From contig NZ_CACZDK010000036.1 in NCBI RefSeq assembly GCF_902779965.1, positions 1 to 57,667 of the forward strand: a stretch of 57,667 nucleotides of DNA, given 5' to 3'. How positions within the stretch are numbered: the stretch's first letter is position 1; each line of letters opens with the position of its first letter. The notes under the pieces are model-generated. The model saw nothing but the letters and a program-made list of their open reading frames with translations, did not search any database and was not told the origin of the DNA. Source of the stretch: Fibrobacter succinogenes (lineage in GTDB: Bacteria > Fibrobacterota > Fibrobacteria > Fibrobacterales > Fibrobacteraceae). A program made the position numbers and the translations under genes. Positions 1 to 57,667 of this stretch are shown piece after piece.

Positions 1-442
1 AAGTTCTATCACTTGGGAATCCTTGATTCTAGAACTTGGAGTGAAAATGTGTCCGCAGGTCTTACAAAGCCACCGCTGCTTGCCCTGTTTAAGACCCTTT
101 TTGATGACCTTGTTTGACCCACAAAAAAAGCAAATTTTTCCCATAAAAGAAAAATTTGCTACAACGCCTTATAAATCAAAGGGTTACGAGAAATTTAGGT
201 ACCCAAATGTCATATAGGCCGTTTTCTACAATACGTTTGTATTGTAAAAATCTGCTATTTTTTAATACTGTTTAATAAAAATTGTTATTTTTTAATAAAA
301 ATCAATATTTTGTGTTGCAAAACTATTGCTTTTTTTAATTTAAGTTGTATATTTGATTTCAAGAACGGAACGGGCGCAAAGTCCGAAATTCGTTTTTGTA
401 ATACACGGCCATAACAAAAAGAGGCCGCTGTAAGGAGGAAAA
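1..442. other. AT-rich intergenic region upstream of module 1
   Basis: No convincing gene is seen. A 64-codon open frame at 23-217 has no good ribosome binding site and no recognisable motif. From about 240 the DNA is very AT-rich, with a direct repeat of TTTAATAAAAAT (around 268-310), and leads into the module 1 promoter and leader. Confidence 0.6.
326..353 (+). promoter_or_regulatory. Promoter of module 1
   Basis: TTGCTT at 326-331 and TATATT at 348-353 are 16 bp apart and resemble a sigma-70 type -35/-10 pair. The element occupies the same place, about 90 bp upstream of the regulator start, as the promoters of the other three modules. A CGGCC/GGCCG hairpin (406-410 with 423-427) in the leader ends just before the Shine-Dalgarno sequence. 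Confidence 0.6.
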
Positions 443-1273
443 ATGAAAGAAATATTGGAATATACGAGCTATCGCCAGTATATTGCGGATTACTACGCCG
501 ATAAAAAAGCGAAATCTGCGTTTACTTGGCAAGAGTTCGCTGACGAAGCCGGATTCTCTTCACGTGTTTATCTGAAATACGTGAGTGAAGGCCGCTTTAA
601 CTTGAGCGAAACGGCGACAGTTCGCGTTGCAGAGGCCATGCGCTTGGTGGACTACGAACGTGAATATTTCGCGGAAATGGTCCGGTTCGACCATGCGAAA
701 ACGGATGCCGAAAAGAAGGCCGCCTTTAACAACATGCTTGCCATTGGTGATGCGCACAAGGCTAAAATCTTGGAAGGCGATTCGTTCCGCTTTTTTGAAA
801 GCTGGAAAAATCCCGTTATCCGTGAACTCGCTCCATCAATGCCTGGCGCAAAACCGCTTGCGCTTGCTCATGCCTGCCGTCCAGAAATTACCGCCGCCGA
901 AGTCAGCGATGTGCTGAACTTTTTGGTCAAGGGCGGATTCCTTGAAAAAAATGACGAAGGCAACTATGTGCAAACGAATAAATCCTTGACGACGGGGCGC
1001 ATGGAAGTGACGCCGTTGGCGGTCCGCACGATGCACCGTCAAATGGGCGAACTCGCGCTCGAAGCGATCGAGGGTGTGGATCAGGATAAACGAAATTTCT
1101 CCGGTGTCACGTTTGGCATCACTAAAGAAGGCTACGATGAAATCGTGCAAGAAATTGCCGATTGCCGTAAAAGGGTCGTAGCCATTGCGAGAAAAAATGC
1201 CGCCACGGACGAAGTTTATCGTCTGAATATGCAGCTTTTCCCGCTGACGCAAAAACAAGATTTAAAAAAATAA
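443..1273 (+). CDS. TIGR02147-family putative regulator, module 1
   Basis: This 276-residue protein belongs to the TIGR02147/DUF4423 family, described first from Fibrobacter. Residues about 25-65 look like a Cro/CI-type helix-turn-helix (TWQEFADEAGFSS, then YLKYVSEGRFNLSE). The C-terminal region has the family block SFRFFESWKNPVIRELAPSM and a later MHRQMGELALEAIEG. There is no signal peptide, so it should be cytoplasmic. The start has a strong site (AAGGAGG, 433-439). The FISUMP lipoprotein follows 14 nt downstream in the same transcript. It is the most divergent of the four copies in its C-terminal third. DNA binding and control of the partner gene are inferences from the fold and gene order; no target is known. 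Confidence 0.9.
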   Translation: MKEILEYTSYRQYIADYYADKKAKSAFTWQEFADEAGFSSRVYLKYVSEGRFNLSETATVRVAEAMRLVDYEREYFAEMVRFDHAKTDAEKKAAFNNMLAIGDAHKAKILEGDSFRFFESWKNPVIRELAPSMPGAKPLALAHACRPEITAAEVSDVLNFLVKGGFLEKNDEGNYVQTNKSLTTGRMEVTPLAVRTMHRQMGELALEAIEGVDQDKRNFSGVTFGITKEGYDEIVQEIADCRKRVVAIARKNAATDEVYRLNMQLFPLTQKQDLKK

Positions 1274-1287
1274 ATAAGGAGGAATGT

Positions 1288-2943
1288 ATGAATTACTCAA
1301 AAATTAGCGGACAGTCTGTCTGCAAAATGGCGATGCTGCTCGCCTTTGTGTTCGCAGCGTGCTCGGAAAATAATGGCCCTGTTGCCGGTGGTACTGTCGA
1401 AGAAACTGGTTTGGAAAAAATTTCCCTTATTGGGCGTGCAATGCGGTTATCGCCTGCAGACAAAGATAAAGTGTTTGGGGGGTGGAGCAGTACTGCTAAA
1501 ATGGGCTCCATCATAAGAATGGCTGAACTCGATTCTGTTACGTTCGATACGACTGGTGTTGTTTATTATACAGAATGTGTAAATTCATCGGGAGAATTTA
1601 GCTTTGATAGTGTTTCGCTAAATAGTCCGTATGTTATGTTTGAACTTGCTCCTTACGCAGAAAATCCTGTGTATTGGTCTTGGAATGGTGTTTGGTCTTT
1701 TGATGATTATAATGCTTCGGAAGGGGTGTATGTGGCGACATATAGTGTCATTGTTGATGTTCGAGAAACGAGAGATATTGACATTAATGCAATGACTTAT
1801 TTGGAATCGGCTCGTATACTTTCTTTAGTGAAGCGGGGAAAGCGTTTTGCTGAAGCTAAGCGTCAGGCTGATAAGGAACTTCTTGATGATTTGGGTATGT
1901 ATGGAGATTCCTTTGATTTTGATAAGACTTCGTACGTTGAAAATAAAAATCATTTGTTCGTTTTAGATTACATTGAGGAAATGCTTTTTCAGTGGTCTGA
2001 AAAAAATTCAACGTTGTTGATTACTCAAGCGTTTGCCAATATGGGATCTTTGTCTGCGGTAGATTCTATAAAACAATTCTTGGTCGAAAAAATTTATTGG
2101 ATGAAGAACAGCGAAGAATTTTCTGATAGTGTTAAGAATGTTTTGTATAACATTGTGGCTGGAATGCATGGACTTGGAAGATGTACTGCTCAAAATGAGG
2201 GGAAAGGTGTAGAAGTCTTTGGAAATCCGGATCGCTATATGAATGTTTACTGTTTGTCTGGGCAATGGACTGTTTTGAATGGTCGCTATAAAATGGCGGA
2301 AATAGTGCCTACTACAATAGGAACGTTGGTTGATAGTCGTGATGGCATGGTATATAAAACAGTGACGTTTGATATTGATGGTCTGCCTCAAACTTGGATG
2401 GCCGAAAACTTGAGATATCGTGATGAAAACGTCCAGCCGATGAATTACTTTGATCCGCACTATGTTTCTTTGCGTCAAAAATCACGTAATTTTGACTTTT
2501 TAGAGTATGTTGCTTCTTTGGATTCTGCATATTGGAATACGGTGTCTGTATATAAGGAACCTGAATTGGTTGGCTATGATTCGTTGAAAGTTGAGGGGGA
2601 ACATTTCCGGGGAATATGTCCAGAAGGGTGGCATGTCCCGACTTTGAAAGAATGGTCTCGTTTGCTGTATCTTTTGGAACAAGCGACGGGTGGTTGTGCT
2701 AATTATGGTTGTAGTGATGATTTCGTTGAAAATGAATATTTGGGTTATCATGCGTCGAAGTATTTACCCCAGGTTGGATTTGGAGATTATTCCTATGAAT
2801 CTTTCGCCTTTGTAGTCCAATCAACGGATCGATGGGAGTTGAAAGCTATTGAAATGGCGGGTTGGAATGTTGAGGTGATGTATGGTTGGGATACGTATCT
2901 GTGGCCTTATGGCTATTTCTCCTTCCGTTGTGTTCAGGACTAA
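1288..2943 (+). CDS. FISUMP-domain lipoprotein, module 1
   Basis: This 551-residue protein has a lipoprotein signal peptide ending in VFAAC, with Cys25 as the lipidation site, so it is probably membrane-anchored outside the cytoplasm. An N-terminal domain (about 45-180) has the pattern KMGSIIRMAELDS...DTTG...SPYVMFE seen in all four module lipoproteins. The C-terminal part (about 350-551) is a FISUMP domain: YKTVTFDIDGLPQTWMAENL, then CPEGWHVPTLKEW, ending in FRCVQD. Its N-terminus matches module 4 (KISGQ.VCKM) rather than modules 2 and 3. Codon use is more AT-rich and less regular than in the regulator upstream. The function of FISUMP domains is not established; a surface or periplasmic role is inferred from the anchor alone. 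Confidence 0.88.
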   Translation: MNYSKISGQSVCKMAMLLAFVFAACSENNGPVAGGTVEETGLEKISLIGRAMRLSPADKDKVFGGWSSTAKMGSIIRMAELDSVTFDTTGVVYYTECVNSSGEFSFDSVSLNSPYVMFELAPYAENPVYWSWNGVWSFDDYNASEGVYVATYSVIVDVRETRDIDINAMTYLESARILSLVKRGKRFAEAKRQADKELLDDLGMYGDSFDFDKTSYVENKNHLFVLDYIEEMLFQWSEKNSTLLITQAFANMGSLSAVDSIKQFLVEKIYWMKNSEEFSDSVKNVLYNIVAGMHGLGRCTAQNEGKGVEVFGNPDRYMNVYCLSGQWTVLNGRYKMAEIVPTTIGTLVDSRDGMVYKTVTFDIDGLPQTWMAENLRYRDENVQPMNYFDPHYVSLRQKSRNFDFLEYVASLDSAYWNTVSVYKEPELVGYDSLKVEGEHFRGICPEGWHVPTLKEWSRLLYLLEQATGGCANYGCSDDFVENEYLGYHASKYLPQVGFGDYSYESFAFVVQSTDRWELKAIEMAGWNVEVMYGWDTYLWPYGYFSFRCVQD

Positions 2944-2971
2944 TTTTGTTCTAAAGCTTTAGAAATATTTG

Positions 2972-2980
2972 TTAGGAGGA
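2972..2980 (+). promoter_or_regulatory. Orphan Shine-Dalgarno-like site, module 1
   Basis: TTAGGAGGA has full complementarity to the 16S rRNA tail but no start codon or gene follows. The terminator hairpin begins six bases later. The same arrangement occurs in all four modules. Confidence 0.6.
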
Positions 2981-2985
2981 AAAAG

Positions 2986-3013
2986 GAAGACGGGGTTCGC
3001 CCCGTCTTCTTTT
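2986..3013 (+). terminator. Intrinsic terminator of module 1
   Basis: GAAGACGGGG (2986-2995), a TTCG tetraloop, and CCCCGTCTTC (3000-3009) form a perfect 10-bp stem followed by a T run. Confidence 0.9.
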
Positions 3014-3019
3014 ATGCAT

Positions 3020-3238
3020 TGTCTTCCCGGATTTATTCTGGGATCGGCATCTCGTCATTGCACTTCGTGCATGACCTATCGGCTCAACCATGCCAAAATG
3101 CAAGCATTTTGTCGCGGCACTCGCCTCATTGTCATTCCTCTTCGAGGCATGACTGCGGCGGGAATCAAATGCGAGTCCACAAGTGTCCTCTCGCTTGATT
3201 CCCTTGTATGTCATTCCGGCCCCCGAGCCGGAATCCCC
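3020..3238. repeat. Cluster of small extragenic palindromes
   Basis: Several short inverted repeats are stacked between convergent genes: a GTCAT-GCAC-TTC-GTGC-ATGAC hairpin around 3055-3074, a GTCATTCCTCTTCGAGG unit near 3130, and ATTCCGGC...GCCGGAAT around 3211-3236. Related units recur in other intergenic regions of the window, notably at 23,298-23,400. Confidence 0.7.
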
Positions 3239-4474
3239 TCAGAGTCTTAGTTTTAGTCCCGCAATTTGGCTTTCAAGTCTTGCTGCTTCTGCGTGTAGCT
3301 TTTGCAGAAACGCCGCTGTGGCGGGTGAATTGGCATCCTGTATGCGGTGATTCGCGCTTTTCAAGAACTTTTCGACTTGCTTGATGTCTTCGCGTGTTTT
3401 CTCATTGCAATAAGTTTCTGCCATGCGCTCGAAAATATATTCTTCGGCGGTTTTGGACAAGTGAATCATGTCGCTGTCGTAAAAGCGGTAGTCGCGCAAC
3501 TCGTCCATCACAATCTCGTAACTCGGGAAGTGTTCGACAAACGCTGGATTTTGTTGAGACTGCCCCGGATTTGTTACTGTGGTGTTGCGCGAAGCGCATG
3601 TTTGGTTCGCCTCGTCAATCTCTTGAATGACTTTATTAATTGCAAGTTGCAGCGTTGCCTTCGAAAGCGTGTTGTTGTGCGCGCCATCGCTCATGTGCCG
3701 TAACGGCGAAACCGTAAAGACGATATGAAATTCGTGACTTTCGCTTTTCCTGTTTTCCGTTGAATGGTCTTTTTCAACGCAGTCATTCTCGACCGAAGGG
3801 AGGGAATCCATCTTTTCTTGTTGCGGCCTTTGCGTAGGGGATCCATTAAATTTTGGTCGAAGGATCCTGTCATTTTTAATCTTGCATAATCCTTCCACAA
3901 TTTCACGAATTGCCGTCGCGGCTTCATCCACCGAAATCATCTGGCGCTCAAATAATCTCGGATTTTGCCTGTGGCAATTTGAAACCACCTGTCCGCGTGT
4001 TGTCTCGTTTGAACTTTCTCCATTTTCACAAGTTGATTTCAAAAAGTACACGAAGGCAGTCCCGAACGTGATGAATACAACATCGGCCTTTTGCAAAAAT
4101 TCACGTGCTTGCGTTGCTGCGTTATTCAGCTTGGCAATGCATTCCTCGCGAGTCTTGGCAGAAAGCGATCCATGGGCATCCCAGCAATGCCAAGATGCGC
4201 CGCAGTGTTCGGAGTCCGCATGATTTCCAAGACGCATGTCCTGAAAAACATCTTCTTCGTCGAACAGTTTCCCGTCGGCGATAGCCTTGATCTGTTTCGC
4301 CAACGAAAGCGGATTGTACACCGTCCCGAACGGATTAGCCAAAACTTTAAATTTCCGCGATGCAAATTGTGCCGAAATATTGTCCGCAAAACACGATCCG
4401 AAAAAAGCGAGTCGCGATTTGTAATCAATTTGCCAACTGAACGCGGGAATATCAATTTTCGTGAAAAAGTTCAT
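3239..4474 (-). CDS. GSCFA-domain family protein
   Basis: This 411-residue protein shows the family-naming motif at residues 26-30 (FFGSCFADNI), the block FITFGTAFVY, and the TVSPLRHMSDG block expected of GSCFA proteins (PF08885), which are thought to be related to SGNH/GDSL-type esterases. No signal peptide is seen. Residues about 203-231 form a polar, low-complexity stretch between the helix ending VEGLCKI and the strand HIVFTVSP. At DNA level this stretch carries palindromic sequences also found in intergenic regions (3782-3809, 3855-3867), which suggests an in-frame insertion. The gene converges on module 1 and is divergent from module 2. The substrate is unknown; an acyl- or carbohydrate-esterase role is only an inference. 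Confidence 0.85.
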   Translation of the reverse strand: MNFFTKIDIPAFSWQIDYKSRLAFFGSCFADNISAQFASRKFKVLANPFGTVYNPLSLAKQIKAIADGKLFDEEDVFQDMRLGNHADSEHCGASWHCWDAHGSLSAKTREECIAKLNNAATQAREFLQKADVVFITFGTAFVYFLKSTCENGESSNETTRGQVVSNCHRQNPRLFERQMISVDEAATAIREIVEGLCKIKNDRILRPKFNGSPTQRPQQEKMDSLPSVENDCVEKDHSTENRKSESHEFHIVFTVSPLRHMSDGAHNNTLSKATLQLAINKVIQEIDEANQTCASRNTTVTNPGQSQQNPAFVEHFPSYEIVMDELRDYRFYDSDMIHLSKTAEEYIFERMAETYCNEKTREDIKQVEKFLKSANHRIQDANSPATAAFLQKLHAEAARLESQIAGLKLRL

Positions 4475-5047
4475 GAAAAAAAATGTAGTAAAAAACTCTG
4501 TTTTTCAAAAAATGACGATTTTTACGTAATAATGACTGTGATTTTTTTATTCCTTACGTAATTTTTTAATGTTGTTCGAAATATTTTGATGGAAAAAGGG
4601 CTCTTGATGAGCTTTTCTTCTGATTTTACCAACAAATCTCTTCGTTTTGGGTGCGAAAGACGGCGCTTGGTGTCGCTTTGCGGGCTTTTATTCTAAAATT
4701 TGATTAATTTATCTTTAATTTTACGTAAAAAACTATCTAATTTCAAATTTTTTACGTAAAAAAATGACCAAAAGAGGATTTTTAGTGTGGGGAACCGTTG
4801 TTTGCGCGGCATTAGCGCGACATTTGCGTGTTTTCGCGCTTTTCCAGCGTATTTCTCGTTACGTCTTGAATATCCTAATTCATATTGTGAAAATTGATAA
4901 AATTCTAATTCTTTATAAAAATCTTTAAAATTTTGCGTAAAAATTGAATTTTATATTGTAAAACTGTTGATTTTTGAAAATTAATGAATTATATTTTGAA
5001 ACATCGAACAGTCAGTCCGGAAAAGAGACTGAGTGTAAGGAGGAAAA
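4475..5047. other. 573-bp AT-rich intergenic region with TTTTACGTAAAA palindromes
   Basis: No gene is seen. The palindrome TTACGTAA occurs at 4522-4529, 4554-4561, 4721-4728 and 4752-4759. The last two are extended (TTTTACGTAAAA, then TTTTTTACGTAAAAAAA). A further GCGTAAAAATTG lies near 4935. The module 2 promoter is at the right end. Confidence 0.75.
4967..4995 (+). promoter_or_regulatory. Promoter of module 2
   Basis: TTGATT (4967-4972) and TATATT (4990-4995) are separated by 17 bp. The position relative to the regulator start is similar to the promoters of modules 3 and 4. Confidence 0.7.
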
Positions 5048-5881
5048 ATGAAAGATATACTTGAATACAGGGACTACCGCCAGTATATCGCAGACTACTA
5101 TGCCGATCGAAAGGCTAAGTCTGCGTTTTCTTGGCAGGAGTTCGCTACTGCGGCGGGTTTCTCGTCGCCGGTTTACCTTAAATATGTGAGCGAAGGTCGC
5201 TTCAACTTGAGTGAGGAAGCTGCGATTCGCACGGCGCGTTCCATGCATCTCGCTGATTTCGAATGCGACTTCTTTGTGGAAATGGTCAAGTTTTGCCATG
5301 CAAAGACCGATGACGAAAAACGTTCTGCGTTCAGCAATATGCTCTCTATTGCAGAATCTCGCAAAATGAAAATTCTGGAGGGCGAGTCTTTCCGCTTTTT
5401 CGAAGACTGGAAAAATCCGGTGCTCCGCGAACTCGCTCCCGCGATGCCAGGTGCGAAGCCTTTGGCTCTTGCTCATGCCTGTCGTGAAAAAATCAGTGCT
5501 GCCGAAGTGAGCGAGACTTTGAATTTCTTGGTCAAGGCGGACCTTCTGAAAAAAGACAAAGACGGAAATTACGAACAAACGGATAAAGTCGTGACGACCG
5601 GTCCGATGGAAGTGACTCCACTGGCGGTTCGCGGAATGCATCGCCAAATGGGAGAATTCGCGTTGGACGCTATCGAGGGCGTGCCGCAGGACGAACGCCA
5701 TTTCTCGGGCCTTACGCTTGGCATTACCCGTGAGGCTTATCAGGAAATCGTGCAGAAAATAGCTGAGTTCCGTAAAGAAATCATCGAGATTGCAACACGT
5801 GAACCTGCAACAGACGAAGTTTACCGTCTGAACGTGCAGTTCTTCCCGATGACAAATAAAAGTTTAAATAAAAAGGATTAA
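5048..5881 (+). CDS. TIGR02147-family putative regulator, module 2
   Basis: This 277-residue paralogue of the module 1 regulator has the same opening (MKDILEYRDYRQYIADYYAD), helix-turn-helix-like region (SWQEFATAAGFSS, VYLKYVSEGRFNLSE) and C-terminal blocks (SFRFFEDWKNPVLRELAPAM; MHRQMGEFALDAIEG). The start is fixed by TAAGGAGGAAAA directly upstream. The stop codon TAA is itself the first part of the next gene's site (TAAGGAGG), so translation of the lipoprotein is probably coupled. It is closer to the module 3 and 4 copies in the segment after MHRQMGE (ERHFSGLTLGIT) than to module 1. Regulation of the adjacent lipoprotein is inferred, not shown. Confidence 0.9.
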   Translation: MKDILEYRDYRQYIADYYADRKAKSAFSWQEFATAAGFSSPVYLKYVSEGRFNLSEEAAIRTARSMHLADFECDFFVEMVKFCHAKTDDEKRSAFSNMLSIAESRKMKILEGESFRFFEDWKNPVLRELAPAMPGAKPLALAHACREKISAAEVSETLNFLVKADLLKKDKDGNYEQTDKVVTTGPMEVTPLAVRGMHRQMGEFALDAIEGVPQDERHFSGLTLGITREAYQEIVQKIAEFRKEIIEIATREPATDEVYRLNVQFFPMTNKSLNKKD

Positions 5882-5891
5882 GGAGGAAACT

Positions 5892-7811
5892 ATGAATAAC
5901 TTAAATCGTAACACGCTTGTGCGTGATTTCATCGGGGCGGTGTTCTGCTTGATGATGGCGTTTGCTCTTCTCATGATGTATTCGGGTTGCTCCGAAGACA
6001 ATTCTCCGATAAACGGTGCTCATGGTGGTGCCGCCGAAGAACAGGGCGTGTATGCTTTGGCGGGGCGAGCTGGCGATGTGTATCCTAAAGTGATGGGATT
6101 GGATGGGCTTGACTCAGTTTCTGGAATTAATGATGGACGTTTGGAGGTACCTGAAGGAACTGTCGTCGCTGTTTACGAATTGAATCCCCTAACTCTTGAA
6201 CCGAATGGTCGTGTTTTTTTGGATACCATCGACAATGGTGAAGGTCGTTTTGCGTTTGAAAATATTTTTTTGGGTAGCCCGTATGTATTGATTGAAATAC
6301 GGGATTCTTGCATTGCGTTTGATTGTCAAGAACGTGGTGTGTGGGGCTCTTCGTCTTATCAAACGTATGTTGAAGTTCCATGCGAATCCGTGATTGATTC
6401 CTCTTGGGGAGGAATTTGGCCTACCGATTGTGGCATTTTGGATTCTACCAAATATCCGGTTTCTTTAGGCGCTATAGTTGATGTACGGAATTACCAAGAA
6501 TCAGGTTCTTCGAAAATAAGCATTAACACATTAAGTTATCTGAAAATCCCGTTGTTGAAGAAATACTTTGCCGAAGGGATGTCTTTTGCTGCGGCGGGTA
6601 AAAAGGCGGAACAAGAAATCTTGGAAAACTTTGGCATTTATGAAGATTTGGGAGAATTTGAAAATGCTGAAAATGTAAATGGTGAATTGTCTTATGTTTT
6701 GCGGATGATTGTTCGAATTATAACTCTTGGTGATGCTTTCGTTTATAATTTTCCGATACCTTTTGATCGTTATTATTACATAACTTTTGCCGCAGCCAAT
6801 GCTTTTGGGAGTGACATGGAGCAGGTTTATTTGAATAAGATAAAGATGCTTGATTATGGAATAGGCTATTATTTACAAGAAATTGGTGTTGGTCGATGCA
6901 CAGAATCTCGTGAAAATGAAGTCTATAAAATACTAGGGCATGAGTATATGTCGGTTGTTTGCCGTTCCGGTAAGTGGAAACCGGGGCGTAAAAAGTTAGA
7001 ATACTCTAGCGGAGTGATGACGGACGCGCGCGATGGCAAAACATATAAGACTGTCACGTATAATTGGGGCGATATTACGCAGACGTGGATGGCCGAAAAT
7101 CTGAACTATACAGATGCGACATCTAGTAAAACGTGCTGGGATGGTGATTCTTCTTGTGATTATGGCCGTTATTATACGTGGCGAACTGCGATGGATTTGG
7201 ATTGGTCTTCTATAAAAATGACGTCTCGTATTCATGAATTTATATGGAATGATGCCGACAGTACTTATAAGGATAAATGGGAAACCGTGGCTGTAGAGGA
7301 TATGTGTTTGAAGAAAGGTTATCTTGAAGGCGCAAGTGATAGTGTAAAGTATGCTTATTGCTATGTAAAATCACCGGATGGCAAATGTGTGGCTAATGAT
7401 ACCGCAGATAACGTTTACAGTTATTGTTATAGAAAGTATGATGGTTGTCACTTGGATTTGTCGGAATCTGTTTTCCGAACAAAGCCTGTTGCTTATCGCG
7501 GTGTGTGCCCGGAAGGATGGAGAATCCCCAATAAGGAAGATTGGGAAATCTTGGGGCAAAATGTTGCCGCACGAGGAGCCTCGTTTACCGATGTCTATGG
7601 AAGCGGTTTCGGATATACTGCGCCGATGAGCGACGTCAGGTATGCTTTGGTTCCTAGCGAGAATGATGTAGGCCGTATCTCCTTTACGGCTTTTGTTGGA
7701 AGTGAGAACGTTTCTATAGATATGTATATGAATTTTACAGATGCTCCTAGGAATGCACTCCCGTTCTTTGTGCTAAATAATGAAATGTTTGTTCGCTGCA
7801 TCAAAAATTGA
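5892..7811 (+). CDS. FISUMP-domain lipoprotein, module 2
   Basis: This 639-residue lipoprotein has a long signal sequence ending MMYSGC (Cys about 34), unlike the short VFAAC type of modules 1 and 4 but like module 3. The N-terminal domain keeps the pattern of a typed value followed by DTIDNGEGRFAFENIFLGSP. It is enlarged by a Cys-containing insertion around residues 140-195. A conserved helical segment follows (KYFAEGMSFAAAGKKAEQEI). The FISUMP domain starts near residue 377 (DGKTYKTVTYNWGDITQTWM), with CYRKYDGCH and CPEGWRIPNKEDW further on, and ends in FVRCIKN. The CRSGKW and CIKN cysteines recur in its paralogues and may form disulfides. Function is unknown; surface exposure is inferred. 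Confidence 0.88.
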   Translation: MNNLNRNTLVRDFIGAVFCLMMAFALLMMYSGCSEDNSPINGAHGGAAEEQGVYALAGRAGDVYPKVMGLDGLDSVSGINDGRLEVPEGTVVAVYELNPLTLEPNGRVFLDTIDNGEGRFAFENIFLGSPYVLIEIRDSCIAFDCQERGVWGSSSYQTYVEVPCESVIDSSWGGIWPTDCGILDSTKYPVSLGAIVDVRNYQESGSSKISINTLSYLKIPLLKKYFAEGMSFAAAGKKAEQEILENFGIYEDLGEFENAENVNGELSYVLRMIVRIITLGDAFVYNFPIPFDRYYYITFAAANAFGSDMEQVYLNKIKMLDYGIGYYLQEIGVGRCTESRENEVYKILGHEYMSVVCRSGKWKPGRKKLEYSSGVMTDARDGKTYKTVTYNWGDITQTWMAENLNYTDATSSKTCWDGDSSCDYGRYYTWRTAMDLDWSSIKMTSRIHEFIWNDADSTYKDKWETVAVEDMCLKKGYLEGASDSVKYAYCYVKSPDGKCVANDTADNVYSYCYRKYDGCHLDLSESVFRTKPVAYRGVCPEGWRIPNKEDWEILGQNVAARGASFTDVYGSGFGYTAPMSDVRYALVPSENDVGRISFTAFVGSENVSIDMYMNFTDAPRNALPFFVLNNEMFVRCIKN

Positions 7812-7836
7812 ATTTGATCCCCAAAAAACATGAGTG

Positions 7837-7963
7837 TAAGGAGGAAATGTGGGACAGGAGACGGGCTTCGGCCCGCCTTCTTTTTTTTGCTTTGGTCGAA
7901 GATGGTGTCATGGCGGACTTGATCCGCCATCTCTATACCTATTTGCTAATAACTAAAAACTAG
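7837..7963 (+). other. Orphan Shine-Dalgarno with a 38-codon mini-ORF over the terminator, module 2
   Basis: TAAGGAGGAAATG (7837-7849) is a complete ribosome binding site and start codon. The frame from 7847 reads MWDRRRASARLLFF and ends at 7963, running through the terminator stem. Module 3 has the same arrangement with a similar peptide start. Modules 1 and 4 keep the AGGAGGA but have no ATG. The similarity of the two peptides is explained by the shared hairpin, so I do not call a gene. Confidence 0.35.
7857..7888 (+). terminator. Intrinsic terminator of module 2
   Basis: GGAGACGGGC, loop TTCG and GCCCGCCTTC form a 10-bp stem with one A-C mismatch, followed by eight T residues. Confidence 0.9.
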
Positions 7964-8070
7964 TAACTATAAACTATCTTATCTGTATCACAGAAAATGC
8001 AAAAAATTTTATAAAAATAACAAAAATGCTTAAATTTAAATAAAAACGTAAAATATTTATCCTTAAACTG
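7889..8070. repeat. ATGGCGGA hairpin and AT-rich spacer
   Basis: ATGGCGGA (7910-7917) and TCCGCCAT (7923-7930) form an 8-bp hairpin, which also occurs at 23,276-23,296. A run of CTA/AAC-type short repeats follows (AATAACTAAAAACTAGTAAC, 7948-7967), and then AT-rich DNA up to the module 3 promoter. No gene is seen. Confidence 0.65.
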
Positions 8071-8099
8071 TTGACTTTTTAAATTTTTTGTTTTATATT
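8071..8099 (+). promoter_or_regulatory. Promoter of module 3
   Basis: TTGACT (8071-8076) and TATATT (8094-8099) with a 17-bp spacer form a near-consensus pair. The leader that follows contains ACGGCTCGGAC, close to ACGGCACGGAC in module 4, and both leaders end in GCTGTTTGTG before the ribosome binding site. Confidence 0.8.
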
Positions 8100-8158
8100 T
8101 CAGGTTGTAAACGGCTCGGACTTTAAAATCAAGAGGCTGTTTGTGTTAGGAGGAATAA

Positions 8159-8989
8159 ATGAAGGATGTACTAGAGTACACGAACTATCACCAGTACATC
8201 GCAGATTACTATGCCGAAAAAAAGGCGAAATCTGCGTTTACTTGGCAAACTTTTACGCGAGCGGCGGGCTTCTCGTCGCCTGTGTTCCTGAAATACGTGA
8301 GCGAAGGCCGCTCGAATCTGAGCGAAGATACTGCGTATCAAGTAGCCAATGCCATGGGGCTTGCTGGCTACGAACAAGAATATTTTGCCGAAATGGTCAA
8401 GTTCGACCATGCCAAAACGGATGATGAAAAAAAATCTGCGTTCAACAGGATGCTTGCCATTGCCGATGTTCATAAAGTCAGAATTATTGAAGGTGATTCT
8501 TTCCGCTATTTCGAAAGCTGGAAAAATCCGGTGCTCCGCGAACTTGCTCCTTCAATGCCGGGGGCTAAGCCCCTGGCACTTGCCCGTGCTTGCCGCCCCA
8601 AAATTTCTGCTGCAGAAGTCAGCGAATCGCTCAGCTTTTTGGTCAAGGCCAATTTGCTTCAAAAGGACAAAAGCGGAAATTACGTACAGACTGAAAAATC
8701 TGTGACTACCGGCCCCATGGACGTGACGCCCGTGGCTGTTCGCGGAATGCATCGTCAAATGGGTGAATTTGCGCTTGATGCCATTGAAGGCGTGCCGCAA
8801 AATGAACGCCATTTCTCGGGCCTTACGCTTGGCATTACTCAAAGCGCCTACGATGAAATTGTTCAAGAAATTGCGGAATTTCGTAAAAGGATTGTAGCGA
8901 TTGCAACAAGGGATGATGATGCGGATGAAGTTTATCGCTTGAACGTGCAGTTTTTCCCGATGACAAAAAAGAGTGTTAATAAGGATTAG
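8159..8989 (+). CDS. TIGR02147-family putative regulator, module 3
   Basis: This 276-residue paralogue begins MKDVLEYTNYHQYIADYYAE. The helix-turn-helix-like segment reads TWQTFTRAAGFSS then FLKYVSEGRSNLSE, and the C-terminal blocks SFRYFESWKNPVLRELAPSM and MHRQMGEFALDAIEG are kept. The start is set by TTAGGAGGA ten bases upstream. Its stop TAG overlaps the AGGAGG of the lipoprotein gene. Most differences from the other copies fall in the recognition-helix neighbourhood (residues 45-65), so the copies could bind different targets. That is an inference. Confidence 0.9.
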   Translation: MKDVLEYTNYHQYIADYYAEKKAKSAFTWQTFTRAAGFSSPVFLKYVSEGRSNLSEDTAYQVANAMGLAGYEQEYFAEMVKFDHAKTDDEKKSAFNRMLAIADVHKVRIIEGDSFRYFESWKNPVLRELAPSMPGAKPLALARACRPKISAAEVSESLSFLVKANLLQKDKSGNYVQTEKSVTTGPMDVTPVAVRGMHRQMGEFALDAIEGVPQNERHFSGLTLGITQSAYDEIVQEIAEFRKRIVAIATRDDDADEVYRLNVQFFPMTKKSVNKD

Positions 8990-8998
8990 GAGGATATC

Positions 8999-10912
8999 AT
9001 GAAGTTTCCAAGACGAAATTCGTTGGTGAGTGATTTTATTGGAGCGGCGTTCTGTTTGTTTATGGCGTTTGCTCTGGTCATGATGTATGCGGGCTGCTCC
9101 GAAGATGTTGATCGGTCTCCGTTGGCGCGTGACGGTGGTTCTACGGAAGAAACGGCTTTGCTTGAAAATATTACGGTAAAAGGCTTGGCAATGGTGAGCC
9201 CGCGGTATGAATCTCTGGATAGTACGCAATTGGAGTTTGCTTTGGGTGGAGTGCGTAAAGGCTCTATAGTGACCCTTTACGAATTGGATTCTCTTTCGTT
9301 GGATACAACGGGAGTTGCTTATGCGGATACTATCGACAATGATGAAGGGCTCTTTAATATTCAAGTGGAGGCGTTGAAATCCCCGTATGTGTTGATAGCG
9401 GCTGATATGGGGAAAATCGTGAATGTGAATGATCAAGGTATTGGCTATAGCGAAAATAATCGTGTTTTTAGAGCCGTTGCTGATGTTCGTGATAGTGCCC
9501 CTATTGTTGTTGACGTGATTTCTGATTTGTTGTATGCTCGCGTTCGTTTTTTGGTTAAATTGGATGTTGATTTTGTACAGGCGATGGATCGAGCAAAACG
9601 TGAATTGTTTGATGCGATTGGGGTCTATGATGTGGTTCCAGATTATAAAGATTTGGAAAGTCTAGATTATTATGCGATGTTGTCTGTGATTGATGCTATT
9701 GGCCTCCGTTCGGGAGTTGATGTTTTTGCGCAAAGGGGATCTTTTGCGGAATATCAATGGTTAAGTAGTAAGATTACTGATAAAACAACTGAATTGATAA
9801 GGGTGCTGAGTATTCCGCAGGCTTTCTATGACGGAATGGGGGCTCGGGGCGCTAGAATGTATCAAACGATAAAACTTTACGAAAAATATCTTGCAGGAAT
9901 TTTATCTGCAATGATAGGGGTGGGGCGTTGCACGACGTCGTTAGAAGGGCAAGTGCTTGGTATTCCCGATAGTATTAGAAATATGAAAGAATTCAAAATT
10001 GTTTGTCGCTCGGAAAGTTGGCACTTGACTTTTGATAAACATGTAAGTCATTCGTTTGGGACGATGACGGATGCTCGTGATGGAAGAACGTACAAGACGG
10101 TAACAATTGATTTTGGTGAAAAAACGGCGACTTGGATGGCCGAAAACTTGAATTACAATGGCGCTATGCTTGATACTACATATTGCTATGACGATAAAGC
10201 TGAAAATTGTGAAATCTTTGGCCGTCAGTATGATTGGCACACGGCGGTGGGATTAGGCAAATCTGTTTTGCGGAATTGGTCGTATGTGAATATGGATGCA
10301 TGTCGGGATGCGTTGTCAGATATATATATGAGGAAAGATTCACAACCTTATGATTCTGCATATGTTCAAAGATGTATAGAACATTTTGAAAATACGGATC
10401 CGTTGGCCAAGGAAAAGTGTGAGTCTTATGGTTATGGTGAGAATGTAGATACGGTATTTTTTAATCAGTGGATTACTGAAATGTGTAATGCTTATATGGG
10501 GCCGAATAATTGGCATGTTTATTTGTCTAATGTTGATTTAGATAGCATTGCTGTGAGTCAGGGCGTTTGCCCTGGGGGTTGGCGAATCCCCACTTTCGAT
10601 GATTGGGAAGAGTTCTTTAAAATTATCGAAGACGAATGGGGTAAAATTGATGTGGGCACGTATCTCATGGCGACTCCGTCAATCGAAGAGCCGTTTGGAC
10701 TGGGTATATACAATACGGCTAAAGCGGAACTGGATGAAGAATATGGAATGCGGGTTGGTGTAGAGAATAGTACGTATTTGTTTATTCCTACGAATAGCGA
10801 AAGATCAAGACGCTTTAGCCTCTCTTTCATAGGGTATACGTTCAATATTTATAACGTTATGGCGTTATCAAGTTATTATCGGAGGATGTTTGTCCGCTGC
10901 ATCAAGAATTGA
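8999..10912 (+). CDS. FISUMP-domain lipoprotein, module 3
   Basis: This 637-residue lipoprotein has the same type of signal sequence as module 2 (SDFIGAAFCLFMAFALVMMY, then AGC). The N-terminal domain shows GSIVTLYELDSLSLDTTG, DTIDNDEGLF and LKSPYVLIAA. Residues about 150-300 are largely helical and poorly conserved among the paralogues. The FISUMP domain begins near residue 360 (DGRTYKTVTIDFGEKTATWM), contains CYDDKAENCEIFGRQYDW and CPGGWRIPTFDDWEEF, and ends FVRCIKN. It is co-transcribed with the module 3 regulator, with its ribosome binding site overlapping the regulator stop. The biochemical function is unknown. Confidence 0.88.
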   Translation: MKFPRRNSLVSDFIGAAFCLFMAFALVMMYAGCSEDVDRSPLARDGGSTEETALLENITVKGLAMVSPRYESLDSTQLEFALGGVRKGSIVTLYELDSLSLDTTGVAYADTIDNDEGLFNIQVEALKSPYVLIAADMGKIVNVNDQGIGYSENNRVFRAVADVRDSAPIVVDVISDLLYARVRFLVKLDVDFVQAMDRAKRELFDAIGVYDVVPDYKDLESLDYYAMLSVIDAIGLRSGVDVFAQRGSFAEYQWLSSKITDKTTELIRVLSIPQAFYDGMGARGARMYQTIKLYEKYLAGILSAMIGVGRCTTSLEGQVLGIPDSIRNMKEFKIVCRSESWHLTFDKHVSHSFGTMTDARDGRTYKTVTIDFGEKTATWMAENLNYNGAMLDTTYCYDDKAENCEIFGRQYDWHTAVGLGKSVLRNWSYVNMDACRDALSDIYMRKDSQPYDSAYVQRCIEHFENTDPLAKEKCESYGYGENVDTVFFNQWITEMCNAYMGPNNWHVYLSNVDLDSIAVSQGVCPGGWRIPTFDDWEEFFKIIEDEWGKIDVGTYLMATPSIEEPFGLGIYNTAKAELDEEYGMRVGVENSTYLFIPTNSERSRRFSLSFIGYTFNIYNVMALSSYYRRMFVRCIKN

Positions 10913-10936
10913 ATTTGATCCCCCAAAACATGAGTG

Positions 10937-11087
10937 TAAGGAGGAAATGGGGGACAGAAGACGGGCTGCGGCCCGCCTTCTTTTTGTATTCGTCGTTCTC
11001 GATCGAAGAGAGGGAACCCGTTGTTTCTCGCAGTCATCCTCGCTTACGCGAGTAACCGTTAAAATGTATGTCGCCATGCCTGTATAG
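10937..11087 (+). other. Orphan Shine-Dalgarno with a 46-codon mini-ORF over the terminator, module 3
   Basis: TAAGGAGGAAATG ends at 10,949. The frame from 10,947 reads MGDRRRAAARLLFVFV and stops at 11,087. About 40 bp upstream of the hairpin are also shared with module 2 (GAATTTGATCCCC, then ACATGAGTGTAAGGAGG). The coding nature is doubtful because the conserved peptide start coincides with the hairpin. Confidence 0.35.
10957..10985 (+). terminator. Intrinsic terminator of module 3
   Basis: GAAGACGGGC, loop TGCG and GCCCGCCTTC form a stem with one A-C mismatch, followed by TTTTT. Confidence 0.9.
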
Positions 11088-11130
11088 GCTTATGTCATCC
11101 TCGCGCAGGCGAGGATCCATTATTTCTCGT
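10990..11130. repeat. Tandem GTCAT-type palindromic elements
   Basis: Three related units follow each other: 10,992-11,019 (GTCGTTCTCGATCGAAGAG...), about 11,033-11,056 (GTCATCCTCGCTTACGCGAG) and 11,094-11,117 (GTCATCCTCGCGCAGGCGAG, then GATCC). The first matches 24 of 28 bases of a segment inside the GSCFA coding sequence at 3782-3809. The rest of the gap to 11,338 is AT-rich and holds the module 4 promoter. Confidence 0.75.
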
Positions 11131-11250
11131 TTTACCGTTTTGTATTGAGAGCAAATACTTTGTTTGTATTATTGAAAATTCTAAAATTTTTATCAATTAT
11201 TGAATTTTGTATAATTTTAACTAAAAACGCTAAAAATTTATGGTGAAGTA

Positions 11251-11279
11251 TTGACTTTTTGAAATTTTGAATTTATATT
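11251..11279 (+). promoter_or_regulatory. Promoter of module 4
   Basis: TTGACT (11,251-11,256) and TATATT (11,274-11,279) have a 17-bp spacer. Distances to the regulator start are the same as in module 3, and the leader shares ACGGCACGGAC and GCTGTTTGTG. Confidence 0.8.
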
Positions 11280-11338
11280 TGAATTTGAAAACGGCACGGA
11301 CCGTAAAGTCGAGATGCTGTTTGTGCTAGGAGGAAACA

Positions 11339-12172
11339 ATGAAAGATGTACTAGAATACACTAGTTATCGTCAGTATATTGCGGACTATTACGCTGAGAA
11401 AAAGGCGAAGTCTGCGTTTACTTGGCAAGAATTCACGCGGGCGGCAGGCTTCTCCTCGCCGGTTCATCTTAAATATGCAAGTGAAGGCCGCTTGAACTTG
11501 AGCGATGCGGCTGCATTGCGTGTGGCGCAGGCCATGCATCTTGTCGATTTTGAACAGGAATATTTTTGCGAGATGGTCAAGTTTGACAACGCGAAAACAG
11601 ATGCCGAAAAGAAGGCCGCGTTTAGCAAAATGCTTTCCATCGCTGATGCGCATAAGGCGAAAATCATTGAGGGCGATTCGTTCCGCTATTTTGAAAGCTG
11701 GAAAAATCCAGTGCTCCGTGAACTTGCTCCAGCGATGCCTGGCGCAAAACCTCTTACGCTTGCAAAAACATGTCGCCCGGCAATTACTGCAGCTGAGGTT
11801 AGCGAGACTTTGAATTTTTTGGTCAAGGCGGGATTACTCAAAAAGGACGAAGAAGGACGCTACGTGCAAACGGACACCTTTGTGACGACGGGGCCAATGG
11901 AAGTGACTCCTGTAGCTGTTCGCGGAATGCACCGCCAAATGGGCGAGTTTGCGGTAGATGCCGTTGAAGGCGTTGCTCAGGATGAACGCCATTTCTCTGG
12001 CCTTACGATGGGCCTTACGCATAAAGCGTATGATGAAATCGTTCAAGAACTCGATGCGTGCCGCAAACGCATTGCCACAATTGCGACAAGGGATGCTGAA
12101 GTCGATGACGTGTATCGCTTGAATTTTCAGCTTTTCCCGCTTACAAATAAAAGCTTAAATAAAAAGGTCTAG
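11339..12172 (+). CDS. TIGR02147-family putative regulator, module 4
   Basis: This 277-residue paralogue opens MKDVLEYTSYRQYIADYYAE. The helix-turn-helix-like region is TWQEFTRAAGFSS, then HLKYASEGRLNLSD, where Y-A replaces the Y-V of the other copies. The C-terminal blocks SFRYFESWKNPVLRELAPAM and MHRQMGEFAVDAVEG are present. The start follows CTAGGAGGAAAC. The TAG stop overlaps the AGGAGG of the next gene. It is the last regulator of the array. Control of the adjacent lipoprotein is inferred from the strict pairing. Confidence 0.9.
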   Translation: MKDVLEYTSYRQYIADYYAEKKAKSAFTWQEFTRAAGFSSPVHLKYASEGRLNLSDAAALRVAQAMHLVDFEQEYFCEMVKFDNAKTDAEKKAAFSKMLSIADAHKAKIIEGDSFRYFESWKNPVLRELAPAMPGAKPLTLAKTCRPAITAAEVSETLNFLVKAGLLKKDEEGRYVQTDTFVTTGPMEVTPVAVRGMHRQMGEFAVDAVEGVAQDERHFSGLTMGLTHKAYDEIVQELDACRKRIATIATRDAEVDDVYRLNFQLFPLTNKSLNKKV

Positions 12173-12181
12173 GAGGAAACT

Positions 12182-13987
12182 ATGAATTATTTAAAAATTA
12201 GCGGACAGCTTGTCTGCAAAATGTTGGTGCTGCTTGCTTTTGCATTTGCGGCTTGTTCCGATAATCAGGTTTCGGGCGGTGTTACCGAAGAAACACGAGT
12301 TTATGCATTGTCTGGCCGAGTGGGCGATGTGTGTCCAAAACTGCTGAAGGTTGCGGATTCGTCGGGTGTGTACGTTGATACTGTAAAATATGAGGGCTCA
12401 GTGTTTGCCGAAAAAGGATCGATTATAACCGTTTATGAATTGGATTCTTTGACTCTCGATACGACAGGTCGTTTTTTTGTAGATACAGTGGATAACGATA
12501 GTGGCCACTTTGAGTTTAAAGAAATGAATCTAAGAAGCCCTTATGTATTAATTGGAGAGCAAGTTAGCTCTCCTGATGTCCGCGATAAACGAGGTACTAT
12601 AGTTTATACGTATTATAACTACAGTGCGATAGTAGATTTGCGGAATGTGAAAAACGTAAGTATTAGCACTTTGACGACGATGAAAGTTCCACTTTTACAA
12701 AAATATTTTGCAGAAGGAAATTCTTTTGCTCAAGCAAGTAAAATGGCTGAGCGTGAAATTCTTGAAGAGTTCGGCGTGTACGAGGATCTTGGTGCATTTG
12801 AAAAAATGAATGAGGATGGTTCAGAATTGCCTTATGTTAATACAATGGCTCGTTTAAGTGAATCAGATATACGCTCGGAATTGAACTTTGAAACCCAGCT
12901 CTATTATTCTTCGCCAAAGGCGTTTTCTAATCGAAAATCTGCTGTGGAACAATTTTATTTAAATTCCATGAAGATGATAAAGTATATGGTAAATTACTTG
13001 GCTAATAAAGATGGTTTAGGTCGATGTGATGAGGCGCATGAAAATGTTTCTGGGGATGTTGGAGCTGCTAATACAAGGCTTATTACTATCGTATGTCGTT
13101 CTGGAAGTTGGACTCTTGGATTTAAAACGGTTGCTCATACGAAAGGGACAATGACGGATGAGCGAGATGGAAAGATTTATAAGACGGTGACGTATAATTG
13201 GGGTGACGTTTCTCAGACTTGGATGGCTGAAAACCTGAGTTTCACGGATACGACGTCATCGTTGATTGACAGCGCGTTGAAATCGAATTTGTCAGGGAGA
13301 ATATCTTGTTTTTTGCCTGGGTATGGTTGGGAATGGTTTGAACAATATGAATCGGGTTGCGATCCGGATGATTATGTGTATCAGTGGAAAGCCGCTATGA
13401 ATATTGGCGATGGTGATGTGAATGTTTATTCCATCGATTCTTTGGGCGATACCACATTTGTTGACAAGGCGTATTTGGATTCTCTCGAGCATTCTTATGA
13501 TTGGACCTCGACCTATTTTGATTGGACCTGGAACTATGATGATTTTGTAATTTCCTCGAATAGGAACTCTTACCAGGGGGTTTGTCCGGATGGCTGGAGG
13601 ATTCCGACGGCTGCTGATTGGATGACCTTGCTGCAAAATTTGGGCAATGAATATGATGTTGATTATGAATACGTTGTTCCAACCCTATATGATGAAACGG
13701 CGACTGGCTTTGGATTGAATGCGCATGCTAAAGCTTGGTTTGATGAAACCTTGCAAATTGTTCGATTCCAATATAATGGTTTCTCTAATGCTTTTGTGAT
13801 AGTCGATAAGCCGTTGTATATCGCTGAATTCTTTGATCGGTGGAGTCCTCGTTGTGGCTTTGGAATTTATTCTTGTGGTGTTGTTGACCATACCTTTATT
13901 TTTGGGTATTGGAATTTGCACTTGATTGATGATGATTACCATAGGTCGACAACAAAAACCGCTTTTGTCCGTTGCATCAAAAACTAA
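12182..13987 (+). CDS. FISUMP-domain lipoprotein, module 4
   Basis: This 601-residue lipoprotein has the signal peptide MNYLKISGQLVCKM...AFAAC, nearly the same as module 1. The N-terminal domain has ITVYELDSLTLDTTG, DTVDNDSGHFEF and LRSPYVLI. The helical segment QKYFAEGNSFAQASKMAERE and the following YEDLGAFE resemble module 2 rather than module 1, so the protein looks mosaic. The FISUMP domain starts near residue 330 (DGKIYKTVTYNWGDVSQTWM), includes CPDGWRIPTAADWMTL, and ends FVRCIKN. Function is unknown. Confidence 0.88.
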   Translation: MNYLKISGQLVCKMLVLLAFAFAACSDNQVSGGVTEETRVYALSGRVGDVCPKLLKVADSSGVYVDTVKYEGSVFAEKGSIITVYELDSLTLDTTGRFFVDTVDNDSGHFEFKEMNLRSPYVLIGEQVSSPDVRDKRGTIVYTYYNYSAIVDLRNVKNVSISTLTTMKVPLLQKYFAEGNSFAQASKMAEREILEEFGVYEDLGAFEKMNEDGSELPYVNTMARLSESDIRSELNFETQLYYSSPKAFSNRKSAVEQFYLNSMKMIKYMVNYLANKDGLGRCDEAHENVSGDVGAANTRLITIVCRSGSWTLGFKTVAHTKGTMTDERDGKIYKTVTYNWGDVSQTWMAENLSFTDTTSSLIDSALKSNLSGRISCFLPGYGWEWFEQYESGCDPDDYVYQWKAAMNIGDGDVNVYSIDSLGDTTFVDKAYLDSLEHSYDWTSTYFDWTWNYDDFVISSNRNSYQGVCPDGWRIPTAADWMTLLQNLGNEYDVDYEYVVPTLYDETATGFGLNAHAKAWFDETLQIVRFQYNGFSNAFVIVDKPLYIAEFFDRWSPRCGFGIYSCGVVDHTFIFGYWNLHLIDDDYHRSTTKTAFVRCIKN

Positions 13988-14017
13988 ACTGTTTAAAATC
14001 GCATAAAAATTATTTGT

Positions 14018-14058
14018 TAGGAGGAAAAGGGAAGACGGGCTGCGGCCCGCCTTCTTTT
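14018..14058 (+). terminator. Orphan Shine-Dalgarno plus terminator of module 4
   Basis: GTTAGGAGGA near 14,018 precedes the hairpin GAAGACGGGC (14,031-14,040), loop TGCG, GCCCGCCTTC (14,045-14,054) and TTTT. There is no ATG after the ribosome-binding-like motif. The layout is the same as in module 1. Confidence 0.85.
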
Positions 14059-14197
14059 CTTGTTATTCCCGGCTTGACTGAAAAACTCTCGTTATACAAG
14101 ATATCCCTTGTCATTCTCGCCTTGACAGGGAATCTCCTCATTTAAATATTGTATCTTTAATCTATCTTGCATGAAAAATGCATAAAAAGGATTTGCT

Positions 14198-14953
14198 ATG
14201 AAACCTGGGAAGACTGAACTCCGTTTGAATGCAGAAATCGAGAAACGTGGTGCGTTGTTTGCCGTGTTGTTGGATCCGGATACATCGGACGAAGCCGCCT
14301 TTGTAAAGGCTGGCTCACTCGCTGCTGAAAATGGAGCGGACCTTCTCTTGGTGGGTGGTTCTTACTTGGGCAATTTTACGCTCCCGAAGCAAGTGGCGGC
14401 GCTCAAGGCTGCCGTGGATTTGCCGGTGGTGCTTTTCCCGGGTGGGGCTTCTCAGGTTGTTCCCGGTTTTGATGCCATGCTTTTTATGACGCTTGTGAGC
14501 GGTCGCAATCCGAACTACCTCATCGACGAACAGGTTCGCGGTGGTGCACTCGTGCGCGCGCTCAACATGGAAGCTATTCCGACGGCATACCAGCTCATTA
14601 ACAGCGGTAAACGCACGACGGTCGAATACATCAGTGGCACGATGCCTGTGCCTGCAAACAAGCCCAAGCTCAGCATGGTGAACTCCATTGCTGCAGAACT
14701 CATGGGCATGCGTTATGTTTACCTCGAAGCCGGTAGCGGCGCCGAAGAACCAGTGCCGGTTGAACACGTTGCCTATACGCGCAAGGCCACCGAAATGACC
14801 ATCATCACCGGTGGTGGCATCAAGGATCCGCAGACTGCGGCCGTCCGCGTTGCTGCCGGTGCGCAAATCATCGTGACCGGAACTCTCTGGGAAAAGGTCA
14901 ACGATCCGGCGTTGCTTAAGGAATTCGCCGCCGCAATCCACGTGAAAGGCTAA
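14198..14953 (+). CDS. Geranylgeranylglyceryl phosphate synthase family protein
   Basis: This 251-residue protein resembles the PcrB/GGGPS family of TIM-barrel prenyltransferases, which join a polyprenyl diphosphate to glycerol-1-phosphate to form an ether lipid precursor (EC 2.5.1.41 for the archaeal enzyme). Visible motifs are LLDPDTSDE near the N-terminus, the LLVGGSYLG strand, YLEAGSGAEEPV in the middle and TGGGIKDP followed by IIVTGTLWE near the end, where phosphate is bound in this family. Length is typical. There is no signal peptide. It appears to be a single gene with its own upstream site (AAAAGGATTTGCT). Chain-length specificity cannot be told by eye, so the product could be a geranylgeranyl or other polyprenyl glyceryl phosphate. 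It is a bacterial member of a mainly archaeal pathway. Confidence 0.85.
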   Translation: MKPGKTELRLNAEIEKRGALFAVLLDPDTSDEAAFVKAGSLAAENGADLLLVGGSYLGNFTLPKQVAALKAAVDLPVVLFPGGASQVVPGFDAMLFMTLVSGRNPNYLIDEQVRGGALVRALNMEAIPTAYQLINSGKRTTVEYISGTMPVPANKPKLSMVNSIAAELMGMRYVYLEAGSGAEEPVPVEHVAYTRKATEMTIITGGGIKDPQTAAVRVAAGAQIIVTGTLWEKVNDPALLKEFAAAIHVKG

Positions 14954-15279
14954 AAAGCGTCGCCTGTGAGCAACGAGTGCCTCGTATTAACGAGGCTTGG
15001 TTGCGAGAGTGAGACGAAATTTTAATTGCGCCGAACGGTCTGTAAGTGTGTTGCAGCACTCCTCACGTACGTGAGTACGCTACGTCGTGCTGCGCCTGCT
15101 CTCGCTCGCTTTTACAAAGCGTCGCCTGTGAGCAATGAGTGCCTCGTATTAACGAGGCATGGTTGCGAGAGTGAGGCGAAATTTTAATTGCACTGAACGG
15201 TCTGTAAGTGCGTTGCAGCACTCCTCACGTACGTGAGTACGCTACGGTCGATAAGGCGCCTCGTCTTACTCGCTTTTAT
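14954..15279. repeat. 162-bp tandem duplication with conserved hairpins
   Basis: Two copies (14,954-15,115 and 15,116 to about 15,279) begin AAAGCGTCGCCTGTGAGCAA and end near CGCTTTTA. Each can fold into a long imperfect hairpin: TCGCCT, GCAAC and CCTCGT on one side, ACGAGG, GTTGC and AGRCGA on the other. Each also has a perfect CTCACGTACGTGAG palindrome. No open reading frame is conserved between copies. Confidence 0.85.
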
Positions 15280-15550
15280 AACCTTTCGATCAGTGTGATG
15301 GAGCGTGTCATCCTGAGCGGAGCGCATAGCGCGAAGTCGAAGGATCCAGTGACAATTTTATAGAATATCCCTAATCCATAATTTTAAATTATGAATCCGA
15401 TTGAAAGAAAGTATTAGTCAAAACGGCTAATTCCATCTACATTTGTGCCCGAAAAAAAGAGCTCTTGAAAAATTCATCGTAACGGTCGTCTCTGAAAATT
15501 CAGCAATTTTTAGAGACTCCCTAAAAAACAATCTTAAGGAGATTGAATAT
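15280..15550. repeat. GTCATCCTGAGC...GGATCC element and upstream region of the small FISUMP gene
   Basis: At 15,308-15,347 lies GTCATCCTGAGCGGAGCGCA, then TAGCGCGAAGTCGAAGGATCC, a palindromic element of a type common in bacterial intergenic DNA. The remainder is AT-rich. A ribosome binding site AAGGAG (15,536-15,541) serves the gene at 15,551. Confidence 0.7.
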
Positions 15551-16078
15551 ATGAAGTTCAAGTTCATTGGAATGGCGGCACTTATTATCGCTACGGCAGT
15601 ACTGTTTGCCGCTTGCGAAAAAGTGGAAAACTGCCACTATGATGAAGTTGCCAAGACGCTCAAGTGCCAAGGTCAAACTTATGCTACCGTCGAAACGGGT
15701 GGCCGTATCTGGATGGCCGAAAACGCAAACCTCGTGAATTTCGATTCCAGCTATTGCTATGGAAACAACCTCGACAATTGCAAAAAGTATGGCCGCCTTT
15801 ACGATTGGAAATCTGCAAATGATGCTTGCCCCACAGGTTGGGAACTCCCGAAACAGGCTGACTTTGAAAAAGCCGACTTGAAGTTGCTCAATATTAATAA
15901 GGATGGTTTCCGCTATTACGATGGAAAGTTCGCCGATGAAAATGTGAGCGCCAGTTTCTGGACTGCCGATGCTTTTGATGATTCCCGCGCGGTCATGGTT
16001 CGTATACAGGACAAAGTAACGTACGAACATTACAACAAGACCATCGCTGCTTCCGTCCGCTGCGTCAAGGTGAAGTAG
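15551..16078 (+). CDS. Small solo FISUMP-domain lipoprotein
   Basis: This 175-residue protein has a lipoprotein signal ending LFAAC (Cys22), followed almost at once by one complete minimal FISUMP domain: YATVETGGRIWMAENA, CYGNNLDNCKKYGRLYDW, CPTGWELPKQADF and the terminal SVRCVKVK. The start at 15,551 is chosen because AAGGAG sits 9 nt upstream and a good signal peptide follows; an in-frame upstream start would bury it. There is no TIGR02147 partner. It defines the core of the domain that is inserted or extended in the four module lipoproteins. Function is unknown. Confidence 0.9.
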   Translation: MKFKFIGMAALIIATAVLFAACEKVENCHYDEVAKTLKCQGQTYATVETGGRIWMAENANLVNFDSSYCYGNNLDNCKKYGRLYDWKSANDACPTGWELPKQADFEKADLKLLNINKDGFRYYDGKFADENVSASFWTADAFDDSRAVMVRIQDKVTYEHYNKTIAASVRCVKVK

Positions 16079-16130
16079 TCTGCGGATTTTGATATTATGA
16101 AATAAAATCTTTGGGAAAGCAACATCCCGT

Positions 16131-16183
16131 GTCACTCTGAACGATATAGCCCCTATCAAGTTCGTTCAGGGTGACTTCTTTTT
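16131..16183 (+). terminator. Terminator built from a GTCAC palindrome
   Basis: GTCAC-T-CTGAACGA (16,131-16,144) pairs with TCGTTCAG-G-GTGAC (16,162-16,175) as a 14-bp stem with one G-T pair. TTCTTTTTTT follows. It ends the small FISUMP gene. Confidence 0.85.
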
Positions 16184-16333
16184 TTGGGGAAATGGCTGTG
16201 AAATGTGAAATTTCCCTCATTTTCGCGAAAAAGGGGTAATAATCGAGTTTGGACTCGTCTTTTTGATTTATAAATACATATATTGAAATTGAGAATGCCG
16301 TACGGGTTGTGCGGCATCGTTTCGAGGTTTTCG

Positions 16334-16660
16334 ATGCAAAAACTTGTGATTGTTACTTATGTACTGAGGGGACTTGGCTTTATTTTAGTCCTGCTTGCAC
16401 TTTTTGGCCATGAAATCATTTTAAATCTGTTCCCCGGTCTTGAGGGCATGTCCATCAATCCGATTTTCTATTCGGGCATTGTTGTTTACTTGATTGGTGC
16501 TGTCATTTATTTTTTCATCAACAAAAAAGAAAAGGCGGAACGCCGCCGTCGCGAAATTGAAGAATCTTATAAGAGAGCTGGCCTTGACGAATCGGATGAC
16601 TCTGACGATAGCGCTGAAGCTCACGATAGTGACAGCGATGAAAATTCTTCTGAGAAGTGA
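16334..16660 (+). CDS. Small two-helix membrane protein with acidic tail
   Basis: This is a 108-residue protein with two membrane segments (about 4-28 and 40-62), a basic stretch NKKEKAERRRREIEE and an acidic Ser/Asp-rich tail (SDDSDDSAEAHDSDSDENSS). The start at the ATG 16,334 is preferred because the first helix begins there; an upstream TTG frame exists without a ribosome binding site. It ends just before the ABC ATPase and is probably the first gene of that operon. I do not recognise a family. The charged cytoplasmic tail suggests an interaction role, by inference only. Confidence 0.7.
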   Translation: MQKLVIVTYVLRGLGFILVLLALFGHEIILNLFPGLEGMSINPIFYSGIVVYLIGAVIYFFINKKEKAERRRREIEESYKRAGLDESDDSDDSAEAHDSDSDENSSEK

Positions 16661-16668
16661 TTGCGTGT

Positions 16669-17592
16669 ATGAGTGATTTTATGATTGAAATTGAACACCT
16701 GCACAAGACTTACCGCAGTGGCTTTACCATGAAGCCTAAGCTTGCGCTTAAGGATGTGAGCTTCAATGTCGAGGCGGGCAAGGTGTATGGCTTTATCGGA
16801 CCTAACGGGGCGGGGAAGTCCACCACGATCAAGGTGTTGACGGGTCTTTTGAATTTCGATTCGGGCAAGGTGCTTGTAAACGGGATTAGTCCACGTGATT
16901 CCAAGAGCCGCCGCTACATTGGTTATTCTCCGGAACAGCCGTATTTTTATGATTACCTCTCGGGTCGCGAACTTTTGCGTTTTTACGGAAAGCTCGTGGG
17001 GCTCAATGGCGCCGAACTTGAATCCCGCATTGGCTGGGCGCTCGAACTTTTGCATGCGAACAAGGACTGGATTGACCGCCGCTTGCGTTCGTATTCCAAG
17101 GGCATGATGCAGCGCGTTGGCATTGCGCAGGCGATTCTTGGCAAGCCGAAACTTTTGATTCTCGATGAACCGATGAGCGGCTTGGACCCGATGGGGCGTC
17201 GTGACGTGCGCGAAGCGATTCAGCAACTCAACCGTGATGGCGTGACGATTTTTTATTCGAGCCATTTGCTCAGCGATGTGGAATCTATCAGCCACCGCGT
17301 GGCGATGATCGTTGATGGGAAAATTGTTCGCGAAGGTACGGTTGACGAGATTACGGAGTCGTGCGGCGTTGAATACCATGTTCGCGTTCGCGAGGCGATT
17401 CTGGGTGCGGACTTGCCGCGAGGCGTTTCTGCGACGGGACACCCGCAAGAATATATTTGCGCTGATGATGTGGCTCGTGACCGTTTGCTTGGTTTCTGCC
17501 TTTCTAAAGGAATTGCTGTAGAAAAGATGGACCACAAGCGTCCGAGCCTCGAAGATATTTTGACGGAGGAAATTGCCCGTGCAGACGCTTAA
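16669..17592 (+). CDS. ABC transporter ATP-binding protein
   Basis: This 307-residue ATPase has Walker A (GPNGAGKSTT), a Q-loop region (GYSPEQPYFYDYL), a signature variant YSKGMMQRVGIAQAIL in place of LSGGQ, Walker B LLILDEPMSGLD and the switch histidine (YSSHLL). It resembles the ATP-binding subunits of ABC-2 type exporters. The downstream permease starts inside its last codons. ATG 16,669 is taken as the start; another ATG lies at 16,681. The substrate is not evident. Confidence 0.92.
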   Translation: MSDFMIEIEHLHKTYRSGFTMKPKLALKDVSFNVEAGKVYGFIGPNGAGKSTTIKVLTGLLNFDSGKVLVNGISPRDSKSRRYIGYSPEQPYFYDYLSGRELLRFYGKLVGLNGAELESRIGWALELLHANKDWIDRRLRSYSKGMMQRVGIAQAILGKPKLLILDEPMSGLDPMGRRDVREAIQQLNRDGVTIFYSSHLLSDVESISHRVAMIVDGKIVREGTVDEITESCGVEYHVRVREAILGADLPRGVSATGHPQEYICADDVARDRLLGFCLSKGIAVEKMDHKRPSLEDILTEEIARADA

Positions 17593-18382
17593 GCATATTG
17601 GCATTATTGCTCTCAATACGTTCCGCGAATCTATTCGCGACAAGATTCTTTATAATATCGTTTTTTTGGCGATTGCGCTTACGCTTTTTAGCATTGTGCT
17701 TGGCGAGTGGTCCGTGTTCGACCGCGCTTATGTGATCAAGTCTACGACGCTTTCGGTGATGGACCTTTCGGGGCTCTTGATTTCCATCTTTGTGGGTATT
17801 AGCCTTGTGCAAAAGGAAATCCAGCGACGGACTGTGCTTACGCTTTTATCGAAACCGATTAGCCGTGCCGCGTTTATTGTGGGCAAGTATTTTGGACTTT
17901 TGGCGGTAGTTGCCGTTCACTTGATTCTCCTTACGGGGATTTATTACGGTATTTTGTGGGTGACGAACTCTAGCCCGACGTTTAGTCTTTTAATGGCAAT
18001 TTATCTGATATTCTGCGAAATGGCGGTCGTGATTGCGGTGGCGCTTTTGTTCAGTAGCTTTAGCAGCACGGTGCTTTCGGCGCTATTTACGCTGGGTGTT
18101 TATTTTGCGGGGCATTTGAGCGATCAGCTTTTGGAGCAGGTCCGTTTTGCAAGCCGCATGGGCGAACTCCAGAGTACCTCGTCTGCGATTCTTGAAAAAG
18201 CTGCGGTTGTAATTCATGCCGTGTTCCCTGGACTTTATCGATTTAACGTAACGAACTATGTTGTACATGGTGTAGCGCTTCCGGACTTGTATTTGTTCTG
18301 GAATTCTGTTTATGCGCTAGGCTATATTGGTGTATTCCTCACGATTGCAAGCTGGTGGTTCAGCCGGAGGGATTTCTTATGA
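17579..18382 (+). CDS. ABC-2 type transporter permease
   Basis: This 267-residue membrane protein has about six hydrophobic segments. An early loop reads VQKEIQRRTVLTLLSKPISR, typical of NosY/ABC-2 permeases. GTG 17,579 is preferred as the start because GGAGG (17,565-17,569) lies 9 nt upstream. It overlaps the ATPase gene by 14 nt and its stop overlaps the next start (ATGA), so the three genes are translationally coupled. It is probably the membrane part of the exporter formed with the preceding ATPase. Confidence 0.88.
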   Translation: MQTLKHIGIIALNTFRESIRDKILYNIVFLAIALTLFSIVLGEWSVFDRAYVIKSTTLSVMDLSGLLISIFVGISLVQKEIQRRTVLTLLSKPISRAAFIVGKYFGLLAVVAVHLILLTGIYYGILWVTNSSPTFSLLMAIYLIFCEMAVVIAVALLFSSFSSTVLSALFTLGVYFAGHLSDQLLEQVRFASRMGELQSTSSAILEKAAVVIHAVFPGLYRFNVTNYVVHGVALPDLYLFWNSVYALGYIGVFLTIASWWFSRRDFL

Positions 18383-20010
18383 GAAATCAGTATATGGCAA
18401 AGGTTCTCGTTCACAATAAAGTTGTGACCGAGGAACAGGTTAAGGCCCATTGGGGTGAAATTACCGATTCGATGGATATCGGTCAGGTTCTCGTTCATGC
18501 GGGAATCTTGAAAGAGTCCATGTATGCGAAGGTTCTTGCCTTTGTGGAAAACCTTGAGGCGAAAAATGCGAAACCTGCGGGTGCAGCAGCAAAGCCTGCA
18601 AGTGCTCCCGCATCTCCGGCGTCTCAGCCATCACCCGCGCCTGCGGCCCCTGCGCATGTTCAAGCGGCTCCAACTCCTGCGGTAAAGCCCGTTGCGGCGG
18701 CAGCTCCGCAGCCGGCTGAAGAACCGGCTATCAAGATCGAAGGCAACAGCAGCCTTTATGGTGAAGCTTCTTCCTCGACGGTTGTTATTGAAAAAGTCGA
18801 AGGTCTCGAAACGACGAGCATGGCGAGCGTGCAAGTTCCGGTCGAAACAGAAACTTCTACCGAAGAAACTTCTTCTGAAGAACTCCCGTCGCAGTTTGCC
18901 GTTGCCACCGGCGATGGCAAATCGATCGAGGCTCCCGATGTTTTGCACCCGATTACATCGCTTGCAAAAGTCATTGCGTATGCCCGCAAGTTTAATGTGA
19001 CAGATGTTTATCTGTATGCCGACAGACAAATTACGATGCGCCAGTCGGGAAAGCTTTTTGTCGCTTCTGAAAAAGTACTCGAAAAAACACATTTGATGGA
19101 TCGCTTGACCGAAGCGGCGACCGGTTTTGCTGATGGTTACAAAATCGTTGTCGGGCGCAATTTCAGCAAGACTTTTGCTCTTCCTGGTGTTGGTCGTGCG
19201 CGTATTTCTGTGACATGGAACGATGTTATCCCGAGTATTTCCATTCGTATTATTCCGATGGAATCAATTGCTCTTGAAAATCTCTACTTGCCCGAATTTT
19301 CAACGCGTTTTGCTACACTCAATAGTGGTCTTGTGCTTATCGCTGGGCCTTCGTCAAGTGGGCGCTCTACGACGATGACTGCGTTTGCCGAGTGTATTGC
19401 CGCCAACAGACAAGTGTTTATCCAGACGGTTGAAAAGCCGATTGAACGTTTGCTTTTGAACCCGAATGGTTCCATTGCGCAACGCGAAGTGGGCTTGCAT
19501 GTGCGTTCTGGTGTGGCCGGTATTGAACTTGCTATCCGTACGGGTGCAGATGTCATTCTCTTTGATCATTTGGAATCGATGGATGAACTTTCGCTTTTGA
19601 TGCAGGCTTCGAATGCGGGGGCGCTTGTCTTTGCCGTAACGAACGGCAACAACATCCATGCGCTGCTTTCAAGGCTTCTCATGTCAGTTCCTAGTGAAAA
19701 TCGCAATGCATTTGCATGTACGCTTGCCGACCAGCTCAAGGGCGTTATCGTGCAGCATTTGATTCCTGTTGTGCAGAACCAAGGCTTGGTCCTTGCGGCA
19801 GAAGCCATGAAGGTGACATCGACGATTGCGGGAATGATCCGCAAGGGAGATGTGTCGCAAATTGTTTCTGCAATTAGTGGTCAAAAAGATCAGGGCATTA
19901 CATTGGACGAATCCTTGCAAATGTGCGTGGATTCCGGTTACATCGAAGGCGTCGAGGCATGGAAGCGTGCAAGCGATAGCCGTCGTTTTGCCTCTTATCG
20001 TAAGGTTTAA
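18379..20010 (+). CDS. PilT/GspE-like ATPase with divergent nucleotide site
   Basis: This is a 543-residue protein. Residues 1-60 resemble the N-terminal domain of GspE/PilB proteins (NKVVTEEQVKAHW, then IGQVLVHAGI). Residues about 65-125 form an Ala/Pro-rich linker. The C-terminal half is a PilT-like secretion ATPase. Walker A reads AGPSSSGRSTT, with Arg329 where the catalytic Lys is expected, and the Walker B region reads DVILFDHLE, lacking the usual Gly-Glu. The end keeps the PilT-type blocks QLKGVIVQHLIPV and MIRKGD. GGAGG lies 8 nt before the start. It may be a non-hydrolysing partner of the next protein. Type IV pilus or secretion function is inferred; no pilin or assembly gene is in the window. 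Confidence 0.82.
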   Translation: MRNQYMAKVLVHNKVVTEEQVKAHWGEITDSMDIGQVLVHAGILKESMYAKVLAFVENLEAKNAKPAGAAAKPASAPASPASQPSPAPAAPAHVQAAPTPAVKPVAAAAPQPAEEPAIKIEGNSSLYGEASSSTVVIEKVEGLETTSMASVQVPVETETSTEETSSEELPSQFAVATGDGKSIEAPDVLHPITSLAKVIAYARKFNVTDVYLYADRQITMRQSGKLFVASEKVLEKTHLMDRLTEAATGFADGYKIVVGRNFSKTFALPGVGRARISVTWNDVIPSISIRIIPMESIALENLYLPEFSTRFATLNSGLVLIAGPSSSGRSTTMTAFAECIAANRQVFIQTVEKPIERLLLNPNGSIAQREVGLHVRSGVAGIELAIRTGADVILFDHLESMDELSLLMQASNAGALVFAVTNGNNIHALLSRLLMSVPSENRNAFACTLADQLKGVIVQHLIPVVQNQGLVLAAEAMKVTSTIAGMIRKGDVSQIVSAISGQKDQGITLDESLQMCVDSGYIEGVEAWKRASDSRRFASYRKV

Positions 20011-20024
20011 TAGCGAGGTTCGTC

Positions 20025-21032
20025 ATGGCATCAGAAATTGAATCTCTTTTGGAATATGCCTTGAGTGTCGGGGCGAGTGACTTGATTGTGACCGAAGGGG
20101 CGCCTTCGGCGGTCCGCTTTGCGGGGCGTGTTTGCGCTATTCCCGATTCTCCCGCGTTCCCGTTTGGTTCGTTGCTTGAATTTTTGGGTTCGCTTGATGG
20201 TGAATCGGGGTCGTTTGTCGGTGGCCCTTGGCTGAACACCAAATGGCGCGTGAAGTATTTTCGCGAAGCTTTGGGTAATGCGGCGATTTTCCGCCCGTTG
20301 ATGGCTGAATGCCCTGAGTTCTCGTCTTTGGGGGCTCCGGCGGCGCTTGATAATTTACTGGGACTCAGTTCTGGCTTGGTTATTTTTGCTGGCCCGGCTT
20401 GCTCTGGAAAAACGGTAACGGCGACATCGTATGTTTCGGCAATGTGCCAGTCCGGAATGCTCCGGTTCTGCGATTTGGATGCTGGGCGCGAGCTGCCTGT
20501 AAAAACTGGCGAAAGCCTTGCGCTTGTGAATACTGTTGGCTCTATCTCCGAAAAATTGGAACAGGGCCTTCGCAGTGGTACCGATCTTTTCTGGGTAGGC
20601 GATTTCGATAGTTCCGCCTTGATCCCCGTATTGAGTGCTGCTGAGGCTGGTGCTTTGGTTGTCATGAATGTGACGGCAGGTAATGCGGTGGGCGTTGTCG
20701 ATGCGCTTATTTCGTCCGTGCCTTCAGAAAAACGAGACCTTGTCCGTACGTTGCTTGCTGCGGCTCTTAAGGCTGTTGTTGTCCAGAGATTGCTTCCGGC
20801 GGCACAAGAGGGCGCTGTTGTTCCTCCGGCTTGGGAAATCCTCTTTAATACGCAAAAAGTGGCATCTTTTATACGCAGTGGAGATCATTTCAAGATTCCG
20901 TCTATCATGGAAGCTTCTTCTTCTGAAGGAATGCTCTTGATGGATAATTGCCTTGCAGAATATGTTCGCTCTGGCATTGTGACGTCCGAAGAGGCAGGTC
21001 GTTATGTTTCCAATCCCGCTAGGTTGGCTTAA
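20025..21032 (+). CDS. PilT-like ATPase
   Basis: This 335-residue protein is homologous to the C-terminal half of the previous one. Walker A is intact (GPACSGKT, Lys129), but the Walker B region is TDLFWVGDFD, with Asp instead of Glu after Gly. The blocks LKAVVVQRLLP and FIRSGDHFKIPSIME match the corresponding parts of PilT. The N-terminal region (about 1-100) is short and atypical for PilT. It follows its paralogue by 14 nt and overlaps the next gene by 29 nt. A heteromeric motor or regulator with its neighbour is a reasonable inference. Confidence 0.8.
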   Translation: MASEIESLLEYALSVGASDLIVTEGAPSAVRFAGRVCAIPDSPAFPFGSLLEFLGSLDGESGSFVGGPWLNTKWRVKYFREALGNAAIFRPLMAECPEFSSLGAPAALDNLLGLSSGLVIFAGPACSGKTVTATSYVSAMCQSGMLRFCDLDAGRELPVKTGESLALVNTVGSISEKLEQGLRSGTDLFWVGDFDSSALIPVLSAAEAGALVVMNVTAGNAVGVVDALISSVPSEKRDLVRTLLAAALKAVVVQRLLPAAQEGAVVPPAWEILFNTQKVASFIRSGDHFKIPSIMEASSSEGMLLMDNCLAEYVRSGIVTSEEAGRYVSNPARLA

Positions 21033-23268
21033 AAAAGCTTTTTTGCTGTCGGTGGCCGTTTCGGTTTCCGCTTATGTGGCGCCTGCGCTGGCGGCACATT
21101 CCGCTGATGAAACGCTCTTGAGCGCTATGCAACTGGTACCCGATTCGCTACAGGCGAAAAAGACAAAGTCTGTGCTTTACCTTGGCGGGGGAGAACGCTC
21201 TCCGTGGTTTCATTTGGGCGCTTTGTATGCATTAGAAGAATACAAGATTCCTGTTGATTCTATTGTTGCTACATCGTGGGGCGCTTGGATGGGAGCTTTG
21301 TGGTCGCTGGGAGTGTCGATTGACGATATCCAGCGTTTGATGATGGATCCGTATGTCGTTGAGCATTTGGGGGTCAACTCGATTCATGCAAAGACGGAAC
21401 ATGATGCTTTTAGTCTTCCCGTTTCTGTAAGTGGTCCTCCATCGTTTCGTGAGCGATTCTCGTTTTATGCGGATACTGCGGGGAATGTTTATCGCAGCAT
21501 GCATGCGCTTGTTCCCGATACAGCATCTATCGAACGGTCTCTATCGCGTCTTCGCTTTGAGGAATCCCTTTACCGCCAGCATGGATCATATCGTATCCCC
21601 ATTACGCTCATGACATGCGATAGTGTTATTGAAAATCCGTTGTATGCAGATATTGTGAATTCGCTTCCGCTTGCGGGCAATGAAAATTCTGGAGAACTTT
21701 GTCCGTACTTGACGTTCCCGGAATCTAAAAAAACGCAAGAAGCTTCGATTATTGTTGTTGCAGACCCTGTACGCTATGAACTAGAAGGTAATGCCGAATT
21801 GCGTACGCTCAAGAAACAGGTCTTGTCGAAATTAGGTGATGTTCAGGGCGTTTTTGTAAGGGCTCATTCCATTCGCGATACTTCTCGCAAGTCCATGATT
21901 CAGGCGGGTTTCTCGTCAGTGGAACATGCACTGCGCGAAATTATTCCTATTGTGGATGGTCGTAGGGAATATTCCGACAAGCAAAAATCTGAAGCTTGGT
22001 TTGAATTCAATCCGGTGTTTGATAGCCTTTCTTCGGAACATCATTCGTCTGTGCTGTCTTACTGGAATCCTCAAGATACGGGCTTTGCCGCTCCGGCAAA
22101 TTTTGCTTATTCGATTGCTTCCAAGGTTCCGTACGATACGATTACGTTCAATATGCAGCCCGATGGCGGGCTATTGATTGATGTGGGCGTGCATCCGACT
22201 ATGGATGTTGCTGTAGGTGGTTTTGGCTCGAACATCATTGGTGCAAATGCTTATGGCGAGGTGACGCTGAACTATGTGAACCAGATGGAAATTGCGTTGA
22301 CGCTTGCCGGTTTTTACGGGACAACCTCTTATGGTTTCCGACCGCGCCTAGAAATTTCGAATCTGATTAATCGTCGTTGGAAGTTTGGCTTTGGCTATGA
22401 CTTTATGAAACTCCGCTATTTAAAAGCGTTTGAAAACGATAACGTTCCAGGTTCTAATCGCTTTGAATACGAAATGCGTAACGATCTTTTCTTGTCGGCA
22501 AAGTATGCAATTGACAAAAATCAATCCGTTGAAGTCAAGTTCTTATTTGGTGACCGTGAATTTGAATTGTCGCCCAAAGCGATTCCGCAAGTAGATTTTT
22601 GGGATGATGAAATTGTTGATACTAGCACGAACTATGAGACAAGTCCAGTGACACAAACTGTCCATTATTCACTGTTGAATGGTGAAGATGATCCGTGGTT
22701 TGCGTCAAAGGGCTATGCCGCCAATGCCTATCTTGGCATGAACTTGGTTGGTTTCGGGTTCCATCAAAGAGGCCCGATTTATGGCGTTTATTCTTTTGAT
22801 GGAAGGTTCTCTTATGCTCCAACTCGAAATACTTCGGTGACAGTCGGCGCGGCGATGGGCTTTGATGCTTATCGTGATGGGCACTTCAGGTTCCCCAAGA
22901 ATTTTGATAATACGGCAATGGAAGACCGATTCCGCTTGCATATTGCTGCAACACCATGGTCCAACGACTGGCTTGATCCAGAATTGTCCACACACGGGTA
23001 TGCATTGCTTCGTGTGAATGGTGGCGTTCACCGCAACGGCTTTGGCGCTTGGCTTTCTTTGGCGTATGTCCATGATTTCGAAGATAAATCGACAGCGAAA
23101 CTGAATTCCAATAAGTTTGTGATTGAACCTGCGTTGCGCTATAAGTACCGCTCGTTTACGGTCTACGCAGGGCTCAATCGCATAGTCGATACAGAAACAT
23201 TTGGCGATATCAAACGGATAAAAAATTACCGATACTTTATCCGTATCGGCGACTGTAGTCTGTTTTAG
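21004..23268 (+). CDS. Patatin-like protein with outer-membrane barrel
   Basis: This 754-residue protein has a signal peptide (about 1-31, ending PALAA). A patatin-like domain follows, with a glycine-rich oxyanion motif GGGERSPWFH (61-70) and a nucleophile elbow IVATSWGAWMG (Ser91). The usual catalytic Asp in a DGG/DGA motif is not evident in the shortened region before ASIIVVADP. From about residue 370 the sequence alternates in the manner of an outer-membrane beta-barrel and ends with Phe. The architecture recalls PlpD-type autotransported phospholipases. GAGG sits 9 nt upstream of the start, which overlaps the previous gene. Lipase activity is uncertain given the missing Asp motif. Confidence 0.82.
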   Translation: MFPIPLGWLKKAFLLSVAVSVSAYVAPALAAHSADETLLSAMQLVPDSLQAKKTKSVLYLGGGERSPWFHLGALYALEEYKIPVDSIVATSWGAWMGALWSLGVSIDDIQRLMMDPYVVEHLGVNSIHAKTEHDAFSLPVSVSGPPSFRERFSFYADTAGNVYRSMHALVPDTASIERSLSRLRFEESLYRQHGSYRIPITLMTCDSVIENPLYADIVNSLPLAGNENSGELCPYLTFPESKKTQEASIIVVADPVRYELEGNAELRTLKKQVLSKLGDVQGVFVRAHSIRDTSRKSMIQAGFSSVEHALREIIPIVDGRREYSDKQKSEAWFEFNPVFDSLSSEHHSSVLSYWNPQDTGFAAPANFAYSIASKVPYDTITFNMQPDGGLLIDVGVHPTMDVAVGGFGSNIIGANAYGEVTLNYVNQMEIALTLAGFYGTTSYGFRPRLEISNLINRRWKFGFGYDFMKLRYLKAFENDNVPGSNRFEYEMRNDLFLSAKYAIDKNQSVEVKFLFGDREFELSPKAIPQVDFWDDEIVDTSTNYETSPVTQTVHYSLLNGEDDPWFASKGYAANAYLGMNLVGFGFHQRGPIYGVYSFDGRFSYAPTRNTSVTVGAAMGFDAYRDGHFRFPKNFDNTAMEDRFRLHIAATPWSNDWLDPELSTHGYALLRVNGGVHRNGFGAWLSLAYVHDFEDKSTAKLNSNKFVIEPALRYKYRSFTVYAGLNRIVDTETFGDIKRIKNYRYFIRIGDCSLF

Positions 23269-23275
23269 AACTTAG

Positions 23276-23400
23276 ATGGCGGATCAGGTCCGCCATGACG
23301 TCATTCCTCTTCGAAGCTTGACTGCTGCGGTTATCCAATATGCACGCAAGTGTTCATGCTGTACAACCCTGCACGTCATTCCGGCCTCTGGCCGGAACCT
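23276..23400. repeat. Extragenic palindromes: ATGGCGGA hairpin and GTCATTCC units
   Basis: ATGGCGGA (23,276-23,283) pairs with TCCGCCAT (23,289-23,296) and may end the operon on the left. GTCATTCCTCTTCGAAGC follows (from about 23,299), then GTCATTCCGGCC...GGCCGGAA (about 23,373-23,398), the same kinds of unit as at 3125-3236. Confidence 0.7.
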
Positions 23401-23446
23401 AGCTGGATTCTTCTAACAGCCTACTTCCAACTTTCTACTGCTTCCG

Positions 23447-24460
23447 CTACTTCTTCTCTCCGCGGTTTTTGGCGGCGATGTCTTTATACTTGTTGTGGTC
23501 GGCGAGAGTGCTGCTGAAGAAGTGCGTGTGCGAACCATCGTCTTTTGCAACAAAGTAAAGAGCTTCGGTCTTTTCGGGGAAGAGTGCGGCTTCGATGGCC
23601 TTGCGTCCCGGATTCGAAATCGGACCTGGCATAAGTCCTGGGAACCTGCGGGTGTTGTACGGGTTGTTGCTGTTCAACTGGCTTTTGTAGATCGGTCCGG
23701 TCAAGTTCTTGAAAATGAACCGCACCGTCGGGTCTGCCCCAAGAGGCATGCCAAGGCGGAGCCTATTGTGGAACACGCCAGCAATGAGCGGGCGTTCTGC
23801 TGGAATGCCTGTTTCTTCTTCGACTACGCTTGCAAGTGTGAGCACGCGATGCCAGTTGCCTAGTTGTTCCCACATGGAGCCTTTACGGTCCTTGAGTTCG
23901 TCACGCAGCTTGAGATTTGCGGCGACCATCTGCTTGAGTATGGACTCTTCGTCGGAGTTGATGGCGAACGGATACGTGTCCGGCAGCAGGTAACCTTCAA
24001 GGGTATTCCCTTCGACGCCAAGAGAATGGGCGAACTTCGAGTCTTGGACGAGGCTGTTCCAGCGAGCGGTGTCGAGGTTCGGGAAGCTCTTTTGGAGGTA
24101 GGCGGGAATTTCCCATGTGGCTCGACCTTCGGGGATGGTCACCTTGCGGACGGCACTCTTGCCACTCTGGAACAGTGCGGCGAGTTCGTCGAGCGTTTGG
24201 TGGGCGGGAACTTCGTACCAGCCAGCTTTGAGGGACGGTTTGTTCATTTTGCACCATAAAGTGAAGGCCAAGTCGTCGTCCCAGACGCCTTTTTCTTGTA
24301 AAATTTGTAAAACTTTTGTAGGGGAACTGCCCTTCGGAATCTCCAAAATGACAGTTTTTTCGTTAAGTGAAACGGCGCTCAACCGTTGATTTACGTGGAT
24401 GTACGCAAAAACAGCGATTAAGAGGACTATAACGGCGGTAATTGAAAAAATCTTCTTCAT
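23447..24460 (-). CDS. mltG: Endolytic murein transglycosylase MltG
   Basis: This 337-residue protein matches the YceG/MltG family, which cleaves nascent peptidoglycan strands at the outer face of the inner membrane. It has one N-terminal membrane segment (5-21), a LysM-like region around 36-110 and the catalytic domain with ASVVEEETG (Glu214 as the likely catalytic residue), FHNRLRLGMPLGADPTV, NPYNTRRFPGLMPGPI and a C-terminal LYFVAKDDGSHTHFF. The start is set at 24,460, where the membrane segment begins. The frame stays open further upstream, but that part overlaps a divergent gene and is not conserved. Length is typical of the family. Confidence 0.95.
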   Translation of the reverse strand: MKKIFSITAVIVLLIAVFAYIHVNQRLSAVSLNEKTVILEIPKGSSPTKVLQILQEKGVWDDDLAFTLWCKMNKPSLKAGWYEVPAHQTLDELAALFQSGKSAVRKVTIPEGRATWEIPAYLQKSFPNLDTARWNSLVQDSKFAHSLGVEGNTLEGYLLPDTYPFAINSDEESILKQMVAANLKLRDELKDRKGSMWEQLGNWHRVLTLASVVEEETGIPAERPLIAGVFHNRLRLGMPLGADPTVRFIFKNLTGPIYKSQLNSNNPYNTRRFPGLMPGPISNPGRKAIEAALFPEKTEALYFVAKDDGSHTHFFSSTLADHNKYKDIAAKNRGEKK

Positions 24461-24556
24461 TGCGTAAAAATTTAAAAGAAAATGCAACGGATTGGCAAAA
24501 TAAAAAGTATATTCGTATAGCATTGTTGAATATTTCCCATCTTTTGAGGATTCGCT

Positions 24557-25000
24557 ATGAAAATGATGAAAAAAGTTATGTTTGTCGCCTTTGCTTTGCT
24601 GGTAGCTTCTTCCTTTGCGGCCAAGAAGGTGAAGTCTAAGCTTGGCGATGTGGAACTCACCAAAGAAAAAGATGGTGGCTCCGTAGTCTGCACGGCAGGC
24701 TTTAACGATGAATTGACTGTCCTGAAAGAAGGCGATACCGAAGTCCTCGTGAAGGGTTCTTGCGGTCAGGGCTGGGTTCCGAAGGCTAAGATTGAATATG
24801 TTGCCCAGAAGGCTGGCGACAAGTCCATGAAGTTGGATGACGTGGACATCGTGGGCTGGCTCGATAACCCGAGTGCCGTGTTCGTGTTGGAAAACGACGA
24901 TATCGACTTTGACGGTGTGAACATCGATCGTGACTTCAAGGAATACTTGCAGCACACGCTCGACCGTGAAAGAATCGAAATGAAGAACGGCGAAAACTAA
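24557..25000 (+). CDS. Secreted small protein of unknown function
   Basis: This 147-residue protein has a clear signal peptide (about 1-22, ending SFAAK) and two Cys (in SVVCTAG and GSCGQGW). The mature part is rich in charged residues and Val/Asp strands, suggesting a small beta domain. It is divergent from mltG with a 96-bp spacer and is followed by a terminator. I do not recognise a family. A periplasmic location is likely. Confidence 0.75.
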   Translation: MKMMKKVMFVAFALLVASSFAAKKVKSKLGDVELTKEKDGGSVVCTAGFNDELTVLKEGDTEVLVKGSCGQGWVPKAKIEYVAQKAGDKSMKLDDVDIVGWLDNPSAVFVLENDDIDFDGVNIDRDFKEYLQHTLDRERIEMKNGEN

Positions 25001-25025
25001 TTGCTTGACATTCATGAATGTTTAA

Positions 25026-25056
25026 CCCGTGGCTAAAGCGCTGCGGGCTTTTTTTT
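25026..25056 (+). terminator. Intrinsic terminator
   Basis: CCCGTGGC (25,026-25,033) pairs with GCTGCGGG (25,040-25,047), including two G-T pairs, and is followed by eight T residues. Confidence 0.85.
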
Positions 25057-25209
25057 ATGCAGTCAATGCCGCATTTAGAATATGATTTATTTTGTGTGAA
25101 AAATATTCTATAAATGGCTTTGAATTTGTTTTGAATTTTTATATTTTTCCTTCTTGACTTAAAGGAAAAATGTATGGGAATTAAACACAGTATGTGTGGA
25201 GGTTCTAGT

Positions 25210-26505
25210 ATGAAAAAGCTCTATATACTGTTTATAGTGTTGTTTGTTTTAGCCTGTACGGACAGTGTGACGACAAGACCTGATGATGGACGGAATGGGC
25301 AAGAGGAGAGCCTGTTTGGCTGGCGGTGGGATGATTTTGTTCCTGTTCCTGACCACTCGAGGTTATATGGCGGATTGAGGGAAATATTCCATGTTGGGGA
25401 TTGGATTGTTTTGAGGGATGACTATTATTCTAGCAATGAGTATACATCCCCTGGAAAAATTACGTTGACTCCAAGAATATTCGCTTCAAAAATTGGTTCA
25501 ACGCAGTGGGATACTTTGTCTAGTTCTGAATGGATCAGGTATATCTATGGCGATTCCTCGGGGCTGTATGCGGGGACGCAGCTTAGTGGCAAGGTGCTGA
25601 AGTATGATTTTGAACGTCATATGTGGAATGAAATATATGCGTTGAAATTCGATTCAGCTGGCTTTTACAGTGTTTATGGAATAACAATGTATAGGGGTTG
25701 GCCTGTAGTATGTATTGCCGGATTTGAGGATAGTACGGACCTTCGTCAAGAAACAATAAAACTGTTTATGAAAATGCAGACGGATACAGGCTGGGCGGAT
25801 ATCACGTATGACTATGATTCTTCCAAGGAATATCCTTTCCAGTTTCACAAGGGCGTGGAGCTGAACGGCAAATTGTATGCGATTAGCGGCGCTCGCGGGA
25901 TGTGGCGCTATGATGGACGTTGGAAAAAAATGGCCAGGATCCCTCATGCGGAATGGGCGATTTGGGAAAAACAGTATGCCTATGATACAAGCGAGATAAT
26001 TATGGATATTGTTGTGCATAAGGGCAAAATCTACGTTTTTGGGGAAAAGTCCTCAACATATGTGCTAGAGTATGATGAGGCGATGGATATGTGGAATCCT
26101 GTTGACAGTGTCATTGCAACGTATGATGACACTATAGATACTAATGCTGCTTGGGTTGATCCTTATAGGGGGCAAAGGCTTTATCGAAATACGCCACCTT
26201 ACAAGTATTCCCTTGCTTCTGATGGAAAGCATCTTTTTGTTGCTGGAGATGATCCTTCTCTCCCGGCGGTGTATATGGGCGATTATGGAGAGCCATACGG
26301 TATCGAGGAAAAAGGGTGGCGCTATGTTGATGGAAACTGGTGCTCAGAAGAAACTTTTTCCTGCACATCTACCGAAGGTACTTATGATATGGAAGTTGTG
26401 GGCGACACGTTGTATATGGCGAACTGGAAGGGTCTCCTGAAATTCCCCTTGGCGGATTTGGACAGCGCGATATCCAATCGTGATCCGTACCCATCTGCAA
26501 ACTGA
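25210..26505 (+). CDS. Lipoprotein with beta-propeller-like repeats
   Basis: This 431-residue protein has a lipoprotein signal ending FVLAC (Cys16). The mature chain has repeated strands of the kind GKLYAISGARGMWRYDGRW, GKIYVFGEKSS, GKHLFVAGDD and GDTLYMANWKG, spaced about 50-70 residues apart, as in Kelch or similar propellers. The start at 25,210 is chosen because GGAGG lies 7 nt upstream; an in-frame ATG 36 nt earlier would weaken the signal peptide. Function is not known. The repeats suggest ligand or protein binding at the cell surface. Confidence 0.75.
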   Translation: MKKLYILFIVLFVLACTDSVTTRPDDGRNGQEESLFGWRWDDFVPVPDHSRLYGGLREIFHVGDWIVLRDDYYSSNEYTSPGKITLTPRIFASKIGSTQWDTLSSSEWIRYIYGDSSGLYAGTQLSGKVLKYDFERHMWNEIYALKFDSAGFYSVYGITMYRGWPVVCIAGFEDSTDLRQETIKLFMKMQTDTGWADITYDYDSSKEYPFQFHKGVELNGKLYAISGARGMWRYDGRWKKMARIPHAEWAIWEKQYAYDTSEIIMDIVVHKGKIYVFGEKSSTYVLEYDEAMDMWNPVDSVIATYDDTIDTNAAWVDPYRGQRLYRNTPPYKYSLASDGKHLFVAGDDPSLPAVYMGDYGEPYGIEEKGWRYVDGNWCSEETFSCTSTEGTYDMEVVGDTLYMANWKGLLKFPLADLDSAISNRDPYPSAN

Positions 26506-26578
26506 AATGTAGTTGCATATATTTAAATATTTGCATAGAAATAGCCGCGAGTCGTCTTTTTTTACTATCTTTGCGTCC

Positions 26579-27292
26579 ATGAAATTTTCAGATGGTGTAA
26601 AAGACGGGCTTCCGATAGGGCTTGGCTATTTTGCGGTTTCGTTCTCGTTCGGTATTGCTGGCTCGAATTTCTTGTCTTGGCCGCTTGTAACGCTTATTTC
26701 CATGACGAACTTGACCTCGGCAGGGCAGTTTGCTGGCCTCCAGATTATGACGGATGCTGCCGGAACTTTTATCGAAATGGCGCTTGCGACGTTCTTTATC
26801 AACCTCCGCTATTCGTTGATGGCTATTTCCCTGTCGCAAAAGGTTTCTCCGGATTTTGGAACCGGGAAGCGTTTGCTTTTGGCAACAGGCATTACCGACG
26901 AAATCTTTGCTGTTGCCATGTCGCAAAAAAGCGTGACTCCGATCTATTTCTTAGGGCTCATGACGCTACCTTACATTGGATGGTCTTCGGGGACTGCCGT
27001 TGGTGCAATTTGCGGCGAAGTCCTCCCGGCGATGGTGACAAACGCTCTTGGCGTTGCGCTTTATGGCATGTTTGTTGCAATCGTTGTCCCGCAGATGAAG
27101 GTGCACAAGCCGACCATTTTTGCGGTGGCGATTGCTGTTGCGCTTAGTTGCGCGTTTAAATTTATCCCTGCCCTCAGTTGCGTTTCCGTAGGCTTTGCGA
27201 TTATTATTTGCGCTCTTGTTGCTTCCCTTGTGGCGGCAGCGCTGTTCCCCATGAAAGACTTGAATGCAGATGGCGAAGGAGCTGGCAAATGA
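26579..27292 (+). CDS. azlC: AzlC family branched-chain amino acid exporter subunit
   Basis: This 237-residue membrane protein resembles the large subunit of the AzlCD (LIV-E) exporter: FSDGVKDGLPIGLGYFAVSF near the N-terminus, SAGQFAGLQIM, and NLRYSLMAISLSQK. The start is ATG 26,579, where the family similarity begins. There is no ribosome binding site; TACTATCTTTG (26,563-26,573) lies just upstream, so the transcript may have a very short leader. azlD overlaps its stop codon. Confidence 0.9.
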   Translation: MKFSDGVKDGLPIGLGYFAVSFSFGIAGSNFLSWPLVTLISMTNLTSAGQFAGLQIMTDAAGTFIEMALATFFINLRYSLMAISLSQKVSPDFGTGKRLLLATGITDEIFAVAMSQKSVTPIYFLGLMTLPYIGWSSGTAVGAICGEVLPAMVTNALGVALYGMFVAIVVPQMKVHKPTIFAVAIAVALSCAFKFIPALSCVSVGFAIIICALVASLVAAALFPMKDLNADGEGAGK

Positions 27293-27612
27293 ATATCGAC
27301 ATGCAGACTTACGTGATTTATTTGCTCGTCATGGCTGGCGTGACACTTTTTTTGCGTGCCGTGCCGTTCATTTTGCTTCGCAAAAAGCTTAAGAGCGTAT
27401 TCTGGAGTTCTTTCCTCGCTTATGTGCCGTACACGGTGCTGAGTGCCATGACGGTGCCTGCGATTTTCTTTGCGACAGACAGCCGTATTACGGGAGCCTG
27501 TGCGCTTTTCGCTGCGGTAGTCGCTTCGCTCCTTGGCGGTGGCCTTGTGACCGTCGCCGCGGTATCTTGCATTACCGTGCTTGGCGTTGATGGGCTGATG
27601 CTCTTGTTTTGA
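27289..27612 (+). CDS. azlD: AzlD family transporter subunit
   Basis: This 107-residue protein has about four hydrophobic segments and the AzlD-like pattern LRAVPFILLRKK near residues 20-31, then YVPYTVLSAMTVPAIF. The start overlaps the azlC stop (ATGA), with AAGGAG in front. Together with AzlC it should form a branched-chain amino acid exporter in the inner membrane. Confidence 0.9.
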   Translation: MNIDMQTYVIYLLVMAGVTLFLRAVPFILLRKKLKSVFWSSFLAYVPYTVLSAMTVPAIFFATDSRITGACALFAAVVASLLGGGLVTVAAVSCITVLGVDGLMLLF

Positions 27613-27981
27613 AATTTTGCCGTTTTTTACGTAAAAATGAGGCGAATTTGCGGAGTTTTTACGTAAAATTGAATACAAAGTAAATAAAATCGCTCGAAAA
27701 AAGTGGCTCGTAGGACATTTTCCTGATTTTTTAGGGTGATAAATACCTGTTTAAGGGCTAAAAAGTTTTCAAAAAGATTGGAGTCCTTGTTGAAATGCCG
27801 GATTTGTTACATACAACGTTGTAAAATTACGTTAAAAATGTTGAATTTGAATAGAAATTGACGTAAAAAGAGGGCATTTTTGAAAATTTCGTTTTTTCTG
27901 AACATAAAAAGCATGTCTCCGTGACGACTAAATTGTATATTCTTGCGTGTAGAATTTGTTTTTCGTTATTTTGGAGCTGAA
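27613..27981. other. AT-rich intergenic region with ACGTAAAA motifs
   Basis: No gene is seen. TTTTTTACGTAAAAA (27,623-27,636) and TTTTTACGTAAAA (27,656-27,668) match the palindrome found upstream of module 2. Partial forms (TTACGTTAAAAA near 27,827, GACGTAAAAA near 27,860) and the palindrome TACAACGTTGTA (27,812-27,823) follow. TATATTCTTG near 27,935 may be the -10 region of the next gene. Confidence 0.7.
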
Positions 27982-29085
27982 ATGGATATTGGAACCCTTC
28001 ATTTTCAAAATCCCGAAGCCTTTTGGCTGTTGTTGTTCGTGCCGCTGTTGATTGCTCTTTATGTTTACCGTCAACAGCGCCGTAAGAGTACGATTAAGTT
28101 CCCGGCGCTCGCCCTTGCAAAAAAGGCTGTGCCGAGCCGTCGTGTAAAGTTTAGGCATATAGTCCCAGCGTTGCGACTTGCAGCACTTGTTTGCTTTGTC
28201 GTGGCGCTCGCCCGCCCGCAGAATGCGATGGAAGTCGAATACACCTCGACCGATGGTGTTGATATTATGCTGGCGTTAGACGTTTCGGGTTCTATGGGAA
28301 CGCTCGATATGCTCACTCGCACGGAACAGGCTAAGCTTGGCGTGATGAACGCTGAACGCATTTTGAAAAAAGGTGAATACTGGAAATACAGTCGTCTCGG
28401 ATATGCTCAGGACGTGATTGCCGAATTCATCGGTAAGCGCCATAGCGACCGCATTGGGCTTTCCGCTTTTGGTTCCCGCTCGTTTATGCAGTGCCCGCTC
28501 ACGATGGATTACGGTTCCTTGCTCGAAATCCTGAAGGCTAGCGATGACCTGGCTCGCGATACGCTTGTAAACAACAGGACGGCAATTGGCGATGGCCTTA
28601 TGAATGCTCTTGCCCGACTCAAGATGTCGGATGCCAAGTCCCGCGTGGTGATTCTTTTGACCGATGGCCGTGACAATGCGAGCGTTGTGCCGCCGGTACG
28701 CGCTGCCGAAGTGGCAAAGTCGTTGGGCGTAAAGGTCTATACGGTTGGTGTTGGAAAAAAGAATGGCAAGATTTTGGCGTTCCAGCAGAACCCGTGGACA
28801 GGTGAAATCTCCTGGGGCGAACGCGATATCCAGCCCGAAGAAGGCATTGACGAAGGCGTGTTGAAAGAGATTGCTGCAAAGACGGGTGGCCGTTTCTACC
28901 GTGCCGAAAACAAGGACGAACTCGAAAAGATTTACTCTGAAATCGATGAACTCGAAAAAACTGAAATTGAGACAATTGCCTACGCTCGCTATGCGGAAAA
29001 ATTCTATCCGTGGCTTTTGGTCGGTGCGCTCCTCATTTTGCTGGAATTAATCCTCGCGAACACAAGATTCGTGAGAATCCCGTAA
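27982..29085 (+). CDS. BatA-like VWA domain membrane protein
   Basis: This 367-residue protein has N-terminal membrane segments (about 13-29 and 60-77), a von Willebrand factor A domain with the metal site DVSGS (100-104) and TDGRDN, and a C-terminal membrane helix (about 343-360). The layout and the ALARPQN motif before the VWA domain are typical of BatA in the aerotolerance (Bat) loci. The start ATG 27,982 has GGAG 6 nt upstream. A second VWA protein lies 1.6 kb downstream beyond an opposing gene. The moxR and DUF58 genes that usually accompany these are not in the window. Confidence 0.85.
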   Translation: MDIGTLHFQNPEAFWLLLFVPLLIALYVYRQQRRKSTIKFPALALAKKAVPSRRVKFRHIVPALRLAALVCFVVALARPQNAMEVEYTSTDGVDIMLALDVSGSMGTLDMLTRTEQAKLGVMNAERILKKGEYWKYSRLGYAQDVIAEFIGKRHSDRIGLSAFGSRSFMQCPLTMDYGSLLEILKASDDLARDTLVNNRTAIGDGLMNALARLKMSDAKSRVVILLTDGRDNASVVPPVRAAEVAKSLGVKVYTVGVGKKNGKILAFQQNPWTGEISWGERDIQPEEGIDEGVLKEIAAKTGGRFYRAENKDELEKIYSEIDELEKTEIETIAYARYAEKFYPWLLVGALLILLELILANTRFVRIP

Positions 29086-29234
29086 TTTAGATGAGAGATT
29101 AGAGAACGCTCACGCCGTTCGCTACAGACGAGAGAATAATAATGGCACTTCGTGCATCTTTTTATGGGCGGCTATGCCGCGACTAATTACCTCTCTCGTC
29201 TATCGTCTATAGGCTCGTAGAGCCGTTCTTTCGT
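29086..29234. repeat. Composite inverted repeat between convergent genes
   Basis: AGACGAGAGA (29,126-29,135) and TCTCTCGTCT (29,192-29,201) enclose two smaller hairpins, GCAC-TTC-GTGC (29,145-29,155) and GCGGC-TAT-GCCGC (29,168-29,180). GGCTC-GTA-GAGCC (29,212-29,224) follows. It may act as a two-way terminator. The GACGAGA motif recurs at 40,925-40,972. Confidence 0.75.
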
Positions 29235-30404
29235 CTACTCTTTAGGTGCGGGAGTTTCTGGCTTGTAGCAGTTCTTCTTTGCTTCGGCGAAAATCTTGGA
29301 AATATTGCTTGTCGAGATGTTTGAAATCTCGGCATAGTGCAGGCTGAACGAAATTTTCCATGTCGTCATGTCCGTTTGCATGCTGTCGCGGTCGCATTCG
29401 CGGACGAGCTTTTGGCAGAAGGCTTCGATTTCGGACACTTCATCGCGTTCCATTACAATAGCGAACTGGCTTTCGCCGGTCCTTGCCAAAAATGTGTTTT
29501 GGCCTCTGCATTGGCGCTTCAAGAACGAGGAAAGGTCTACGAGTACACGGTCGGACATTTCGTAACCGAAATTGCGGACAATCGCTTTGAAGTAGTCCAC
29601 TTCCAAAACGAGGAGGAACAATCGCTTGCTTGGGTCCTGATGTTGTGTGATAAACTGGAGGTAATCCACCAGGCGGATCTTGTTGTTTACGTTAGTGAGC
29701 GGGTCCGAAGTAATCCTGAATTTTAGAAGTGTGACGTAAACGTGCAAAAGTGTTAGTGCAAAAATAGGGTCGGTGAGCGGAATGTCTGGGACGAAATACT
29801 GAATAATGCAGGTGCTGCTTGGAACAAGGGCGATGAACGAAAGGTAGAACGCTTCTTTTTTATTCGTGGAATTCTTTTGCGTAATGGCATGCTGGATGCC
29901 GAGGAACATTGTTGCAATAACATAAAGGAAGTTCAGCCCAATGAGGAACGGCATAAGCCTTCTGAACTGGAGTGACGTCGTGTGGCAGTCGTTTGTAAAA
30001 CCATAAATGCTGATGCCGATACAAATGAATATACCGATGATGCTAGGCGTCGAAAACAGCGGAAATAGGTGCTTGTATGAGTAGACGCTCTTGCGGATTC
30101 TGAGAAAAATGAAAGAAAACCACAATTGAGCAAGGAGGAGCGAGGCGCTAAGACTCAGCGCGTACATGACTGCATAAATAACGCAGATTTTCTGATTGCT
30201 TGCGTAAAGGTCGCTCTGTATATGGATCGAATAAAGCATCTTGGTCACCGTGCTTAGCACGATGTAGATGATGGTATCGATGATGGTAAAACCGAGAATG
30301 CGCTCTTCGAGGTGTCTAAGGATGCTGTCTTTGAACTGTAGCAGCGTAATAAGCAACACTGCTATACAGATGACGTTTATTTCTATTAAACCTATGTATG
30401 ACAT
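29235..30404 (-). CDS. Membrane GGDEF-domain protein with degenerate motif
   Basis: This 389-residue protein has about six or seven membrane helices (roughly 1-225) and a C-terminal GGDEF-like domain (about 232-375): DPLTNVNNKIRLVDYL, then a long FLLVLEVDYFKAIVRNFGYE and FLARTGESQFAIVM. The signature GGDEF reads GESQF, so the residues that bind metal and GTP are altered and diguanylate cyclase activity is unlikely. Such domains can act as nucleotide sensors or be inert. It faces the two VWA genes from the opposite strand. The family is clear; the role is not. Confidence 0.85.
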   Translation of the reverse strand: MSYIGLIEINVICIAVLLITLLQFKDSILRHLEERILGFTIIDTIIYIVLSTVTKMLYSIHIQSDLYASNQKICVIYAVMYALSLSASLLLAQLWFSFIFLRIRKSVYSYKHLFPLFSTPSIIGIFICIGISIYGFTNDCHTTSLQFRRLMPFLIGLNFLYVIATMFLGIQHAITQKNSTNKKEAFYLSFIALVPSSTCIIQYFVPDIPLTDPIFALTLLHVYVTLLKFRITSDPLTNVNNKIRLVDYLQFITQHQDPSKRLFLLVLEVDYFKAIVRNFGYEMSDRVLVDLSSFLKRQCRGQNTFLARTGESQFAIVMERDEVSEIEAFCQKLVRECDRDSMQTDMTTWKISFSLHYAEISNISTSNISKIFAEAKKNCYKPETPAPKE

Positions 30405-30704
30405 TCTCGCAACCTAAACCTTAAACCAAAATATAAATAATTGCAAGCTTTTTGTATGAAAACAATTGCAAACAGTAGAAAGTAGGCAATGGCTAGTAAA
30501 CAGGAATGCAGTCATCCTCGCTACGCGAGGAACCATACATATTTCGCAAACAGTACTGTATGGATCCTCTTCGAGGATGACAATTCCTAACCACCAACCA
30601 CTTTCTAAAACACAAGCTGGTAACTATTGACTAATATCTAGTAACTTTGAATTTTGTATATTCTTCTTGCTTATTTGAATTAAAGCAGTTTATCGGAGTA
30701 GATA
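30405..30704. repeat. Intergenic region with GTCATCCTCG palindromes
   Basis: A unit GTCATCCTCGCTACGCGAGG lies at about 30,511-30,530, and a unit in the opposite orientation, GGATCCTCTTCGAGGATGAC, at about 30,562-30,581. TA-rich short repeats follow. A promoter-like TGTATATTCTTC sits near 30,655. No gene is seen. Confidence 0.7.
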
Positions 30705-31733
30705 ATGAGATTTGCTGAACCGAACTTTTTGTGGGGCCTTTTTACACTGCCTCTTTTTGCGCTTTTGTTTGTGTATGCGTACCATCGTCGTAAAAAATTG
30801 GCGGCTCGTTTTGTATCGCTTTCGATGCTTTCGAAACTTTCGACAAGCGTTTCTCCGTGGCGCCGATTGACGAAAGTTCTGTTGTTGCTCTTGGCCATTG
30901 CGTTTTTGTTCGTAGCGTTAGCTCGTCCGCAGTGGGGCCGCAAGATGGAACATGTGGAACGCCGTGGTCAAGATCTCGTGCTTGTGCAGGATATTTCACT
31001 TTCGATGCTCGCTGAAGATGTAAAGCCGAATCGTTTGGTCCGTAGCCGCCATGAGATTTCATCTTTCCTCGAATCGCTCACGGGTGACCGTGTGGGCTTG
31101 GTGGCGTTCAGTGGCGAAGCCCAGGTAATGGTGCCTTTGACGCTCGATTATGGCACGGTGCAGATGGTGCTTCGCGAACTGAATCCGGGCTGGCTCATGC
31201 CGGGCACGAACTTGGAAAAGGCTATCCGTAAAGGAATGACTTTGTTCAAAAATTTCGGTGGTGCAAGTCAGCATTCTATCATGATTCTCATGAGCGATGG
31301 TGAAGAACTTGAAGCCGCCGCAGTCAATGCCGCCAAGGAAGCTGCCGAGATGGGCATCAAGATTTACACAATTGGTATCGGTTCTCGCGAAGGCGTGCCT
31401 ATACCGCTCAAGGACAAAAATGGCGGGAGTGTCTATAAGAAGGATATGCAGGGAAATATCGTAACGACGCGCCTTGAAGAAGGGACGCTCCAAGAAATTG
31501 CGAATGTGACCGGCGCGCTATACTTCTATGCTAGTCCAGGCGAGTTCCAGTTGCAAAAGGTCTTGACCGAAATCGCGACTCTTGAAAAGAAAGACCAGAG
31601 CAGCGACCGCATGGAAAATTATCAGGACCGCTATCAGATATTCCTCGGGCTTGCCGCGCTGTTATTCTTGATTGAAGCCGTTGTTTCGGAACGCGGCCGC
31701 CGCCGTAAGCAGCTGAATGGAAGATTCAGTTGA
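30705..31733 (+). CDS. BatB-like VWA domain membrane protein
   Basis: This 342-residue protein has N-terminal helices (about 9-26 and 56-73), the VALARPQWG motif, a VWA domain with metal site DISLS (96-100) and MSDGEE, and a C-terminal helix (about 310-327). The DGTLEEI-like block appears here as EGTLQEIANVTGALYF. It is similar in layout to the BatA-like protein upstream and should face the periplasm. Its likely partner is that protein. Confidence 0.85.
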   Translation: MRFAEPNFLWGLFTLPLFALLFVYAYHRRKKLAARFVSLSMLSKLSTSVSPWRRLTKVLLLLLAIAFLFVALARPQWGRKMEHVERRGQDLVLVQDISLSMLAEDVKPNRLVRSRHEISSFLESLTGDRVGLVAFSGEAQVMVPLTLDYGTVQMVLRELNPGWLMPGTNLEKAIRKGMTLFKNFGGASQHSIMILMSDGEELEAAAVNAAKEAAEMGIKIYTIGIGSREGVPIPLKDKNGGSVYKKDMQGNIVTTRLEEGTLQEIANVTGALYFYASPGEFQLQKVLTEIATLEKKDQSSDRMENYQDRYQIFLGLAALLFLIEAVVSERGRRRKQLNGRFS

Positions 31734-31833
31734 GGCATGGGGTGTGAGGTCGTGCCGTTGGCACTTTGAGGCATGATTTGAATTGCAATAAAAAAGGCCC
31801 GCAACGGAGTGCGGGGTGACAGAGTATAGAAAA

Positions 31834-31862
31834 GGCCCGGCGCGCTCGCGTCGGGTCTTTTT
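31834..31862 (+). terminator. Intrinsic terminator after the BatB-like gene
   Basis: GGCCCGGCGCG (31,834-31,844) pairs with CGCGTCGGGTC (31,847-31,857), including two G-T pairs, and is followed by TTTTT. A weaker CCCGCA/TGCGGG hairpin lies just before it (31,798-31,815). Confidence 0.85.
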
Positions 31863-31880
31863 CATAGGAGGGATTGAAGA

Positions 31881-31972
31881 AGCCTTCCTGGTGGGGCTGT
31901 GTCTCGACTGGAGATCGGTGCGGAAGCCGGAGGTAGGCTTACTACGCGTGTTGTGGGGCCACTAGGAAGGCT
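31881..31972 (+). ncRNA. Candidate structured RNA of unknown class
   Basis: AGCCTTCCTGGTGG (31,881-31,894) pairs with CCACTAGGAAGGCT (31,959-31,972) as a 14-bp closing stem with one G-T pair. Inside are TCTC-GACTG-GAGA (31,902-31,914) and AAGCC...GGCTT (31,924-31,940). The segment is GC-rich, lies between a terminator and an AT-rich promoter-like stretch, and has no open frame. It could be a small RNA, or a leader element of the next gene. The strand is taken from the neighbours. I could not match it to SRP RNA, 6S RNA or a riboswitch by eye. Confidence 0.4.
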
Positions 31973-32073
31973 CATTTATTAATATATGCTTATTTGCAGA
32001 ATGGGGAGCGATAAACCTGAAAATGATTGCTCTATATTGGAATGTTCCTTTTTAGTTTACTATTTTCTAGTTG

Positions 32074-33594
32074 ATGAATACGAAATATTTAGTTTCTGCT
32101 GCGTTTTTGGCCTCTTTGGCTTCTTTGACTGCATGTTCCTTGATGCCTAATTTTGGCTCAAAATCCAAGGGAACGGTGGATGTATATGCCGCTGCCGCTC
32201 AGGATTCTGCCAATGTGAAGGGAGCTTTGGAAGGTGTGCCCGGACATTATAGTAAGATTGAATTTCCGGAATACAAGTATGTGGCTCCGTATCCAAAGGA
32301 TTTCCGCGTGGAAATTGCAGATGGCATTACGGGTTACATCGTAAGCGACAGTACGCTTCCGCTTGTGGACTTTACGGTCTATTTTGAAGAAAACAATGTG
32401 CCGCAGGTCCTCAAAGACAAGGCCGCTTTCGAAATGGTTGGCTCCATGATCCGTCGTGGTGCGGGTGGTGGAATTACTCCGCATGCCCTTGAAGACTCCC
32501 TTGAATTTGTGAGCGCCTCGATTTCCACAAGTGTCGGAACTTACCTCTCTGCGTTCGACATCAACTGCCTTTCGAAGGATTTTCCGTCGATGCTTGAACT
32601 TGCGAGGAAAGTGCTCACGGCGCCTGCGTTCGACAAGACTCAGTTAGAGATTGTTAAGGCGAATTTTGTCACGGCTTATGAGCGCCGCTACGAAACTCCG
32701 GCCAAGGTTCTTTCGGCACTGAAATCCAAGGTGAACTATGCACCGAATCCGCGCCTCTGGGATGCGAATGCTGCCGAATACAAGGCAGTGACCGCTGCTG
32801 ATGTAAAGCGCTTGGCCAAGGGCGTTTTCTCTTCTAAGCGAATTGTCTTTGCGCTTGCCGGTGATGTGAACAAGGATTCTGCGGTGACCATGCTCAAGCA
32901 GTTCTTTGCAGATTGGAATGTTGCCTTGCCAAAGACGGAAAAGCCGAAGCCAGAAAAGCTTACGTTTGCACGTAAGCCCGGTGTGTACGTGGTCGATAAG
33001 GACATCACACAGGCGAACATTACCATGAACCAACCGTTTGTGATGCGCCCGCATCCGGATTATTACCCGACCGCTGTGGCTAGCTTTATTTTGGGTGGTG
33101 GCAGTTTCAGTTCGCGACTCATGAACCGCGTTCGTAGCGATGAAGGCCTTGCTTATAGCGTTTATAGCACGGTTGGCAACGATTATCGCGATACGGCGAT
33201 GACGACGATTGCGCTCCAGACGAAAGTGGAAACGGTGGATTTTGCCTTGAAACTCGTTTTTGAAGAAGTTGAAAAACTTGCGAAAGAAGGTCCGACTCCC
33301 GAAGAGTTGGAACAGGCTAAGAAGTCCTTGGTTGAAAGCTTGCCGAGCCTTTTTGACTCACCGTCTTCGACGGCTTCCATTTTTGCAAAGGGTGAACTTC
33401 TTGGAAAATCGGACGATCATTATTTAGATTATGTGAAGGAAATCACGGCAGTGACGGCTGAACAGGTCAAGGAAATGATCGCTAAGTATTTTGATAGAAA
33501 CAAGATGACGATTTCGATTGTCGGTCCTGTTTCCATGTTCGAATCGCTGAAACCGTTTACGGTGATTCCTTTGGATAGTCTTGAATTTCGTTAA
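32074..33594 (+). CDS. M16-family peptidase-like lipoprotein without zinc motif
   Basis: This 506-residue protein has a lipoprotein signal ending SLTAC (Cys21) and two M16 peptidase-like halves. Where active members have HxxEH, this one has AAFEMVGSMIRRGAGGG, so the zinc site is absent. The second half keeps the R/Y region in a recognisable form (GGGSFSSRLMNRVRSDEGLA, then YSVYS). Non-catalytic M16 chains often pair with an active one. None is visible nearby, so a partner elsewhere or a binding role is inferred. ATG 32,074 is chosen over the adjacent TTG. Confidence 0.85.
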   Translation: MNTKYLVSAAFLASLASLTACSLMPNFGSKSKGTVDVYAAAAQDSANVKGALEGVPGHYSKIEFPEYKYVAPYPKDFRVEIADGITGYIVSDSTLPLVDFTVYFEENNVPQVLKDKAAFEMVGSMIRRGAGGGITPHALEDSLEFVSASISTSVGTYLSAFDINCLSKDFPSMLELARKVLTAPAFDKTQLEIVKANFVTAYERRYETPAKVLSALKSKVNYAPNPRLWDANAAEYKAVTAADVKRLAKGVFSSKRIVFALAGDVNKDSAVTMLKQFFADWNVALPKTEKPKPEKLTFARKPGVYVVDKDITQANITMNQPFVMRPHPDYYPTAVASFILGGGSFSSRLMNRVRSDEGLAYSVYSTVGNDYRDTAMTTIALQTKVETVDFALKLVFEEVEKLAKEGPTPEELEQAKKSLVESLPSLFDSPSSTASIFAKGELLGKSDDHYLDYVKEITAVTAEQVKEMIAKYFDRNKMTISIVGPVSMFESLKPFTVIPLDSLEFR

Positions 33595-33615
33595 ACTTTA
33601 AAAAGCGAGGTGTCT

Positions 33616-34677
33616 ATGCAGAGCAAGGGATTGCATTTTTCGTTTTTGGGCGTGTGCTTGGGCGTTGTGCTTGCGCTGGGCTCATCTCTGTCGTATGCCG
33701 CAAAAGTCATCCCGGTTTCGGAAGTTTCCGGCAAGACGCTTTTGAAGAAGATGCACAATAAGGAAGACGATGTGCGTGCTTTTTGCTCGGGTATGTACAA
33801 GTGCCTTGATATCAGGTACGAAGCTTGCTCTGAAAATGACATGAAGCCGTGGCCTAAAGTTAATTATGATGAAGAATTTTGTGCCCCCTATAAGGAAATT
33901 GTAAAGCGTGGTTTTTCGATAGACATCAACAAGCCCATGGTGGCCGATGTCTTTTTGCGCTTGGGGCGCCAGTATAGAGCCATTTATTCTAGCGAAGGAA
34001 CTCTCCCGCTCGAAGTCAACGAAATTACGTTCTTGTTCGACAACATGCCGTTTACGGCAGACTTGATTAACGCTTATCTGGAATCGGAATATACGCTTGA
34101 ATACAACAGTCACGACCGTCGCTATTTTTCGGGCGGTAATGGTCATGGACTTTCTGGTGATTTTTACTGGGCCTTGCAAGATAGCGCTGGTACAAAGTCG
34201 ATGTTGCGAAACATGTTTTTTGGCTATGGTTATGCACAAATTCTAAAATGGTCTCTCAAAGGAACCGCTGTTGCGTTCTTGGATATGGACTTGGTTGCTC
34301 CGCGGAAGCTTAAGTACAAGCTCACTGCTTTCGTGTTCCCCGCAAATTCCGTGTTGAATTCGATTATGCAGTTGCGTGTTTTCAAGAGTGTCGTAAACTC
34401 TAAAATTGACGATGTCGTAAACGATATCAAGAAAGCGTCGTCGATGTATTATGGCGGAAATCGCCGCCCGCTTACGACAAACGCCAAGATGCGGACTCCT
34501 GAAAACCAGCGCCATGTTGCTGAGTTTGATAAAGTTGTTGCTGGCGCCCCGTGGAAACTCGGGGATGCTATTCGCCTTGAACGTTCCCTGATGGAGTTGA
34601 GCAAGCCTAAGCCCATGCCTGCTAAGCCTGCGGAACCGACTGAGCCTACAGATAAAATTACTATTAAAAAGGATTAA
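33616..34677 (+). CDS. Secreted protein of unknown function
   Basis: This 353-residue protein has a signal peptide (about 1-28, ending LSYAAK), four Cys in the first third (AFCSGMYKC, EACSEND, EEFCAPY) that may form disulfides, and a Pro/Lys-rich C-terminal tail (KPKPMPAKPAEPTEPTDK). The middle has mixed strands and helices without a motif I recognise. GAGG precedes the ATG 33,616. It lies 21 nt after the M16-like gene and 2 nt before the methylase gene, so the three are probably co-transcribed. Confidence 0.75.
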   Translation: MQSKGLHFSFLGVCLGVVLALGSSLSYAAKVIPVSEVSGKTLLKKMHNKEDDVRAFCSGMYKCLDIRYEACSENDMKPWPKVNYDEEFCAPYKEIVKRGFSIDINKPMVADVFLRLGRQYRAIYSSEGTLPLEVNEITFLFDNMPFTADLINAYLESEYTLEYNSHDRRYFSGGNGHGLSGDFYWALQDSAGTKSMLRNMFFGYGYAQILKWSLKGTAVAFLDMDLVAPRKLKYKLTAFVFPANSVLNSIMQLRVFKSVVNSKIDDVVNDIKKASSMYYGGNRRPLTTNAKMRTPENQRHVAEFDKVVAGAPWKLGDAIRLERSLMELSKPKPMPAKPAEPTEPTDKITIKKD

Positions 34678-34679
34678 AA

Positions 34680-35336
34680 ATGAGTGAACCTAAGGATTTG
34701 CAAACATTGCTTGCACGCGTTACGGAACGTCGCCGTGAACTCTTGACTTCTGTTGTTAATCGTCGCACGCGTCATTTTTGCATGGTGCTTGAAGATTTAT
34801 TTGACCCGCATAATATTTCTGCGGTTATCCGTACGGCAGAAGTTTTTGGATTGCAGGATGTGCATATCATTGAAGAAGACAATGCTTACAGTGTGAACAA
34901 GTCCATCTTGAAAGGCTCCTATAAATGGATGAGCCTTTATCTGTACAAGAAGCGCATGCTCTGTATGGAAAAGCTCCGCGAAAAAGGTTACAAGATTGCT
35001 GTTGCAAGCACGAACACCACAAACTCCGTGCTCGATCTCGATTTGAGCCAACCGATGGCTTTTTACTTGGGTAGCGAATTTCACGGGAACCACCCGGATA
35101 CGCTTGCTCATGCCGATTACGAATTCAAACTCCCGCAGTACGGCATCACGGAATCCATGAACGTGTCTGTGGCTGGCGGCGTCTTGATGACTTACCTGGA
35201 TGTGTTCATGCAGAAAGAGGGCCGCGAAAAGTTCGCGCTGCCGCAGGCCGAAAGAGATGCTTTGCTGCTCGATTGGCTTGACCGTCATGTAAACGGAATT
35301 GAAACAAACAGCCCCATCGTGAGAATTGAAGGGTGA
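34680..35336 (+). CDS. trmH: TrmH/SpoU-family RNA 2'-O-methyltransferase
   Basis: This 218-residue protein has the three SPOUT motifs of TrmH-type enzymes: DPHNISAVIRTAEVFG (motif 1, with the catalytic Arg), FYLGSEFHGNH (motif 2) and ESMNVSVAGGVLMTYL (motif 3). TrmH methylates the ribose of G18 in tRNA using S-adenosylmethionine. The N-terminal extension RVTERRRELLTSVVNRRT fits TrmH better than the shorter TrmL. The exact target nucleotide is inferred from the family. Confidence 0.88.
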   Translation: MSEPKDLQTLLARVTERRRELLTSVVNRRTRHFCMVLEDLFDPHNISAVIRTAEVFGLQDVHIIEEDNAYSVNKSILKGSYKWMSLYLYKKRMLCMEKLREKGYKIAVASTNTTNSVLDLDLSQPMAFYLGSEFHGNHPDTLAHADYEFKLPQYGITESMNVSVAGGVLMTYLDVFMQKEGREKFALPQAERDALLLDWLDRHVNGIETNSPIVRIEG

Positions 35337-35616
35337 TTAGAACTTAGACAACTGCGTAAGGTGAGTGAAGCAGGATTGCTTGCAAGCCTATTTAACGCTA
35401 AAGCGTTGTCTCTTGAGCTCAGAAATAGTCAAATATTTTTTGACTGCTTCATTCGCTTTTCCCGAGCCTAGCGGTTGAGATTAGAGCGAAGCGATAATCT
35501 CACTTAGAACATCTTTCTTCTCTTTAAGCATTTCTAAGTTCTGCTGACTAGATTCTTCCCTTATTTTTGAACAAGCCTCCAATGCCAATCGCAAAATATG
35601 CTAGATTGTTTTTAGA
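35337..35616. other. Intergenic region with several hairpins
   Basis: AACGCT-AA-AGCGTT (35,393-35,406), AGTCAAA-TATTT-TTTGACT (around 35,424-35,442) and TGAGATTA...TAATCTCA (35,476-35,483 with 35,495-35,502) are visible. TTAGAACTTAGA at the left is also found near 23,265. No gene is seen. A -10-like TAGATT precedes the next start. Confidence 0.55.
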
Positions 35617-36537
35617 ATGAAAAAGAATACCGCTTTATATTTTTCTGTCGGACTTGTCGTTCTTCTAGCCATTTTCATCTTGATTTTTGGCATGATTTTC
35701 TTGAACGAGAAGGATCTGCGTGAGACTTTTGATGTGTACCATTTGCGCTTTACACAGGTGAGTACGCTAGTTTTGGATGACCCTGTTAAGATTAACGGTG
35801 TGAAGCTTGGTCGAGTGGAATCGATTGAACTTTCTGGGCATCGCGTGGTGGTGTCGGTTAGGCTCAAATCTAATGTGAAAATTCCGAAGGATTCCGAAGT
35901 CCGTGTGCAGAACATTGGCATTATGGGTGAACGTCAGATTGGCATGATTCTTGGCGATTCCGAAGAATATTTTGTACCGGGCGATACTATTAACGGTCAG
36001 TTCGACGCTGGCATTGCCGAAGCGCTTGGTCTTGCCGGCGAAGTTTGCGATTCTACGAAGGTTCTGCTTGAAGCGGTAAAGACGGCGTTGAATGGAACGA
36101 TTGCAAATCCGGAATTCCAGGACCGATTCAAGACGCTTCTCGTGAAAGCGGAAAAGCTTGAAGATCGCTTGATGTCGCTTGTGGTGACGACTGATCCGCA
36201 GCTCAAGAAGAGCCTTGCAAACCTCAATAAGGTTACGGTCAAGGTGAACGAGCTTGTCGATGGTGTAAAGGAACCGATCAACGGTCTCTTTGCCGGAACG
36301 GATAAGGTTATGGGTAACGCGAACCAGTTGATTTCGGAACTGGAAGGCGTGACAAAGCATTTGGATGGGCTGATTGCTAAGGTGCAGGCCAAGATGGATT
36401 CAAAGGACAATACCGTTGGTATCTTGCTTAACGATAGACAACTTCATGATGACCTCGTGAAAACGGTACACTCTGCTGACAGCCTGTTCAAGATCATCCT
36501 GCAGGATGGCCTTGATATTAATGTGGATTTCTTCTGA
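35617..36537 (+). CDS. MlaD/MCE-family lipid transport protein
   Basis: This 306-residue protein has one N-terminal membrane helix (about 8-30) and an MCE domain (about 38-117): VSTLVLDDPVKINGVKLGRV, then VRVQNIGIMGERQIGM. A long helical region follows. This is the MlaD-like layout of periplasmic substrate-binding subunits that move phospholipids between the membranes. Its usual ABC partners (MlaE, MlaF) are not adjacent. HPr follows 7 nt downstream. Confidence 0.88.
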   Translation: MKKNTALYFSVGLVVLLAIFILIFGMIFLNEKDLRETFDVYHLRFTQVSTLVLDDPVKINGVKLGRVESIELSGHRVVVSVRLKSNVKIPKDSEVRVQNIGIMGERQIGMILGDSEEYFVPGDTINGQFDAGIAEALGLAGEVCDSTKVLLEAVKTALNGTIANPEFQDRFKTLLVKAEKLEDRLMSLVVTTDPQLKKSLANLNKVTVKVNELVDGVKEPINGLFAGTDKVMGNANQLISELEGVTKHLDGLIAKVQAKMDSKDNTVGILLNDRQLHDDLVKTVHSADSLFKIILQDGLDINVDFF

Positions 36538-36544
36538 GGAATTG

Positions 36545-36817
36545 ATGATTACAAAGTTATTTACAGTTTCCAACAAATTGGGTATTCACGCTCGACCGGC
36601 CGGTATGATAGTTGATATCACGGGCCAGGCCAAAAGCGATGTGTCCATTATATTTGATGGATCAAAGGCCAATGCGAAGAGCATCCTTAACGTGATGATG
36701 CTTGCTATCCCAGCCGGTTCCGAAGTCAAGTTCGAAATCGATGGTGAGGATGAAGAGCTAGTTGTTCAGCAGTTGGAAAAGCTTTTTGATGACCACTTCA
36801 ACGAAGAACCCTGCTGA
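36545..36817 (+). CDS. ptsH: HPr-family phosphocarrier protein
   Basis: This 90-residue protein has the phosphorylation site GIHARPAG (His15) and a serine at position 46 (AKSILNV) in the place of the regulatory Ser46 of Gram-positive HPr. Length is typical, with a few extra C-terminal residues (FNEEPC). GAGG lies 8 nt before the start. The enzyme I gene begins inside its last codons (29-nt overlap). Confidence 0.93.
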   Translation: MITKLFTVSNKLGIHARPAGMIVDITGQAKSDVSIIFDGSKANAKSILNVMMLAIPAGSEVKFEIDGEDEELVVQQLEKLFDDHFNEEPC

Positions 36818-38627
36818 TTTTGTGGCGAAACCTGCTGAGAGTTCTTCTCGGAAATGTCCGAGAACTGAACTTGTCGGTGTGCCTTCGTCTCCGGGCTTTG
36901 CCATGGGGACGGTGTTCCCTGTTGCAAACCGCGAATTTTCTGTGGTCGATGAAACTCTTCCAGAAAGTCGCCTTGCTGCAGAAGAGCAAATGTTCTTGAA
37001 AGCCATCAGTAAGACTTCTAAAGAAATTGCTCAAATCAAAGAAATTTCAGAAACCAGAGTTGGTGTCAAGGACAGCCTGATTTTTGCAACTCACTTGATG
37101 ATCTTGCAAGATCCGGGACTCGTGAATGGAGTCCTCGACAAGATCAAGAAGAAGCACAAGAATGCAAAGTGGGCGGTACATGTTGTATTCAATGCCTACA
37201 TTGAAAAGTTCGAGAAGGTTGATTCTCCGGCCATGCGAGACAAGGCCGCTGATCTTAGGGACTTGTACAATCGCCTGATGTCTGCGATGGACGACTCCGG
37301 ACCGGTATTGGAGGATGTGGCTGACGAGGAAGGCATTGTTCTTGTAGCTCATGAATTTGTTCCAAGTTTCTTGATGACGCTCAAGCCGGGACAAGTGAAT
37401 GCAATCGTGATGGATACCGGTGGCCGTACGAGCCACGTGGCCATTTTGTCGAGAGCGTTACAAATCCCTGCAGTCTCGGGCCTTAGAAATGTGGCGGCCC
37501 TTGTCAAGAGCGGCGATACGATTATCGTTGATGGTGCTGATGGTAAGGTTATCATCAATCCGAACGAAGACGATATTCGTAAGTTCCACGAACGTCAGGA
37601 AATGTTCGAACGCCAGCGCCGTGAACTTTTTACGATGCGCCAGCTGGAGCCGATGACTCGCGATGGCAAGTACATTGTGCTGCATGCGAATATTGAAATC
37701 CCGACGGAAGCGGACAAAGTAACGGACTTCGGCGCAACGGGTATCGGCCTTTACCGTTCTGAATTTTTGTTCTTCAGAAAGGATACCCCGACCGAAGCCG
37801 AACAGGAAAGCGCTTACAGGCATATCCTTGAAAAGATGAATCCGTTCCCAGTCGTGATTCGTACGCTTGATGCGGGTGGCGATAAGCTTGTGTCGGGCGT
37901 TTCGGCGGTGAACGAATCGAACCCGTTTATGGGTTGGCGTTCTATCCGCGTGTGCCTAGACCGCGAAGATATTTTCATTACGCAGTTGCGTGCGCTGTTG
38001 CTTGCAAATACGACTGGCAATTTGCGTATTTTGCTCCCGATGATTTCGAGCATGACTGAACTCAGGCGTGCAAAGGCTTGCATTGCAAAAGCCCGCAAAC
38101 AGTTGGAAGACGAAGGCCATAAATTGCCGGTTGTGAAAATCGGCTCGATGATTGAAGTGCCAGCAGCCGTAATGATTGTGGATAAACTTGCTAAGGAAGT
38201 GGACTTCTTTAGCTTGGGTACAAACGACTTGATCCAATTTACGCTTGCTGTGGACCGTACGAACGAACTTATTACAGATATGTTCCAACCGCACCATCCT
38301 TCTGTGCTTAGCATGATTTACCAAACTGTGGTTGCGGCGCATCGTGAAGGTATTCCGGTTGCTGTTTGCGGTGAAATGTGTACGGACCCGATGAGCGTAT
38401 TGTTGTTGGTTGGACTTGGTGTTGATGAACTTTCGATGACTCCGTGGAGCGTGATGACCACGAAGAAAATTATCCGTTCTATCAACTTTGAAGATGTTCG
38501 TGATGCTGCATTGACTGTTTTGCAAATGGATGATGCCGAAAGTGTGAATGAGTTTTTGCATAAGAAGTATGCTCAAACTATTATGGAACTTGGTATATCT
38601 GGATTTGTGGGACAGGTTGAAAAATAA
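36789..38627 (+). CDS. ptsI: Phosphoenolpyruvate-protein phosphotransferase (PTS enzyme I)
   Basis: This 612-residue enzyme transfers phosphate from PEP to HPr. The phospho-histidine motif is GGRTSHVAILSR (His216). The PEP-binding barrel has GIGLYRSEFLFF, SLGTNDLIQFTLAVDR and CGEMCTDP (Cys531). It is about 27 residues longer at the N-terminus than the E. coli enzyme (His189, Cys502). ATG 36,789 is used as the start; a TTG further upstream is less likely. No enzyme II gene is in the window, so the pair may serve regulation rather than sugar import. That is inferred. Confidence 0.93.
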   Translation: MTTSTKNPADFVAKPAESSSRKCPRTELVGVPSSPGFAMGTVFPVANREFSVVDETLPESRLAAEEQMFLKAISKTSKEIAQIKEISETRVGVKDSLIFATHLMILQDPGLVNGVLDKIKKKHKNAKWAVHVVFNAYIEKFEKVDSPAMRDKAADLRDLYNRLMSAMDDSGPVLEDVADEEGIVLVAHEFVPSFLMTLKPGQVNAIVMDTGGRTSHVAILSRALQIPAVSGLRNVAALVKSGDTIIVDGADGKVIINPNEDDIRKFHERQEMFERQRRELFTMRQLEPMTRDGKYIVLHANIEIPTEADKVTDFGATGIGLYRSEFLFFRKDTPTEAEQESAYRHILEKMNPFPVVIRTLDAGGDKLVSGVSAVNESNPFMGWRSIRVCLDREDIFITQLRALLLANTTGNLRILLPMISSMTELRRAKACIAKARKQLEDEGHKLPVVKIGSMIEVPAAVMIVDKLAKEVDFFSLGTNDLIQFTLAVDRTNELITDMFQPHHPSVLSMIYQTVVAAHREGIPVAVCGEMCTDPMSVLLLVGLGVDELSMTPWSVMTTKKIIRSINFEDVRDAALTVLQMDDAESVNEFLHKKYAQTIMELGISGFVGQVEK

Positions 38628-38645
38628 AAAACAGTTGGTTTGTAA

Positions 38646-40925
38646 ATGAAATTATTTTATTCGTTGTTGTTTGCGTGCACTGCCGCCTTGTATGCACAGG
38701 CGGATGGATCGGCATATTCTTTGTATAAATCCCCGTTTTCGGATCAGGAAATGGTGGCTCCGGAACAGTTCCAGGATGCCGTTATCCGTGCGGCTCGTGC
38801 AAAGAAAACAATGAATGATATTTCCGTTTCGCAGAATCATCGTGATTTTGCTCGCGCGGCTTATTACTATTACAGTGGCCAGTGGGATAGCGCCTATGCA
38901 GCCTACAATTCTTTGCGTAAACGTGAACCGGAATTGTTGGGCTCTGTTGTGCTCCGTATGGCTAAGGCGAACTTTAAGCAGGAACAGTTCGCCAAAATGC
39001 GCGAAACGCTCCGCCTCGAAAAAAGCCTGGAAAATGATAGGGCTTGGCGCGAATCGGCAGACCGCATGAGAATCGAAGCTACGATGGCTGATTTTTCGCT
39101 GAATGATGTGGCTCGCGCAGATTCGTTGATGGTGTATTTGAACGGAAATCCTGATGGTGATGATGTCGATCCGCTGAAGTATCGCTACGCCCGCTATTTG
39201 GAAGATTCTTACCAGTTGAAACAAGCGAAGCGTATGTACATGAAGCTTTTGACGAGCCGTACAGCGTACAAGGATTCTGCTTATGCCTCGATCCGTCGCT
39301 TGAGAGAAGTGCTTGGTACTCCGGAATCGCTTGCAGAAAAGGTTGCCTATGCAAAGATGGCGTGCACCAAGGACGAAATGAAAAATTGCTTGGAGCTGCT
39401 TGATTCTATCCAGATTATGGATGCACAGCTGGTGCAAAAAAATCCGGCTTTGGCAGTGGTGCTCGATGATCCAGCCTATTCCCGCTTGAAAAAAAGCACG
39501 CTTGATTTGAATACTCGCATTGTGCTGTGGGAAAAACGTGCCGGTGCATTGCGCGCGTTGAACCGCAATGCTGATGCCATTGAACAGTTCCGTTACCTGA
39601 TTGAAAATGTGGAAGCGCGCCCGTCTTGGATTCAGGCGATTCTCAAGCTTTATCGCAAGGAAGCTGCGGGTCTTTTTGACGAAGAAATCCACACGTACGA
39701 TTCGCTTTTGCAGGATGTAAGCCAGTTCAGCAATGAAAATGCCAACAATCTTTGGTTGCGCGGTTTTGAATTTGAACAAAAGTTGATGTACGACAAGGCC
39801 ATTGACTGCTACAAGAAACTCATTCATAAACGTTTTAAGAGCAACTTAAAGCGCCAATGGGCGAGGTTCCGCATTGGTTATTGCTACTTCAAGCGCGGTA
39901 TGTGGGTTGAGGCGGCTGCTTATTTCCGCGATGCGACTAAGGATCCGTTCTTGTGGAGCGGAAGCGCTTCGCGAATGTTCCTTGGCGATTCGTACATGAA
40001 AATGGGCGAGGATTCTCTTGCTCGTGCAGCGTACCTCGATTGCATCAAGGATTTCCCGCTTTCGTATTATGCTCACCGCAGTCGCACGAAGCTCCTGGAT
40101 AATCGCTTGATGCCGGCAGACCAGATTCCTTACGCTCATGGCGTGCCGATGTCGCATGCGGCAACGCTTGACTGGATTCGCTCTGTGAACAAGCTCGGTA
40201 AGGCCGATGCCTCGTATAGCAAGGAACGCTTTGAAAAGATCAAGAAGCTGTTCTTGTACGGCTTTGAGGAAGAAGCTTTCAGGCTGTATGAAGAAGTCAA
40301 GAAGAAAAATTTCAAGCGCCTGGATTTCCTTTACGAATACGGAAAGCTGTTCTACGAAATGGGCGAAACTGCAGCCGGTTACAGGCTTGCACGCCAATTC
40401 CAAGCGAAGATGGATAGACGCTTGTTGATGACTCCGCCGATTGACGTGTTGCATTATTTGTTCCCGGTGCCATACGCAGATCCGGTCGTTTATCATTCGG
40501 GAAGCAGTATCGATCCGTTCTTTGTGTATAGCGTGATGCGCCAGGAATCTATTTTTGATTTTCAGATAACGTCTCCGGCGGGCGCTTGCGGCCTATTGCA
40601 GATTATGCCCGCGACAGGCAAGATGCTTGCCGACAAGGAAGAAATCAAGAATTTCAATCCGAAGCGTTTGTACAACGCTTACATGAATATTCGCTTGGGT
40701 ATCCGTTACTTGGTGGATCTTAAGGAAGAATACAAGAACGATTACATGTACGTGCTTTGCAACTACAATGCTGGGCCGAAACCGACGAAGCGCTGGCAGT
40801 CCGAAAGCGATGGCCTCCCGTGGGATTTGCGTGTCGAAGAAATCAGCTACTGGGAAACCCGCGATTACGTGAAACGCGTCATGGGAAACTATTGGATTTA
40901 TAAAGAGATTTATGGTGAAAAGTAG
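38646..40925 (+). CDS. Soluble-type lytic murein transglycosylase with helical repeats
   Basis: This 759-residue protein has a signal peptide (1-18), a long TPR-like helical region (about 40-600) and a C-terminal SLT domain: SVMRQESIFDFQITSPAGAC with catalytic Glu634, GLLQIMPATG, and VLCNYNAGPK. It resembles Slt70, which cleaves glycan strands to 1,6-anhydromuropeptides in the periplasm. It follows ptsI by 18 nt. Confidence 0.9.
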   Translation: MKLFYSLLFACTAALYAQADGSAYSLYKSPFSDQEMVAPEQFQDAVIRAARAKKTMNDISVSQNHRDFARAAYYYYSGQWDSAYAAYNSLRKREPELLGSVVLRMAKANFKQEQFAKMRETLRLEKSLENDRAWRESADRMRIEATMADFSLNDVARADSLMVYLNGNPDGDDVDPLKYRYARYLEDSYQLKQAKRMYMKLLTSRTAYKDSAYASIRRLREVLGTPESLAEKVAYAKMACTKDEMKNCLELLDSIQIMDAQLVQKNPALAVVLDDPAYSRLKKSTLDLNTRIVLWEKRAGALRALNRNADAIEQFRYLIENVEARPSWIQAILKLYRKEAAGLFDEEIHTYDSLLQDVSQFSNENANNLWLRGFEFEQKLMYDKAIDCYKKLIHKRFKSNLKRQWARFRIGYCYFKRGMWVEAAAYFRDATKDPFLWSGSASRMFLGDSYMKMGEDSLARAAYLDCIKDFPLSYYAHRSRTKLLDNRLMPADQIPYAHGVPMSHAATLDWIRSVNKLGKADASYSKERFEKIKKLFLYGFEEEAFRLYEEVKKKNFKRLDFLYEYGKLFYEMGETAAGYRLARQFQAKMDRRLLMTPPIDVLHYLFPVPYADPVVYHSGSSIDPFFVYSVMRQESIFDFQITSPAGACGLLQIMPATGKMLADKEEIKNFNPKRLYNAYMNIRLGIRYLVDLKEEYKNDYMYVLCNYNAGPKPTKRWQSESDGLPWDLRVEEISYWETRDYVKRVMGNYWIYKEIYGEK

Positions 40926-40972
40926 ACGAGAAATCGCTCATTTTCTCGTCTCTAGTTTTTCGTCTCTCGTCT
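40925..40972. terminator. GACGAGAAA hairpin
   Basis: GACGAGAAA (40,925-40,933) pairs with TTTCTCGTC (40,942-40,950), followed by TCTAGTTTTT and a second TCTCGTCT. It probably ends the transglycosylase transcript. Confidence 0.6.
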
Positions 40973-40976
40973 AACT

Positions 40977-41840
40977 ATGTTATTTCTGCTATTGACAATC
41001 GGTCCTGCGTTTTTGTTTGCTTGTGGAAACATCTTGGAAAAATCCGGGGTGTCCACTGTGGGCAAGCGTACTGGCGGAACGTCTAAGCCATGGGAATTTT
41101 TTAAGGGCATTATTACAAATAAGTATTGGTGGCTTGGAATTTGCTGTTCCGGGCTTGCAACGCTTGGCTATTACATTGCCATGGCGCAATATGATCTTTC
41201 GCAAGTGCAGCCGATGATGGTTTTGAATCCGGTGCTGACGGCGTTGATGGGCTTTTGCATTTTGAAGGAAGTCTTGACTAAGCGCATCGTGGTGGCGATT
41301 TGCTTTGTGGTGGCCGGGCTTTTGTATTCGGTGGAAAACTTGGGCGAATCGACGGCGGTGCAGAATATCGCGACGCTTTGGGCGTATGCGGGCGGACTTT
41401 GCTTTGCAACGCTAATTGCGCATCTTTGGGTAAAAGACCGCGAAATGGTAGATTCGCTCATCATGGGCGTAGGTTTTGGGCTTTCTGCGGCATTCTACAA
41501 GAGTCTGGCGATGGATTTTGACCTCGACCATATCGAGTTTTCGTCAGTGGCTAACTTGCTTATGGATTTTAGGACACTTGGCTATGTGGCGACTTATTGC
41601 ATTGCGTTTTTGTACTCGCAAGTGTCTTTTTCGCGTGGACGTGCACTGTTTATTATCCCGTTCAGTGCGGCTGTCGGTGCTGCGGTCCCGACCTTGGCTG
41701 GGGCGCTCGTATTCAACGAAGCTTTTCCGATGGGCAAGGTGATTTCGGTGACTTTAGTGTTGATTGGTGCTTGTCTTTTTATTGTTCGCAGACCGCGCCG
41801 AAAGAAAGCTAATAATTCGGAACTCGAAACAAGGAAGTAG
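40977..41840 (+). CDS. DMT-superfamily (EamA-like) membrane transporter
   Basis: This 287-residue protein has about nine or ten membrane helices arranged as two similar halves. The motif GYYIAMAQYDLSQVQPMMVL in the first half and SFSRGRALFIIPFSAAVG in the second are like those of drug/metabolite transporters. The C-terminal tail is basic (RRPRRKKANN). There is no clear ribosome binding site. The substrate is unknown. Confidence 0.8.
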   Translation: MLFLLLTIGPAFLFACGNILEKSGVSTVGKRTGGTSKPWEFFKGIITNKYWWLGICCSGLATLGYYIAMAQYDLSQVQPMMVLNPVLTALMGFCILKEVLTKRIVVAICFVVAGLLYSVENLGESTAVQNIATLWAYAGGLCFATLIAHLWVKDREMVDSLIMGVGFGLSAAFYKSLAMDFDLDHIEFSSVANLLMDFRTLGYVATYCIAFLYSQVSFSRGRALFIIPFSAAVGAAVPTLAGALVFNEAFPMGKVISVTLVLIGACLFIVRRPRRKKANNSELETRK

Positions 41841-41902
41841 TTTTTTTCTTATATTCCGAGTCTAGCATTCCGAATACCCGTTCATAATATATATTCCCAG
41901 TT

Positions 41903-44683
41903 ATGGTGTGTTGGAATGATTGTTTTGCTAAAATCAGTAGAGCCATAGGTTCAATTTTCTTTGTTGCGCTGGTTTTGTCGGCGTGTTCTGACGATAATCC
42001 AAGTTCGTTGAATTTTGATCTGGGGAGTAGTTCTTCTGCAAATGGTAATGCAGATGGCGTGAACCTCCCGTTTGTTGGCGGCCCTGTGATTTTCACTGAG
42101 GTTGATCCGATTAACATTGATTACAAGGATCACGAAGGCGATGACGCCGGTTGGGTAGAATTATTCAATGCTTCTGCTGATACAGTGAATTTGTCTGGAA
42201 TGTACTTAACGGACTCGCAAGAGAATCCGTTTAAGTGGAAACTGGGCAACGTGAAAATTGCACCGAATTCGTTTTTGGTCATTTTCTTGTCGGGGAAGAA
42301 TTATCCCGATTACGTGATGCCGCATGATTCGATGGATATGATTGGGCCTGGTTGTTGGACATGGACGGATGCGAAAAGCGATCCGCCGGGATACAGCTAT
42401 GCCGATCCGTTGCCGGGATACAAGAAAAATTGCTTTAGTGAAAATGGTAAGCGCCGCATAGGCTCGGTGATGAAGTTGGGCGAAAACGAGGAACTTGGGT
42501 GGGCGTCTATTTCGCTTTTTGTAGGGACGGGGAGTTCCGACCCTTCGGATGTGCTAGATATTTCGGCGGCAAATGAAATTTTGATGCAGGCGTATATTAC
42601 AAAGGGCCGCAAGGTTTCTGTGCGCTTGGCGCAGCCCGACATTGATGATTGGAAAGGTTACGAAATGATTCTTGAAGGGACGGGGGATTCTTCGACGGTT
42701 TACCGCATGGCTCTCCCGACGGGCTCTACGTTTCCTGATTTGGCGAACATTTATGGGACGCGATTTAGCCCCGATGCGAATGAATCGCAAGAAGTGACTC
42801 TTAAGGTTTTCAGCTACATTGCACGGAACCGTGGCCATGAACCGCATGCGGGTTTCAAGCTTTCGAAAAAGGGAGGCTCGCTTTACCTGGTGAATGCTGA
42901 CACCGCAATTGTGGATTCTGTGGCTTATCCGGAGTTGCCTCTAGGAAAAACATGGAACAACGCGAATGGCTGGGGCTATGCCGACCCTTCGCCATATGGC
43001 AATACGGAAAGCGGGCTGACATTCACTCGTGAAGAAAATATCGACACCTTGCTATTCCCGCCTTCGGGATTTTATACGGAACCATTTGTTCTAAATCTTG
43101 AAAGTACGAATAATGCCGTGTGCGAAACTGGCGGAAAATTGCCATCGGAACAGACGCCATTTCAGAAGAATATTTTAATCGACAAGACGACGGTAATACG
43201 CTGTGCAAAAATTGCTCCGCAAAGCCTCCCGAGCGACGTGGTGACGCGTACTTACGTTTTCGAGAGTGCGCCTGCAGTGCCTGCGGTATTCCTTTCTGCT
43301 GACCCGAATTCGCTTTTTGACCCGGATACTGGAATTTATGTGGAAGGTCCGTATGCGCAGAGCAAGGAACCTCATTACGGGGCCAATTACTGGCTCGACA
43401 AGGAAATTCCCATGACGGTGGAGTTGATGGAGCCGGGGACGAGTACGCCTGCGTTTGCGAAGAATGCAGGGCTCAAGATTTTTGGCAATTACAGTAGGCA
43501 AAAAGACAAAAAGTCGGTGGCGATCACGTTCCGTGAAAAGTATGGCGATTCACACCTGAATTATCCGCTGTTCCCTGAATTCCCGGAGCTGAATAAGTTC
43601 AAGGTGTTCTTGTTACGCAATAACGGGAGCAACTGCGGAAACGATTACATTCGCGACCGATTGGCAAGTTCCGTGAGTGAAGGGCTTGGCGTCGATTACC
43701 AGCGCGGGCGATTCGCAGTCGTGTATTATAACGGCGAATATTTCGGTATCCACAGCATTCGTGAGCGCTCAACGGCAGACTATTTTGAAACACATTATGG
43801 GCTTGATCCAGATAAAATAGATTTGCTCAAGGCCAATAATGAGGTGTCGGCGGGCTCGGCTGTCGATTACGTCGCGTTGATGGAGTGGCTGGAGTCAAAC
43901 AATCTGGATGACGAAGAAAACTATGCTTACATCGCATCGCAAATAGATGTTGACAATTTCATCAATTACATGCATACGGAAATTTTTGCAAATAACCGCG
44001 ACTGGCCGGCGAATAATCTCAAGAAGTGGCGCAGCACAAGTCCCAAAGCGCCGTGGAAATGGTTCCTGTATGATCTTGATTTTGGTTTTGGGAATGATTA
44101 CAGCAAATATACGAATAACATATTTGAATTTGCTGCGGCAGAAGATGGGGATTCGTGGCCGAATGGGCCTGAATTTACGTTGTTGCTTCGGCGATTGCTC
44201 GAAAATGAAGATTTCAAGGCGGCGTTTATCAACCGAATGGCGGTGCTGTTGCAGATGAATTTTGAAAGTTCGCGGGTGCTTGCACGTATCGAGAATATGA
44301 TGGCTGAAATCCAGTCGGAAATTCCTCGCGACCAAAAACGCTGGGGACTGAACGCTTCGAAAATGACAAAACAGCTCAACGCCATCAAGAATTTTGCGAT
44401 GAATCGCCCTAAAGTCGTTTACGATGAATTGCAGGAATTTTTCGCATTGGGCAAAAAGGCTACTGTAACCTTATCTGTAAATGGTTTTGGCCGGATTCTA
44501 GTGCATAATCTCCCTGTAGATGAGAAGAAAATGACTGTGAATTTCTTTACGGGATTCCCTGTGTTGCTCAGCGCGGAGCCTCTTGCAGGAACTGTTTTTG
44601 TAGGTTGGAGTGATGGTGAAACAAACTCTACGCGGGTGATTCTGCCTGAAAGTGTCAGTGAAGTTACGGCTCTCTTTAAATAA
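41903..44683 (+). CDS. CotH-kinase-like lipoprotein with lamin-tail domain
   Basis: This 926-residue protein has a lipoprotein signal ending LSAC (Cys28) and a Ser-rich linker. A lamin-tail-like domain (about 50-200) contains WVELFNASADTVNLSGMYL. A chitobiase-C-like segment (about 385-450) contains PPSGFYTEPFVLNLES. The CotH domain (about 455-830) contains LLRNNGSNCGNDYIRD, NNRDWPANNLKKW and WFLYDLDFGFG. The last 70 residues have a beta repeat ending FVGWSDGET. Related CotH proteins phosphorylate spore coat proteins in Bacillus; here the substrate is unknown and there are no spores. The start lacks a ribosome binding site and lies close to a TATATT. Confidence 0.85.
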   Translation: MVCWNDCFAKISRAIGSIFFVALVLSACSDDNPSSLNFDLGSSSSANGNADGVNLPFVGGPVIFTEVDPINIDYKDHEGDDAGWVELFNASADTVNLSGMYLTDSQENPFKWKLGNVKIAPNSFLVIFLSGKNYPDYVMPHDSMDMIGPGCWTWTDAKSDPPGYSYADPLPGYKKNCFSENGKRRIGSVMKLGENEELGWASISLFVGTGSSDPSDVLDISAANEILMQAYITKGRKVSVRLAQPDIDDWKGYEMILEGTGDSSTVYRMALPTGSTFPDLANIYGTRFSPDANESQEVTLKVFSYIARNRGHEPHAGFKLSKKGGSLYLVNADTAIVDSVAYPELPLGKTWNNANGWGYADPSPYGNTESGLTFTREENIDTLLFPPSGFYTEPFVLNLESTNNAVCETGGKLPSEQTPFQKNILIDKTTVIRCAKIAPQSLPSDVVTRTYVFESAPAVPAVFLSADPNSLFDPDTGIYVEGPYAQSKEPHYGANYWLDKEIPMTVELMEPGTSTPAFAKNAGLKIFGNYSRQKDKKSVAITFREKYGDSHLNYPLFPEFPELNKFKVFLLRNNGSNCGNDYIRDRLASSVSEGLGVDYQRGRFAVVYYNGEYFGIHSIRERSTADYFETHYGLDPDKIDLLKANNEVSAGSAVDYVALMEWLESNNLDDEENYAYIASQIDVDNFINYMHTEIFANNRDWPANNLKKWRSTSPKAPWKWFLYDLDFGFGNDYSKYTNNIFEFAAAEDGDSWPNGPEFTLLLRRLLENEDFKAAFINRMAVLLQMNFESSRVLARIENMMAEIQSEIPRDQKRWGLNASKMTKQLNAIKNFAMNRPKVVYDELQEFFALGKKATVTLSVNGFGRILVHNLPVDEKKMTVNFFTGFPVLLSAEPLAGTVFVGWSDGETNSTRVILPESVSEVTALFK

Positions 44684-44770
44684 GCCAAATAGCGCTGAAA
44701 CCTTATAAATAGCCTATGTTTTAGATGTGAGGCTTATCATGCTGCGTTGTAATTGCTATCTTGTAGTATC

Positions 44771-46141
44771 ATGAGTTTCGAAACTAAAATTGTTTGCATT
44801 GGTGCCGGCTACGTTGGTGGACCGACCATGACTGTTATCGCCGATAAGTGCCCCGATGTTAAGGTTACCGTTGTTGATATAAACCAATCGCGCATTGATG
44901 CCTGGAATAGCGAAAATCTTCCGATTTTTGAACCCGGCCTAGATGATGTTGTGAAGCGCGCTCGTGGCCGTAACCTGTTCTTCAGCACCGATATTCCCGC
45001 AGCCATTAAGGAAGCCGACATTATTTTCGTGTCCGTCAATACTCCGACGAAAACGTTTGGGCATGGCGCGGGCAAGGCGTCCGACCTCCAGTATTGGGAA
45101 AAGACCGCTCGCAACATTTTGGAAATTGCAGACGAAGGCAAGATTATCGTCGAAAAGTCTACGCTCCCAGTCCGCACTGCGGCTGCCATGGAACGCATTT
45201 TGAATTCGAACGACAAGGGCCTTCACTTTGAAGTGCTTTCGAACCCGGAATTCCTTGCAGAAGGTACGGCTATCAACGACTTGTTTGAACCGGACCGTGT
45301 GCTCATAGGTTCGCATCAGACGGAATCAGGCCTTGCGGCTTGCCAGAAACTTGTGGACGTCTATGCGCATTGGGTTCCGCGTGACCGCATTTTGACAACG
45401 AACCTTTGGAGTTCCGAACTTACGAAGCTTACGGCAAATGCCTTCCTCGCTCAGCGCATCAGTTCTATCAACTCGATTAGCGCCCTCTGCGAACGCACCG
45501 GTGCAGACGTTGATGAAGTCGCTTACGTGATGGGCAAGGACCGCCGCATCGGTTCCAAGTTCCTTAAGGCATCCATCGGTTTTGGTGGTAGCTGCTTCAA
45601 AAAAGATATTTTGAATCTTGTGTATCTTTGTGGCTATTACGGTTTGCCGGAAGTGGCGGCTTACTGGGAAAGCGTCGTGAAGATTAACGAGTGGCAGACG
45701 CACCGCGTGGTGGACCGCATGCTCGAAACGATGTTCAATACGATTGCCGGCAAGAAAATTGCCGTGTTCGGTTTTGCGTTCAAGGCAAATACGGGCGATA
45801 CCCGTGAAAGCCCCGCAAACCTCGTTGTGCGCGATTTGCTCGCCGAACATGCTCTGCCTGTTGTGACCGACCCGAAGGCAATCCCCGATGCTAAGCGCGA
45901 CCTCAAGGATGTGATTGACCGAGTGGCATTCGAGGAAGACCCATACAAGGCTGCCGAAGGCGCTCATGCCGTCGTAGTTTGCACTGAATGGAAGTGCTTT
46001 GCAGAACTCGACTGGAAGCGTATTTACAGCTCGATGGCAAAGCCTGCATTTGTATTTGATGGCCGCAATATTTTGGATGCTGACGCACTGAGAAAGATCG
46101 GATTCGAAGTGACTAGCATTGGTAAAGGCAAGGCGGAATAA
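44771..46141 (+). CDS. UDP-glucose 6-dehydrogenase
   Basis: This 456-residue enzyme oxidises UDP-glucose to UDP-glucuronate with NAD. It has the Rossmann motif [12 protein letters not shown] (9-20), [17 protein letters not shown], and the catalytic Cys275 in [10 protein letters not shown]. The extended [16 protein letters not shown] segment, [14 protein letters not shown], and [18 protein letters not shown] are typical of animal and plant enzymes rather than the shorter bacterial Ugd. ATG 44,771 is the start. It opens the polysaccharide locus. Confidence 0.95.
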
Positions 46142-46144
46142 GGA

Positions 46145-47128
46145 ATGTTTGACTCTTTTGTAATCTTCGGAGGAATTGGGTTTATTGGAACGCATATGCT
46201 TCGGTTACTTCGGGAAAAGTATCCGAATGCTAAAGTGTATGTTGCGGATTTACTTGCAGATCCTTCTATGGATCAAAAAGATGCGGCCGTCTCTTATCAA
46301 AAAGTCGATGTCCGTAAACCGATTGAAATGCAAGGCGAATTTGGCAAGAATACTCTTGTATTTAATTTTGCTGCAATACATCGTACGCCGGGGCATCCGG
46401 ACCACGCTTATTATGAGACTAACATCCGTGGTGCGGAGAACGTTTGCGAATTTGCGCGCAAGTATGGTATTGAAAATATTGTGTTTACTAGCAGCATCGC
46501 TACGTATGGAGCCGCTGAGGAATTGAAAACGGAGGATACACTCCCTACTCCTAATACACCGTATGGAATTGCCAAACTTGTTGCTGAAAAAACGCATGAA
46601 GAATGGGCTGCGGAAAATTCAAACCATAGACTATCCATTGTTCGTCCGGGAATTGTGTTTGGTACCGGCGAAAATGGTAATATGACTCGCCTGTACAAAG
46701 GCTTGAAAAGTCATAAGTTTGCTTATGCCGGTCGCAAGGATACAATCAAAGCTTGCATTTATGTGAAAAATCTTGTTCGCGTCATGCTTGAAATGGCTGA
46801 AAACAGGAATGCCGAAAAGGTACAACTTTTCAACTGCTGCTATTATCCGTCTTTTACTATTGAACAAATTTGTCATGCAATGATGGTGGCTACGGGAATG
46901 AAACGGTTTATTCCATTTATTCCTAAAAAGCCAATGATGATGGTGGCTTCCGTTTGTGGGCTTATGGGTGGACTTGGGTTAGGCATATGCCCTGCTCGTG
47001 TAAAAAAATTGATGATTAGTACAAATGTTGATGGAAAAAAACTCTCGCAGAGTTATTCATTGAAGTATTCATTGGAAGAAGCTTTCAAGGATTGGTTCAA
47101 GGACTGCGATGAGAAGGTCCTTGAATGA
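46145..47128 (+). CDS. NAD-dependent epimerase/dehydratase
   Basis: This 327-residue extended short-chain dehydrogenase has the dinucleotide motif IFGGIGFIGTHM near the N-terminus, FTSSIATYG, the catalytic YGIAK and RPGIVFGTGENGNM. These are typical of sugar-nucleotide epimerases and reductases. It starts 3 nt after the dehydrogenase stop and overlaps the next gene (ATGA). It may act on the UDP-sugar made upstream. Confidence 0.88.
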   Translation: MFDSFVIFGGIGFIGTHMLRLLREKYPNAKVYVADLLADPSMDQKDAAVSYQKVDVRKPIEMQGEFGKNTLVFNFAAIHRTPGHPDHAYYETNIRGAENVCEFARKYGIENIVFTSSIATYGAAEELKTEDTLPTPNTPYGIAKLVAEKTHEEWAAENSNHRLSIVRPGIVFGTGENGNMTRLYKGLKSHKFAYAGRKDTIKACIYVKNLVRVMLEMAENRNAEKVQLFNCCYYPSFTIEQICHAMMVATGMKRFIPFIPKKPMMMVASVCGLMGGLGLGICPARVKKLMISTNVDGKKLSQSYSLKYSLEEAFKDWFKDCDEKVLE

Positions 47129-48045
47129 AAGTCAGTGTTGTAATTCCAACCTTAAATGCTGAGCGCTATATAGGCGCTCTTTTAGAACGTCTTTTTTCTC
47201 AGACAGTCAAATTCAATGAGATTATTGTTGCTGACTCAGAGTCTACAGACAAGACTGTTGAAATTTCAAGTTCGTTTGCTGGAGTGACTGTTTTTAATGT
47301 TGAACGGAAAAAATTCAACCATGGTGGAACTCGCGATTGGGCACTTCAGAAGACTACTGGTGATATTGTCCTTTTCTTGACGCAAGACGTATTGCCTGTA
47401 GATGAATGCTATGCGGAACGTTTAATTGCTCCTTTTGCGGAAGATGATCGTATTGCAATGTCTAGTGGTCGGCAGATTGCAAGACATGATGCTCCCTTGA
47501 TCGAAAAGTTGAATCGAGAATTCAACTATTCGGAACGAGTCTTTGTCCGTGATAAGGATGATTTGCCTCGTTTGGGAGTTAAAACGTTTTTTTCTTCGGA
47601 TTGCTGCTCTGCGTATCGTCGTTCTGCTTATGATGCTATAGGTGGCTTTGATAAGGATATCCTTGTGAATGAGGATATGAAAATTGCCGCCCAATTTATT
47701 TTTGCAGGTTATAAAATTGCGTATGTTGGAACTGCTGGAGTTTATCATTCCCATAATTATTCGTTAAGGCAGCAATTTGCTCGAAATTTTGATGTCGGCG
47801 CATTCATGAAGATGAATGAAGATTTATTTTCAAATGTGTCTGCCGTATCTGAGGGCATGAAAATGGTAAAATGGATTCTTTCTCGTTTAGCAAAAAAAGG
47901 CCATTTTATTTTATGCCTTTATTATGTCTTGGAATGCGCTACAAAGCTTTTGGCGAATAAGTTAGGAGCAAGGTATAAAAGCCTGTCAAAGAAGAATAGA
48001 ATTCGTTTTGCTTCGTGTAAAAATTATTGGAGAACGCACGAATAG
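47125..48045 (+). CDS. Family 2 glycosyltransferase (rhamnosyltransferase-like)
   Basis: This 306-residue GT-A fold enzyme has VSVVIPTLNAERYIGALL, the Asp motif ADSESTD, FNHGGTRDWAL and LTQDVLP. FNHGGTR is frequent in rhamnosyltransferases of O-antigen loci. A hydrophobic stretch near the C-terminus (HFILCLYYVLECATKLL) may bind the membrane. Donor specificity is a guess. Confidence 0.88.
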   Translation: MKVSVVIPTLNAERYIGALLERLFSQTVKFNEIIVADSESTDKTVEISSSFAGVTVFNVERKKFNHGGTRDWALQKTTGDIVLFLTQDVLPVDECYAERLIAPFAEDDRIAMSSGRQIARHDAPLIEKLNREFNYSERVFVRDKDDLPRLGVKTFFSSDCCSAYRRSAYDAIGGFDKDILVNEDMKIAAQFIFAGYKIAYVGTAGVYHSHNYSLRQQFARNFDVGAFMKMNEDLFSNVSAVSEGMKMVKWILSRLAKKGHFILCLYYVLECATKLLANKLGARYKSLSKKNRIRFASCKNYWRTHE

Positions 48046-48052
48046 GTTGTTT

Positions 48053-49147
48053 ATGCGAATTTTGTTTTTGACTCCTTATGTACCTAGTGATAGGGCTGGT
48101 GGAGAAAAGTTCACCAGATTGTTACTTGAGGACTTGTCAAGGGAAAACCAAGTGGATTTGGTTTATTATAAGTATTCCTTTGACAAAGATTATGTCAGCC
48201 CGAATAAAAATATTCGCGTGTTAATGGTTTGCAAGAATTCGACGGCAGTGAAGCTTTGGAATAGTGCTAAGTATCCGTTGCTCCATCCAACATTTACCAT
48301 TCGCTTCAGTTATAGACTGCTTCGTTTTTTGAAAAAGATTTGGAAATCGAATGCTTACGACTTGTTGTATTTAGATCATAGTCAGATGCTTTTATATGGA
48401 AAGTTTTTTCCTGAAGCGAAAAAGATTTTGATGTCTCATGATGTAATGGCTGAACGTTATGGACATAAAGAAAATTTGAATGCCAAAATTGTTCGTTATT
48501 CGGAAGGCTGTCTTATGCGCATGCCTAATTTGACCATATTCACGTTTAGCGAAAAAGATGTTGGCATTGTGAAAAGTGCGTATGGTTTAGAAGCGAAACA
48601 TACGAATTTTTATCTAGATAATAGTATTGTTAAGGCGGTTCCGAAAAAAGTGGAGAACGTTTATGTCTTTTTTGGAAAGTGGAAGCGCCCTGATAATTTT
48701 GACGGTTTAAAATGGTTCTTTGATACGGTTTATCCTAGCCGTCCCAAGTCTGAACTATTCCGAATTATAGGAATCGGATTGCCTAAAGAATTTTCCGATT
48801 ACATAAAAACGTTGCCCAATGTCCAGTACCTAGGCTTTGTTGACAATCCTTATGAGATTATTGCCAATTCGCGGGCTGTTATATCTCCTATTTTTTCGGG
48901 GGCAGGTGTTAAGGTTAAAGTTGTAGAATCCCTAGCCTGCGGAACGCCTGTTATTGGCAATGAGCTTGCTTTTGAAGGCATATCGCAGGAATTTTCAAGC
49001 TTCATGAAAAAGGCAAAAACGGAAGCGGATTATGGCAAAGTTATGAATTCGCTTTTGAACGATTGTGAAGAAAGAATTAAATTTAAGAAACTATTTTTTG
49101 AAAAGTATCAAAGCCAATCGATTCCCGTCTTTCTGAAAGAGCTGTAA
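48053..49147 (+). CDS. Family 4-like glycosyltransferase
   Basis: This 364-residue GT-B fold enzyme opens MRILFLTPYVPSDRAGGEKF. The C-terminal half has VFFGKWKRPDNFDGLKWF, IIGIGLP, VQYLGFVDNPYEII and the donor-binding SGAGVKVKVVESLACGTPVI, typical of GT4-type transferases. The start is at the ATG 8 nt after the previous stop. The donor sugar is unknown. Confidence 0.87.
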   Translation: MRILFLTPYVPSDRAGGEKFTRLLLEDLSRENQVDLVYYKYSFDKDYVSPNKNIRVLMVCKNSTAVKLWNSAKYPLLHPTFTIRFSYRLLRFLKKIWKSNAYDLLYLDHSQMLLYGKFFPEAKKILMSHDVMAERYGHKENLNAKIVRYSEGCLMRMPNLTIFTFSEKDVGIVKSAYGLEAKHTNFYLDNSIVKAVPKKVENVYVFFGKWKRPDNFDGLKWFFDTVYPSRPKSELFRIIGIGLPKEFSDYIKTLPNVQYLGFVDNPYEIIANSRAVISPIFSGAGVKVKVVESLACGTPVIGNELAFEGISQEFSSFMKKAKTEADYGKVMNSLLNDCEERIKFKKLFFEKYQSQSIPVFLKEL

Positions 49148-49149
49148 TC

Positions 49150-50247
49150 TTGTCTGCCTATATTATCACATTTACTATTTCAACGCTGCTTTTTTATGCG
49201 GCTTCCACGCTAGGCGATGCTAAGCAACGTTGGTTTGTTTTGTTTCTTGCTATTTTGCCGGTGGCCGTTGTTGCTGGTGTTCGTGATGACTGTATCGGAA
49301 CAGATGTGATGGTGTATGGCAAGGACTGTTTTTTGGATGTCTATCAAAGCAGGTGGTATTCGGAAATAGATCTTTATTGGATGATTCGAATGGAACCGGG
49401 CTATTTGCTGTTGAATTATTTGGTAAGCCGGTTTACGGATAGCTATAATGTGTTCTTTGGCATCCTTATGGCATTGCAGATGTTCTTTGTGATGAAAACT
49501 CTGCTTGTTTTCAAGAATCGGATGCCCGTATGGATTGCTTTAGTCGTGTATTACTTATCGTACTATAATATCTCTTTGAATCAGATGAGACAGAGTCTTG
49601 CTTGTGCAATTGTTCTATACGCTTGCACTTTTGCTTATAAACGCAAGTTGTTGCCTTTTTTAATGACGGTCGCTTTTGCTTGCGCGTTTCATGTTTCTGC
49701 ATTTGTTGCTTTTGCGATTTATCCGTTGTTCATTCTATTTCGGAATACCCGGTCTTATAAATTAATGTGGTCCATGGTGGCGATGGGTATTATTGCGTCG
49801 TTGTTAGTCCAAAAATCTATTGATGTTGTTCTTGCGGCTCTTGGATTAAATGCGGTTTTTGCTCATTATTTTAAAGATAGCACTCATGGTTTTTTTGTAA
49901 CGAAGTTTTTGATATCGCTGCCAATCCCTATGTTGTTTTTTATTTATAGAAAAAAGTTCTTTAGGAAAGAAACGGTCTATTTGGCTTTTTCTTTAGTCGT
50001 GATGGTTGTTTCGACTCAGGCGCGAGAGCTAATCGGAAATGATGCTGAACGAATCATGACCTATTTCTTGATAACGCAAATTTTTGCATTGCCTTTTATT
50101 TGTGCTCATTTAAGTAAGGTAAAGCAGCGAGTTGTTGGGATATTTGGAATTGCATATTATTTTGCATATTGGTATTATATGTTCATATATAATGGATTCC
50201 AGGAAACATATCCTTATTCGTCGTATATATTAAAACAGTGGTTGTAA
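49150..50247 (+). CDS. EpsG/Wzy-like polysaccharide polymerase
   Basis: This 365-residue membrane protein has about ten helices and the EpsG-family pattern VAGVRDDCIGTDVMVYGKD early on, then NQMRQSLACAIVLYA in a central loop. It is the likely repeat-unit polymerase of the locus. It begins with TTG at 49,150, 3 nt after the previous stop; no ATG exists before residue 54. Confidence 0.82.
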   Translation: MSAYIITFTISTLLFYAASTLGDAKQRWFVLFLAILPVAVVAGVRDDCIGTDVMVYGKDCFLDVYQSRWYSEIDLYWMIRMEPGYLLLNYLVSRFTDSYNVFFGILMALQMFFVMKTLLVFKNRMPVWIALVVYYLSYYNISLNQMRQSLACAIVLYACTFAYKRKLLPFLMTVAFACAFHVSAFVAFAIYPLFILFRNTRSYKLMWSMVAMGIIASLLVQKSIDVVLAALGLNAVFAHYFKDSTHGFFVTKFLISLPIPMLFFIYRKKFFRKETVYLAFSLVVMVVSTQARELIGNDAERIMTYFLITQIFALPFICAHLSKVKQRVVGIFGIAYYFAYWYYMFIYNGFQETYPYSSYILKQWL

Positions 50248-50248
50248 G

Positions 50249-51235
50249 ATGAATGAAAAAATAGATTTTGTCCTGTTATGGGTTGATGGAAATGACCCTA
50301 GATGGCTTGAAGAAAAAACTAAATGGGATCCGAATGCACAAAAGGGGGAGGTCAACCGTTATCGAGATTGGGATAATTTAAAGTATTGGTTCCGTTCTAT
50401 TGAAAAATGTACTCCTTGGGTTAGAAAGATTCATTTTGTTACTTGGGGACATTTACCACCTTTTTTAAATACGAAACATCCTAAATTAAATATTGTTAAG
50501 CATTCTGATTTTTTGCCTAATGAGGTTCTTCCTGTTTTTAGCTGTAACCCTTTAGAGCTGAATATGCACCGCATTGACGGGTTGTCTGATAAATTTGTTT
50601 TTTTTAATGATGATACGTTTATCTTGCAGTGTTTGCGCCCTGATTTTTTCTTTAAAAAGGGGATTCCTTGCGATCGGGCTGTTTTTAATGCATTAATACC
50701 TAGTGATGAGAATTCATTCTCTTTTCGAGCAAATGATATGACTCTTGTAAATAGGCATTTTAGTAAGGGAAGATGCCTTAGAAATCATTTTTTTAAATAC
50801 TTTTCTTTGAAATATGGTTTTGATCTTTATAGAAATGTAGCTCTTTTGCCTTGGGGGCAGTTTACCGGATTTTATGATGATCACTTGCCGGTCGCTTACG
50901 ATAAAAAAATATTGGAAGAGGTCTGGTCGAAAGAAAATCAATCATTGCTTCTGACTACTAAGAACAGGTTCCGAACAAAAGAAGATCTTACTCATTGGCT
51001 GTTCCGCTATTGGCAATTTGCTTCGGGAAAATTTATTCCCTGCAAAAAACGGGGAAAATTTGTGGAAATTAACGATAATACCATAGGGCAAATTGAAAAG
51101 CTGATTGTAGGTAGGAACGCGCCTATGGTTTGTCTAAATGATAGTGATTCAGATATAGATTTTGAATCTTTAAAAAAGCGTATTATAGATGCTTTTGAAT
51201 GCATATTACCGCATAAATCAACTTTTGAAGTATAG
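50249..51235 (+). CDS. Stealth-family sugar-phosphate transferase
   Basis: This 328-residue protein matches the Stealth family, which transfers hexose-1-phosphate to build phosphodiester-linked capsules. CR1 is IDFVLLWVDGNDPRW. CR2 spans RYRDWDNLKYWFRSIEKC, VTWGHLPPFLNTKHPKL and FVFFNDDTFI. The later CR3/CR4-like regions include FTGFYDDHLPVAYD. It is directly followed by a glycosyltransferase gene with no gap. Confidence 0.92.
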   Translation: MNEKIDFVLLWVDGNDPRWLEEKTKWDPNAQKGEVNRYRDWDNLKYWFRSIEKCTPWVRKIHFVTWGHLPPFLNTKHPKLNIVKHSDFLPNEVLPVFSCNPLELNMHRIDGLSDKFVFFNDDTFILQCLRPDFFFKKGIPCDRAVFNALIPSDENSFSFRANDMTLVNRHFSKGRCLRNHFFKYFSLKYGFDLYRNVALLPWGQFTGFYDDHLPVAYDKKILEEVWSKENQSLLLTTKNRFRTKEDLTHWLFRYWQFASGKFIPCKKRGKFVEINDNTIGQIEKLIVGRNAPMVCLNDSDSDIDFESLKKRIIDAFECILPHKSTFEV

Positions 51236-52129
51236 ATGTATAATTATTCAGTTGTAATCCCGCATAAGAATAATCCCGATTTGCTTAGGCGCTGTTTGGA
51301 ATCTTTGCCTGTACGTGATGATTTACAGGTTATTATTGTTGATGATAACAGTGATGGTGACATTGTAGATTTTAAATCGTTTCCGGGATTGAATCAGCCA
51401 AATACATTGGTTGTTTTTGACAAGTCTGGGCTGGGTGCAGGACATGCTCGAAATGTGGGAATGGATTTGGCTGAAGGAAAATGGCTTGTTTTTTCAGATT
51501 GTGATGATTTTTTTGAAAAAAATATATTTGATGCCCAAATGGATGCGTTCAAGGATGATACTTGCGACCTTGTTTTTTTTAAGATAAATTACAGGGATTC
51601 GGAAACGTTGCAGTTGGCTGATTTTGAGCATAAGGCGAATTCTATTTTTGATTTGGCTAAAAAAGAAAACGATAACGGATATATTTTGTATAGACGGAAT
51701 GCACCTTGGGCGAAGTTTATTTGCCGGGAACTTGTTGTGGCCAATCATGTATGCTTTGATGAAACTCGTTGGAGTAATGATGCCTGGTTTAGTACGCGGA
51801 TCGCTTTGCTTGCTTCAAATGTTAAATATGTAAACTCTCGTCTTTATAATTATACATACAGAGAAAATTCCCTGATTAAGGCGTCTTCTTTGGAGGCTTT
51901 AATTTGCCGGCTTGATGTTGCGTTAAAATGCGAAGGCGAGTTGATTGGAAAAAGCTTGTCAAAATACAGGGCGAAACATGTGGAGTATTGGTTCTACTTG
52001 CTATTGAAAAAGTCCGTATGGATTGGAATTTGCAATTGTTTTCGTGTCTTGAAAGTTATAGGGTTTAAGAGCTTTGTTAGGGGATTTCTTTCGAACCTGA
52101 AAAGTGATGTGCTGAAAAGTAAATCCTAA
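51236..52129 (+). CDS. Family 2 glycosyltransferase
   Basis: This 297-residue GT-A enzyme has YSVVIPHKNNPDLLRRCLES, IIVDDNSDGD, GLGAGHARNVGMDLAEGKW and the DxD-type SDCDDFF. The C-terminal part is helical and basic. It starts immediately after the Stealth gene stop. Acceptor and donor are unknown. Confidence 0.88.
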   Translation: MYNYSVVIPHKNNPDLLRRCLESLPVRDDLQVIIVDDNSDGDIVDFKSFPGLNQPNTLVVFDKSGLGAGHARNVGMDLAEGKWLVFSDCDDFFEKNIFDAQMDAFKDDTCDLVFFKINYRDSETLQLADFEHKANSIFDLAKKENDNGYILYRRNAPWAKFICRELVVANHVCFDETRWSNDAWFSTRIALLASNVKYVNSRLYNYTYRENSLIKASSLEALICRLDVALKCEGELIGKSLSKYRAKHVEYWFYLLLKKSVWIGICNCFRVLKVIGFKSFVRGFLSNLKSDVLKSKS

Positions 52130-52223
52130 AGGCTTGTTTTCGCACTTTTCTGATGGGCTATGCCTTTGGCATTGTTCAAAAAAGATTAAATTTTATAAAA
52201 CTAAACTTTAAGAAGGTAAGAAA

Positions 52224-53114
52224 ATGAAAAAGAAACTTATTTTTTTTCTTTTGTTTTGTAGCTCAATCATGAGCTTCTCCTTTGCAGAGACTGTTAATAT
52301 CGCTACATGGAACATCCGTATCAATATAAAGAATGATTCTATTGCGGGAAATATTTGGGGTAATCGTAGCCGTGCGATTGTGGATATGGTCTTGTTCTAT
52401 GATTTTGATTTTATGGGAGTCCAAGAAGACTATGAAAAAGAGTTGAATGAATTGAATGAAAAACTTCCTGATTATAAGAGAGTTGGTTTTCCCAATCATG
52501 AAAATGGATTTTTGGGCTCTTTCAATACCATTTTCTACAAGAAGGGACGTTTTGCCATTGTTGATAGTGGAATGTTCTATTTGTCTCCTGAAGAAGACAA
52601 ACCGACTCTCGGATGGAATGCTAAATATATCCGTTCCTGCTCCTGGGCTAGGTTTAAGGAAATAGGGAAAAAGAAATACTATTTAGTTTTCAATACCCAC
52701 ACGGACTATGCTGGTGGTGAATCTGAACGTGAATCCACTAAGTTGTTGATAAAGAAAATCAATCTGCTATCAAAAAAATCAGATATTGTTCTATTGATGG
52801 GCGATCTTAATTTTAACCAACGTGGAGAGGGCTATAGAATATTGAATAACTCGGAAGTGATAAAGGATGCATATGATTTGACTTTGCTAAAAATGGCAAA
52901 TAATGGAACATTTAATAAATTTGATCCAAACCACGTATCGAATGACCGAGTTGACCATATTTTTGTATCTCCTCAAGTTAGTGTGAGGAAATATGGAATA
53001 TTGACTGAATCCTATTGGTATGAAAATAGCCAACGATTACCATCGGATCATTATCCGGTTTTTATCCAAATTGACAATGATGTCAAAAAAAGCTATAAAT
53101 CAAAGCGGAAGTAG
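52224..53114 (+). CDS. Secreted endonuclease/exonuclease/phosphatase-family hydrolase
   Basis: This 296-residue protein has a signal peptide (about 1-21, ending SFAET) and the EEP fold motifs: IATWNIRINI, GVQEDYEKEL (metal-binding Glu), FNTHTDYAG, MGDLNFN and RVDHIFVSP with SDHYPV at the end. The family includes nucleases, phosphodiesterases and phosphatases. AGAAGG lies upstream of the start. It converges on the next gene and overlaps its 3' end by 22 nt. A GGCTCTCA/TGAGGGCC hairpin with a T run at 53,146-53,185 may be its terminator. A role on phosphodiester-linked glycans is only inferred from location. Confidence 0.85.
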   Translation: MKKKLIFFLLFCSSIMSFSFAETVNIATWNIRINIKNDSIAGNIWGNRSRAIVDMVLFYDFDFMGVQEDYEKELNELNEKLPDYKRVGFPNHENGFLGSFNTIFYKKGRFAIVDSGMFYLSPEEDKPTLGWNAKYIRSCSWARFKEIGKKKYYLVFNTHTDYAGGESERESTKLLIKKINLLSKKSDIVLLMGDLNFNQRGEGYRILNNSEVIKDAYDLTLLKMANNGTFNKFDPNHVSNDRVDHIFVSPQVSVRKYGILTESYWYENSQRLPSDHYPVFIQIDNDVKKSYKSKRK

Positions 53115-54859
53115 TTTCTACAGTTTTTAATATATAAGTCATTTTGGCTCTCAAAGACGTTTTGGTTTCTGAGGGCCGTTTTTTTAAGTGTAGAATCTAA
53201 AATTTCGTAAGGATGCGGATGCTTGTTTGGAACGTAGCAAACAGAAATGTTGTTTGCTCTTTCTATGAATGCAAGCCAAATGTCATCGGCTTTTAGGCAT
53301 TGCTGAATGATTGTTGCTGATTGTAGGTAAGGCTTACTGAAATCGAATATTTTTGGGGGGTATAATACACCGCCTACACCAACAGAAAATGCGTTTTTAT
53401 CACCCGTTTTTAATGTTTTTACTTCCTCGTCCCAAGTGTTATAAGGCATGCTTTCACCGTTTAGCCCGCGCGAAATTTGATGGACGCGTCTTGCGGAAAC
53501 AGAGTTTGGATTTTTTAGGTATGACTTGTAGAGAGAGGATACGGTGTCCTTTGTGTAAATGACGTCATCATCTACGGTAATAATGGCCGCGTCAGGGTAT
53601 TCTTGCATTGCATAGAAGTACTTTTTGTGTGGCTTGATGTCTTCACAAATATTACGAATGACAAGTCCCTTCTTTTGTAATTTTAAAACGTTTGTCGGTA
53701 ATTCATTTAAAGTTACTGTTTTGTCTAAGTACAATACAACCTTATTGGGCTGCATGTCTTGGTTCAGCAAACTTTTTATGACTAGATGCAATGTTTTGAA
53801 TCGTGCCGGATAACTTGTTAGTGAAATTATGATAGGCACTTTTCGGTCATTGACTTTGTTTAGATTTCTTGCTGGGGCTACCGTGTAATAAATGTTCCAA
53901 AATTTTGTGGCAAGCTTTTTCTTGTAATATGAGCCCTTGCATTTTATGAAGTCTTTCATGAAAAACGAGGGTGTCTTGAAAATCATTTTGAAAAGTAGTT
54001 TCCGGGCATCTTTTTTCTTGCCTTGTTCTTTGGCTGCTTTCCAACCTGCCTTGAAATCAAAGAAAAGAGTGCGCTTACGAGCTTTTCTAACGGTTGCATT
54101 AGGCTTGTAATACTTTTCTACTTCGTTATTCAGTTCTTCACTGGAATAGGCCCAACGGATTTTATTGTTCTCTGTAATGCCGGGACCACGGCGATACACA
54201 GACGAAATTACCGGATCAAAGTGGACTTTTCCCTTTGTCGAAAGGAATGCCCATAGGCTTGAATCAAATGCGGGTACGTCCAGTTTCTGATACTCAATAA
54301 GATATTTTCGTGGGTATAGGACAGATGCAGTGGGAAATCTCCGCTTTATCAAAAGCTCATCAAAGGATAGCTCGCATTCGGGATCGTTAGAAAATGGCTT
54401 GACAACGCCGTTTTTTGTAAATAGGGTATAACCGTTTTCTGCCGAGAGAGAATATTCGGAATGCTTCTCCAAGAATTCCACTTGTCTTTGTAGTTTTTTC
54501 GGATCTGTCCAATAGTCATCGCCTTCGCACATGGCGATGTATTTGCCAGTCAACATGGATGTGACGATTCGTGTGAAAGAACCGTCATTTTTTGACCACT
54601 GATTTTCAGTTTCGTATAGCGGTTTAATGATTTTAGGGTATTTGAATTCGTACTCTCGAATTATGTCGGCTGTGTGGTCAGAGCTTGCGTCGTCATGCAC
54701 GCAAATTTCAAAAGGAAAGTCGGTTTGCTGAATTAAGAAACCCTCTAGGCACTGAGCAATGAACTCTTCTTGGTTGAATGTTGTGCAGCGGATGCTTACA
54801 AGCGGTGTCTCGTTTGTTGGCCAATGGGCTGTAATCTCTTCTTGCGTGCGATTGATCAT
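53093..54859 (-). CDS. Two-domain glycosyltransferase
   Basis: This 588-residue protein is on the opposite strand to the locus. The first half is a GT2 domain (about 15-235): LVSIRCTTFNQEEFIAQCLE, ICVHDDASSDHT and the GEGDDYW-like CEGDDYWTDPKKL. The second half (about 320-588) is a distinct glycosyltransferase-like domain with IIISLTSYPARFKTLHLVI and IITVDDDVIYT. A basic linker joins them. ATG 54,859 is preferred; a TTG 54 nt upstream could extend it. It shares a 132-bp divergent spacer with the PEP mutase gene. Confidence 0.85.
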   Translation of the reverse strand: MINRTQEEITAHWPTNETPLVSIRCTTFNQEEFIAQCLEGFLIQQTDFPFEICVHDDASSDHTADIIREYEFKYPKIIKPLYETENQWSKNDGSFTRIVTSMLTGKYIAMCEGDDYWTDPKKLQRQVEFLEKHSEYSLSAENGYTLFTKNGVVKPFSNDPECELSFDELLIKRRFPTASVLYPRKYLIEYQKLDVPAFDSSLWAFLSTKGKVHFDPVISSVYRRGPGITENNKIRWAYSSEELNNEVEKYYKPNATVRKARKRTLFFDFKAGWKAAKEQGKKKDARKLLFKMIFKTPSFFMKDFIKCKGSYYKKKLATKFWNIYYTVAPARNLNKVNDRKVPIIISLTSYPARFKTLHLVIKSLLNQDMQPNKVVLYLDKTVTLNELPTNVLKLQKKGLVIRNICEDIKPHKKYFYAMQEYPDAAIITVDDDVIYTKDTVSSLYKSYLKNPNSVSARRVHQISRGLNGESMPYNTWDEEVKTLKTGDKNAFSVGVGGVLYPPKIFDFSKPYLQSATIIQQCLKADDIWLAFIERANNISVCYVPNKHPHPYEILDSTLKKTALRNQNVFESQNDLYIKNCRNYFRFDL

Positions 54860-54991
54860 ATAGTCTATGTACTTTTTGGCGATAAATATATTTATCTGAG
54901 TGCAAATGGTCAATGTAGCTTCTATTTACGATGTTGGTTTCAACTTTTTTCTAAATTAGTGGCATAAAAAAAGATTTGTAAAAGGTGAAGC

Positions 54992-56302
54992 ATGGCAAAG
55001 ACTGTTTATCTAGGAATGATTGGGGATATTATGCATCCCGGTCTTATCAATATTATCAATGAGGGTGTCAAGTACGGTGATGTGATGATTGGGCTTTTTA
55101 CGGATAAGGCGATTGCGACGCACAAGCGCCTCCCGTACCTGAACTACGAACAGCGCAAGAATGTCATCGAGAATATCAAGGGGGTTTCGAAGGTCGTTCC
55201 GCAAGATGAATGGAGTTATGTAGAAAACCTGAAAAAGTATAAGCCCGATTACATTATTCACGGCGATGATTGGCTCTACGGTCCGGATAAGTATATCCGT
55301 GACGAGGTATTCAAGGTTATGGAAGCCCAGGGGGGCAAGGTGATTGAAATCCCCTATACGCAGGGAATCACCTCGACAGGCCTCAAGAAGGAAATGGAAT
55401 CACTAGGTACGACTCCGCAGGCGAGACTGTCTTCATTGCGCCGCCTAATTGCGGCAAAGCCGATTGTTCGTATTTTGGAATCACACAACGGCCTTACGGG
55501 CTTGATTGCTGAACATACGAGTGTTGAAATCAACGGCTGCGTCCGTGAATTCGACGGCATGTGGTCTTCTTCGCTGACGGACTCCACCAGCAAGGGCAAG
55601 CCGGATATCGAGGCGGTGGACCTCACGACCCGCCTGCACGACCTGAACGACACGCTGGAAGTCACGACCAAGCCGGTCATTTTTGATGGCGATACCGGTG
55701 GAAAGGTGGAACACTTCGGCTTTACGGTCCGCACACTCGAACGCCTCGGCATCTCTGCGGTTATTATCGAGGACAAGGTTGGCCTCAAGCAGAACTCCCT
55801 GTTTGGGACGGATGCTATCCAGACGCAGGACACTATCGAGGGCTTCTGCACCAAGATCCGTGCGGGCAAGGATGCCCAGATTACGAACGACTTTATGGTG
55901 ATTTCCCGCTGCGAATCGCTCATTGCGGGCAAGTCCGTGGACGATGCTCTGGAACGCTGCCATGCCTACGTGGCAGCCGGTACCGACGGCATCATGATCC
56001 ATTCCAAGGACAAGAGCGGCGAGGACATCAAGGAATTCTGCAAGCGCTTCCGCGAGAAGGATGCGCATACGCCGATTGTTGCAGTACCCACGACCTACAA
56101 CCAGTTTACCGAAGAGGAATTGGCGACTTGGGGCATCAACATTGTCATCTATGCAAACCACATGCTTAGGTCTGCATACCCCGCCATGGTGAAGTGTGCG
56201 GAATCCATCCTGACGCACAGCCGTAGCCTCGAGGCGTCGGAGCAGTACTGCATGCCCATCAAGCAGATTTTGAACCTTATTCCCGGAACAATGAAGAAGT
56301 AG
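54992..56302 (+). CDS. aepX: PEP mutase fused to a nucleotidyltransferase-like domain
   Basis: This 436-residue enzyme should convert phosphoenolpyruvate to phosphonopyruvate, forming the C-P bond. Residues 1-135 are a TagD-like nucleotidyltransferase domain: GMIGDIMHPGLINIINEG, KYKPDYIIHGDDW and GITSTGLKK. The HxGH motif reads HPGL, so the second His is missing. Residues about 145-436 are PEP mutase: LESHNGLTGLIAE, FDGDTGG (231-237) and the signature EDKVGLKQNSLFG (260-272). The decarboxylase follows 2 nt downstream. Base composition is clearly more GC-rich than in the preceding glycosyltransferase genes. Confidence 0.93.
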   Translation: MAKTVYLGMIGDIMHPGLINIINEGVKYGDVMIGLFTDKAIATHKRLPYLNYEQRKNVIENIKGVSKVVPQDEWSYVENLKKYKPDYIIHGDDWLYGPDKYIRDEVFKVMEAQGGKVIEIPYTQGITSTGLKKEMESLGTTPQARLSSLRRLIAAKPIVRILESHNGLTGLIAEHTSVEINGCVREFDGMWSSSLTDSTSKGKPDIEAVDLTTRLHDLNDTLEVTTKPVIFDGDTGGKVEHFGFTVRTLERLGISAVIIEDKVGLKQNSLFGTDAIQTQDTIEGFCTKIRAGKDAQITNDFMVISRCESLIAGKSVDDALERCHAYVAAGTDGIMIHSKDKSGEDIKEFCKRFREKDAHTPIVAVPTTYNQFTEEELATWGINIVIYANHMLRSAYPAMVKCAESILTHSRSLEASEQYCMPIKQILNLIPGTMKK

Positions 56303-56304
56303 TC

Positions 56305-57432
56305 ATGATCAGTCCTAAGTTTTTTATCGACACGCTAGCCTCTTACGGCATTGATTTTTTTGCGGGTGTACCCGATTCCCTGCTCAAGAATATCTGCGCC
56401 TATATCGCCGACAATAAGGATGCCAAGCACAACATTATTGCTGCGAACGAAGGTGCCGCTGTCGGGCTTGCCGCGGGTTACCACCTTGCTACGGGCAACA
56501 TCGGTGTCGTGTACATGCAGAACTCGGGTGAAGGCAACATCATCAACCCGCTCGCCTCGCTTACAGACAAGGAAGTCTACAACATTCCCGTGCTGCTCCT
56601 CATTGGCTGGCGCGGACGCCCCGGCGTTCACGACGAGCCGCAGCACGTGAAGCAGGGCAAGGTCACGACCGGCATCCTCAACACGATGGGTGTGAACTTC
56701 GACGTGCTCAGCAAGGAAGAGGACAAGGCCGCGAAGCAGATTGCGAAGGCAGTCAAGACGATGAAGGAAACGGGCGAGGTCTACGCGCTTGTCATCGAGA
56801 AGGACACCTTTGAGGATTACAAGCTCCAGAGCGTCGAGAAGAACGATTTGACGATGAGCCGCGAAGAAGCCATCCAGACGGTGGCCGCAGCGCTTGGCGA
56901 AAAGGATGTCATTGTCTCTACGACGGGCATGATCAGCCGCGAACTCTTTGAATACCGCGCCCAGAAGGGCGAAGGCCACGAACGCGACTTTTTGACGGTG
57001 GGTTCCATGGGACACGCCTCGCAGATTGCGCTCGGCATCGCGATGGAAAAGAATGACCGCAAGGTTTGGTGCTTCGACGGTGACGGCGCGACCATCATGC
57101 ACATGGGGTCCATGGCGATTGTCGCGAGCAAGTCCCCTGCAAATTACGTCCACGTGGTATTCAACAACGGCGCTCACGATTCTGTGGGCGGCCAGCCGAC
57201 GGTTGGCCTCAAGATTGATATTCCCGCTGTGGCACGCGCTGTGGGTTACAAGGACGCCCTGACTGCCGATAGTAAGGAATCGCTCGCTGAAGCGCTGGGC
57301 AAGTTGCGCAGTATTGAAGGTCCCGTGCTCCTCGAAGTCAAGGTAAAGAAGGGCAACCGCAAGGATTTGGGCCGCCCGACGACAACACCCGTCGAGAACA
57401 AGAACGCTCTCATGGAGTTCCTGAGGAAATAA
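56305..57432 (+). CDS. aepY: Phosphonopyruvate decarboxylase
   Basis: This 375-residue thiamine-diphosphate enzyme makes phosphonoacetaldehyde and pulls the PEP mutase reaction forward. It has GVPDSLLKNI near the N-terminus, Glu49 in NEGAAVGLAAGYHLATG (contact to the cofactor) and the ThDP/Mg motif FDGDGATIMHMGSM...NNGAHDSVGGQPT. Length is usual for the single-chain type. The transaminase (aepZ) that would yield 2-aminoethylphosphonate is not seen before the window ends. Confidence 0.93.
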   Translation: MISPKFFIDTLASYGIDFFAGVPDSLLKNICAYIADNKDAKHNIIAANEGAAVGLAAGYHLATGNIGVVYMQNSGEGNIINPLASLTDKEVYNIPVLLLIGWRGRPGVHDEPQHVKQGKVTTGILNTMGVNFDVLSKEEDKAAKQIAKAVKTMKETGEVYALVIEKDTFEDYKLQSVEKNDLTMSREEAIQTVAAALGEKDVIVSTTGMISRELFEYRAQKGEGHERDFLTVGSMGHASQIALGIAMEKNDRKVWCFDGDGATIMHMGSMAIVASKSPANYVHVVFNNGAHDSVGGQPTVGLKIDIPAVARAVGYKDALTADSKESLAEALGKLRSIEGPVLLEVKVKKGNRKDLGRPTTTPVENKNALMEFLRK

Positions 57433-57434
57433 AA

Positions 57435-57667
57435 ATGCGACTAGCGCTGTTGTCGGATATCCATGCGAATGTGACGGCTCTGAATGCGGTGTTCGAAGAA
57501 GTCGGACGTCGCCGTGTCGACAAGTTCGTGTTGCTGGGTGACCTGGTCAATTACGGCATGCGCCCGAACGAAACTGTGGACATGGTCCGTGAAATGGACG
57601 GTAAGTTTGTTGCGAAGATCTGGGGAAACCACGAAAAGGCGGTCATGGACAACGATACGACCCGTTT
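57435..57667 (+). CDS. Metallophosphoesterase, 3' end outside window
   Basis: Only the first 77 codons are present. They show LLSDIHANVTAL, LLGDLVNYG and WGNHEKAV, the three metal-binding motifs of calcineurin-like phosphoesterases of the YfcE/MJ0936 type. It starts 2 nt after the decarboxylase stop and is probably in the same operon. The substrate is unknown. Confidence 0.88.
   Translation, partial: MRLALLSDIHANVTALNAVFEEVGRRRVDKFVLLGDLVNYGMRPNETVDMVREMDGKFVAKIWGNHEKAVMDNDTTR

Follow-up and report, generated by a model that had tools for sequence, protein, structure and literature searches.

CGTC-tagged REP repeats within a GSCFA protein gene of Fibrobacter succinogenes, and recurrent filling of the same protein loops across the genus

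The CGTC-tagged REPs (Di Nocera 2013, PMC3733652) are recognised by an unpaired tag at one end (CGTC, in many cases TGTC or CCTC), complementary AT at the base of an 8–9 bp stem that compensatory changes preserve from unit to unit, a short loop of 4–5 nt and a short unpaired tail with the consensus CCA, and they are dispersed and mostly intergenic, with some copies inside ORFs and no dedicated unit-flanked transposase. They have been listed for five phyla, that of Fibrobacter not being among them, and the ORFs that carry them include uvrA, a pseudouridine synthase and others, with recB of two Xanthomonas species as the only case in which about the same site is occupied (PMC3733652). The Rickettsia elements RPE-4 and RPE-6, i.e. 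short palindromic repeats found both intergenically and in frame in unrelated protein genes, were assigned to CGTC-4 and CGTC-1, respectively (PMC3733652). The GTAG REPs with RAYT transposases are likewise small dispersed hairpins tagged at one end.

The window analysed here, 57,667 nt of a Fibrobacter succinogenes genome (G000; 4.09 Mb in 76 contigs), contains a 411-aa GSCFA family gene at 3239–4474 on the reverse strand (Pfam PF08885, E-value 9.6e-65, matched in two stretches). Within this ORF, the forward-strand 28-mer GTCATTCTCGACCGAAGGGAGGGAATCC at 3782–3809 was identical in 24 of 28 positions to 10,992–11,019 (forward strand), a copy of the same REP subfamily that is intergenic, flanked by one ORF that ends at 10912 and another that starts at 11339. 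When the window was simulated five times under a first-order Markov model, the best match was 19/28, and dinucleotide-preserving shuffles gave no match at up to three mismatches. The genome as a whole held 16 copies of the 28-mer at this threshold, against none for the reversed pattern. Direct comparison, simulation and genome copy count thus all uphold the match as first reported in a preliminary description of this DNA.

The intact unit extends over 3782–3810, with GTC tag, AT-started imperfect stem and CCA tail, and is read in antisense as MDSLPSVEND. It is accompanied by a piece that the preliminary description had missed, the tail half of a second unit (GCGTAGGGGATCCATTA, 3832–3848, forward strand), whose other sample copies, sought as GTAGGGGATCC, were all tails of GTCATYC units; GCGTAGGGGATCC (3832–3844, common to the other copies up to 3848) lay behind a GTCATYC head in 4/4 sample copies with none in the reversed control, the head of the window copy being the neighbouring unit at 3782. 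The tail half of a third unit (GGTCGAAGGATCC) follows at 3855–3867, again on the forward strand, and is a tail word found behind GTCATYC heads in the sample. The preliminary description had taken 3855–3867 for the end of another unit, correctly so, since four of the five copies of TCGAAGGATCC in the 854 kb sample stood within 60 bp behind a GTCATYC head (reversed control 0). Furthermore, a degenerate REP-derived piece, EANQTCASRN, is located in a second loop of the protein (3584–3613, reverse strand), and matches EANQSCALRND (L027/L036) and ETQQSCASRND (L042/L100). The gene therefore includes one whole REP unit and two tail halves in its first loop, and a degenerate piece in the second. The residue range given earlier, about 203–231, is about right, the whole unit corresponding to residues 222–231 and one tail piece to about 203–207, and the inserted stretch is indeed REP-derived, although it is not one element but an accumulation of three REP pieces and further inserted sequence.

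Repeat units were counted in an 854 kb sample of the genome, taken in stretches, by head-tail patterns that follow the unit anatomy (GTC tag, AT-started stem, short loop, AT, CCA-like tail); these replaced a strict hairpin scan that was too noisy (92 matches versus 39 and 19 in controls). About 102 intact units were obtained, compared with two in the reversed sequence. Four fully paired inner bases were present in 46 of 248 head-tail pairs when 9.1 were expected from re-dealt arms, without any stem requirement in the pattern, and the stems therefore covary (CCTC/GAGG, TCTC/GAGA, GCCC/GGGC, TCCC/GGGA). The related subfamily pattern GTCATYCYCGACN{2,9}GGGAGGGRATCC gave 16 copies and its control none, and the unit type GTCATTGCGAGCCGAAGGCGAAGCAATCC, i.e. 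GTCATTGCGAG-N-GCGAAGCAATCC, was dispersed in 38 of the 80 genomes of the genus (controls 0), two of its listed copies being within GSCFA genes (G039 C5:195262 and G071 C74:6623). In the window, an intergenic REP hairpin, GTCATTCCGGCCCCCGAGCCGGAATCCC, is situated directly downstream of the GSCFA stop codon (3210–3237, forward strand; −8.0 kcal/mol, z −4.3), and another intergenic unit, GTCATCCTCGCGCAGGCGAGGATCCA, is located at 11094–11119 on the same strand. REP-like hairpins were also seen at 7907–7933 (GTCATGGCGGACTTGATCCGCCATCTC) and, as a reverse-strand near copy with 90% complementarity, at 23273–23299.

The units of the sample overlapped ORFs in 27 cases, many of these on spurious ORFs, and about eight, with the spurious ones not counted, were in credible genes. 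In-frame units were found in genes for a UvrA-like protein, a FAD-dependent oxidoreductase, a fumarate-reductase-like flavoprotein, a RluB-like pseudouridine synthase, FeoB and an uncharacterised 369-aa protein, so that the search for the element inside other genes of the same genome, proposed in the preliminary description, was productive.

On this anatomy the window element belongs to the CGTC-tagged REP superfamily, an assignment built on the whole set of units and not on the window copy alone. The GTC of the tag was present in 16/16 copies, preceded by C or T in 12, by A in three, including the window copy (AGTC in place of CGTC), and by G in one. The AT pair at the stem base is retained in the window unit (GTC-AT ... 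AT-CC), a minority of copies having AACC or GTCC instead, and the tail reads AATCCA at 3805–3810. The stem of the window copy, in which mismatches separate paired runs of 6 and 2 bp around a loop of 4 nt, departs from the 8–9 bp of the described superfamily, whereas elsewhere in the genome units with stems of 8–10 bp occur; on the whole, stems and loops are more variable in Fibrobacter. Its predicted hairpin is weak (−1.8 kcal/mol) and folds no better than shuffled sequence, and hence the palindromic character claimed for the element holds for the family, in which compensatory changes conserve the stem, while the window copy itself is an imperfect palindrome. As in the described repeats, the units are dispersed, mostly intergenic and without a unit-flanked transposase gene. 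The resemblance to the in-frame elements of Rickettsia suggested at the outset also stands, as RPE-4 and RPE-6 belong to this superfamily; here too, units are in frame in unrelated genes (GSCFA, UvrA-like, RluB-like) and absent by alignment from homologues, so that the likeness between these unrelated host lineages is more than superficial, being one of anatomy. The Fibrobacter units differ from GTAG REPs in having no GTAG tag, and the Y1 transposase genes of the genus have no REPs at their flanks.

The first loop covers residues ~201–250 (3725–3874, reverse strand) and is a variable stretch that most orthologues do not have, and the second, a further recurrent insertion site, covers residues ~287–314 (3533–3616, reverse strand). 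In an AlphaFold model (nine sequences, mean pLDDT 77), pLDDT was below 50 at residues 205–245, between a helix (182–202) and a strand (249–255), and again at 297–307, which predicts that both loops are disordered segments between confidently modelled core elements. Residues S27, D335 and H338 were invariant in the GSCFA orthologues, and by analogy are probably catalytic residues of SGNH hydrolase type; Foldseek with the predicted model returned weak matches only, among them SGNH/GDSL-type hydrolases (4h08, 8tlb, 6nkd, 8gr2).

GSCFA was matched in 68 of 80 genus genomes, and all 68 orthologues were aligned; in public records the relatives are Fibrobacter species, chiefly rumen metagenome bins. 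The core was conserved and the two loops were strongly variable. Most sequences, among them the most divergent orthologues (L133, L134), a Fibrobacteraceae relative (L181) and a Prolixibacteraceae (Bacteroidota) homologue (L182), had a loop 1 of a few residues, and thus the alignment foreseen in the preliminary description found the stretch missing where an insertion should be missing, including from the distant homologues whose possession of it would have spoken against insertion. Loop 1 was REP-filled in 15 of 67 orthologues (example of the derived peptides: NDWIASPSARND) and loop 2 in 20 of 67, with at least 11 state changes for each on a tree built from 288 conserved columns without a support test, which gene exchange could distort. 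The units are accordingly dispersed repeats of the genome and the genus, and the loop, empty in the outgroups, has repeatedly gained and lost its filling, with units that differ from case to case. For such recurrent filling of the same loops over many species, the described CGTC repeats offer only the recB case of two Xanthomonas species for comparison. In loop 2 of one orthologue (L039, genome G018) a threefold direct repeat, ESRDDKAGFATESRDDKAGFAAESRDDMAG, was apparently derived from a REP and amplified in tandem.

Intact units numbered 31 in the 68 GSCFA orthologues, 14 in 19 UvrA-like and 11 in 18 RluB-like orthologues, with none in each reversed control; a few of the pattern matches overlap or are nested (e.g. 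L233, L125, L126), so that separate units are slightly fewer than these counts, and a few of the RluB-like units (L204, L205, L211) coincide with the very beginning of an open frame whose true start codon is uncertain. An ordinary hypervariable linker, the likeness of which to the intergenic element would be coincidental or a convergence of low-complexity sequence, is almost certainly the wrong explanation: two more variable loops of the protein (residues ~84–90 and ~149–156) do carry inserts without REP signature, but the copies of the 28-mer elsewhere in the genome and the intact canonical units in orthologues, both with zero in the controls, refute it for loops 1 and 2.

The same pattern of filling as in the two GSCFA loops was seen in loops or linkers of the UvrA-like and RluB-like proteins, where the same site was occupied by different REPs or heptamer-like repeats, depending on the species. 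The UvrA units were in both orientations and in several frames, and their survival is therefore not explained by one favoured reading frame. In almost all Fibrobacter species the inter-domain linker of the UvrA-like protein (L142 13473–15965; L220–L237) held a mix that differed each time, REPs and heptamer-like repeats appearing there as CHCEEQSDTAIH, VIASNAKQS, CHPERSAAKSKDL and DERRETNDERRE. Near-heptamer dispersed repeats (AGTAGGAAGTAGACAGTAG, TCTAAGTTCTAAG, CTAACCACCAACCACTAACC, GACGAGAGACGA) were the commonest 12-mers of the G000 sample, and extend into coding sequence beside REPs (RKSEVGSRKSEVG, DERRETKDER), e.g. in L145 6704–7813 and L152 15748–18708.

Most probably, then, and with considerable confidence on our part, the stretch in the GSCFA gene consists of copies of dispersed CGTC-superfamily REPs that entered a tolerant surface loop in frame. 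The REPs would spread as non-autonomous elements by means of some mobiliser, and local recombination between units could add, swap and delete pieces. Selection would remove the insertions at most coding positions, whereas in tolerant loops the inserts with a length divisible by three and no in-frame stop codon may survive as disordered, nearly neutral peptides. This account requires no function of the peptide, and nothing points to one. Against this reading, all 31 intact GSCFA units (L017–L134) were antisense to the gene, when neutral random insertion would mix the orientations as in UvrA, and the poor folding of the window unit does not favour it either.

The uniform orientation could also mean that the inserted peptide is selected for a function, e.g. 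as a binding segment or as an RNA hairpin controlling translation. This is highly improbable, as the peptide shows no sequence conservation from one species to another and many orthologues have no peptide at all; the hairpin version was rejected, the antisense RNA segment folding no better than its shuffles.

A single orientation would likewise be expected if one or two old insertions had been inherited, with the patchiness arising from losses and from exchange of GSCFA pieces between Fibrobacter species. The scatter on the tree was less than with shuffled labels for loop 2 (11 changes versus a mean of 17.4), and slightly less for loop 1 (11 versus 13.75), and a 75-nt composite insert in loop 2 was 100% identical over 73 nt between G042 (L042/L195) and G015 (L100/L196), when the surrounding DNA was about 77% identical. 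No further copy of this insert was found in these two genomes, and the identity points to either a recent insertion of the same element or local recombination, the latter being a further point against the preferred reading of in-frame REP entry. The fills, however, belong to different REP subfamilies (GTCATTGC.., GTCATTCCGAGCGGAGCGAGGAAT, GTCATTCTCGACC.., GTCATTCTGAGCGGAGCG..) that occupy separate clades, the divergent L125 and L126 among them, and we regard one or two inherited insertions as an unlikely source of the pattern, yet the least unlikely of the alternatives.

In regard to the mobiliser, the Y1 transposase domain PF01797 was not detected in the window genome, which is 97% complete. 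In the genus, the 93 kb surrounding 30 Y1 loci contained two REP units, where about 11 were expected at the density of G000. A Y1/RAYT mobiliser was thus rejected for G000 and is unsupported in the genus. The loop 1 junctions, in which GAC precedes TGGATT, had suggested that units insert next to GAC or TGAC. This target site was abandoned as unproven: many intergenic tails read CCAGT, so that GAC could belong to the element itself or represent a scar, and the empty sites of the outgroups had no GAC. Comparison of filled and empty syntenic stretches gave few clean events and no junction consensus, and for GSCFA no case came to light in which an empty loop had cleanly received a new insertion; movement of single units, as opposed to recombination between species, is therefore what we infer. 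Directed insertion, by a mobiliser that reads a short target and fixes the orientation of the unit, seems rather doubtful, less probable than the inherited insertions above and more so than a selected function. If true, it would account for the 31/31 antisense GSCFA units as well as for the repeated use of the same loops, and would make Fibrobacter a system for finding the CGTC REP mobiliser.

The kind of element is already known, and in the literature searched no paper was found on REPs in Fibrobacter; as far as that literature shows, the CGTC REPs in this genus and the density of repeated filling of the same loops are new. Protein-coding REPs are thereby extended to Fibrobacter, which offers a dense natural series, covering three proteins in dozens of species, of short repeats that come and go in the same protein loops. 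This brings two questions within reach, namely by what means CGTC REPs travel when no transposase is known for them, and how non-coding repeats give rise to new segments of proteins. Annotators should be aware that repeats are the source of peptides such as VIASNAKQS, CHPERSAAKSKD and WIASPSARND in the proteins of Fibrobacter.

The window additionally contains, at 443–13987, four tandem pairs of genes, each pair encoding a regulator-like protein of about 277 aa and a protein of about 550–640 aa with a lipoprotein-like N-terminus. Behind the second protein of the pairs there are GC hairpins with a T run, similar to one another and terminator-like.

Follow-up and report, generated by a model that had tools for sequence, protein, structure and literature searches.

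A two-hairpin repeat family of Fibrobacter often found in register with stop codons, and its worn copies nested behind a PcrB-family gene

The tandem repeat that follows a PcrB-family gene in the window (the whole stretch of DNA analyzed here, 57,667 nucleotides of Fibrobacter succinogenes) holds two copies of a structured repeat, termed module A, and these copies are an atypical, decayed, and nested instance of a family that was apparently undescribed until now. Complete units outside the window are about 90-92 nt long, and their pairing is conserved through compensatory change among family members. We give roughly even chances to the reading that module A is a mosaic repeat of about 92 nt, resembling REP/BIME elements, which was dispersed in the form of folded single-stranded DNA and settled at stop codons because it is either aimed at them or harmless there. 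The structure would then be selected because the '+' strand is recognized as a folded single strand, as single-stranded DNA in mobilization or recombination. Insertions would be found, or would survive, directly at stop codons, where they would be tolerated because no gene is broken there, and the agent that moved them may be lost or yet to be named.

The repeat lies on the '+' strand at 14954-15277 as composite units of 162 and about 164 bp (TRF, repeat search, and alignment). The 162-bp tandem repeat described in an earlier note on this DNA is borne out both by TRF, which gives a period of 162 bp, 1.8 copies, and 95% matches for 14954-15246, and by alignment of the copies, which are 95% identical over 134 bp (14951-15084 versus 15113-15246) with diverged tails beyond that part (81% over 26 nt). 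Its lack of coding capacity also holds, in that ORF calling in the window gave no ORF of at least 60 aa spanning the repeat. The upstream gene (14198-14953, '+' strand) is of the PcrB family (Pfam PF01884, E 9.9e-39), it ends in a TAA stop codon (14951-14953) that directly adjoins the repeat at the side of a second component, module B, and a Fib_succ_major gene (15551-16078) begins about 270 nt past the repeat. ORFs with PF09603 (Fib_succ_major) in fact flank pcrB, at 12182-13987 and 15551-16078, the match of the former being just below the Pfam cut-off. A further dispersed repeat of Fibrobacter 3' UTRs (GTCATCCTGAGCG...GAAGTCGAAGGATC) is seen at 15310-15349 of the window and at L180, L184, and L189 after trpS.

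A 44-nt hairpin pattern has two matches in the window and none in shuffles. According to the earlier note both copies fold into the same long hairpin; minimum-energy folds keep a central hairpin common to both copies, and the remaining fold is unlike. The note also saw paired changes between the copies, and this claim fails. Specifically, the segment TCGCCT is identical in both (14960-14965 and 15122-15127) and its partner reads AGACGA in copy 1 (15012-15017) and AGGCGA in copy 2 (15174-15179), which is a single one-sided substitution. Compensatory change between the two window copies was rejected because their differences are one-sided, and true compensatory change is visible only on comparing family members. 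The TCGCCT pairing itself is mostly peculiar to the window locus, since 13 of 239 related units have, within the 20 nt upstream, an exact 6-bp complement of the equivalent segment. The proposal of a structured RNA or mobile palindromic unit thus stands in so far as the hairpin belongs to a dispersed, structure-conserved Fibrobacter family, but not on the strength of paired changes, and the search of related genomes that was to count against it if there were no other copies did find them in Fibrobacter.

The 162-bp unit was rejected as a single element because modules A and B are found apart at other places. A DNA search of the window's own genome returned the window and three partial matches, one covering query positions 174-227 and two covering 97-161, and among these places both modules stand together in the window only. 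They again match apart in the search of 40 further genomes, and matches were present in 24 of 41 genomes, that is, in 24 of the 25 within the genus and none of the 16 outside it. Module B is a palindrome with AAACC-like and GGTTT-like ends and with an A-run and a T-run (AAAAGCG...CGCTTTT). All parts of the composite lie on the '+' strand. In copy 1, the left arm of module B (AAAGCGTCGCCT, 14954-14965) and its right part (CTCACGTACGTGAGTACGCTACG...CGCTTTT, 15041-15113, from DNA searches and the module B alignment) enclose a worn module A (14966-15042; R1 covariance model score 70.1 bits, E 7.6e-12 in its own genome) that measures 75 nt from GTGAGC to CGGTC, not about 90. It consists of hairpin P1 (GTGAGC...GCGAGAG, 14966-15009, supported by pattern, fold, and pairs conserved in the family) and a shortened second stem P2 with the CGAACGGTC core (15010-15040, by comparison with full-length units). 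In copy 2, the left arm (15116-15127, module B alignment) and a right part with a diverged tail that ends in CGCTTTT (15203-15277, repeat search and alignments) enclose a module A that is likewise worn to 75 nt between GTGAGC and CGGTC (15128-15204; 67.7 bits, E 2.5e-11), with P1 at 15128-15171 (pattern and fold). P2 is eroded in both copies. Once module A is excised, the remainder of the window copies can be aligned to module B from seven dispersed places. We infer from this that module A is nested in module B and that the composite was then duplicated in tandem; the decayed module A would have landed inside module B after pcrB. Module B palindromes also follow one gene, whose protein ends in MGDAIKG, in four genomes (L003, L014, L019, and L021).

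The '+' strand of module A, which is the strand of the covariance model, folds into two back-to-back hairpins. P1 has the form GTGA-GC-NNN-AA-stem-TATTAA loop-stem-NNN-GC and runs into GCGAGAG, and P2 consists of GAGAGYGAG, variable complementary arms, and CGARCGGTC. When 21 units were aligned with MAFFT, with no fitting to the model, a double-sided change was present at 14 of 21 pairs against a shuffled mean of 5.1, and a control in which the partners are slid abolishes the signal. In an alignment of 95 distinct rows, double-sided change is seen at 18 of 21 pairs, and the cells that show it number 276, compared with 58.4 when shuffled; these counts are inflated since this alignment was fitted to the model. 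Among 210 units the Y-R pair is C-G in 114 and T-A in 74, and a tandem GA/GA mismatch is retained in 172. Some units carry insertions of their own. A palindromic insert (core AACAATAGAAACAAG..CTTGTTTCTGCTGT) splits the TATTAA loop at L015:1280-1449, L023:1465-1635, L098:2095-2264, L131:1879-1998, and L183, as well as in the trpS 3' UTR of the window's own genome, and seems to be another small element that favors the module A hairpin. An insert of another kind (CCTTTGGCGTCCGCGGC...) truncates or splits units at L115, L157, and L080. At L155, in the pta 3' UTR of genome G004, TTTTT follows a hairpin whose stem and loop are those of P1, and this looks like a unit turned into a real terminator or a terminator ancestral to P1.

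In the window's own genome the covariance model has 17 matches at E<=0.01 and 21 at E<=1, and it matches in 60 of 61 sampled Fibrobacter genomes with 0-69 places each (1405 in total, median 18), these per-genome counts being lower bounds with 70 candidates scored per genome. In a sample of 120 genomes of the phylum, 53 were positive, 48 from Fibrobacter and 5 from its sister genus, g10, so that 2 of 37 genera are represented; a direct search of six genomes of the sister genus gave 2-10 matches in five of them. The exact pattern returned 101 stretches from a collection of named genomes, all titled Fibrobacter or Fibrobacterales, and in the same exact form it was absent from viral contigs. The places lie mostly between genes and the copies are dispersed, either single or in head-to-tail arrays. 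Rfam had no family at the units of 20 loci, where it recognized only RNase P and a tRNA, and gave sub-threshold chance matches only in the window region. The literature searched, which left most subscription papers outside its coverage, contained no earlier description of such a Fibrobacter element, and a term search did not find Fibrobacter in the main text of PMC12306157 or PMC3733652. It should be noted that the units analyzed here are a non-random sample drawn from the best model hits and one exact pattern, that related genomes are non-independent, with duplicates dropped only if the unit and 40 nt on each side were identical, and that ORFs came from a simple purpose-made caller.

Many units stand in a precise relation to a neighboring gene. 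When the units at the 3' ends of arrays were compared with convergent ORFs of at least 100 codons, 95 of 199 had the stop codon -2 to +3 nt from the GGTC 3' end of the '+' strand; at the opposite end 3 of 119 did. A stricter version of the test gave 81 of 199 versus 2 of 123 at the other end, and another found 58 of the 72 units with a nearby ORF, out of 134 examined. In some units the stop codon even borrows the first bases of the element (TA-GACC, T-AACC). About half of the sampled end units lie away from any recognizable stop, several of them following terminators or RNA genes. In the sense of the gene, a terminator-like site occurs within 250 nt beyond the element in 55 of 78 cases (20 on the other strand, 3.4 in shuffles), and hence the strand opposite '+' should be the start of the 3' UTR of the abutting gene. 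On the 5' side of '+', the neighboring gene has no such fixed direction (40 in the same and 37 in the opposite orientation, 77 with a call among 78 examined). Eighteen of 20 abutting proteins scanned could be named, and all are conserved proteins of metabolism or translation: Pta, NuoN, rubrerythrin, malate dehydrogenase, TrpRS, glutamate dehydrogenase, EF-P, PurC, a GlmM-like protein, ArgJ, fructose-bisphosphate aldolase, a carboxyltransferase, a decarboxylase beta subunit, PflB, NadC, V-ATPase K, EF-G, and GlyA. Such metabolic and translation genes are generally highly expressed.

The choice between a DNA and an mRNA function turns on which strand folds. In 183 parsed units of 221 distinct ones, P1 pairs read on '+' include 102 G.T versus 12 A.C, or 23 versus 10 once the single richest pair is left out. 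Minimum-energy folds favor '+' in 91 of 120 units by a mean of -3.6 kcal/mol, and the internal loops are GA-rich on '+' and hence UC-rich in the mRNA of the abutting gene. Judging from this wobble asymmetry, the fold energies, and the GA-rich loops, selection more probably acts on the fold of the strand antisense to the abutting gene. The mRNA of that gene does not contain the '+' strand and the direction of the 5'-side gene is unbiased, which makes folded single-stranded DNA the simplest owner of the strand signal. The choice of our preferred reading over its main rival hinges on this step, which depends heavily on a single base pair.

At the 3' ends of pta and trpS (readable at 29 and 11 of 30 loci, respectively), close relatives carry a full unit, a lone core, or nothing, a mobility-like pattern. 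A GACCGYTCG core is often left beside the units; 31 of 236 units are preceded by a full unit, 82 by a lone GGTC core, and 123 by neither. Genomes have the same P1 but a different P2 at gdhA and at polA (a locus named by eye), so the units are mosaics in which P1 and P2 have separate histories at a locus. The identity of P2 is 0.653 within a genome (562 pairs), 0.693 at the same gene (187 pairs), and 0.606 for other pairs (1462), from which it follows that likeness within a genome and likeness at a gene both exist and neither is dominant. In all, more than one genome has a unit at 22 of the 45 host-gene clusters, and mdh carries one in 10 Fibrobacter genomes as well as in G122, which belongs to the sister genus. 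In these locus comparisons, genomes were matched across collections by the lengths of contigs and by position. Such long-term occupation of mdh fits selection for a cis function as well as re-insertion.

The enzymes that might mobilize module A were sought in the same genomes. Y1_Tnp/RAYT (PF01797) is present in 20 of 61 genomes and absent from the window's own genome, copy numbers are similar with and without it (medians 19 and 17, p 0.57), and a unit lies near one of five Y1 loci. The integron integrase (TIGR02249) is above its cut-off in none of the 61 genomes, TnpB (PF07282) was found in none of 10 element-bearing genomes, and a reverse transcriptase was found in 2 of 10. RAYT, integron integrase, reverse transcriptase, and TnpB were rejected as mobilizers, none being consistently present in the genomes searched (61 for the first two, 10 for the others). 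Recombinases below the IntI cut-off, which we take to be Xer-like, occur in 61 of 61 genomes. In the window's own genome (G000:C17), two tandem units (L069:1407-1590) lie directly after an Xer-type recombinase gene (124307-125092).

The REP/BIME repeats of E. coli and Pseudomonas (GTAG and CGTC families) are among the closest known systems. Like them, module A comprises dispersed imperfect palindromes in many extragenic copies, single or clustered, that lie just past stop codons, are mosaic, and have other small elements inserted in them. According to PMC3733652, REPs of the GTAG type are single hairpins of 20-40 bp with a 5' GTAG or CGTC tag, whereas module A has about 92 nt, two hairpins, and the 5' tag GTGA (GTGAGC). 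It also has a fixed orientation, a spacing of -2 to +3 nt to the stop codon, and tandem GA pairs, and it has no linked RAYT gene; tag, size, and RAYT linkage thus set it apart from a typical REP. MITE-type elements are likewise small and non-coding, with presence or absence among relatives and nested insertions, but no terminal inverted repeats or clear target duplication were found for module A, and its orientation is tied to stop codons. IS200/IS605 derivatives (PATE, TnpB guide RNA) go with a Y1 TnpA or TnpB partner, which the counts of TnpB and PF01797 above do not bear out for module A.

The main rival to the REP/BIME-like reading is a role in the 3' UTR of the mRNA, in which hairpins at the stop codon slow terminating ribosomes or block 3'-5' decay, so that the element would be kept at highly used genes and spread by recombination. 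We regard this as possible and the less probable of the two. It would account for the precise stop-codon spacing, for the terminators beyond the element in gene sense, for the company of conserved genes such as pta, mdh, gdhA, efp, EF-G, pflB, fba, and glyA, and for long retention, with multi-genome occupation that extends to the sister genus. It also has a precedent, since PMC12306157 reports that E. coli REPs no more than 15 nt from a stop codon stall ribosomes, and 95 of 199 end units of module A lie at -2 to +3 nt. However, in gene sense the wobble runs the wrong way, with 12 G.U versus 102 A.C, the conserved tandem GA/GA becomes tandem UC/UC, copy number ranges from 0 to 69 among congeners, and the element is absent at pta and trpS in close relatives. 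The wobble statistics, which place the folded strand antisense to the gene, would suit a '+' strand expressed in its own right, as a structured small RNA running antisense to the end of the neighboring gene, as would the purine-rich internal loops, which are typical of structured RNA. The lack of a preferred orientation of the 5'-side gene and of any Rfam match, for the window region or the units at 20 loci, makes such an RNA improbable in our estimation, and no promoter belonging to the units was noticed.

Two further explanations we consider more improbable still. attC sites follow a stop codon, keep the pairing of a variable stem, fold on the strand antisense to the gene, and occur in arrays, and their core boxes are defined as RYYYAAC and GTTRRRY. 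Module A shares the post-stop position, the variable paired stem, the antisense folding, and the arrays, in which a core is repeated between units and lone cores occur, and the Xer-like recombinases of all 61 genomes could supply a tyrosine recombinase acting on the folded bottom strand. An attC-like site is nevertheless very hard to reconcile with 0 of 61 genomes having IntI above cut-off and with neighbors that are housekeeping genes at shared loci and not mobile cassettes. The core sequence also seems different from that of attC, in that inspection of the consensus by eye showed no such boxes. That the repeats are ordinary intrinsic terminators duplicated locally, with no special element, is just as implausible: such terminators have a GC hairpin followed by a conserved U tract, module B does end in an A-run and a T-run, and a loose terminator scan accepts P1 in 55 of 78 cases when it is read in gene sense versus 1 of 78 on '+', but the NNN bases that form the T-rich tail of P1 vary freely (AAC, CCG, CAT, and others), full units are followed by separate terminators, and P2 and the core have no terminator role. 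Going beyond the REP/BIME-like reading, module A could be a new class of mobile element, an antisense folded single-stranded DNA aimed at stop codons that re-occupies central-metabolism genes across two genera and has its variable stem swapped by a recombinase, possibly of the Xer type, but we think this unlikely.

Most of what is known about short repeats behind stop codons comes from enterobacteria and pseudomonads, and in those groups they are usually attributed to a dedicated transposase. The interest lies in the module A family as a whole, the window copies being worn and ordinary. A deep-branching lineage of the rumen and gut has its own larger and better-structured repeat, which keeps register with the stop codons of central genes and lacks the usual transposase, and the family accounts for a recurrent sequence of Fibrobacter genomes and MAGs that has no Rfam name. 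Its many copies and species, with both occupied and empty sites, form a natural experiment on whether such repeats are tolerated parasites or working parts of 3' UTRs, and on how they spread.
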